Assembly: GCA_012511175.1 (NCBI GenBank)
Contig: JAAZGO010000018.1
Span: 1-34,177 of the forward strand
Origin: Fastidiosipila sp.
GTDB lineage: Bacteria > Bacillota > Clostridia > Saccharofermentanales > DTU023
Direction of reading: 5' to 3'
Length of the DNA stretch: 34,177 bases
Shown: positions 1 to 34,177 of the stretch, piece after piece
Position numbering within the stretch: position 1 is the stretch's first letter
Layout: each line of letters begins with the position of its first letter
Notes under the pieces: generated by a model
What the model saw: the letters and a program-made list of their open reading frames with translations, nothing else
What the model was told of the DNA's origin: nothing
The model's database searches: none
Program-made: the position numbers and the translations under genes

Positions 1-20
1 ATTTCCTGTATGATTGCCAT
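1..20 (-). CDS. 5' end of an unidentified gene (partial)
   Basis: Only the first six codons lie inside the window, reading M-A-I-I-Q-E before the edge. The ATG at 20-18 is preceded, 6 nt upstream, by a full AAGGAGG ribosome binding site (33-27), which is why it is called a gene start. It lies downstream of radC on the same strand with a gap of about 95 bp. Too little is visible to name a product. The ribosome binding site is part of an inverted repeat described separately, so initiation may be controlled. Confidence 0.5.
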
Positions 21-88
21 GAGATTCCTCCTTCAACCGCAAAGGCGGTGTGTGCTTTACTCACCTTAGCAGTTTAGGGAGGAATCTC
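18..88 (-). promoter_or_regulatory. Leader with masked ribosome binding site
   Basis: On the minus-strand RNA the segment 88-78 (GAGATTCCTCC) is perfectly complementary to 31-21 (GGAGGAATCTC). That second arm contains most of the AAGGAGG ribosome binding site of the gene starting at 20. The 46-nt interval holds a smaller hairpin (ACCGC/GCGGT, 49-36). Folding of the 11-bp stem would hide the ribosome binding site. I do not recognise a known riboswitch consensus. On the plus strand the same repeat is followed by five T, so a long-loop terminator reading is possible, but no plus-strand gene points into it. Confidence 0.5.
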
Positions 89-115
89 TTTTTCTCCTAC
101 CGACCTACAAATACG

Positions 116-835
116 TTACTCGAACAGACCCAGCCTGCTGAAGCTGGAGGAAGATTCCGCACCGATAATGACGTGATCGAGTACCGGAATCCCCATCATC
201 TTTCCCAGTTCCGCGAATTTTCTGGTCGACTCGATATCCGCCTGCGAAGGCGAAGAGTCCCCGCTTGGGTGATTGTGAACCAGGACAATGGAGGCAGCGT
301 TTGCCTTGACTGCTTCACGGAAAATATCCCGCGGGTGGATAACGGCAGCCGCCAGCCCCCCCTGGGAGATCCGAACCGACTTGATGATTCGATTCCGGGT
401 GTCGAGCAGGAGGACATGAAACTCCTCTCTGGGCAAATAGCGCATGGTCGCCTCTACATGCCGTATTACGTCGTCCGGGCCCAGGGCTGGTGTTCTGACC
501 TCAGAACGCCGCTCCGCGACGGCCCGCTGTCCAAGTTCAACTGCGGCCAGCACCCGGACCGCCTTGACCCGCCCGATGCCCGGTATCTCCTGCAGTTCCT
601 CGGAACTGATCTCAAGCAGCCCTTTCAGTCCTTCACTTTTGAGGAGTATCTTCTGGGCAATCTGAATGGCGGTCTCCCCGCTCCTTCCTGATGTCAGAAC
701 GATGGCCAGCAACTCAGCGTGACCCAGCGCTCCGATTCCCTTTCGCTCCGCCTTCTCGTAGGGCCTTTCCGACAGGGGTAATTCTTTCATGGTCAGGAAA
801 TCACCCTGTTCTTTGCTTCCTCGATTCACTTCCAT
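116..835 (-). CDS. radC: RadC family JAB/MPN-domain protein
   Basis: 239 residues, a normal length for RadC. A helix-hairpin-helix stretch (about residues 81-104, with IPGIGRVKA) is followed by the JAB/MPN metalloprotease-like domain with its metal-binding signature HNHPSGD (H187, H189, D193) and an upstream Glu in PREEFHVL. The family was historically linked to DNA repair, but its biochemical role is not settled. The ATG at 835 has AAAGGA 9 nt upstream. An internal ATG at 790 (MKELPL) is the alternative and matches the usual RadC N-terminus. The gene follows holA by 104 bp on the same strand, in a block with comEC and engB. Confidence 0.93.
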   Translation of the reverse strand: MEVNRGSKEQGDFLTMKELPLSERPYEKAERKGIGALGHAELLAIVLTSGRSGETAIQIAQKILLKSEGLKGLLEISSEELQEIPGIGRVKAVRVLAAVELGQRAVAERRSEVRTPALGPDDVIRHVEATMRYLPREEFHVLLLDTRNRIIKSVRISQGGLAAAVIHPRDIFREAVKANAASIVLVHNHPSGDSSPSQADIESTRKFAELGKMMGIPVLDHVIIGAESSSSFSRLGLFE

Positions 836-873
836 CCTCTCTCATCCTTTCATTTGTTTCCGCTCAAACAAGA

Positions 874-895
874 GGCCGGCAAAACCTGCCCGGCC
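874..895 (-). terminator. Weak hairpin between holA and radC
   Basis: On the minus strand GGCCGG and CCGGCC pair around a 10-nt loop and are followed by TCTTGTTTG. The stem is short and the T-tract is interrupted, so this may be only a partial terminator or a processing site. Confidence 0.35.
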
Positions 896-939
896 AGGAA
901 TCAGCAGATAAATTCAGGAAAATGAGAAATGGCTGCTTT

Positions 940-1983
940 TCAGGCAGCTCCGCAAGCTCTTATGACCAGGATGGATAAGGCTTCCTCACTGCCGAGCCTC
1001 CCGGTTTTTACCGCAAGATCCGCCTGAAAGCAATTCTCCATCATGGCTTCCAGACCTTGCATGGTGAAGCTCTTTGCCTGCCTGGCAAGCTTGCGGGCGA
1101 AAAATTGGCTTTGGGTGACACCGCTTTCCAAAATCCGGTCACTGCTTTCACATTCGGCAGCGATCAGCAAGTCGCGAGTCTGGCGGGCCAGCATGGTTTG
1201 GATGAACAAAGGGGCCTCTCTGCGCGCAAGAAGAACATCGAGGCGCCCGAGCGCCTCGTCCACCCTGCCGGCGGCTATTGCGTCCGTCAAATCGAAAATT
1301 TTGCCGGTCAGGTCTTCGCGGCCCAGATATTCAATGTCAGCCAGGGTGACATCGCGCTTTTCTGTAAAGTGAAAATACAGGAAGATAATTGACAAGTCAC
1401 TGAAAATCGCAGACATCGAATAATCGCAACGTCGGATCAGGGAGTCAGCTGCTTCCCTGGTAATGCGAAGTTTTTCCCGGCCGCAAAGCGCCGAAATCCA
1501 AGCTTGCAGATCCGGGGCCTTCTGCTGGCCGAAACGGGCTGACAGGGTTCCCTGCTTTCTCATCTGCCGGAGCAGGGGGTTGGAGGAATGAACCGATTCT
1601 TCCGTAAAAACAAGATGGCAGTTTTCCGGAAGGTGCCCGAGTACCCGGGCCAATTCCCCTGAAACGCCCGATGAGGCCTGCGATGAGAAAAAGCCGCTTT
1701 GATCGATCTGGATAACCTTGTGAGCCGAAAGAAAGGGGGGAGTCCCTATCTCTGCGAGAAGACCTTCCGCGTCAATCGAGGAAGGTTTCCCATCGCCTGA
1801 CAGCTTGACAAGATCCATGGATTCTGACCCCGGCGACACCAGTGCCGCAACAATCCGGTCGCGTATCTGGCGGACCAAAAACAGCTCTTCTCCAGTCAGG
1901 ATATAGGCGGGACGGTCTATCCCTCTTTCCAGGTCATTTCCTGTTTCGCGGTAATCCATCCATTTGTCGATGACCGGTATCAT
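940..1983 (-). CDS. holA: DNA polymerase III delta subunit
   Basis: 347 residues, the usual size for HolA. This is the clamp-loader subunit that opens the beta sliding clamp in the replisome. The N-terminal region has the family pattern (AYILTGEELFLVRQ, then IGTPPFLSAHKVIQID and LPENCHLVFTEE), and the C-terminal half has the typical helical FIQTMLARQTRDLL segment. The ATG at 1983 lies 9 nt after the comEC stop, with GGTGG in that gap acting as ribosome binding site, so the two are probably translated from one message. The comEC-holA order is common in Firmicutes. Confidence 0.92.
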   Translation of the reverse strand: MIPVIDKWMDYRETGNDLERGIDRPAYILTGEELFLVRQIRDRIVAALVSPGSESMDLVKLSGDGKPSSIDAEGLLAEIGTPPFLSAHKVIQIDQSGFFSSQASSGVSGELARVLGHLPENCHLVFTEESVHSSNPLLRQMRKQGTLSARFGQQKAPDLQAWISALCGREKLRITREAADSLIRRCDYSMSAIFSDLSIIFLYFHFTEKRDVTLADIEYLGREDLTGKIFDLTDAIAAGRVDEALGRLDVLLARREAPLFIQTMLARQTRDLLIAAECESSDRILESGVTQSQFFARKLARQAKSFTMQGLEAMMENCFQADLAVKTGRLGSEEALSILVIRACGAA

Positions 1984-1992
1984 ATTCCCACC

Positions 1993-4191
1993 TCATTCTG
2001 TGCGGCCGGCACAGGGCAGCCACGTTGTAATCCTACCCTTTCCTCCCCGAATCTTCAAGAAAACGGCCCCGCTCTCATCCGTCCGCAGGATCCGGACCGC
2101 CCTTTGGTCAAGCCTGTCCAAGACATGGAGGTGGGGGTGCCCATAACGGTTGTTGCGGCCCGAGGAAATCAGGGCAGTCTTTGGATTGGAGGCTTCCAGA
2201 AAATCCGCTGAACTTGAATGCCTGGAACCGTGGTGGGCGACGTGCAGCAGATCCGCTGAACAATCGACCCGCGACCTGAGGATGGCCCGCTCACCTTCTT
2301 CGGTCAGATCGCCGGTCATTAGAAGAGACAGCCCCCCCATCGTCACGCGCATCACAAGGGAGGCCTCATTCAGATCAACCCGGCCGCTCCTTGAATCCGG
2401 GTGCAGAACCTCAATCAGGCTCTTTCCAAGCCTGATTGAATCCCCTGCCTGCAAAAGGGTGACAGGCAGATTTGACTCTTTCGCCATCTCCAAAAGCAAG
2501 GCCGTCATGTCTTCTTCATGCAGGGGCCCGGTCTGACTGTCGGCTTCGACCGCTGGCAGGCACAGGTGTCCGATCAATCCGGCATCCATGAGTTCCGCGA
2601 TCCCCCAGGCGTGATCGTTGTGAGCGTGTGTGACAATGGCAAGGTCAATCTTGCCCAGCGCCTGCATCCTGGCCGCAGGGATGATGGTCCGGTAACCGTG
2701 GTTTTTATCACCTCCGTCGATTATCAGCGTCTGGCCGCTCTCCGTGATAAACAAAGTTGCATCTCCCTGCCCCACATCAAAAAAGATAACTTTGGCCGCC
2801 GGCGTGGAAAAGATGGCAAGACATACCACGAGCAGCCAGCCAAGCGACGAAGCTGCCAGGGCGGCAGCCGGCGGCAATTTTCTCTTCTTTTTTGCAAAAA
2901 ACCAAGCCCAAAATGCGATCAGCGGCAGAAAAAGCAGACACCACTTCAAAGGGATGAAAGCAGCGTGTGTCTTGGCAACTGCTTCCGACATCCACATAAG
3001 AAGATCAGCAGCCGGGTTCAACAAAGCGGCAATCGCGCGCGTCGTCGGGGCAAAGAGCTCGGAGGACCGGGGCAGAAAGGATAAGACAAAGAGGGCGGGA
3101 TAACTTGCGGCCATCAGGTAAGCGGCCAAAGGCAAGGCGGCCATATTCAAAAAAGGGGACAGCAAATGGATGCCTGGCGCTGTCGTGATCTGATAAGGGA
3201 GGATGACCCCCTGGGCAGCCGCCGAAAAAACCATGGCAGCCCTCAGTTTTGTGTAAACCGGGGATCCGGATCGTCCTGAAAGCCGCTTGGCTGTGTGGAA
3301 TACCGCCCCGGCCGCTGACAGGCTCATCCAAAATGACTGGTCAAAAATCGCGTAGGGCTTGGCGGCCAGCAAGATCGAACCGATTAATAGAAGAAGGTTG
3401 AACCCATCACGCCGGAGCCGGGTAAAAAAATCCAGTTTTGATGCGAAAAGAACCAGTGACGCCCGGCTGATGCCGCTCTTCCAGCCGCTCAGGATACCCG
3501 GCAGGAGGATCAGGGGGAGGATCGCCCATTGTCTGGCTTTGAGGGGCAGCCTGGATTTTCGCGCAAGCCACATGAGGGGGCCAAGCAGCAAGATCAGGTG
3601 GGTCCCTGATACACTGGTCAAATGAGAAAGCCCCGAGCTGCGCAGAAAGAAAGTCTGCCGGTCCTGGAGAAGACGTGTATCGCCTGTCACAAGTGACAGG
3701 ATCAGGGGTCCGCAGCGGCTCTCCCACAAGGGCAAGTGATGCTGACGGACGAAATCACGGATCCGGTCCGGCAGCCTTGCGAACCAAAGAAAAAAACCCT
3801 GGCGCGGGTCAAGCCGGAAGCTGCCTGACCGCCCGATCCAAACGGCTCCCCTGGACCAAAGCCAGTTACGTTCCGAGAAACCGCCGGGATTTCTTGCGCC
3901 TTCTGCGCACTCAAATACTGCCCGCCCCTCGATCCGGTCTCCTTTTTGTGCGGGGAGGTCCGTGCGGATCAGAACAGGGGTTCCATCGGCCAGCCGGATC
4001 TTCTGCGCCCGAACCCCATGCGGATCACCGGGCAGGGGGTTGCCGGCCTCCACAACCAGGCCGGTAAAGTTGATCGCTCCTTCTGGAACCCGTCTTTCCC
4101 ATCGCGCGATTCTCAGCCGGCAACTGAAAAATGAAAAAGAGAAAAGAAGAACGAAACAAAGGGCGCCGGGCCGCATGGCGACAAGACGCAT
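1993..4191 (-). CDS. comEC: ComEC/Rec2 DNA-uptake channel protein
   Basis: A membrane channel for transport of single-stranded DNA across the cytoplasmic membrane during natural transformation. From the ATG at 4191 it has 732 residues in the full three-part layout: a hydrophobic N-terminus and soluble OB-like region (about 1-150), a multi-helix competence domain (about 160-460, with SVSGTH at 193-198), and a C-terminal metallo-beta-lactamase-like domain beginning near VIFFDVGQGDA with metal site THAHNDH (521-527) and later AHHGSRHSS. The ATG at 4191 has a GAGAGAG stretch upstream. An in-frame ATG at 4221 has no ribosome binding site and is less likely. No frame breaks are seen. No other late competence genes are in the window, so transformability cannot be judged. 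Confidence 0.92.
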   Translation of the reverse strand: MRLVAMRPGALCFVLLFSFSFFSCRLRIARWERRVPEGAINFTGLVVEAGNPLPGDPHGVRAQKIRLADGTPVLIRTDLPAQKGDRIEGRAVFECAEGARNPGGFSERNWLWSRGAVWIGRSGSFRLDPRQGFFLWFARLPDRIRDFVRQHHLPLWESRCGPLILSLVTGDTRLLQDRQTFFLRSSGLSHLTSVSGTHLILLLGPLMWLARKSRLPLKARQWAILPLILLPGILSGWKSGISRASLVLFASKLDFFTRLRRDGFNLLLLIGSILLAAKPYAIFDQSFWMSLSAAGAVFHTAKRLSGRSGSPVYTKLRAAMVFSAAAQGVILPYQITTAPGIHLLSPFLNMAALPLAAYLMAASYPALFVLSFLPRSSELFAPTTRAIAALLNPAADLLMWMSEAVAKTHAAFIPLKWCLLFLPLIAFWAWFFAKKKRKLPPAAALAASSLGWLLVVCLAIFSTPAAKVIFFDVGQGDATLFITESGQTLIIDGGDKNHGYRTIIPAARMQALGKIDLAIVTHAHNDHAWGIAELMDAGLIGHLCLPAVEADSQTGPLHEEDMTALLLEMAKESNLPVTLLQAGDSIRLGKSLIEVLHPDSRSGRVDLNEASLVMRVTMGGLSLLMTGDLTEEGERAILRSRVDCSADLLHVAHHGSRHSSSADFLEASNPKTALISSGRNNRYGHPHLHVLDRLDQRAVRILRTDESGAVFLKIRGGKGRITTWLPCAGRTE

Positions 4192-4288
4192 CAAGCTCTC
4201 TCTTCCCAGACTTTCTGCCATGTCCGGATTATGCGGACCGGCTGGATTTTACGGAAAGTCTTTCTTCCCCTTTTTCTTCAGTTCCGTG

Positions 4289-4939
4289 TCAAATCGACGC
4301 GAATGCGCTTCCGAGCCTCTCAATCATCCGGTCTTCCAGCCTTTTCATCCGCTCGTCACCCGGACTGAGCCCCGCAGAAACGGACAGGGGGTTCAACAAG
4401 GGGCAGCCCTTCTTTTGAACGTAAGGCCGGATGACGGCCAATGCCTCCTGCTCGGCTTTGGCGACCTGCTGCTTTGAGAGTTTGTCGGCCTTGGTCAGGA
4501 CCACCTGCCAGTCCATCTCATAATGGCTCAGGTAATCAAGCATTTGAAGATCCGCCTGACTGAATCCCCGACGTATATCAAGGAGTACCAGGACCAGGGC
4601 GATCGGTCTTCCCGCTTCAAAGTACTGCTCAGTAACCTTTGAAAAAATCTCTTTCTCTCTCTGCGATGTTTTGGCATAGCCGTAACCCGGCAAGTCGACA
4701 AAATAGAAATCAGGCGATACATCATAGAAAAACACCATCCGGGTTTTTCCCGGCGTTTTACTGGTTCTCGCAAGGTTTTTCCGCTTGCTGAGGGCGTTGA
4801 GCAGGGTCGATTTCCCAACATTGGACCGGCCGACGAAGACAATTTCCCGTCTGGACGGCTTTGGAAACTGTTTACTTGAAGCGGCCGCTACATATGCAAT
4901 ACCGGCTGTTTCCATTTTTCGTTTTTTCGTCTTGGCCAC
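4289..4939 (-). CDS. engB: Ribosome biogenesis GTPase EngB (YsxC)
   Basis: 216 residues from the preferred start. This is a small TRAFAC GTPase needed for assembly of the large ribosomal subunit. The G motifs are all present: G1 GRSNVGKS (37-44), G3 DLPGYG (82-87), G4 TKAD (149-152) and G5 SVSAG (186-190). The start is chosen as GTG at 4939 because AAAAGG lies 8 nt upstream. The in-frame GTG at 4945 is only 2 nt from that site. The gene is divergent from the PRPP synthetase paralog at 4988, with about 48 bp between them, and comEC follows on the same strand after about 95 bp. Confidence 0.95.
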   Translation of the reverse strand: MAKTKKRKMETAGIAYVAAASSKQFPKPSRREIVFVGRSNVGKSTLLNALSKRKNLARTSKTPGKTRMVFFYDVSPDFYFVDLPGYGYAKTSQREKEIFSKVTEQYFEAGRPIALVLVLLDIRRGFSQADLQMLDYLSHYEMDWQVVLTKADKLSKQQVAKAEQEALAVIRPYVQKKGCPLLNPLSVSAGLSPGDERMKRLEDRMIERLGSAFASI

Positions 4940-4960
4940 TGTCACAACCTTTTCATCTGC

Positions 4961-4966
4961 TATAAT
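4961..4966 (+). promoter_or_regulatory. -10 box of the PRPP synthetase operon
   Basis: A perfect TATAAT lies in the short divergent gap. It would place transcription start just before the GGAGG ribosome binding site (4976-4980), which is 7 nt from the ATG at 4988. No convincing -35 hexamer is seen at standard spacing, so the assignment rests on the -10 alone. Confidence 0.4.
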
Positions 4967-4987
4967 TGTGCCACCGGAGGATCCTGT

Positions 4988-6268
4988 ATGTCTAACCTTG
5001 CTTTTCCGGCCGAACAGTCTGTTAAAAACCTTTTCGGGGATGATCCTGTCCTTGATTCATACGGACCCATCGGCCTGATAACGGAGCAGCTCGACCCCGC
5101 ACTTGCGGAACGCATCAACCACCAGCTCAGCTTGAGAAGGCAGGAAGCCGCCAGACAAAACCCCGAACTGCTTGGAATTCCCGGCTATGTCCGGAGCGAA
5201 TACCGGATTAAAGTCGATCTGACCCGTTTCAGTTCCGGCGAGGGCAAGGCACAGATTATCGATTCGGTCCGGGGCCACGATCTTTTTATACTGACCGATG
5301 TCCTTAACTACGGCGCCCATTATAGCCGATACGTCGCCGACGTGTCGATGGCACCTGATGAGCACTTCCTGGATCTGATCCGCCTCATTCTTTCATCACG
5401 CGACTCAGCCGCCCGCATTCATGTGATCATGCCCTACCTCTTTGAAGGGAGGCGGTTTCGGAAATCTGCCAGGGAATCGCTCGATTGCGGAGCCATGCTC
5501 CGTTATCTTTTCAGTTTGGGGATCGACAATTTTATTACCTTCGACGCCCATGACTCCCGCGTCGCCAATGCCGTGCCTAACTCAAATTTTGAATCCTTCC
5601 CCACCTCCTATCAGAGCATTCGCACCATCCTTGAAACCATACCGGACCTGAAGATCGACAGTAATTCACTGATGATTGTGAGCCCCAATGAGGTCAGCAT
5701 CAACCGCTGCATTTTCTTTGCCTCCGCCATGAAAGTCCCCCTGGGCATATTCTACATGCGCCGGGACTTCCAATATATTGAGGGGCAGCCCCACCAGGTG
5801 ATGACCCGAACCTATCTGGGGGATTCGGTCGAAGGCAAGGACATCATCATTGTCGCTGACATGCTGGACAGCGGCAGGGATCTGGTTGCCAGCGCAAGCG
5901 AACTGAAGTCGCGCGGCGCCAACCGGATCATCTGTTCCGTTTCCTACACCCAGTTCACCGAGGGGATCGGTCACATCAGGCAGGCCTGGGAGAGCGGAAT
6001 CATCGAGCGGGTTTTTTCCACTGATATGTCCTACAGGCCGCCGGAGGTTTTGTCGTCGCCCTGGTACACCGATATTCCCATGGCAGATGACCTGGCCCTC
6101 TTGATTTCCGCCCTGAACCACGATGCTTCCCTGTCAAGGCTGATGGCTCCGGCTGCGCGCATCGATGCCTTGCTGGAACGAGGCGGTTACCGGTTTTTGC
6201 AGGGAGACGAAGGCGACAGCATCGAAGACAGACAGCTTACATTTTCAGATTTTGCAGTAAGGCAATAA
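4988..6268 (+). CDS. PRPP synthetase paralog, probably degenerate
   Basis: 426 residues, related along its whole length to the next gene and to ribose-phosphate pyrophosphokinases (ATP + ribose 5-phosphate to PRPP + AMP). Shared features are FSSGEGKAQI, VIMPYLFEGRR and FITFDAHDSRVANA. Two catalytic sites differ from active enzymes. The flexible-loop Lys of KRR is Met (M257, in YMRRDF), and the PRPP-binding loop reads VADM (A290-D291) instead of VDDM, losing one of the two acidic residues that hold the ribose. The downstream paralog keeps both. It may be a regulatory or structural subunit, comparable in idea to the PRPP-synthetase-associated proteins of eukaryotes, but this is inference. GGAGG lies 7 nt before the ATG. 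Confidence 0.8.
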   Translation: MSNLAFPAEQSVKNLFGDDPVLDSYGPIGLITEQLDPALAERINHQLSLRRQEAARQNPELLGIPGYVRSEYRIKVDLTRFSSGEGKAQIIDSVRGHDLFILTDVLNYGAHYSRYVADVSMAPDEHFLDLIRLILSSRDSAARIHVIMPYLFEGRRFRKSARESLDCGAMLRYLFSLGIDNFITFDAHDSRVANAVPNSNFESFPTSYQSIRTILETIPDLKIDSNSLMIVSPNEVSINRCIFFASAMKVPLGIFYMRRDFQYIEGQPHQVMTRTYLGDSVEGKDIIIVADMLDSGRDLVASASELKSRGANRIICSVSYTQFTEGIGHIRQAWESGIIERVFSTDMSYRPPEVLSSPWYTDIPMADDLALLISALNHDASLSRLMAPAARIDALLERGGYRFLQGDEGDSIEDRQLTFSDFAVRQ

Positions 6269-6282
6269 GCAGGAGAAATACC

Positions 6283-7518
6283 CTGACAGCTGAAGAGTTC
6301 CACAAGTCCTTCAAAAGAGGCGACAGCAACTATTACACCTATGATCAATACGGAAACAATCCCATGTTGCCCATCGCACCTGTCGCCCTGATTGCCTTGA
6401 AAGGAGCGCTTGACTTCTCCGGTGAGGTCAACAGGGCCCTGATCGCCAGGCGGAAAGACTACTTGTCGGGAGCCATGCCTGCAAAAGTTTCGCCAGGTTT
6501 TATGCGGGACGATTTCCACGTGCCGGTCAACACCTTCCGCTTTTCCTCCGGTGAGGGCAAGGCAGTCATCGAGAGCACCGTCAGGGGACATGATCTCTAC
6601 ATTCTCTGCGATGTGACCAATCACTCGGTTACTTATAAGATGCGCGGATCCCTCAACAGAATGAGTCCGGACGACCATTACCAGGACCTGAAACGGGTCA
6701 TTCTGGCCTCATCGGGCAAGGCGCGCCGGATCAACGTCATCATGCCCTACCTCTACGAGGGACGCCAGCATCGAAGAAATGCACGTGAATCGCTTGACTG
6801 CGCGCACATGCTGATTGAACTCGATCAGCTGGGTGTCGACAATTTTATTACCTTCGATGCTCACGACGACCGGGTGGCTAACGCAACCCCTACATCCGGC
6901 TTTGAAAATGTGCCCACCACCTATCAGGTTCTGGAAACCATGATCAGATCTTTCCCCGATATCCGCTTTGTCCACGACGAGATGATGATGATCAGCCCCG
7001 ATGAAGGTGCCATCTACCGCGCCATGTACTATGCGTCTGTCCTTGGCATCCCCCTGGGAACCTTCTACAAGCGGCGGGACTACACTGTCATCAAAAACGG
7101 CCGCAACCCCATTATCGCCCACGAATTTCTCGGGCAGCCCGTTGCCGGGCGCGACGTGATGATTGTCGATGACATGATTTCATCAGGCGAATCCATGCTG
7201 GAGATCGCCAAGACATTGAAGGCGAGCCGTGCCAGACGGATATTCTGCGTGGCGACTTTCGGCCTCTTTACCGACGGCCTTGAGGCCTTCAACAGAGCTT
7301 ATGAAGAGGGAACGATTGATGCCGTTTTTTGCACCAACCTGATTTACCGGGCACCGGAGCTTCTGGCAGCCCCCTGGTACAGGGACGTCAGTGTTTCCCG
7401 TTTCGTCGCCCTGATCATCGATGCCCTCAATCACAATGCCTCCCTCTCATCGCTCCTGGATCCTACAACAAAAATCCGGACCCTCCTGAAGGCCATTAAC
7501 GGAGAAGAAAAAGGCTAG
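6283..7518 (+). CDS. prs: Ribose-phosphate pyrophosphokinase (PRPP synthetase)
   Basis: Makes PRPP for purine, pyrimidine, histidine and NAD synthesis. Catalytic elements look intact: FSSGEGKAVI, ITFDAHDDRVANA, the loop KRRDYT with K236, and the PRPP loop VDDMISSGES with D269-D270 (numbered from ATG 6364). The start is not settled. The first in-frame ATG (6364) has only a weak GGAA upstream. A CTG at 6283 has AGGAG (6271-6275) 7 nt upstream and opens 27 more codons in frame. The added segment has GD-x6-D-x-YG, resembling GD-x4-D-x-YG near the N-terminus of the first paralog. I prefer CTG (411 residues); ATG gives 384. The gene lies 14 bp after the first paralog, so one operon is likely. Its stop overlaps the stop of the convergent HIT gene. 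Confidence 0.88.
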   Translation: MTAEEFHKSFKRGDSNYYTYDQYGNNPMLPIAPVALIALKGALDFSGEVNRALIARRKDYLSGAMPAKVSPGFMRDDFHVPVNTFRFSSGEGKAVIESTVRGHDLYILCDVTNHSVTYKMRGSLNRMSPDDHYQDLKRVILASSGKARRINVIMPYLYEGRQHRRNARESLDCAHMLIELDQLGVDNFITFDAHDDRVANATPTSGFENVPTTYQVLETMIRSFPDIRFVHDEMMMISPDEGAIYRAMYYASVLGIPLGTFYKRRDYTVIKNGRNPIIAHEFLGQPVAGRDVMIVDDMISSGESMLEIAKTLKASRARRIFCVATFGLFTDGLEAFNRAYEEGTIDAVFCTNLIYRAPELLAAPWYRDVSVSRFVALIIDALNHNASLSSLLDPTTKIRTLLKAINGEEKG

Positions 7519-7865
7519 ATAATCCGAGGTCCAAGCTCAAGCCCTCCGATCAGGTGGAAGTGGACGTGCATGACAGTCTGGCCGGCATCCTCCCCGCAAT
7601 TGTTGATCAGTCTGAAACCGGCTGATTCCAAACCGCAGGCGCGCACGATTTCCGGGAAGGCTCTATAGAGGCGGGTAAGTATTTCGAGACCCTGCGGCGT
7701 CGATGACATCTCGTAAAGATCTGAAAAATGGTTTTTTGGGACAATCAGGACGTGAACCGGCGCGACGGGATTCAAGTCCTTAAAGGCGACCACATCGTCA
7801 TTTTCGAATACCTTGGCCGAAGGAATGGTCCCTTCAATTATCTTGCAAAATATACAATCTTCCAT
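7515..7865 (-). CDS. HIT family nucleotide-binding hydrolase
   Basis: 116 residues from the ATG at 7865, a typical length. It has the N-terminal CIFCKI pattern and the histidine-triad active site HVHFH (residues 100-104) followed by LIGG. Family members (HinT/Hit) hydrolyse nucleoside phosphoramidates or dinucleoside polyphosphates; the substrate here is unknown. The start at 7865 gives the usual MEDCIFC N-terminus and has AAAGAG 7 nt upstream. The alternative ATG at 7883 overlaps the alaS stop as ATGA. The gene follows alaS directly and is probably co-transcribed with it. Its stop codon overlaps that of the convergent prs gene. Confidence 0.93.
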   Translation of the reverse strand: MEDCIFCKIIEGTIPSAKVFENDDVVAFKDLNPVAPVHVLIVPKNHFSDLYEMSSTPQGLEILTRLYRAFPEIVRACGLESAGFRLINNCGEDAGQTVMHVHFHLIGGLELGPRII

Positions 7866-7879
7866 TTCTTGACTCTTTC

Positions 7880-10534
7880 TCATTTGGCAGCTGCCTCAAC
7901 CAGACTGCGCACGGCTTCGAGCGCTTCTCGCACCTTGCTGACCTCGTGGCCGCCGGCCTGTGCCATGTCGGGGCGGCCTCCGCCTCTTCCTCCCGTGATC
8001 CTGGCAGCTTCCCTGACCAGATCGCCCGCCTTGATTCCTTTTTCGACCGCTCCCTTGCCTGCCATGGCCAGCCAGAATACCTTGTCCTCCCCCCTGCCCG
8101 CAAGCAGGATGACGGCATTCTCCCCCAGCTTGTCTCTCAGCCGGTCGCCGGCCTCACGCAATTCCCGGGCCTCATAGCCGGGGAATTCATGGAAAAGGAC
8201 GCGAAACTTGCCAATGTCCTGTTCTTTTTCGTTCAGGTCCTCCACCGAACCGGCCAATTTTTCGCGCTCCAGTTGTCTCAATTCATCGCGCAGCAACCGG
8301 ATCCTGTCTTCCTGGGCAATGACCTTGTCCAGAAGTTCCTCCCGCGGCACGCGCAAGAACTGCCCCAGCGCGTAGACGGTTTCGGCATCACAGTCGGCTT
8401 CCTCCAGGGCCCGGGCCCCGGTTACCGCCTCGATACGGCGGATCCCTGAAGCGATGCCCGCCTCTGAAATAATGCGAAAAAGGGCAATTTCACCCGTCGA
8501 AGTCAGGTGTGTTCCCCCGCAGAGCTCCCGGGACAGCTGGCCGCATGAAACGACCCGGACGCGGGCATCATATTTTTCTCCGAAGAGGGCAACGGCACCG
8601 GACGCCTTCGCTTCTTCCAGGGTCATCATTTCGACCTTGACCGGATAGTCAGCCAGTACAGCCTGGTTGACATAGAATTCGACTGCGCGTATTTCTTTAT
8701 GCGAAAGGGGCCCATGGTGCTGAAAATCAAAACGAAGCCTTTCCGGAGAGACATAGGATCCCTTCTGGGTGGTGTGTTCGCCCAGGATTGCGCGGAGCGC
8801 TGAATGGAGCAAATGGGTGGCGGTGTGGTTCCTGGCTGTCGCTTTCCTTTCAATGGCGTCAACCGAGAAGCGGATTGGCAGCCCTGTGCGCAGAGAACCT
8901 GCGGTTACACGGGCCAGATGCAGAACAATCCCGTCTCCCGTCCTCTCTGTCGTGATAATTCCGGCTTCGCCGCCATCCTGTTGCGCCAGCCCAGCATCCC
9001 CCCTTTGCCCTCCGCCTTGCGCATAAAAGGGTGTCGCATCGGCAACCAGGTAGACTTCTTCACCTTCATCCGCTGAATCGGCGGCGGCCAGCGCCTGGCC
9101 GTCCTCCCGGAGTTTGAGAATAAAGCGCAGCGGCACTTCGGTGTCAAGCTGCTCATATCCGTCAAAACGGGTCGGTTCCAAAAGGCGTACCTGGTCAGGG
9201 AGAGCGATGCTCCCCCATGCAGTCGAGGATTTTTCGTGAAAATCCTGGCGGGCGCGAAGCCGCTGCTCTTTCATTGCCTCCCCAAAGGCGTCCATGTCGA
9301 CGCGCATGCCCTTCTCCCCCGCAATCTCCACGGTCAATTCGATAGGGAATCCGAAAGTATCGTGCAGGCGGAAGGCGACATCACCGGGAAGGATCCGGGA
9401 ACCTTTTGCCTGTTCCTTTTCGCAAGCCTCGTCCAGCAGTGTCATGCCCTGCCGGATGGTCCGGTCAAAGCGTTTTTCTTCACCCTCCAAAATGGAAATA
9501 ATCAGTTCTTCCTGGCGGAGTTCCGGGTAGTATTCACTGGATTGGCTGATCGCGGTCCGCATGATGGGTGACAGGAAGGGCCGGTCAAGGCCAAGAAGCC
9601 TGCCCTGGCGTGAAGCGCGCCTGATCAGGCGGCGGAGCACATAGCCCCGCCCCTCATTGCCAGGGATAATTCCGTCGGCAATCATCATCATGGCGGAACG
9701 AACGTGGTCGGTAACAATGCGGATGGCAATATCGTCCTTTTCGTTGACACCGTAAACCGTCGAGGTCTCCTGGCAGACCTTGTCCAGGATGGCCCGGATG
9801 GTGTCGACCTCGAACATGCCGCCCACTTCCTGCACGATGGCTGCGATCCTTTCCAGGCCAGCGCCCGTGTCGATATTTTTCTTTTCAAGCGGCTGGTAAG
9901 TGCCATCTTCCAGCTTATTGAACTGGGTGAAAACAAGATTCCAATATTCCATGTAGCGGTCGCACTCGCAACCGACCCCGCAATCAGGGCTTCCGCATCC
10001 ATATTTCTCTCCCCGGTCGTAGAAAAGCTCGGAGCAGGGGCCACAGGGACCTGTGCCGTGCTCCCAAAAGTTCTCTTCATCAAAACGCGAGATCCTTTCG
10101 GGGGGGATGCCGGCGCTGACCCAATGCCGGAAGGCTTCATCGTCATCGACATGGATGGTTATATAAATGCGCTCTTTGGCAAGTTCCAACGTGTTCAGGG
10201 AAAAATCCAAGGCCCACTCGATGGCTTCTTTTTTAAAGTAGTCCCCGAAAGAAAAATTGCCCAGCATCTCAAAGAAGGTGCCGTGGCGCCCTGTTTTGCC
10301 GACTCTCTCAACGTCCGGGGTCCGGATGCATTTCTGGCAGGTGGCAACCCGGGGGGAAGGCGGAGTTTCTGCCCCCGTGAACCATGATTTGAGCGGCGTC
10401 ATCCCTGCGTTGATCAATAAGATGGAGGGATCATTCTCCGGGATCAGGGGAAAACTGGGCAGAACCAAGTGGTCTTTTTTTTCGAAATAGTCAAGAAAAA
10501 GACTGCGGATGGTATTCAGGCTTAAGGCTTTCAC
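7880..10534 (-). CDS. alaS: Alanyl-tRNA synthetase
   Basis: 884 residues, full length. It charges tRNA-Ala with alanine. The catalytic N-terminal domain has NDPSILLINAGM and a cysteine-rich CGVGCECD insert. The editing domain carries its zinc-binding HxxxH (H570, H574, in HTATHLLH) and CGGTH (C672, H676), and the C-terminal domain ends with a Gly-rich GGRGGGRPDMAQ segment. The start is GTG at 10534, because AAAGGAG lies 8 nt upstream; a longer in-frame reading from 10567 has no such support. The upstream gap is only 82 bp, too short for a T-box leader. Confidence 0.97.
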   Translation of the reverse strand: MKALSLNTIRSLFLDYFEKKDHLVLPSFPLIPENDPSILLINAGMTPLKSWFTGAETPPSPRVATCQKCIRTPDVERVGKTGRHGTFFEMLGNFSFGDYFKKEAIEWALDFSLNTLELAKERIYITIHVDDDEAFRHWVSAGIPPERISRFDEENFWEHGTGPCGPCSELFYDRGEKYGCGSPDCGVGCECDRYMEYWNLVFTQFNKLEDGTYQPLEKKNIDTGAGLERIAAIVQEVGGMFEVDTIRAILDKVCQETSTVYGVNEKDDIAIRIVTDHVRSAMMMIADGIIPGNEGRGYVLRRLIRRASRQGRLLGLDRPFLSPIMRTAISQSSEYYPELRQEELIISILEGEEKRFDRTIRQGMTLLDEACEKEQAKGSRILPGDVAFRLHDTFGFPIELTVEIAGEKGMRVDMDAFGEAMKEQRLRARQDFHEKSSTAWGSIALPDQVRLLEPTRFDGYEQLDTEVPLRFILKLREDGQALAAADSADEGEEVYLVADATPFYAQGGGQRGDAGLAQQDGGEAGIITTERTGDGIVLHLARVTAGSLRTGLPIRFSVDAIERKATARNHTATHLLHSALRAILGEHTTQKGSYVSPERLRFDFQHHGPLSHKEIRAVEFYVNQAVLADYPVKVEMMTLEEAKASGAVALFGEKYDARVRVVSCGQLSRELCGGTHLTSTGEIALFRIISEAGIASGIRRIEAVTGARALEEADCDAETVYALGQFLRVPREELLDKVIAQEDRIRLLRDELRQLEREKLAGSVEDLNEKEQDIGKFRVLFHEFPGYEARELREAGDRLRDKLGENAVILLAGRGEDKVFWLAMAGKGAVEKGIKAGDLVREAARITGGRGGGRPDMAQAGGHEVSKVREALEAVRSLVEAAAK

Positions 10535-10566
10535 TAATGAATCTCCTTTGAATGAGTTTATGTGCA

Positions 10567-10589
10567 AAGGCCCGGATCCCCCGGGCCTT
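10567..10589 (-). terminator. Strong hairpin between lysM gene and alaS
   Basis: A perfect 9-bp GC-rich stem (AAGGCCCGG/CCGGGCCTT) with a 5-nt loop lies 28 nt downstream of the LysM gene stop. It lacks a T-run on the minus strand, so termination may be partial. It sits directly downstream of a TATAAT, so it could also be the first element of an alaS transcript. Confidence 0.45.
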
Positions 10590-10595
10590 ATTATA
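10590..10595 (-). promoter_or_regulatory. Possible -10 box for alaS
   Basis: Perfect TATAAT on the minus strand in the 82-bp gap upstream of alaS. No good -35 hexamer is visible. If used, the transcript would start at or within the adjoining hairpin. Confidence 0.4.
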
Positions 10596-10616
10596 ACGCG
10601 CTTGGCAAAAGTTCGA

Positions 10617-12353
10617 TCAGTCGCCCAGAAGTTCAGACAGGGGCGGTATCTTGACCTTATTGCCCACGTAAAGGTTTCTCACGCTCATGTCGTTATACTC
10701 GGCCAGTTTTTCGCAAAGTGATTCGCTGGCTCTGTCATAGTACCTCATGCAGATGCCCCACCAGGTATCCCCGGCGACGACAATATGGGTCTGGCCCTCC
10801 GGCTCTGTTGTCACAGGTTCCGTCGGTTCGGTCGGCACTGTGGTGGGCGGCGGCATCGATTGCGTCGGGATGATCAGCGGCGCAGTAGTCGCCGGTTCCG
10901 TTTCAACCGGCTTCTTCTTGTCGCCGGCCAGCAACTTGATCAAGGCAACAATGCAAACAACAATAATGGCCAGCAAAATAGCGTAAAAGACCAGGCGTCT
11001 TTTCCCATCCGGCCGTCCGGTCCGCTTTCTTCCGTAACCATCATCGAAGTCGTCGTAATCGCCGTAGGGATCGTAATCGCGGGGCGCCCGGTCAAGGTCT
11101 TCACCGGTGTCCCAGTCGCCTTGCCGGTCGTAGTCATCGTAAGGCGGCAAACCATCGCGGTGTCTTTTTTGCGCAGCCTGCGAGTAGGCAAATACCGGCA
11201 GTTCCCCACCCCCGGAGGGAGGCAGACTGTCCTCGCGATAGTCGCCGCTCTTCAGTGTCTCCCAGCCTGCTGCCGGATCGGATGAAGGGAAATCATCTTG
11301 GTAATCACCGTGGGTCTGCTCCCGCTCATGCCCCATGCGCGGAGCAACCGCCTCAAAGGGCTCCGTCGCCTCACTTACCGGCAAGGGAGGCAGGGCCCAG
11401 CTGTCCGGACCGTCCTCCGTTTCCCACTGGGGAGGGGCCTGGCGGGCGCGGTCGACCTTGTCCTGTCTCTCATAGCGCTGAGTTGGGGCCAGTTCCGGCT
11501 CCGTTGTTTCCCGCGTCGGTGCAATGACAGGCTCCATGGCTTGGGTCGCAAATCGTCCCAGGCTGAATTTCGAAGACTGTTCGACAGCTGTGATCCTGTC
11601 CACTTTGGAAACCGTGACCTGGATCGGGGTTCCCGGCGTCTGGGAGGCGGCAGCAGTCATAAGCAAACCTGCCGCATCCATGGGATCTTCAGCATCTGAA
11701 AGGTGCCTCATGAATTCTTTCTGCCCGATGACATCAAAAAGCTCGCCATTGCAAAGGACAATCACGTCGCCTTCTTCAACCTGGGCGATATTGGAATAAC
11801 GGATGGCTCCCGCCTCGCCGGCAATGAAGTCTTCCAGGCCTTCAACGGCGTCACCGTAAAGATCAACCGCATCCATGCTCCCGCTTTGACCTGTCAGGGG
11901 ATAAAGCGCATCCTGCCTGTAAATGAAAGCCTGACCTCCTCCGACCGTCACGGCCGCCATTTCGCCGTCTCTGAGAATGATTCCAGCAAAATAGGGTGCA
12001 CGCGCTGCTTCTTCCGAAAGTTTCAAACCGCCCGTGACATCGAGCGCTGTTTCAGCCAGATCATTAATATCCGTGTCGATATCACCGGTTTCAGAAACCA
12101 GTTGGTTGGCCAGCCGCCTGAGGGGCTCCTGCCAGGCAAGTTGACGGGATCGCGTATCCGACGGGTAGGCGAAAACGGAAACCAAAAAACCCCTCGCCTC
12201 GCGGTCAAGCGTCAGATTGACCGCACGCAATTCTCTTTTCCCCGGAAACTTTCCGTCGAGACAGTATGCATCCGCCACACCCTCTACGGGATAGTAACGG
12301 GCATTGATTGTCGTGAGCAAACGAGTCGTGGTCGGGGCCGGTGCCTTAGCCAT
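10617..12353 (-). CDS. Pseudo-PP2C domain / TM / LysM membrane protein
   Basis: 578 residues in four parts. Residues about 10-265 resemble a PP2C-type phosphatase: GGGQAFIY (138 onward) stands where GDSRAYL is usual, VEEGDVIVLCNGEL where LEPGDRLLLCSDGL is usual, and TPGTPIQVTV where GGPDNITVVV is usual. The metal-binding Asp residues are therefore missing, as is any DGMGG motif. A long acidic, Pro/Tyr/Asp-rich linker (about 270-445) follows, then one membrane helix (about 454-475) after a basic stretch, a Pro/Thr-rich spacer, and a C-terminal LysM domain (about 527-576). The predicted topology is cytoplasmic pseudophosphatase and external peptidoglycan-binding LysM. AGGAGG lies 6 nt before the ATG. 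Function is unknown; a wall-sensing or scaffold role is inference. Confidence 0.8.
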   Translation of the reverse strand: MAKAPAPTTTRLLTTINARYYPVEGVADAYCLDGKFPGKRELRAVNLTLDREARGFLVSVFAYPSDTRSRQLAWQEPLRRLANQLVSETGDIDTDINDLAETALDVTGGLKLSEEAARAPYFAGIILRDGEMAAVTVGGGQAFIYRQDALYPLTGQSGSMDAVDLYGDAVEGLEDFIAGEAGAIRYSNIAQVEEGDVIVLCNGELFDVIGQKEFMRHLSDAEDPMDAAGLLMTAAASQTPGTPIQVTVSKVDRITAVEQSSKFSLGRFATQAMEPVIAPTRETTEPELAPTQRYERQDKVDRARQAPPQWETEDGPDSWALPPLPVSEATEPFEAVAPRMGHEREQTHGDYQDDFPSSDPAAGWETLKSGDYREDSLPPSGGGELPVFAYSQAAQKRHRDGLPPYDDYDRQGDWDTGEDLDRAPRDYDPYGDYDDFDDGYGRKRTGRPDGKRRLVFYAILLAIIVVCIVALIKLLAGDKKKPVETEPATTAPLIIPTQSMPPPTTVPTEPTEPVTTEPEGQTHIVVAGDTWWGICMRYYDRASESLCEKLAEYNDMSVRNLYVGNKVKIPPLSELLGD

Positions 12354-12458
12354 AAGATGCCTCCTGAATGTGATTTGATGTCATCTTTTGCGCGCTTTTC
12401 TTGTTTCTGACAGTTTAACACAAAAGGTGCTGCATGACTGCCGGACCCGGGAGCAATG

Positions 12459-13175
12459 TCAGCCGATCCGGGGAATACAGCAAGCCTCCGCAAAATAGAA
12501 ATCTTCCGGAGTGGTGAGCTTGATATTCAGCGGGTCACCCTTGATCAGGCGCACCGGGAAACCGATACGGATCAGGAGTTCCAGGTCGTCCGTGACCGTG
12601 ACTTTTTCTTTTTCTGCCAATTCAGCCGCTTCCAAAAGAACATCGAGATCAGCCCCCTGCGGTGTCTGCATGGCGGCCAGGCGATCGCGTGGCATGGTTT
12701 TGAGGATGGTGCGTCCTGTCTCGTCCATCAGGCGGATGGTGTCATTGACCGGAATGGCAGGGGCTGCCCCGCAGTGGAAGCGCTTAATGGTTTCAAGCAG
12801 GACGGTGACTGTATCCGCCCGCAGAAAACACCGGGCCGCGTCGTGAACCAAAACAGCGACCCGGCCCCCTCCCTTGTCAGCTGCCATTTCCCGTGCAGCA
12901 CGCAGGCCCAGCAGGGCTGACATCTGCCTGGTCTCCCCGCCCCTGATCACCCGGAAACGGCGGCCAGTAAAGGAGCCAGCCAAAAGCGATCCGATCCGGT
13001 TCTCTTCTCCCGCGGCCCCCACCACGATCATGGATGAGATTGCGGGATGGCCTAACAAAGCGCGTGCCGCACGCTCCAATACCGTAATGCCTCCCATATT
13101 CTGGAAGATTTTGTTGACGCTGCTGCCAAAACGGCTGCCTCGACCGGCTGCCAGCAGAACGGCGACCGTTTCCAT
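12459..13175 (-). CDS. ispD: 2-C-methyl-D-erythritol 4-phosphate cytidylyltransferase
   Basis: 238 residues from the ATG at 13175. Third step of the MEP isoprenoid pathway: CTP + MEP to CDP-ME. The nucleotide-binding N-terminus VLLAAGRGSRFG is followed by NKIF with the conserved Lys. VHDAAR, MQTPQ and TDD in the middle and KLTTPEDF near the end are family landmarks. The Pro usual after VHDAAR is Cys here. GGGGAGG lies 7 nt before the chosen ATG, and longer readings would overlap radA. The radA stop is 19 bp upstream, so the two are likely one operon. Confidence 0.94.
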   Translation of the reverse strand: METVAVLLAAGRGSRFGSSVNKIFQNMGGITVLERAARALLGHPAISSMIVVGAAGEENRIGSLLAGSFTGRRFRVIRGGETRQMSALLGLRAAREMAADKGGGRVAVLVHDAARCFLRADTVTVLLETIKRFHCGAAPAIPVNDTIRLMDETGRTILKTMPRDRLAAMQTPQGADLDVLLEAAELAEKEKVTVTDDLELLIRIGFPVRLIKGDPLNIKLTTPEDFYFAEACCIPRIG

Positions 13176-13194
13176 GGAAGAACCTCCCCTCAAT

Positions 13195-14595
13195 TCACAA
13201 GCTGATCTCCTTTGAAAAAAGCAAGTCGCAGGCTTCATTCAGTTCACTGACATAATAGACCCTGACGTCTTCCCGCTTCTCGAACCGGCGCAATTTGGAC
13301 TTGGCTGAGGCCGGGACAACAAAGCGGTTTTTCCCCGCCCTGTACGCCTCTTCCAGCGCATCAGCGATTCGGGGAACAGAGCGGATTTCACCTGTAAGAC
13401 CGACCTCCCCGAGTACGACGGCGTCAACTGAAACCGGCTCTTCGCGCACACTGGACAGGAGAGCGGCGAGGATGGCAAGATCAATGGATGTCCCCTTCAC
13501 CCGCATCCCACCCGCCACATTGACATAGGCATCCAGCGAGCTCAGATCCATTTTTGTTTTCTTCTCGGCAACTGCCATCAGCATAATCAGCCTTGACCGG
13601 TCAATCCCCTGGGCCATCCGGATCGGCGTTCCATAACTCGAATGAACCGTCAGCGCCTGGATCTCAAGCAGAAAGGGCCGGGTACCCTCCAGAACAGCGC
13701 TGACAACTGAACCAGGCACATTTTTGGGTTCACTGTCAAGGAAAAGACCGGTTGCCTGACTGACTGAAAGGAGCCCCTTCTCGGTCATCTCAAAGATGCC
13801 GATTTCCCCTGTCGAGGCGAAACGGTTCTTGACCGCACGCAGAATCCGCAACGGGCTTTCCTTCTCCCCTTCGAAATACAAAACCGTATCGACCATATGC
13901 TCCAACACACGCGGCCCGGCGATGGCTCCTTCCTTGGTCACGTGACCGGTCAGGATGATGGCGATTCCATGGGTCTTGGCCAGCCTCAAGAACCCCATTC
14001 CCGCTTCACGCACCTGGGTCACCGAACCGGGCGCTGAAGGCAGGTCATCCGCATAGACGGTCTGGATGGAATCAATGACCGCAACAGAGGGCTGATTGAT
14101 GGTCAGGGCCTCCTCTATCTCTGACAGCCTTGTCGTCGTCAGCAGCGGAATCCTCTTTTGCGAAAGGCCCAGCCTTTCATAGCGAAGGCCGATCTGGGAA
14201 GCTGATTCCTCTCCGCTGACATAAAGGACATGGTCAAAACCGCAGTGGCCCAAAATCTGGAGAGCCAGTGTCGATTTGCCGATTCCCGGGTCACCCCCCA
14301 GCAGGATCAGGGAGCCGCTGACCATGCCTCCACCCAGAACACGATCGAGTTCGGCAATCGAAGTCTTTTGCTTGACCTCCTCCCGGGCCTGGACATGGGA
14401 GAGATCGACCAGATCGGGCCTGCCAGACCTTTCCCGGGGCTCAAGCCAGCTCCCGGCCCTGCCCGGTGTGGCAACGGCAGCTTCCGTCCGGGCTGAAAAG
14501 GAATTCCAGGCACTGCAGGAAGGGCATTTGCCAAGCCAGCCGCTGGTTTCATGACCGCACTCCACACACACATACAAGGTTTTGTTTTTTGCCAT
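13195..14595 (-). CDS. radA: DNA repair protein RadA
   Basis: 466 residues. A RecA-like ATPase that helps process recombination intermediates, with a DnaB-like role in branch migration. The N-terminal zinc finger has C10, C13, C24 and C27. Walker A GGDPGIGKST is at about 100-109. The RadA-specific KNRF motif is at 256-259 (followed by Ala where Gly is usual). The C-terminal Lon-like domain contains GMRVKGTSIDLA. The ATG at 14595 gives the usual MAKNKTLYVC start; an in-frame GTG at 14604 is possible. The gene is divergent from the acyl-CoA synthetase gene. Confidence 0.96.
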   Translation of the reverse strand: MAKNKTLYVCVECGHETSGWLGKCPSCSAWNSFSARTEAAVATPGRAGSWLEPRERSGRPDLVDLSHVQAREEVKQKTSIAELDRVLGGGMVSGSLILLGGDPGIGKSTLALQILGHCGFDHVLYVSGEESASQIGLRYERLGLSQKRIPLLTTTRLSEIEEALTINQPSVAVIDSIQTVYADDLPSAPGSVTQVREAGMGFLRLAKTHGIAIILTGHVTKEGAIAGPRVLEHMVDTVLYFEGEKESPLRILRAVKNRFASTGEIGIFEMTEKGLLSVSQATGLFLDSEPKNVPGSVVSAVLEGTRPFLLEIQALTVHSSYGTPIRMAQGIDRSRLIMLMAVAEKKTKMDLSSLDAYVNVAGGMRVKGTSIDLAILAALLSSVREEPVSVDAVVLGEVGLTGEIRSVPRIADALEEAYRAGKNRFVVPASAKSKLRRFEKREDVRVYYVSELNEACDLLFSKEISL

Positions 14596-14734
14596 TTCTG
14601 CCACCCGCCCCTCTACCTGCCTCAGTCAAGTATAGGTGATGGCATTCATAAATGGTAGAATACCTTCATCGGTACTGAAGCCTCTGCGGCAGCGGCTGGT
14701 CCTGCGGCAATCGCGGACTGAAAGGAGCCTTCCC

Positions 14735-16480
14735 ATGTATGAACAGTTTCCCGATTTTTCAATTGTCGATCCAAGTTTCCAAACGTCTTTCGTCATTCCT
14801 GACGAAACCATGTATTCCCTGGTAAGGAAGACGTGCCGTGAACGGCCGGATGAGCCAGCTTTATCTTATCTCGGGGCCCGAATGACCTACCGCGAGCTGG
14901 GCCGCCAAATTGATGACTGCAGCCGGGGTTTGATGGCTTCGGGATTCAAAGCCGGTGATATTTTTGCCATCTGCATGCCCAACACGCCTGAAACCGTCAT
15001 TCTGTTTTACGCTGTCAACCGGATGGGCGGTATCTGCAACATGATCCACCCGCTGGCTCCCGCGGCCAATGTCATGGAAATTATCAGGGAGACAGGCAGC
15101 AGATTCCTGTGCTTTCCCGAATTATTCCTGGGCCGGCTGGCCAGTCACATCGAAGAGGAAAGAGAGGATTCAACTCTTGAAACTGTTCTAATCGCCCCCA
15201 TGGCCCGGTCGGCCGATCCGGTCAGCCGGGCAGGGCTCTGGCTGACCAAGGCGCGCAAGGCCAACAAGCTGATGCCCCGGAACAGGAACTGGATACGCTG
15301 GGATGACATGATCAGGCAAGGGATCAAAGAGGATCTGAGCCAGCTGGAGGAAGCTTCAGACCCCGAGCGCGTCTCCACCTATCTTCACAGCGGCGGAACA
15401 ACGGCTGAGGCCAAGACCATTATGCTGTCCGACCGCAACTTCAACGGAATCGCCTGTCAGATTTTCAGTGCCATCGGCTACCCGATTGATGCGCCCCGCC
15501 CCTACGGGGAAGCCTTCGTCGACGTCCTCCCCCTCTTTCACGGTTTTGGCCTTTGCATTGGCATGCACGCCATGCTGGTCAACGCCGCCTGTTGCATCCT
15601 GGTTCCGCAGTTTTCAACCAAAGGCCTGGCCTCCATTATCAAGAAGCAGAAGCCAACCCTGATGGCCGGTGTGCCGACCTTGTTCGAGGCCGTCCTCAAT
15701 GATCCTGTCATGGAGAAGATCGATTTCTCGTGCTTCAGCGCCATGTTCTGCGGCGGTGACTCCCTGACGCCTGAATTGAAAGAGCGCTTTGACCGATTTC
15801 TGGCGGAGCACGGATCAAGCGCCCGCCTGCGGGAGGGCTACGGCTTGACGGAGACTGTCACTGTCTGCTGCCTGACCCATCATGTTTCCTCCGACCGCAG
15901 CGGCATCGGACTCCCCCTGGCCAACATGGAAATGAAGATTGCTGACATTGAAACGGGCGTTCTCAAGCCCGATGGTGAGATTGGCGAGATCTATGTGACC
16001 GGCCCCACCGTCATGAAAGGCTATCTGCACCAGGAAAAAGCGACTTCAGAAACCCTGCTCCCTGACAAGGACGGAAAAATCTGGGTTAAAACCGGCGATC
16101 TGGGCTATCGGGATCCCGATGGCTTTTATCATTTCACCAGCCGGCTGAAACGGATGATCAAGGTCTCCGGAGTCAATGTCTACCCCCTGCAGATTGAGAA
16201 TATCATCGCGGAGATTCCCCAGGTTCTCCAGGTTGCGGCCATCGGAATCCCCCATCCCTACCAGATGGAGGTAGTCAAAGTCTTTTTGAGAGTGAAGGAA
16301 GGGACTGACCGCCAGGCACTCGAGAAGCTGGTCAGGGAAAAAGTCAAGGAACGGCTGCTTCCCTATGCCGTTCCCAAGGAAATCGAATTCATCGAGGAAT
16401 TCCCCAAAACCCTGGTGGGGAAAATCGATCTGAAAGTGCTGGAGGAGCGGGAAAGACAGAAATATCAAGCAAGCCAATAG
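14735..16480 (+). CDS. AMP-dependent acyl-CoA synthetase/ligase
   Basis: 581 residues from the ATG at 14735, which has AAAGGAG 7 nt upstream. ANL-superfamily enzyme that activates a carboxylic acid to an acyl-AMP and usually passes it to CoA. The P-loop reads SGGTTAEAKT (219-228) in place of the common SGTTGxPKG. Motif A5 is YGLTET (369-374), followed by KTGDLGY, a hinge region RLKRMIKVSG, and the catalytic Lys K563 in LVGKIDLK. The acid substrate cannot be told from sequence; a medium- or long-chain fatty acid is the default guess. It stands alone on the plus strand between two minus-strand blocks. Confidence 0.9.
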   Translation: MYEQFPDFSIVDPSFQTSFVIPDETMYSLVRKTCRERPDEPALSYLGARMTYRELGRQIDDCSRGLMASGFKAGDIFAICMPNTPETVILFYAVNRMGGICNMIHPLAPAANVMEIIRETGSRFLCFPELFLGRLASHIEEEREDSTLETVLIAPMARSADPVSRAGLWLTKARKANKLMPRNRNWIRWDDMIRQGIKEDLSQLEEASDPERVSTYLHSGGTTAEAKTIMLSDRNFNGIACQIFSAIGYPIDAPRPYGEAFVDVLPLFHGFGLCIGMHAMLVNAACCILVPQFSTKGLASIIKKQKPTLMAGVPTLFEAVLNDPVMEKIDFSCFSAMFCGGDSLTPELKERFDRFLAEHGSSARLREGYGLTETVTVCCLTHHVSSDRSGIGLPLANMEMKIADIETGVLKPDGEIGEIYVTGPTVMKGYLHQEKATSETLLPDKDGKIWVKTGDLGYRDPDGFYHFTSRLKRMIKVSGVNVYPLQIENIIAEIPQVLQVAAIGIPHPYQMEVVKVFLRVKEGTDRQALEKLVREKVKERLLPYAVPKEIEFIEEFPKTLVGKIDLKVLEERERQKYQASQ

Positions 16481-16499
16481 GTTCCAGCCGGGCCTGCCG

Positions 16500-17183
16500 T
16501 CAACGGTGACACCGGATGTAGTCGGCCACTCCTGCAGGGTTTTCTGCCAACCAGTCAGGCGACAGGGCTTCCAGCTCCTCCCGGGGCCGGTAGCCCCAGG
16601 TCACGGCAATGGTGCGCATGCCGGCCGCCCTTCCCGTCAGGACATCGATGTCACTGTCGCCAATAAAAAAAGACTTGCCGGGATTTGCCTTGAGGGCTCT
16701 GAGCATGCGGAGAACCGATTGCGGATCCGGTTTCAGGGGGACCAGGGGCCTCGCTCCCCGGACCGCGGTGAAAAGCCCCTGGGGAAATGAATCGGAGACA
16801 ATCCCCGGCGCAAGTTTGTCACTTTTATTGGTCAGCACCCCCAGTTTGAGTCCCATCCCGGCGACCTGGTCCAGCATTTCCCGGATACCCGGAAAGGGCT
16901 CCGCCCGTCTTTCCCTTTGCCTTGGCGCCAGCTCCCGGTAGAGCCGGTGTGCTTCATCGACAATGGATGGCTCTGTGACACCTGCGGCATCCATCATCCT
17001 TTCAACCAGGACCCGGGCTCCCATGCCAAGAAAGGTCCGGATCTCATCCCTGCCAAATTCCGGAAGCCCCAGGCGGTTCATGGTTTCATTGCATGAGGCC
17101 ATGATCGAGGGCAGGGTATCCAGCAGGGTTCCGTCGAGATCAAAGATCGCGGCCTGGTTTGCGGGTTTCATGAAAAAACGCAT
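16500..17183 (-). CDS. HAD phosphatase, phosphoglycolate phosphatase-like
   Basis: 227 residues from the ATG at 17183. HAD-superfamily hydrolase with motif I FDLDGTLLDT (D15 nucleophile, D17), a helical cap domain, motif II LTNKS, motif III Lys in LKPDP, and motif IV GDSDIDV. Length and cap resemble Gph/PpaX-type enzymes that dephosphorylate phosphoglycolate or pyrophosphate; the substrate is not certain. AAAGGG lies 8 nt before the chosen ATG. A second ATG at 17171 is possible. It lies downstream of tRNA-Ala, separated from it by a terminator. Confidence 0.9.
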   Translation of the reverse strand: MRFFMKPANQAAIFDLDGTLLDTLPSIMASCNETMNRLGLPEFGRDEIRTFLGMGARVLVERMMDAAGVTEPSIVDEAHRLYRELAPRQRERRAEPFPGIREMLDQVAGMGLKLGVLTNKSDKLAPGIVSDSFPQGLFTAVRGARPLVPLKPDPQSVLRMLRALKANPGKSFFIGDSDIDVLTGRAAGMRTIAVTWGYRPREELEALSPDWLAENPAGVADYIRCHR

Positions 17184-17203
17184 TCCTTCTTCCCTTTGTC
17201 GAT

Positions 17204-17233
17204 TAAAAAGCGCCTGCTTTCTCAAGCGGGCGC
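17204..17233 (-). terminator. Terminator of tRNA-Ala
   Basis: On the minus strand GCGCCCGCTT pairs with AAGCAGGCGC (one C-A mismatch) around a GAGA loop, followed by TTTTT. It begins 4 nt after the tRNA 3' end. Confidence 0.85.
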
Positions 17234-17237
17234 CCTA

Positions 17238-17313
17238 TGGTGGACGATAAGAGACTCGAACTCTCGACCTCTGCGATGCGAACGCAGCGCTCTCCCAACT
17301 GAGCTAATCGCCC
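17238..17313 (-). tRNA. tRNA-Ala (anticodon CGC)
   Basis: 76 nt with the CCA end encoded. The cloverleaf is complete: acceptor GGGCGAT/ATCGTCC with the G3-U70 wobble pair that is the alanine identity element, D arm GCTC/GAGC, anticodon stem CTGCG/CGCAG with loop TTCGCAT (anticodon CGC, reading GCG), variable loop AGGTC, T arm with TTCGAGT, and discriminator A73. Confidence 0.97.
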
Positions 17314-17346
17314 GGATTGTGTCCGGCTCTCCCCGGACGCCAAGTC

Positions 17347-17374
17347 ATTTTATCATAAGTCGCCTCTTTGTCCA
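17347..17374 (-). promoter_or_regulatory. Promoter of tRNA-Ala
   Basis: -35 TGGACA (17374-17369) and -10 TAAAAT (17352-17347) on the minus strand with a 16-bp spacer, about 35 bp upstream of the tRNA. A small hairpin (GTCCGG/CCGGAC, 17321-17338) lies in the leader just before the tRNA 5' end. Confidence 0.6.
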
Positions 17375-17393
17375 GCGGACTGGAAATTGTTAC

Positions 17394-18203
17394 TCAGCCA
17401 TAGAGCCGCCCGACAATCCAATGAGTCAGCCTCACTGGCAGCAGCTTAAAGAGGACAAGAACCAGCCGGTAAAAAAAGCCCAGCCCGTAAAGCGGCTTGG
17501 GGTGTTTCTTTTTTGCTATCCGGATTATCTTTGCTGCAATCGCCGATGGCTCTGTGCCTGTCCGCTCATCATCTTCCATGCGGGCAACGGACCGCTCACA
17601 GCCCTCCCCGTATTCAGTCAAAAGGCAGGAATCCTTGACCCGGTTATCCGGGAAGGAGGTCGCCACATCGCCGGGCATGACGGCGACTGTCTTGATTCCG
17701 AAAGCTTTCAGCTCGGTATTGAGGGCCAGGGCCAGCATGTTGAGACTGGCTTTGGTGGCTGAATAGAAACTCTGGTAAGGAAGGGATACAACAGCTGCGA
17801 CAGAACTGGTCAGGATGATCCGGCCATTTTTTTCCCTTAGGAGAGGGATGCTGTGCCGGACCACCTCGGCTGATGAGAAAAAATTAAGATCAAACTGCCG
17901 CATGACCTCCTCTTTGGGCGTATCAGCGATCGCACCGGCAATACCGAATCCCGCGTTGGAAAAGACCGCGTCCAGGAAGTCCGTTTTCCCCCTGATTTCT
18001 TCAAAGGCTTGGGACAGGGCCCTTTCATCCGTAATATCGCAGGCAATCTGGCAGAGCATCCCGCCTTTGGGATAGGATTCTTCCGGAAGGACCGTCCGCG
18101 ACAATGAGTAGACATGACTCCCCCCGCGAAGCAGGAGGTCAGCCAGGGCCTTGCCGATGCCGGAGCTCCCCCCGGTCACCAGGACCCGTTCAAGGCTTGA
18201 CAT
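17394..18203 (-). CDS. Short-chain dehydrogenase/reductase
   Basis: 269 residues. Classical SDR with a Rossmann NAD(P)-binding TGGSSGIG (10-17), acidic residue D57, NAG (83-85), catalytic Ser in LTSSVAA, and YxxxK (Y147, K151 in YSATK). The C-terminus is hydrophobic (FFYRLVLVLFKLLPV), suggesting membrane association. The substrate is unknown. Two adjacent ATGs occur; the one at 18203 lies 6 nt from AGGAGG and is preferred over 18206. The start overlaps the end of thpR by 14 bp, so translation is probably coupled. Confidence 0.93.
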   Translation of the reverse strand: MSSLERVLVTGGSSGIGKALADLLLRGGSHVYSLSRTVLPEESYPKGGMLCQIACDITDERALSQAFEEIRGKTDFLDAVFSNAGFGIAGAIADTPKEEVMRQFDLNFFSSAEVVRHSIPLLREKNGRIILTSSVAAVVSLPYQSFYSATKASLNMLALALNTELKAFGIKTVAVMPGDVATSFPDNRVKDSCLLTEYGEGCERSVARMEDDERTGTEPSAIAAKIIRIAKKKHPKPLYGLGFFYRLVLVLFKLLPVRLTHWIVGRLYG

Positions 18204-18777
18204 CATTTTCCTCCTTTCCCAGGCCGAAAGGATACCGGCTCAAGGGTGTGTAAACCAGCTTGCCTCCAACGAAACGGGACCAGAATAAAACAGCTTCATC
18301 CGCAACGAAAGCCTGAGGCAGATTGAAAGCGGAATAAAAATCGTCCGAATCAAGAAAACTGCCCTCTGCCTCCCTGATCAGGGTCAAGTGGGGGGTATAG
18401 GGACGTTGATCCAGACGGAGCCCGATTGCCTCCAGGGCGGCCAGCTCGGATTCCCTGTATGCCTCAAGCGCCTTGTCCGGCTCCAGATGCCAGACGACCA
18501 GATCCCCGCCCTTTTTGCGGCGGAACAAACCGCCTTTCCCCGCTGAAAGGATGGGGGAAAAAGGCCGATCCAGTCCGGTCAATGCTGAGATTATCTCTTT
18601 CTCTTTGGCCGTCTCCCCGATGAAATTGAGGGTCAGATGAAGCCGTTCAGGCGGCACAAAGCGCCCGCGCACACCCTGCTCTTTCAAGGCCTCACAGTTT
18701 GATGCGATTGCTTCCAGCCAGTCCTCGGGCAACTCAATGGCGGTAAAGAGTCTTTTTTCCACAGCGGCCATAGGCAT
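18190..18777 (-). CDS. thpR: RNA 2',3'-cyclic phosphodiesterase (2H family)
   Basis: 195 residues. 2H-phosphoesterase formerly called 2'-5' RNA ligase, opening 2',3'-cyclic phosphate ends of RNA. The two catalytic HxTx motifs are present: HLTL at 47-50 and HLTL at 130-133. The start is uncertain: the ATGs at 18777 and 18771 both give a typical LFTAIELP N-terminus but neither has a clear ribosome binding site. Longer readings would run into the upstream terminator and are excluded. It forms a two-gene unit with the overlapping SDR gene. Confidence 0.9.
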   Translation of the reverse strand: MPMAAVEKRLFTAIELPEDWLEAIASNCEALKEQGVRGRFVPPERLHLTLNFIGETAKEKEIISALTGLDRPFSPILSAGKGGLFRRKKGGDLVVWHLEPDKALEAYRESELAALEAIGLRLDQRPYTPHLTLIREAEGSFLDSDDFYSAFNLPQAFVADEAVLFWSRFVGGKLVYTPLSRYPFGLGKEENDVKP

Positions 18778-18799
18778 ATTCTGCCACACGTCCGCCCAA

Positions 18800-18835
18800 A
18801 GAAAAACGGGCCCCCCTATCAAAAGGAGGGGCCCG
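18800..18835 (-). terminator. Terminator of hppA
   Basis: On the minus strand CGGGCCCCTC pairs with GGGGGGCCCG (one U-G pair), followed by TTTTTCTTT. It lies about 20 bp after the hppA stop. Confidence 0.9.
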
Positions 18836-18856
18836 CATGTTCCAATTCAGTTTCCT

Positions 18857-21040
18857 TCAACTCAGAAGTGACTGGATCCAGCTGAGCAGGTTGAAGCGCG
18901 AGAAGACAGCGCCCATGACCACCGAAACCACCGACATGATCTTGATCAGGATGTCAAGCGAAGGTCCCACGGTATCTTTTAATGGATCGCCGACGGTGTC
19001 GCCAACGATGGCATGCTTATGTTCCTCGGACTCGCGGCTCAAGCCCTCAATACCGCCCACTTCGATAAACTTCTTGGCATTGTCCCAGGCACCGCCGGCG
19101 TTGCCGGTAAAGAGCGCCAGCATGATGGCTGAAATGGTCGAACCGATCAGGAGCCCCGCGACAAACATGGGGCCGAGGATAAAGCCGGTAACAACCGGAA
19201 AGAGAACGGCAAAGAGAGCAGAAACTCTCATCTCCTTCAGTGCGCCCCTGGAGGAGATGGCAATGCAGGTTTCATAGTCCGGCAGGACCTCTCCCTGGAG
19301 CAGACCCTTGATTTCACGAAACTGCCTGCGCACTTCGACCACCATGACCCGGGCCGTCTTGGTTACCGAGTCAATCAGCATGCCCGAGAACATGAAAGGC
19401 AGGGCGCCGCCCACCACCAGTCCGACCAGGGTCAGGGGCTGAATGGCGTCCAGGATGATCCGCTCGGTCGGAGGCGTGAAGGTGAAAAGGTAGGAAGAGA
19501 TCATGGACAGGGCAGCCAGAGCCGCGGAGCCGATGGCAAAGCCCTTGCCGATGGCAGCCGTTGTATTGCCCACCGCATCCAGGGTATCCGTGATCTGGCG
19601 CACCCCATTGTCCAGGAAACTCATTTCCGCGATGCCGCCGGCATTGTCGGCGATGGGCCCATAGGTATCCACCGAGACGGTCGCTGTGACGAAGGACAGC
19701 ATGCCGGTCGCCGCCATGGCGACCCCATACATGCCAGCCAGCTGGTAGGCGCCCAGGATGGCCAGCCCTAGCGTCACGCAAGGGTACATGGTCGATTTCA
19801 TGCCGACAGCCAATCCCTCGGTCACGGTCAAGGCGACACCTTCTTTGGTTGATTCGGCGATGACCTTGGTCGGTTTATAGGAATAGCTGGTGTAATATTC
19901 CGCGAAGACCCCGATGATAATCCCGCTGATCACGCCCATGCTGGCTGCCAGCAGGGGTGAAATCCAGCCAACCGCAAATTGGGCATTCTTCATTTCGACC
20001 GGGTTCATCCGGCCAAACATGATCCAGGCCAATACGAGTCCGAAGATCAGGGTTGCGCCGGCTGAGATCCAGGTCGACATATTGAGTTCATGGTGAGGGT
20101 TTTCCGACAATTTCTTTTTGAGAAGAAGCGACATTATCCCGATGACGCAGGCCACAAGCCCGCCCGCGGCAAAGACCAGCGGGTAGTTGATCATGGCGGA
20201 GACCATGCCCTTGCTTACATCGACGTGGTGGCTTCTGAAAACTTCACAGGCCAGGATGACCGCAGACATGATGGCGCCGACGTAAGACTCGAGAAGATCA
20301 GAGCCAAGTCCGGCCACATCGCCCACATTGTCTCCGACGTTGTCTGCAATGGTGGCAGGATTTCTCGGATCGTCCTCAGGAATATCCACCTCGGTCTTGC
20401 CCACCAGATCGGCCCCCATGTCGGCCGCCTTGGTATAGATGCCGCCGCCGACCCGGTTGAACATGGCGATGATGGAACAGCCGAGCGCGTAGCCTGAAAG
20501 GGTGATGGTAAAGGTGGTCGGTAATCCCCACCAGTTGATGTGCTGAACCCCGTCAACGATATCGCGCATCTGTCCGAATACGTGCCCAAAGACCAGGTAG
20601 ACAATCAGGATTCCCAGGAGGGCAAAGCCCCCGACACAAAGACCCATGACAGTTCCGCCCCGGTAGGCCACTTTCAAAGTCTCACTCAAACTTCGCGATT
20701 CGCGGGCCTTGTTGGTCACCCGGACATTGGAATAGGTGGCAATCTTCATTCCAATAAAACCCGCCAGGGCGCTCATGACTGCCCCGACAATAAAAGCCAC
20801 CGCCATCTGCCAGGTGATCAGGATGCCCAGGATCACCGAGATAATGGCTGCGATGATGGCGACCACCCGGTATTCGTAATTAATGAAGGTCGAAGCGCCG
20901 AGGCGGATGGCCGCGGCGATTTCCTGCATCCGTTCCGTCCCCTCATCCATCCGCTTGACCGCATAGTAGTTGATGGCCGCGTAACCGAGCGCCAGCACAG
21001 TCCCGAAGGCCATGATAACCGTCAAGATGACAAGACTCAT
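18857..21040 (-). CDS. hppA: Membrane-bound ion-translocating pyrophosphatase
   Basis: 727 residues with about 15-16 predicted membrane helices. It hydrolyses pyrophosphate and pumps H+ or Na+ across the membrane. Signature segments are GGGIYTKAADMGADLVGK (usual DVGADLVGK), EDDPRNPATIADNVGDNVGD and a C-terminal AWDNAKKF/GDTVGDPLKDT region. GNTTAAIGKG has Ala at 495 and Gly at 498, the pattern of K+-dependent enzymes (K+-independent ones have Lys and Thr there). Which ion is pumped cannot be decided here. AGGAG lies 7 nt before the ATG. It is a single-gene unit with its own terminator. Confidence 0.97.
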   Translation of the reverse strand: MSLVILTVIMAFGTVLALGYAAINYYAVKRMDEGTERMQEIAAAIRLGASTFINYEYRVVAIIAAIISVILGILITWQMAVAFIVGAVMSALAGFIGMKIATYSNVRVTNKARESRSLSETLKVAYRGGTVMGLCVGGFALLGILIVYLVFGHVFGQMRDIVDGVQHINWWGLPTTFTITLSGYALGCSIIAMFNRVGGGIYTKAADMGADLVGKTEVDIPEDDPRNPATIADNVGDNVGDVAGLGSDLLESYVGAIMSAVILACEVFRSHHVDVSKGMVSAMINYPLVFAAGGLVACVIGIMSLLLKKKLSENPHHELNMSTWISAGATLIFGLVLAWIMFGRMNPVEMKNAQFAVGWISPLLAASMGVISGIIIGVFAEYYTSYSYKPTKVIAESTKEGVALTVTEGLAVGMKSTMYPCVTLGLAILGAYQLAGMYGVAMAATGMLSFVTATVSVDTYGPIADNAGGIAEMSFLDNGVRQITDTLDAVGNTTAAIGKGFAIGSAALAALSMISSYLFTFTPPTERIILDAIQPLTLVGLVVGGALPFMFSGMLIDSVTKTARVMVVEVRRQFREIKGLLQGEVLPDYETCIAISSRGALKEMRVSALFAVLFPVVTGFILGPMFVAGLLIGSTISAIMLALFTGNAGGAWDNAKKFIEVGGIEGLSRESEEHKHAIVGDTVGDPLKDTVGPSLDILIKIMSVVSVVMGAVFSRFNLLSWIQSLLS

Positions 21041-21110
21041 CTTCTCTCTCCTTGTTCTTTAGTTGGGGAATTCATCCGCCCGAAAGGGCCCGCCCCCTTC
21101 ACACCACTAG

Positions 21111-21138
21111 ATGGTATCACGCTTTTGGTCAAATGCAA
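21111..21138 (-). promoter_or_regulatory. Possible hppA promoter
   Basis: TTGCAT (21138-21133) and TACCAT (21116-21111) on the minus strand with a 16-bp spacer, about 70 bp upstream of hppA. Match to consensus is moderate. Confidence 0.3.
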
Positions 21139-21154
21139 GCCAAATGCGAAGGAA

Positions 21155-21182
21155 AGCCCGGCACCTCTCAAGGTGCCGGGCT
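21155..21182 (-). terminator. Terminator of the opp operon
   Basis: Perfect 12-bp stem AGCCCGGCACCT/AGGTGCCGGGCT with a 4-nt loop, followed on the minus strand by TTCCTTCG. The T-tract is short but the stem is very stable. It lies about 54 bp after the oppA stop. Confidence 0.75.
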
Positions 21183-21235
21183 CCGCTGTTAACATATCAA
21201 GACAATGTCAACGCCAGGCTTGCTCCATCCGGCAA

Positions 21236-23044
21236 TTATTTTCCGAACTGAGCGTCGTTGTTGCCGGAGGTCGACGTCCACATCTCAAGCATGTTGATGG
21301 GGTCGTTGAAGTCAGCGATCCAGCCGTGACGGGCAACGTCATAATGGCCGGCTTTTCTTTCAGCCAGGGTGGTATCCCAATCCTGCTGATTAACGGTCAT
21401 TTCAATCCCGAGCTGGGCCAGGTCGTCGATGATGATCTGAGCGATCTGGGCGTGAGCCTCATGGGTATTGAAGAGATAGTTGATGTGGATCGGATTCGAG
21501 TCGAGGAGTTTGCCGTCGCCGCCGAATTCGTAGCCGGCCTCTTCAAGCAGTTCTCTCGCCTTGTCGAGATCCTGCTCGTAGGGGTAGTAGCCCGCGGAGG
21601 CCTCATCCGGATAGGAGTAGGCAGCGGTATTGCGTTTGAACTCGTGACCGGTGCCATCCAGCATCATGGGCGGGATGAAGGAGTTGGCCAGGGTCTGGCC
21701 GGTCTGTCCCACTACGTCGACGATGTACTGACGGTCGATGGCATACATGACTGCCCATCTGACCTTGGCCGCCTGAGCGACCGACATGCCGTCAAACATA
21801 TCGGACTTGACGTTGAAGATGACAAAATAGGTCCCCAGGTTGTCCACCACGTGGAACTCCGGATTGTTCTCCTCGAGAAGCTTCTTGATTTCAGCCGGCG
21901 GTACGTTGTCGATGAAATCGAGGTCACCGGCCGTGTACATCTGATAGATGACCGGATCATCGTCGTTGAGGACGAAGTGCAGCTTCTGGAGCTTGACATT
22001 GTCAGCCCGGTGGAAGTGCGGATTCTTCTCAAAGGTGATGCTGCGGTTGTGCTCCCAGCCCGTGTTCATGAAGGGGCCGTTGGAGATGTAGCCGCCCTCC
22101 TGGGTCCAGGCAGCGGGATCCTTGATCTTGCCGTCGGTGTCCCTGTAGCCGGGTGCGCCTTCGACTGAAGCCTTGTGGACCGGGAAGTAGGTCGGGAAGG
22201 CGCAAAGATCGAGGAAGTAGGCCGTAATGGCTTTCAGCTCGATGGTCAGCGTCTTGCCGTCTTCCGAGGCCTTGACAGCCAGGTTCTCGACATCTTCCGT
22301 GTCATCCTCGGGCCAGCCCTTGATGCAGTCCAGCATGTAACGGTAGTCGGCTCCGACTTCCGGATCGGCGGCGCGCTTGAGTGAATACTCGAAGTCGTGC
22401 GCGTCAAAGGGGTCGCCGTTGGACCATTTCAGGCCGTCACGCATGGTGAAGGTGTAGGTCATGCCGTCGTCGGAAATGTCAATTTTCTCGGCTGTGTCGG
22501 GCACCAGCTCCATCTTCTCGTTGTAGGTCACCAGACCGGAGAAGGAGTTGACCGCCATGACCGCTCCGTCAACGGCCGAGTTGAGCGCGGGATCGATGTA
22601 CTGCGGCTCACTGGCAATGCAGAGATTCAGGGTGTCACGGTCCCCAAAGGTCGCTTTTTCAAAGTACTTGTAAGCGTAGGGCGTGACATAGTAGCCTTCA
22701 ACTCCGGGCTTGGCCATGTAGTTGTCGTTGTAATGGTAGATCGGCACAATGGCGCCGGTCGCCATCAACATGTCTTCCGCTTCGTGCATGGCAGCCAGAC
22801 GGGCATCCATGTCCTGCGTTGTCTTGATGAACTCAATCAGATCATCGTAGGCCTTCCAGTCGTGCGGATCCGGATATTCATCATCCTCTCCGGGCTCGCC
22901 CGGTCCCTCGGTCTCTCCCGGCTGGGTCGGAGCCTCAGTCTTGCCCGGCTCCGGCGCCTTGGTCGGTTCCGCTTCCTTCGGCGCACAGGCAACGAGTGTG
23001 AGGATCATGACGAACATCAAAAGGATTGTCAGTAGTTTCTTCAT
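21236..23044 (-). CDS. oppA: Circularly permuted OppA-like peptide-binding lipoprotein
   Basis: 602 residues. The lipoprotein signal ends LTLVAC (C20), followed by a Pro/Glu/Gly-rich linker (21-57). Residues about 58-132 (with YDDLIEFIKTT, MHEAEDMLM, IVPIYHYND, GYYVTPYAYKYF) match the segment that normally ends solute-binding proteins of the OppA family. From about 135 the usual mature N-terminus begins (TLNLCIASEPQYIDPAL, then DGLKWSNGDPFDAHDF). The protein stops at SGNNDAQFGK, exactly where that C-terminal segment normally follows. No remnant is seen after the stop, so this is a circular permutation. It captures peptides for the OppBCDF transporter. It is the last gene of the operon; AGGAGG lies 5 nt before the ATG. 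Confidence 0.92.
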   Translation of the reverse strand: MKKLLTILLMFVMILTLVACAPKEAEPTKAPEPGKTEAPTQPGETEGPGEPGEDDEYPDPHDWKAYDDLIEFIKTTQDMDARLAAMHEAEDMLMATGAIVPIYHYNDNYMAKPGVEGYYVTPYAYKYFEKATFGDRDTLNLCIASEPQYIDPALNSAVDGAVMAVNSFSGLVTYNEKMELVPDTAEKIDISDDGMTYTFTMRDGLKWSNGDPFDAHDFEYSLKRAADPEVGADYRYMLDCIKGWPEDDTEDVENLAVKASEDGKTLTIELKAITAYFLDLCAFPTYFPVHKASVEGAPGYRDTDGKIKDPAAWTQEGGYISNGPFMNTGWEHNRSITFEKNPHFHRADNVKLQKLHFVLNDDDPVIYQMYTAGDLDFIDNVPPAEIKKLLEENNPEFHVVDNLGTYFVIFNVKSDMFDGMSVAQAAKVRWAVMYAIDRQYIVDVVGQTGQTLANSFIPPMMLDGTGHEFKRNTAAYSYPDEASAGYYPYEQDLDKARELLEEAGYEFGGDGKLLDSNPIHINYLFNTHEAHAQIAQIIIDDLAQLGIEMTVNQQDWDTTLAERKAGHYDVARHGWIADFNDPINMLEMWTSTSGNNDAQFGK

Positions 23045-23064
23045 TCTTTCCTCCTTTTTCCTCT

Positions 23065-23126
23065 CCCCAAAGGGGCTTTCTTCCGGTTTATCACGGTCCG
23101 GCCCGGTGTCGGTTGTCAGCCAACCG
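23065..23126 (-). other. Hairpins between oppF and oppA
   Basis: The 127-bp gap holds two inverted repeats: CGGTTG/CAACCG with a 5-nt loop (23126-23110) and CCCC-TTT-GGGG (23075-23065) just upstream of the oppA ribosome binding site. Neither is followed by a T-run. They could be processing or stability elements that set oppA mRNA level apart from the rest of the operon. Confidence 0.45.
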
Positions 23127-23171
23127 CTGTCTTTGGTTTCTTCATGTCCCGCAAGTTATGCGTTCGCTTAC

Positions 23172-24212
23172 CTAACGATTCCAGCAGGCGACAAAATGTT
23201 CGCCGCCTCTATCCTCAAAGGGGGGTGTTTCCAATGCACACTGCTCGGTTGCGTAAGGGCAGCGCGTTCGAAAGGCGCATCCGCTCGGCACATGCAGAGG
23301 GCTCGGAACATCTCCTTCAAGTACAATCCGGTGACTCTCCCGGGCCGTCCTGGGATCGGGAATGGGGACGGCGGAGAAGAGCGATTGGGTGTAGGGATGG
23401 ATAGGATTGCTGTTGATCTCATCCGTCTTTGCCTGCTCAACCATTTTGCCAAGGTACATGACCGCGATACGGTCGCTCATATAGGTCACAACCAGAATAT
23501 CATGAGCAATGAAAAGATAGCTCAAATTGAGCTGATCCTGGAGATCCTTGAACATGTTGAGTATCTGCGCCTGGATGGACACATCCAGCGCGGATACCGA
23601 TTCGTCGCAGACGATGAACTTGGGATTGATGGCCAGGGCCCTGGCAATGCCGATCCGCTGGCGCTGGCCGCCTGAAAACTCGTGGGCATAGCGGGTCGCG
23701 TGTTCCTTGTTGAGCCCGACTAGGCGCATCAGGTCATAAACGCGTTCCCTTTGCTCCTTCTTGGTTTTAAAAATCTTATGGATGGACAGGGATTCGCCGA
23801 TGATATCCTCCACGGTCATGCGGGGGTTGAGTGAGGAATAGGGATCCTGGAAAACCATTTGCATGTTGCGCCGAAGTGAGCGGACGTTCTTCTCGGAAAT
23901 CAGCGATCCGTTAAAATAGACATCGCCTGCCGTCGGCGGATAAAGCCACATGAGCGCCCGACCGACTGTGGTCTTGCCGCAGCCGGATTCACCGACCAGG
24001 CCCAGGGTTTCCTTGTGGCGGATGAAAAAGGAGACATCATCAACCGCCTTGAGCGGCAGGGAACTGAAAAGACCCGTCTTGATATTGAAATGCTTGCTAA
24101 GATTCCGTACTTCCAGGATGTTGGCCGGATCCGGCTGGTAGTCCAGCTTTTTGGAGGCATCCCTTTTACCGGCATTTGCCTTGGCGGCAGACTCCTTCAC
24201 TTGGCTGGTCAT
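23172..24212 (-). CDS. oppF: Oligopeptide ABC transporter ATPase OppF
   Basis: 346 residues. ATP-binding subunit: Walker [10 protein letters not shown] (74-82), signature [15 protein letters not shown], Walker [10 protein letters not shown] (Ser where Pro is usual), H-loop FIAHD, and the C-terminal oligopeptide-family extension with [14 protein letters not shown], whose cysteines match the Opp/Dpp iron-sulfur or metal-binding pattern. The N-terminus carries an unusual basic, Lys/Ala-rich stretch of about 25 residues before the ABC domain. The ATG at 24212 overlaps the oppD stop as ATGA, with GGGAGG 9 nt upstream; a longer in-frame reading lies inside oppD and is rejected. Confidence 0.96.
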
Positions 24213-25234
24213 GCGCTGTCGCCTCCCTCTTCTTTGGTTTCTGCGCCCCGGTGATTCAACAGATATTCGCGGACATTGACCCAGCAGGCGGCCGACTGTG
24301 TTTCTGACAGGACGATCTCCTCGGGACTTTGTTCCAGACAGATTTCCATGGCTGCCTGGCAGCGGGGGGCAAAAGCGCATCCCTCCGGCAAGTTGAGAAG
24401 GTCAATGGGGTTACCTGCAATGGGTACCAGCCGCTCGTCGGATTTCTGTGACTTGGGAATGGACTTGAGCAGGTTCTTGGTGTACTCATGCTTGGGTGAG
24501 TAGAAGATGTCGTCCGTTGTCCCCCGCTCACAGATGGATCCGGCGTACATGACGATGATTTCGTCACACATATCCGCAATCACGCCCAGGTCATGGGTGA
24601 TCATGATGACGGCCATGCCGAACTGCTGCTGCAGCTCTTTAATCAGCTCAAGGATCTGGGCCTGGATGGTCACATCGAGGGCGGTCGTCGGCTCGTCCGC
24701 AATCAGGATGTCCGGCTCACAGGCGAGCGCCATGGCAATCATGACCCGCTGGCGCATGCCGCCCGACAGTTCATGGGGATATTGTTTGATGCGCCGCTTG
24801 GGGTCATTAATGCCCACAAGCCGGATCAATTCAAGCGAGCGCTCCCTGATTGCCTGGCCCCTGCGGTCGGTGTGCAGCCGGATGGCCTCATCCAGCTGAT
24901 TGCCGATGGTGTAAACAGGATTCAGTGAGGTCATGGGATCCTGGAAAATGATGCTGATGCTCTCGCCTCTGTACTCCCGCATCTTTTTGTCGGACAGCTT
25001 CAAAAGATCCTTTCCCTTGAAAATGATTTCTCCGCCGGTAACGCGGCCGGGAAAGGATAAAATCTGCATGATCGAATAAGCCGTCACACTCTTCCCGCTC
25101 CCCGACTCCCCGACAATGCCCAGGACCTTGCCGCGGTCCAGTTCAAAGGAGATGCCGTTGACTGCCTTGACTTCCCCGGAATCTGTGAAGAATGAAGTGC
25201 TTAGATTTTTAACTTCCAACAAATGTTCTGCCAT
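24209..25234 (-). CDS. oppD: Oligopeptide ABC transporter ATPase OppD
   Basis: 341 residues. Second ATP-binding subunit of the peptide importer: Walker A GESGSGKS (42-49), Q-loop FQDPMTSLNP, signature LSGGMRQRVMIAMAL, Walker B LIADEPTTALD, H-loop MITHDLGV, and the oligopeptide-family C-terminus with CAFAPRCQAAMEIC. It pairs with OppF. The start lies 2 nt after the oppC stop, with GAGG 8 nt upstream inside the end of oppC. Confidence 0.97.
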   Translation of the reverse strand: MAEHLLEVKNLSTSFFTDSGEVKAVNGISFELDRGKVLGIVGESGSGKSVTAYSIMQILSFPGRVTGGEIIFKGKDLLKLSDKKMREYRGESISIIFQDPMTSLNPVYTIGNQLDEAIRLHTDRRGQAIRERSLELIRLVGINDPKRRIKQYPHELSGGMRQRVMIAMALACEPDILIADEPTTALDVTIQAQILELIKELQQQFGMAVIMITHDLGVIADMCDEIIVMYAGSICERGTTDDIFYSPKHEYTKNLLKSIPKSQKSDERLVPIAGNPIDLLNLPEGCAFAPRCQAAMEICLEQSPEEIVLSETQSAACWVNVREYLLNHRGAETKEEGGDSA

Positions 25235-25236
25235 GT

Positions 25237-26316
25237 CTATTTCCTCAACTTAGGGTCAAAAGCATCGCGCAGGCCGTCTCCGATTAGATTCAGGGCCAGC
25301 ACGATCAAGGAGATGATGACCGCCGGAAAAATCAGCTGGTAGGGGTAGGCCTGCATGCCCTGCCGCGCTTCACTTGCCAGCGAGCCCAGGCTGGGCATGG
25401 GCACCGCCACACCCAGGCCGAGAAAGCTTAGGAAACTTTCCGTGAAGATGGCCGAAGGAATCTGGAGGGCCGTTGAGATAATGATGACACTGATGCAGTT
25501 GGGCAAAATATGCTTGCGGATGGTTCTCGCCTTGGATGCGCCCATGGAATTGGCGGCCAGTACATATTCATTTTCCTTGATGGACAGGATCTGACCCCGG
25601 ATCAGGCGGGCCATGCTGACCCAGTAAAGGAGGCCGAAGACGATGAACATGCTGATCATGCCGGTGCCGATTTTGGCCAGGATGGTTCCCTGAATCTGCT
25701 TTCCGATGGTTTCCTTGAGAACAAAGGACAGCAGGATAATCATCAGGGTATCAGGCAGCGAATAGATGATGTCCACGATCCGCATCATGACCAGGTCGGT
25801 CTTGCCGCCCAGAAAACCGGATATGGATCCGTAAATCAGGCCGATAACCAAGACGATCAGACTGGCGAAAAAACCCACAATCAGCGAAACCCGGGTTCCG
25901 ATGATGACGCGGATGAAATAATCCCGCCCCAGCGGGTCCGTTCCCATGACATGCGGGAAGAGATCCCCGCCCTTATCGATGTATTCCTGTTCTTTTTCAG
26001 ACCACTCATAAGGCCGCAAATTGGCGACCGTCCGGTCGCGCTGACCCTCCACCCGGATGGTTTCGCTGTACTTGTAAGGCACGAACTTGGGGATGATCAC
26101 GATGGCCAGGATGATCAGTATCAAAACAATCACACTGGTCATGGCCATTTTATTCTTTTTGAAGTTTTTGAAGCCGTCCCGCCAGAAAGTACTGGGCGGA
26201 CGCATGACTTCGAAACTCTGTTTGTCCTCCTCTGAAGCCAGGGTAAACTTGGACAGGTCGACTTGCATGCTCAGCAGGTTTTTGGCAAAAGGTGCCCGTT
26301 TATTTCCGTCACTCAT
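25237..26316 (-). CDS. oppC: Oligopeptide ABC transporter permease OppC
   Basis: 359 residues. Inner-membrane permease of the Opp/Dpp family: first helix at about 58-77, a periplasm-side loop ending in GTDPLGRDYFIRV (family hallmark), then five more helices and the EAA-loop NSMGASKARTIRKHILPN that docks with the ATPases. The cytoplasmic N-terminus of about 55 residues is longer than usual for OppC. AGGGGG lies 5 nt upstream of the ATG, and oppB ends 9 nt before. Confidence 0.95.
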   Translation of the reverse strand: MSDGNKRAPFAKNLLSMQVDLSKFTLASEEDKQSFEVMRPPSTFWRDGFKNFKKNKMAMTSVIVLILIILAIVIIPKFVPYKYSETIRVEGQRDRTVANLRPYEWSEKEQEYIDKGGDLFPHVMGTDPLGRDYFIRVIIGTRVSLIVGFFASLIVLVIGLIYGSISGFLGGKTDLVMMRIVDIIYSLPDTLMIILLSFVLKETIGKQIQGTILAKIGTGMISMFIVFGLLYWVSMARLIRGQILSIKENEYVLAANSMGASKARTIRKHILPNCISVIIISTALQIPSAIFTESFLSFLGLGVAVPMPSLGSLASEARQGMQAYPYQLIFPAVIISLIVLALNLIGDGLRDAFDPKLRK

Positions 26317-26325
26317 GACAGCCCC

Positions 26326-27237
26326 CTAATCGAATGTGATCCTGGGATCAACCATCTTATAAATAAGATCGCTGATCAGTGTCATGATGACCATGAGTGA
26401 AGCCAGGAAAATTGTCGTTCCCATAATCATGGTGTAGTCCCGGTTGAGAATGCTCTGAACAAACTCAAGGCCGAGGCCGGGCATGGTAAATACCGTTTCC
26501 ACCACCATGCTTCCCGTCAATGTATAAGCCACCATGGGACCCAGGTAGGTAATAATGGGCAGAACTGCGTTCCGGAGGGCATGTTTAAAAACAACTTTTC
26601 CGGGGCTGACACCTTTGGACCGGGCTGTCCGGATGTAGTCGTCAGCCATGACATCCAGCATGCTTGACTTGGTCAGCCGTGTGATGTAGGCCGCCGGGTA
26701 AAGGGAAAGAGACAGGACGGCCAGAAAATAGTTGGGTCTTACTTCGTTATAGACGGGGAACCAGCCCAGCTTGAGTGCAAAGACCAGCAAAATCAAAGTG
26801 GCCATCACAAATCCCGGCACCGACTGAAACAGGGTGGTGAAAAAGATGATGACACGGTCAGTCATCTTGTTGCGGCGAAGGGCCGCAATGACTCCCAGGG
26901 TGATGCCGATGGCAAAGGAGGCGATAATGGAATAGCCGCCAATTCTGGCTGATACCGCAAATTTCTTGTTGATGGTTTTGATGATCTCCCGGCCGTTGCG
27001 CATGGAAATACCCAGATCCCCGTGCAGCATACGGGTCAGATACATCAAAAATTGCTCGCCGAGGGGTTTGTCAAGATCGTACCGTTCCGTCAGAGCTTTG
27101 ATTGTCGCGGGATCCGAGGCTTTTTCCTTGTCAAACGGTCCTCCGGGGATCGCATTCATGGTGAAAAAAGTGATGGCAATGACTACAAATACCGTTACAA
27201 TGGCCAAAAGGATCCGCTTAAGAAAATACCGCCACAT
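26326..27237 (-). CDS. oppB: Oligopeptide ABC transporter permease OppB
   Basis: 303 residues. First gene of the operon. Permease with an N-terminal helix after MWRYFLKRILL, the RYDLDKPLGEQFLMYL segment common in OppB/DppB, further helices, and the EAA loop ARSKGVSPGKVVFKHALRNA. AAGGA lies 2 nt and GGGAGG 11 nt before the ATG, both off the ideal spacing, so initiation may be modest. It follows a leader of about 155 nt from a consensus promoter. Confidence 0.96.
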   Translation of the reverse strand: MWRYFLKRILLAIVTVFVVIAITFFTMNAIPGGPFDKEKASDPATIKALTERYDLDKPLGEQFLMYLTRMLHGDLGISMRNGREIIKTINKKFAVSARIGGYSIIASFAIGITLGVIAALRRNKMTDRVIIFFTTLFQSVPGFVMATLILLVFALKLGWFPVYNEVRPNYFLAVLSLSLYPAAYITRLTKSSMLDVMADDYIRTARSKGVSPGKVVFKHALRNAVLPIITYLGPMVAYTLTGSMVVETVFTMPGLGLEFVQSILNRDYTMIMGTTIFLASLMVIMTLISDLIYKMVDPRITFD

Positions 27238-27652
27238 TATCCTTGCTACCTCCCACTTTCAGCAGATATTCCCAGGATGATGCATGCAGCCGGATGCCTC
27301 GCCCTTCTCCATATCACGCTCACGTTGACCCGGGCCGGTTTATTCAAGCCGGATGTCCGGTTGCCCCCTGACCGACCGGGGGCTGAATGCTTTGTTAACG
27401 ATAAATGAACAAAGACCTCTTGTCAATCTTATGCCCGTTGCCATCTGGTCTGCGCCTGTTCATTATACCAATTATTAGGACAGTTGCGGGTCGGACTTCC
27501 TGCACTTTCACAAAGCATACCGTCCGTTTTTCAGATAATTGGAGGGCAGGCCGGTCGGCCTCCCAGGTATCTTCGTGCAATCACCCATCATTAATTATGA
27601 CAATTTCCCGACTATTATACACCTTTAAAGCAATGAATCATGCCGGCCCGCC
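27238..27652. other. 415-bp intergenic region upstream of opp operon
   Basis: No convincing protein gene. On the minus strand it carries three -10-like TATAAT or TATCGT boxes: 27619-27614, 27467-27462 (an extended -10, TGGTATAAT) and 27403-27398 (the last with a consensus -35). The transcribed leader (about 27391-27238) is rich in inverted repeats: GCCCCC/GGGGGC (27383-27363) competes with CCGGT/ACCGG, followed by CCGG-ACAT-CCGG. An 18-codon reading frame (27312-27259) lacks a clear ribosome binding site. No terminator with a T-run was found for the exporter genes. Confidence 0.5.
27398..27426 (-). promoter_or_regulatory. Promoter of the opp operon
   Basis: -35 TTGACA (27426-27421, perfect) and -10 TATCGT (27403-27398) on the minus strand with a 17-bp spacer. 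Transcription would start near 27391, about 155 nt before oppB. Vegetative sigma-A type. Confidence 0.7.
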
Positions 27653-29446
27653 TCAGGCTGCTGTCTCAAATTGACTGTTATACAGTCCCGCATAGAAACC
27701 GTTCAGCGCCATCAGCTCATCATGGCTGCCGCGCTCGATGATGTTCCCCTCCTGCATGACCAGGATGACATCGGCATTCTTAATCGTCGACAGGCGGTGG
27801 GCGATGATGATGGAGGTCCTGCCCCCCATCAGCTGATCCAGAGCCCGCTGGATGTTGAGTTCAGTCCGGGTGTCAATCGAGGAGGTCGCCTCGTCAAGGA
27901 TCAGCATGGGTGCATTCTCAATCATGGCCCGCGCGATGGTGATCTGCTGTTTCTGGCCTGCTGACAGATTGGTTTCATCGCCCAGGACCGTATCATAACC
28001 GTAAGGAAGTGTTTCGATGAAGTGGTGCAGTCCCACCGCTTCACAGGCACGGATCACCTCCCCGTCACTGACATTTTCCTTGCTGTAGACGATGTTTTCC
28101 CGGATGGTGCCCTCAAAGAGCCAGGTGTCCTGCAGAACCATGCAGAACTGCTCCCGGACATTTTCGCGGGTCAGGTCCTGGATGTTGATCCCGTCAATGG
28201 TAATCAGGCCGTGTTCAATTTCATAAAAGCGCATCAAAAGATTGACCATGGTGGTCTTGCCGGCACCGGTCGGGCCCACGATGGCGATTTTCTGACCCGG
28301 TTTCGCCCAGGCGGTAAAATCGTGGATCACATCTTCCTCCATGCCTTCGTAACGGAAACGGACATTGCGGAATTCCAGCTGGCCTCTGACTTGGTCTAGG
28401 TGTTGAGTCTTGCCGCTTTCGTCTTCGACTTCCTCTTCCTCCAAAAACTCAAAGACGCGCTCACTGGCTGCCGCCGCGGACTGCAGCCGGGTCGCCACCT
28501 GGGCGAAATCCTGCAAGGGATGAGAAAAGAGCCGGATGTACATCATGAAGGCCACAATGGTGCTGAAGGGGATCCGCCCCTGGAATACGAAGATCCCGCC
28601 CATGATGCTGACTGTGACAAAACCGAGATTGCCCATGAAGAACATCATGGGCATCATCATGGAGGACAGGGCCTGCGACTTGAAGGCAGAGGTCTTCAGC
28701 CGGTCGTTTATCTTGTCGAAAGTCTTCCTGGCACCCTTTTCGCCGTTGTAGGCCCTGACAATGTTGTGACCGGCGTAAATTTCCTCGACATGGCCGTTCA
28801 TGTCACCCAGGTCGCGTTGCTGCGCAACGAAATATTTGCGGGAAGCCCGGATGGTCAAAGTCATGAAAAAGAAGCCGATCAGGGTCACCCCCACCGCAGC
28901 CAGGGCCATCCAGACGTTGGCGATGATCATCATGGCCAGAGAACCGAAAAAGAGGGTGACGGAGGAGCCGATGGAGGCGATCCCCTGGTTGAGCGCCTGG
29001 CTCACACCATCCACATCGTTGGTGACCCGGCTCAAAATATCGCCGTAGGAAACCCGGTTGAAGTAGTTGATGGGCACCTTGTTGATTTTCTCGGCTACGT
29101 GCCTCCGCATCCTTTTGGAAATGGTCTGTGCCACCCCGGTCATGAAAAAGTTCTGAAAATAATTGAGCAGGGCCCCCGTGCCATAGATAGCGATCAGACC
29201 CGCAATCAGAAGCCGCATGGCCCTGAAATCAATGGATCCGGTCATGCCCTTTTCGATGACGTCGACCACCATGGCCAGGCGCCTGGGCCCGATCAGGGAG
29301 AGGATGGCCCCGGCTGAAGCGCCCAGAAAAGAAGCGATAATGGGAAGCCGTTCTGTCCTGCTGTAGGCGATCAGTTTGCCCCAGGTCTTTTTGAAATCCT
29401 TGGGCTTCTCGACCGGACGGCCGATGCCGCCCCGCCCGCCGCCCAT
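27653..29446 (-). CDS. ABC exporter half-transporter, canonical NBD
   Basis: 597 residues from the ATG at 29446. Six-helix exporter domain (about 20-315) followed by an ABC domain: Walker A GPTGAGKTT, signature LSAGQKQQ (second Gly of LSGGQ is Ala), Walker B LILDEATSSID with catalytic E519, H-loop AHRLST with H550. It pairs with the upstream gene product. The start is unclear. The best ribosome binding site (GGAGGAG, 29517-29511) points to ATG 29502, which overlaps the upstream stop as ATGA but reads only M-S-Q-K-E before TAA. A -1 shift there would join the long frame, which is open upstream of 29446. The ATG at 29446 itself has only a weak site. A likely multidrug or lipid exporter; the substrate is unknown. 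Confidence 0.9.
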   Translation of the reverse strand: MGGGRGGIGRPVEKPKDFKKTWGKLIAYSRTERLPIIASFLGASAGAILSLIGPRRLAMVVDVIEKGMTGSIDFRAMRLLIAGLIAIYGTGALLNYFQNFFMTGVAQTISKRMRRHVAEKINKVPINYFNRVSYGDILSRVTNDVDGVSQALNQGIASIGSSVTLFFGSLAMMIIANVWMALAAVGVTLIGFFFMTLTIRASRKYFVAQQRDLGDMNGHVEEIYAGHNIVRAYNGEKGARKTFDKINDRLKTSAFKSQALSSMMMPMMFFMGNLGFVTVSIMGGIFVFQGRIPFSTIVAFMMYIRLFSHPLQDFAQVATRLQSAAAASERVFEFLEEEEVEDESGKTQHLDQVRGQLEFRNVRFRYEGMEEDVIHDFTAWAKPGQKIAIVGPTGAGKTTMVNLLMRFYEIEHGLITIDGINIQDLTRENVREQFCMVLQDTWLFEGTIRENIVYSKENVSDGEVIRACEAVGLHHFIETLPYGYDTVLGDETNLSAGQKQQITIARAMIENAPMLILDEATSSIDTRTELNIQRALDQLMGGRTSIIIAHRLSTIKNADVILVMQEGNIIERGSHDELMALNGFYAGLYNSQFETAA

Positions 29447-29498
29447 TTGCGGCTGCCTGCGGATCCTGGTATCATCACCGATTTTTATTCCTTCTGGC

Positions 29499-31259
29499 TC
29501 ATGACGCCAACTCCTCCATGGACAGCTGCGACAGGGCAATCTCCTGATAGACTTTACAGTTTTTCATCAGTTCGGCATGGGTTCCCGCACCGACCAGTTT
29601 CCCCTCGTCGAGGACCAGGATCTTGTCCGCGTCGCGGATGGTTCCAATCCGCTGCGCCACGATGACGGTGGTGGCCCCTTTCATTTTATCTTTGAGGGCA
29701 TGGCGCAGAGCCTTGTCCGTCCTGTAGTCCAGGGCTGAGAAGGCGTCATCAAAGAGATAAATCTCCGGCTGCCGGTGCACGGCCCTGGCGATGGACAAGC
29801 GCTGTTTCTGCCCGCCGGAGTAATTGGTTCCCCCTCTGGCAACCGGGGCTTCATAGCCTTCCGGAAGCGTGTCAATAAAATCTTTTATCTGGGCAACCGA
29901 AGCAGCATCTTCCAGACTTTCCGCTGACCTTGAACCGCCATTCCGATCACCGTAATCGATATTGTCCTCGAGGGTCCCCGAAAACAGAAAGGCTGTCTGG
30001 GGAACATAGCCGAATTTTTTACGAAGCGCCTGCTGCTTGTACTCTTTCACGTTGATGCCATCGATCAGAACCGCCCCTTCCGTGGCCTCATAGAAGCGCG
30101 GAATCAGGTTGAGCAGGGTGCTTTTACCGCTGCCTGTCGCCCCGATAAAGGCAATGGTTTCACCTCTGGCCGCCTGAAAGGAAATATCCTTCAGCACATA
30201 ATTGGCCCCGTCCGGATAGCGGAAGCAGACATTCTTGAACTCGATGGCCGAAGTGCTCTCCGGTGCCTCTTCCAGTTTTCCGTCTTTGATCGCCGGCTCT
30301 GTTTCGATGACTTCCCGGATGCGGTTGGCGGATACAGCCACCCGGGGCGCCATGGCGAAAAGCATGGTCATCCGCATGAAGGACATGACAATCTGCATGG
30401 CGTAGTTCATGAAGACCACCATACTGGAGAACAAAAAGATCTTGTCATGCGCGCCTGCCGCCTGAATGAGCACGGCCCCGATCCAATAGATGGCGATGCT
30501 GAGGCCATTCATGATCAGCCCCATGCCCGGGCCCTGCACCATCATGATGCGGTGGGCCGTGAGATTGTTGTGGGTCAATGCTTCATTGGCTTCCTCGAAC
30601 TTGGCCTCCTGGTAGGGTTCTGCATTGTAGGCTTTGACAACCCTGATGCCCAGCAGATGCTCCCGGGTGATCCGGTTGATGTTGTCAGTTAGGGTCTGAA
30701 TTCTCCGGAATCTGGGCATAGCGAATTTGAAGATAACGAAAATGATGACCAGCAAAAAGGCGACCGCCACACTCATGGCCAAGGACCACAGGGTCTGCCC
30801 CTGACTGGTGATCTTGGTGATGGCCCAGATTGCGGTGATGGGCGCGGGGATCATGATGCGGATCAGCATGGCTGTGTAAAACTGGATCTGCGTCACATCG
30901 TTGGTCGAACGCGTGATCAGGCTGGCCGTGGAAAAGCGGTTGATCTCCTCCATGGAAAAAGATGAAACACGTTCAAACTGCAATATGCGAAGCCTGGTCG
31001 CAAAGCAGGCGCCAACCCGGGCCGACATGACAGCGACCACGATCATGACCGCAAGGTTACCCAGGGCAGTCAGCAGCATCCAGCCGCCTGTGGTCCAGAT
31101 CTCCCGCAGGGTATTTCCCTCCGTCATGATCAGCTCGGTCACCCGCTTCATAAATTCGGGTATCTTAAGCTCGAAATAGACGCGCAAAATGGTTAACAGG
31201 GAAGCAGCAAAGGCAAGCAGCCAGTCTTGTCTGCGCATGTATTTAAATGTCTTTATCAT
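29499..31259 (-). CDS. ABC exporter half-transporter, degenerate NBD
   Basis: 586 residues from the ATG at 31259. Six-helix exporter domain then an ABC domain: Walker A GATGSGKST, signature YSGGQKQRLS, Walker B LFDDAFSALD with Asp (D505) in place of the catalytic Glu, and Gln (Q536 in VAQRIGT) in place of the H-loop His. This is the pattern of the degenerate subunit of heterodimeric exporters such as TM287/288, with the partner encoded next. ATG 31259 gives the usual MIKTFKYMRR start but has no ribosome binding site at normal distance; GGAGG lies 21 nt upstream. Its stop overlaps an ATG of the downstream gene (ATGA). Confidence 0.92.
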   Translation of the reverse strand: MIKTFKYMRRQDWLLAFAASLLTILRVYFELKIPEFMKRVTELIMTEGNTLREIWTTGGWMLLTALGNLAVMIVVAVMSARVGACFATRLRILQFERVSSFSMEEINRFSTASLITRSTNDVTQIQFYTAMLIRIMIPAPITAIWAITKITSQGQTLWSLAMSVAVAFLLVIIFVIFKFAMPRFRRIQTLTDNINRITREHLLGIRVVKAYNAEPYQEAKFEEANEALTHNNLTAHRIMMVQGPGMGLIMNGLSIAIYWIGAVLIQAAGAHDKIFLFSSMVVFMNYAMQIVMSFMRMTMLFAMAPRVAVSANRIREVIETEPAIKDGKLEEAPESTSAIEFKNVCFRYPDGANYVLKDISFQAARGETIAFIGATGSGKSTLLNLIPRFYEATEGAVLIDGINVKEYKQQALRKKFGYVPQTAFLFSGTLEDNIDYGDRNGGSRSAESLEDAASVAQIKDFIDTLPEGYEAPVARGGTNYSGGQKQRLSIARAVHRQPEIYLFDDAFSALDYRTDKALRHALKDKMKGATTVIVAQRIGTIRDADKILVLDEGKLVGAGTHAELMKNCKVYQEIALSQLSMEELAS

Positions 31260-31328
31260 GCTTATAAGACTTGGACAGTTCCTCCGATTTGTCAAGTGGC
31301 AGGCGGACCGTATTCTGCCCTGACAGCC

Positions 31329-31360
31329 AAAAACCCCGCGCCCTTCACAGCGCGGGGTTT
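31329..31360 (-). terminator. Terminator of the zinc-ribbon gene
   Basis: Perfect stem AAACCCCGCGC/GCGCGGGGTTT with an 8-nt loop; the minus-strand 3' arm runs into TTTTT. It lies about 28 bp after the gene's stop and insulates the exporter pair. Confidence 0.92.
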
Positions 31361-31387
31361 CCTTTCACTCAAAATCGGGCTGACGCT

Positions 31388-31972
31388 TTATTTCAGAAGC
31401 CGGATCTTGCCGATCAGAGGCAGTTCTTTCGCTCTTCCGCCAGACGCGTTGATGATGCCGAGGACAATAAGCGCGATTGAGGGCAGCCATACCAGCAACC
31501 ATAAGATGGTCGACAGGATTGATAGTGCGGGTGAGATAAACATAAACAAAATGCCCAGAATGATCAGTACCACACTGGCTCCTGCTTCAAAGATGAAGAG
31601 AACCAGGCCCTGATTAGCGTGGAAACGCGCGAAGCGAGACTGGGGAGCCGCCAGCAGGGGAACCAGGAAAAGCAGGCCCAGATAGGCCAGGATGGCCATC
31701 ATTTTATTCTGTTCAATGTCCCTCGGATCGTACTGACCGGTTGTATCCGGCGTGTTCATAAAAGCCGGGCCCTGTCCCGGGGGAGGCGGCCCTTGGTATT
31801 GCTGCTGCGGGGGCGCCTGGTATTGCTGTTGCGGGGGCGCCTGGTACTGCTGCTGCGGAGGCGGCTGTTGCACAGGCGCATCCCCCGCCTGTCCCATTAT
31901 GGGCGAGCCGCACGCCGGACAAAATTTCTCCTTGTCATCGACTTCAAGTCCACAAACACTACAATAAGCCAT
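31388..31972 (-). CDS. Zinc-ribbon, Q/P-repeat, DUF4870-like membrane protein
   Basis: 194 residues from the ATG at 31972, chosen because AAGGAGG lies 6 nt upstream. An N-terminal zinc ribbon (C4, C7, C18, C21) is followed by a Gln/Pro-rich low-complexity stretch containing three copies of the octapeptide QQQYQAPP (40-63, last copy with Gly), then a membrane region with about three to four helices (92-109, 121-147, 150-174) containing RFARFHANQGLVLFI, the hallmark of DUF4870-type proteins. The function of this family is not known to me. It is a single-gene unit with its own promoter and terminator. Confidence 0.88.
   Translation of the reverse strand: MAYCSVCGLEVDDKEKFCPACGSPIMGQAGDAPVQQPPPQQQYQAPPQQQYQAPPQQQYQGPPPPGQGPAFMNTPDTTGQYDPRDIEQNKMMAILAYLGLLFLVPLLAAPQSRFARFHANQGLVLFIFEAGASVVLIILGILFMFISPALSILSTILWLLVWLPSIALIVLGIINASGGRAKELPLIGKIRLLK
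31794..31865 (-). repeat. Three 24-bp tandem repeats in coding sequence
   Basis: Units at 31794-31817, 31818-31841 and 31842-31865 encode QQQYQAPP three times. The first two units differ at one base; the third at several. The in-frame unit length means copy number can change without breaking the gene. Confidence 0.85.
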
Positions 31973-32071
31973 TCTAGACCTCCTTAATGGAATCGGCTCA
32001 GACGTCCCGGATCCGGAATTGACCGCGAATCGCCAAAGCGGGGTGGTGTTGACTAAACCCAACGTAGCGTA

Positions 32072-32100
32072 ATTATACATAATATCTTGGACTATTTAAA
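32072..32100 (-). promoter_or_regulatory. Promoter of the zinc-ribbon gene
   Basis: -10 TATAAT (32077-32072, perfect) and -35 TTTAAA (32100-32095, four of six) on the minus strand, 17-bp spacer, giving a leader of about 95 nt. Confidence 0.6.
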
Positions 32101-32151
32101 CAAATGGCTCAAAGAGTATTGACCGTTACCATTGAACTTCGAAATCCCACT

Positions 32152-32838
32152 TCAGGCCCTGGCCGCGATTGCATAGATCAGAAGATGCTTTACCTTTGGC
32201 AGGTAATAGGGAAATGCCTCCCCGCCTGTTTCAAGCAAATGCTCCTCCAGGTAGGCCTCGGCTTCTTGCCGTGTCTTATCCGGCTTGTAATGCCCGAGGA
32301 AGTCCAGCGCATCGCGCCTGCTGGTAAAGGGCTGTCCGAATTCGAGCCTCGCTCTCTCTTTTGAGAATGATCGGCCTTCCTTTAGCAAGCTGCGTTCGAT
32401 GTCTTCCGCTCTTTTCCATCCGGCTCCTTCCATGCCGGAGCCGGTATCGATCACCCTGATCAGGAGCCGGCCTGACAGGTCAATGCAGCGCGACATCAAC
32501 TCGTAAGAATGTCCAAAAAAAGCCATCAGACCGACCTGGCAGTCAAGAGCAAGCTTACCCGCATCCCCCTCAACAATCTCCATGTTCCTGAATCCCCGCC
32601 GCCTGATTTCCTTCCTCAGTGCTTCAAGCACCTGGGGATCCCGATCGACGCAAGTCAGCCGCGCGACGTAGGGCGCCAGTTCCAGGCTCAGCTTTCCCAA
32701 ACCGCAGCCCCAGTCACAGACCGTGTCGTCCGGCTGGAGAAAGGGTACAAGAAACGAGGCCAGTTGGCGGTGAAAGGAACCGTAGCTGCTGGCCTTTTCG
32801 TACCAGTCAATCTGCTTCGGCGTCCAGGTAAAAGCCAT
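32152..32838 (-). CDS. SAM-dependent methyltransferase
   Basis: 228 residues. Class I methyltransferase fold: motif I VCDWGCGLGK (40-49), acidic end of strand 2 in CVDRDP, and motif III region MEIVEGDAGKL. The substrate is unknown; small-molecule methyltransferases of this type cannot be told apart by sequence alone. AGAGG lies 6 nt before the ATG. It is the last of three same-strand genes (Nudix, deaminase, methyltransferase) with gaps under 30 bp, so one transcript is likely. Confidence 0.85.
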   Translation of the reverse strand: MAFTWTPKQIDWYEKASSYGSFHRQLASFLVPFLQPDDTVCDWGCGLGKLSLELAPYVARLTCVDRDPQVLEALRKEIRRRGFRNMEIVEGDAGKLALDCQVGLMAFFGHSYELMSRCIDLSGRLLIRVIDTGSGMEGAGWKRAEDIERSLLKEGRSFSKERARLEFGQPFTSRRDALDFLGHYKPDKTRQEAEAYLEEHLLETGGEAFPYYLPKVKHLLIYAIAARA

Positions 32839-32865
32839 CCTCTGCCTCTTGGCGGAAATTCCAGA

Positions 32866-33348
32866 TCAGCTCCTGCCCAGATGGTACTGCCGCTGAAGCT
32901 TGTGGATCTCCTCTTCGAATTCCGGAACCGGCCCTTCCACGACCGAATCCCGGATGACCTCCTGGATGGAGAGGTTGCGTACGCGGCCGGGCGGGATTCC
33001 CATTTCTTCCAGCCAGCCGGCAAGCTGGGCGGAACTTGAGGCATAGACAATCCGGCCCAGGTCAACCCAGCCGTGAGCTGCCGAACACATGGGGCAATGC
33101 TCGCCTGAGGTGTAGACCGTCGCCTTGCGCCTCTCCCCGTCTGTCATATGCTCCGCTGCCCAGCGTGCCAAATTAAACTCCGGATGTTGAGTGTGATCGC
33201 CGCACCCCACCTGGTTGCGGGCTTCCATCAGCACTTCCCCTTCACCGGATACCAGGACCGAGCCAAAGGGGGCATCACCTTTTTCCAAAGCCTCCCTGGC
33301 CAGCTCGACCGCTCTTTTCAAATGTTTACGATCTTTCTCTGTCAGCAT
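32866..33348 (-). CDS. Cytidine/deoxycytidylate-type deaminase family protein
   Basis: 160 residues. Zinc deaminase fold: N-terminal GDAPFGSVLV, zinc and proton-shuttle motif HPE (H55, E57) where HAE is usual, and CPMC (C85, C88) preceded by SGEH where EPC is more usual. This places it with guanine deaminase/TadA-like nucleoside deaminases, but the divergent motifs mean the substrate cannot be named. ATG 33348 lies 8 nt after AAAGGAG; a TTG one codon earlier is possible. It follows the Nudix gene by about 29 bp. Confidence 0.87.
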   Translation of the reverse strand: MLTEKDRKHLKRAVELAREALEKGDAPFGSVLVSGEGEVLMEARNQVGCGDHTQHPEFNLARWAAEHMTDGERRKATVYTSGEHCPMCSAAHGWVDLGRIVYASSSAQLAGWLEEMGIPPGRVRNLSIQEVIRDSVVEGPVPEFEEEIHKLQRQYHLGRS

Positions 33349-33377
33349 CAATTGATCTCCTTTCCGGTCCTCACCCC

Positions 33378-33866
33378 TTACCGCTCGTCATTGACCAGCA
33401 TTGAGAAACTTTGGGGAGGCTCCCTGACAAGCGATACCATGGCGGGCGGCCGGATATCGTATTCCTCGAGCCTGTCAACCGGCAGCCATACAAGCTGCTC
33501 CCCATCACCATCCATATTGACGCTATGGCCGGCAAAGGTCATTAGCCGGGGGGCCTTCATCAAATAGTAAAATTCAAGGGTATGACAGACCTTTTTGTCG
33601 ATCGATCCGTAGCGGCCTCTAAAAAAGTTCTCAACCACACAGAGCAGGCGTTCAATTTGAAATTCGATCCCCGTCTCTTCGAAAAGTTCCCGCCTTACAG
33701 CATCCTCGGCTTTTTCACCAAGATAAACAGCGCCACCCGGTGAATAATAGTGCTGGGCCGTTTTTGCGTACATGAAGAGTGCTTTTTCCTCATCCCGGAT
33801 AATGGCACCTGTTCTGTACCTGAACCACTCATTCCCGCACGTAAATGTACAATCAACCCCTGTCAC
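33378..33866 (-). CDS. Nudix hydrolase
   Basis: 162 residues. Full Nudix box Gx5Ex7REUxEExGU at 45-67 (G45, E51, R59, E60, E63, E64, G66), so metal-dependent hydrolysis of a nucleoside diphosphate derivative is expected; the substrate is unknown. The start is GTG at 33866 with AGGAGG 7 nt upstream. First gene of a three-gene unit beginning just downstream of the rRNA operon terminator. Confidence 0.92.
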   Translation of the reverse strand: MTGVDCTFTCGNEWFRYRTGAIIRDEEKALFMYAKTAQHYYSPGGAVYLGEKAEDAVRRELFEETGIEFQIERLLCVVENFFRGRYGSIDKKVCHTLEFYYLMKAPRLMTFAGHSVNMDGDGEQLVWLPVDRLEEYDIRPPAMVSLVREPPQSFSMLVNDER

Positions 33867-33898
33867 TTCGTTTCCTCCTCAGATCGGTACACATGATC

Positions 33899-33904
33899 AT
33901 TATA
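33899..33904 (-). promoter_or_regulatory. Possible -10 box for the Nudix operon
   Basis: Perfect TATAAT on the minus strand, 32 bp upstream of the GTG start and just after the rRNA terminator. No good -35 at normal spacing. Confidence 0.4.
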
Positions 33905-33925
33905 CGGATAAAAATTCAATCGAGG

Positions 33926-33959
33926 AAAATAAAAAGACCCGCTTCTTCCGAAGCGGATC
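33926..33959 (-). terminator. Terminator of the rRNA operon
   Basis: On the minus strand GATCCGCTTC pairs with GAAGCGGGTC (10 bp, one T-G) around a GGAA loop, followed by TTTTTATTTT. It begins 8 nt after tRNA-Asn. Confidence 0.93.
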
Positions 33960-33967
33960 CTGAATGC

Positions 33968-34042
33968 TGGCTCCCCCTGCTGGATTCGAACCAGCGACCC
34001 TTCGGTTAACAGCCGAATGCTCTACCGCTGAGCTAAGGAGGA
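33968..34042 (-). tRNA. tRNA-Asn (anticodon GTT)
   Basis: 75 nt with encoded CCA. Acceptor TCCTCCT/AGGGGGA, D arm GCTC/GAGC, anticodon stem TTCGG/CCGAA with loop CTGTTAA (anticodon GTT), T arm with TTCGAAT, discriminator G73 as expected for asparagine. It lies 9 bp after the 5S gene and is part of the rRNA operon. Confidence 0.97.
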
Positions 34043-34051
34043 ATAAAAGGA

Positions 34052-34167
34052 TCCGGCGAGGACCTACCTTTCCGGGCCGTCTCCAGCCAGGTATTCTCGG
34101 CACGGGAGAGCTTAACTTCTGTGTTCGGGATGGGAACAGGTGTGGCCTCTCCGTTAAACTCACCGGA
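34052..34167 (-). rRNA. rrf: 5S ribosomal RNA
   Basis: About 116 nt. Contains the conserved CCATCCCGAACACAGAAGTT core and ends pair as helix I (TCCGGTGAG with CTCGCCGGA). The 16S and 23S genes would lie beyond the right edge. Ends are set by helix I and may be off by a base or two. Confidence 0.95.
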
Positions 34168-34177
34168 ATGGTTGAAA

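Follow-up and report, generated by a model that had tools for sequence, protein, structure and literature searches.

Most circular permutations found in nature go back to one ancient event. The closest described system among ABC-importer binding proteins is TpMglB-2 (Tp0684), a naturally circularly permuted glucose-binding lipoprotein of 'Type Ic / Cluster Bc', in which about 100 N-terminal residues have moved to the C-terminus, giving one topology in a single class, and for which an anchoring explanation has been suggested (PMC4990184). Recurrent natural permutation has been described for DNA methyltransferases, where it is explained by gene duplication and truncation at both ends (PMC5944983; Jeltsch 1999). 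Canonical OppA receptors of SBP_bac_5 cluster C, including Bacillus subtilis OppA (8are) and Escherichia coli OppA and DppA, place the N-terminus of the fold first and the C-terminal block last. A further cluster C receptor, the AliC domain-swapped dimer (8qlh), which appeared among the structural matches, exchanges chain parts between copies while remaining unpermuted, hinting by analogy that the cluster C fold may tolerate rearranged connections.

Judged from sequence comparison, the gene at 21236-23044 of the window, the whole 34,177-nucleotide stretch analysed here, encodes a naturally circularly permuted OppA-type binding protein. This protein is homologous to canonical OppA over its whole length after rotation and shares with it the operon partners, the lipoprotein export signal and the GW..D motif, but it carries the C-terminal ~75 residues first and therefore bears its anchor at a different point of the fold. 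TpMglB-2 is likewise a natural permutation of an ABC-importer binding protein, within a group that is mostly tethered and found in treponemes and Gram-positives, but it belongs to another fold class, being a cluster B sugar receptor rather than a cluster C protein. Membership of cluster Bc, which implies a type I fold and MglB homology, is not met by the window protein, for which only PF00496 matched. The DNA methyltransferases differ in being cytosolic enzymes whose natural C5-MTase permutants have essentially one breakpoint, whereas OppA-type receptors have at least four. No report of circular permutation in OppA/DppA-type receptors was found in the open-access papers searched, and an earlier report elsewhere remains possible. 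Thus, natural permutation of binding proteins is already known, while the OppA/DppA-type case and its unusual recurrence are apparently unreported.

Order of the OppA fold in the window protein

The source genome (G000) is a 1.7 Mb assembly of a clostridial group, 97.7% complete with 1.2% contamination, in which the permuted oppA forms the final gene of a minus-strand operon oppB-oppC-oppD-oppF-oppA (Table 1). The region 21140-21200, containing the hairpin 3' of oppA, folds with -29.6 kcal/mol (z -4.3). Directly 3' of the operon lies a membrane pyrophosphatase gene on the minus strand (18857-21040), of the sodium-translocating type by NCBIfam, and 5' of oppB, also on the minus strand, two adjoining MsbA-like half ABC exporters (27653-31295) probably form a heterodimeric exporter.

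Table 1. Features of the permuted oppA gene and its operon, in window coordinates.
Feature	Position	Strand	Basis
oppA, circularly permuted type A, 602-aa SBP_bac_5 peptide-binding lipoprotein	21236..23044	-	ORF, Pfam, phmmer, profile
Signal peptide, lipobox LVAC, Cys20 predicted lipidated residue	22985..23044	-	sequence; MKKLL...LTLVAC
Low-complexity Pro/Glu/Gly/Thr-rich linker, residues 21-57	22874..22984	-	length and sequence vary among homologues; pLDDT <50
Moved C-terminal block, residues 58-133 (profile 442-510)	22646..22873	-	phmmer, rotation, profile
New junction, residues 132-141 (TFGDRDTLNL), old C-terminus joined to old mature N-terminus	22622..22651	-	alignment, profile
Canonical mature N-terminus to loop before C-terminal helices, residues 136-602 (profile 2-441), end SGNNDAQFGK	21239..22639	-	Pfam, phmmer, profile
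Ribosome-binding site AGGAGG, 5' of oppA ATG	23050..23055	-	sequence
Hairpin 3' of oppA stop, likely transcription terminator	21156..21182	-	RNA fold
oppF, ATPase, probable internal start near residue 56	23172..24380	-	
oppD, ATPase	24209..25234	-	
oppC, permease	25237..26316	-	
oppB, permease	26326..27237	-	

Pfam detects a single domain in the protein, SBP_bac_5 (PF00496), at residues 179-596 with 275.1 bits against a curated cut-off of 32.4. Against a comparison profile built from 25 canonical relatives, the protein as encoded aligns in two swapped pieces, residues 140-602 corresponding to profile positions 2-441 and residues 64-132 to positions 442-510, which score 502.9 and 69.2 bits, respectively; after rotation, the alignment becomes one piece spanning positions 2-510 with 584.5 bits. 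Scanning rotations in 10-residue steps places the best opening near residue ~131. The same exchange is observed with phmmer against the PDB. Specifically, residues 136-598 match positions 19-450 of B. subtilis OppA (8are) and residues 68-133 match 459-524, the latter weak on its own, while residues 138-593 and 64-125 match 23-441 and 451-512 of DppE (8ay0), the second with an E-value of 6.8e-5. The rotated sequence aligns as a single continuous match (3-544 to 19-523). The protein consequently fails the order expected of canonical OppA, its blocks being swapped, and only after rotation does its homology extend to the whole canonical chain, including the terminal regions. No second copy of the C-terminal block occurs within the protein or elsewhere in the window. 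A natural circular permutant is recognized by continuous alignment only when rotated, by the presence of each part once and by conservation of the order in orthologues, all of which are met here.

These results bear out an earlier note, made from the letters alone, that had read the segment directly following the lipoprotein signal and linker as the OppA C-terminal block, had placed the canonical mature N-terminus after it with the protein ending at SGNNDAQFGK, and had argued for a permutation rather than a loss; nothing is missing or doubled in the profile and phmmer alignments, and the continuous full-length match arises only upon rotation. Either a mismatch of the block to OppA C-termini or a separate C-terminal copy in the protein or an adjacent gene would have overturned that reading, and neither was encountered. 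The limits given in the note for the moved block, residues about 58-132, are slightly corrected, with the linker reaching to about residue 57-63 and the block covering about 58-133.

The ligand-binding elements and the predicted structure are consistent with a folded receptor. In 11 type A proteins (the window group, defined below), the GW..D motif retains an invariant W575 and a nearly invariant D578; by phmmer coordinates, D578 lines up with residue 408 of mature DppA (D436), the aspartate that binds the amino group of the peptide (PMC12136057). An AF2 model computed from a shallow alignment of 11 sequences reaches a pLDDT of 78.2 and a pTM of 0.76, the moved block being modelled at pLDDT 79-89, mostly 84-89. 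Residues ~134-601 of the model superpose on OppA with Z 27.8 over 417 residues at 3.2 A, and the structural matches are cluster C proteins, the core sharing ~33% identity with 8are in the Foldseek alignment. Sequential structure aligners were used; with these, only residues ~134-601 are aligned, the moved block is left unsuperposed and the permutation itself cannot show. A model of one type B protein was only moderate (pLDDT 70.9, pTM 0.68) and is not used as evidence. Because the GW..D motif is kept, the AF2 model is folded, its core superposes on OppA and the operon is intact, the window protein is inferred to be a working oligopeptide receptor whose anchor sits on a different part of the fold; binding and transport are without biochemical data.

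Conservation, breakpoints and number of origins

Homologues sharing the rotated order, whose existence would support the earlier proposal, were found at full length with 90, 82, 79, 75, 68, 56, 55, 57, 55 and 44% identity, the same-genus proteins being 90-68% identical and those of other genera 57-44%. This type A arrangement is present in 13 of the 188 genomes searched from the order, including a second family (L046), and all copies are full length except an internally deleted one in G036. The lipobox is retained in most type A homologues, and almost every type A context has oppBCDF next to the permuted gene, just as relatives have it next to canonical oppA. Between orthologues, dN/dS amounts to 0.03-0.18 in the moved block, 0.07-0.11 in the core and ~0.24 in the signal and linker region. 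As the order is conserved down to 44% identity under purifying selection, misassembly and gene decay can both be set aside as the source of the permutation in the window.

The nearest canonical relative found, L092 of the Clostridia genome G489, is 48.9% identical to the rotated window protein across 543 aligned residues. Both proteins reside in an oppBCDFA operon, but L092 is unpermuted, and its loop GNNDMQLGK-DTSNSSAP-SWKEYD coincides exactly with the point at which the window protein has been opened.

Reduced permuted loci were also observed. In G029, of the same genus, the whole opp operon is gone from this site, and only the last ~38 codons of a permuted oppA are left (L034, G029:C86, 1507-1620). 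This remnant stands between the apparent end of the ABC exporter gene on its 5' side and the pyrophosphatase gene on its 3' side, a deletion scar. The type A gene L165/L030 (G036:C11) has suffered a large internal deletion leaving 372 aa, and L020 has a shortened C-terminus; these two cases suggest receptor decay in one genus (g7).

The search for C-to-N junctions covered 188 genomes of the order, 391 of the class and 398 of the phylum, the class and phylum samples being evenly drawn and many of the genomes being metagenome assemblies. Permuted oppA genes were carried by 21, 10 and 11 of these, respectively. Across Bacillota, SBP_bac_5 receptors are opened at four breakpoints, at profile positions ~441, ~350, ~264 and ~113. 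Type A opens at position 441/442 and comprises the window group together with L046, L072 and L073. Type B opens at ~350 (L053, L061, L074-L076; also L122, L123 and L125-L131), type C at ~264 (L058, L077, L078 and L098; also L124) and type D at 113/114 (L100, from Subdoligranulum variabile; public record OY725879.1). In almost all intact permuted proteins, the two pieces add up to the whole profile, and where they meet they leave out or share no more than a few positions. One type B member is statistically strong even when taken alone, its residues 185-556 aligning with OppA 11-363 (E 4.7e-64) and its residues 23-177 with 363-518 (E 2.7e-26). The exceptions are the shortened or incomplete L020 and L057 and some members of types B and C whose last ~10 positions are unaligned. 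Types B and C are carried by the complete single-contig genomes G223, G512 and G748.

Permutation at the type B point extends to a dipeptide-receptor-like subfamily, represented by L192 (G610:C36), where a permease gene adjoins the receptor. The same contiguous junction is present in 24 genomes of at least 7 families of the phylum; only L192 was read individually, and the neighbourhood was looked at there only. Comparison of the junctions with a plasmid collection by tblastn yielded one clear named-replicon case, that of S. variabile. Matches in Phyllobacterium and Lactobacillus crispatus were not counted, as they span two tandem annotated genes; weak matches of 25-35% came from Borreliella, Natrononativus, rhizobia and others.

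The number of origins was approached with maximum-likelihood trees of sequences rotated to the canonical frame and aligned, on which the directions of change are unrooted. The permuted and canonical states interchange 7 times on a 54-row tree and 9 times on a 67-row tree, at least six of the latter being forced by well-supported branches. Well-supported branches place the type C protein L124 and the type D protein L100 within clades of canonical receptors. A single clade is rejected by the AU test for all permuted forms (p 4e-13), for type B (1e-44) and for type C (4e-6), whereas type A remains acceptable as one clade (p 0.52). Since single type B and type C clades are rejected, the same breakpoints have been reached more than once. 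Rotation of SBP_bac_5 receptors in Bacillota, as inferred from these trees, has recurred at least six and probably at least nine times. Some of the changes are possibly reversions, with L092 positioned next to or inside type A, and the long branches of L098 and L058 leave some placements unsure.

Proposed route, competing explanations and meaning

The reading considered very probable is that of a working OppABCDF receptor, circularly permuted, which recurs in Bacillota via duplication and truncation. The data establish the rotation, its conservation and selection, the operon and the several origins, whereas binding, transport, the duplication route and near-neutrality are inferred. According to this model, oppA would have been duplicated in tandem within the operon, the C-terminus of the first copy would have been fused in frame to the N-terminus of the second, and truncation at both ends would have completed a permutation by duplication. 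The new termini lie in a variable surface loop close to the old C-terminus (GNND.Q.GK / loop /.W..YD), and the new N-terminus is preceded by the lipoprotein signal and linker. The bilobed fold that holds the peptide and its binding chemistry would be kept, only the anchor-bearing point of the fold changing, and repeated events have placed new termini at a few tolerated points. Tandem pairs of canonical oppA in four opp operons examined (L157, L158, L159 and L161) make the route plausible. No fused tandem oppA dimer, the expected intermediate, was present among the matches listed, in which the longest matching frame is ~850 aa. Convergence on the same breakpoints reveals the places at which new ends are tolerated by the fold.

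The absence of such a dimer among those matches also counts against a different history, in which a single ancestral permutation or fused tandem dimer was the source of every permuted form through differential truncation, and the canonical order was regained in later reversions. A C-to-N fusion is common to all permuted forms by definition, and the type A and type B junctions are similar in length, both in favour of this history; the rejection of one clade for all forms and the placement of L100 and L124 inside different canonical clades nevertheless render it very unlikely. An artefact, either of tandem oppA genes wrongly joined or of a decaying gene, was also weighed, given that most carriers are fragmented metagenome assemblies and that two are visibly damaged (the internal deletion in G036 and a frameshift in G173). 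However, several genera share the order at full length under purifying selection, each protein possesses its own signal peptide and contains every part once, and assembly error is ruled out for types B and C in the complete single-contig genomes. Conservation, selection and complete genomes thus lead to rejection of this explanation, for which practically no room is left.

Relocation of the anchor could instead be adaptive, the lipidated end having been moved in a manner that alters reach, orientation or strain on OppBC docking. Repeated independent origins would fit such a role, as would the fact that types A and C, and some type B receptors, are lipoproteins and the tethering of TpMglB-2 and its relatives in treponemes and Gram-positives (PMC4990184). 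Non-lipid signal peptides are, however, common among permuted receptors (L018, L019, L072 and L122-L131). In G514, G610, G748, G007 and G012, the permuted receptors carry non-lipid signals like many other receptors there, and many canonical receptors in the genomes concerned also lack a lipobox, so that permutation does not track lipid anchoring. In addition, each of the four breakpoints puts the end elsewhere on the fold. The earlier note, which could not see that the permutation recurs, had suggested that a shifted anchored end could change how the receptor sits on OppBC; as a general explanation this is weakened by the non-lipid signals and by the existence of several breakpoints, and adaptive relocation is accordingly regarded as unlikely. 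Slightly less doubtful, though still improbable, is the broader idea that opening the chain at certain points, by which the anchored or exported end is shifted, is recurrent because it confers a working advantage, for example in OppBC docking, folding during export or lobe opening and closing; if true, four breakpoints in one family would constitute a natural experiment on chain connectivity. Under the preferred reading of recurrent duplication and truncation, the permutation is inferred to be nearly neutral.

With at least six rotations at four breakpoints, and with closely related canonical receptors often found in a comparable operon, matched natural pairs are available; the nearest canonical relatives are L092 for type A, L059 for type D and L066 for the type C protein L124. 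Such pairs can be used to ask if a binding protein is affected by its chain connectivity and by the position of its anchor, where the cluster C fold can accept new termini and by what route permutations come about. For annotation, the permuted genes match SBP_bac_5 like normal members, and scans that expect the domain in a single ordered piece report it as truncated or split.

Two individual permuted genes carry additional features. The type B gene L130, located in a single-contig genome (G923:C1, about 904594-905124), contains one in-frame TGA within the moved block, for which a pseudogene, a sequencing error or readthrough are candidates. The type D receptor of S. variabile (L100) extends beyond its new C-terminus by a Ser/Ala-rich tail of ~35 residues.
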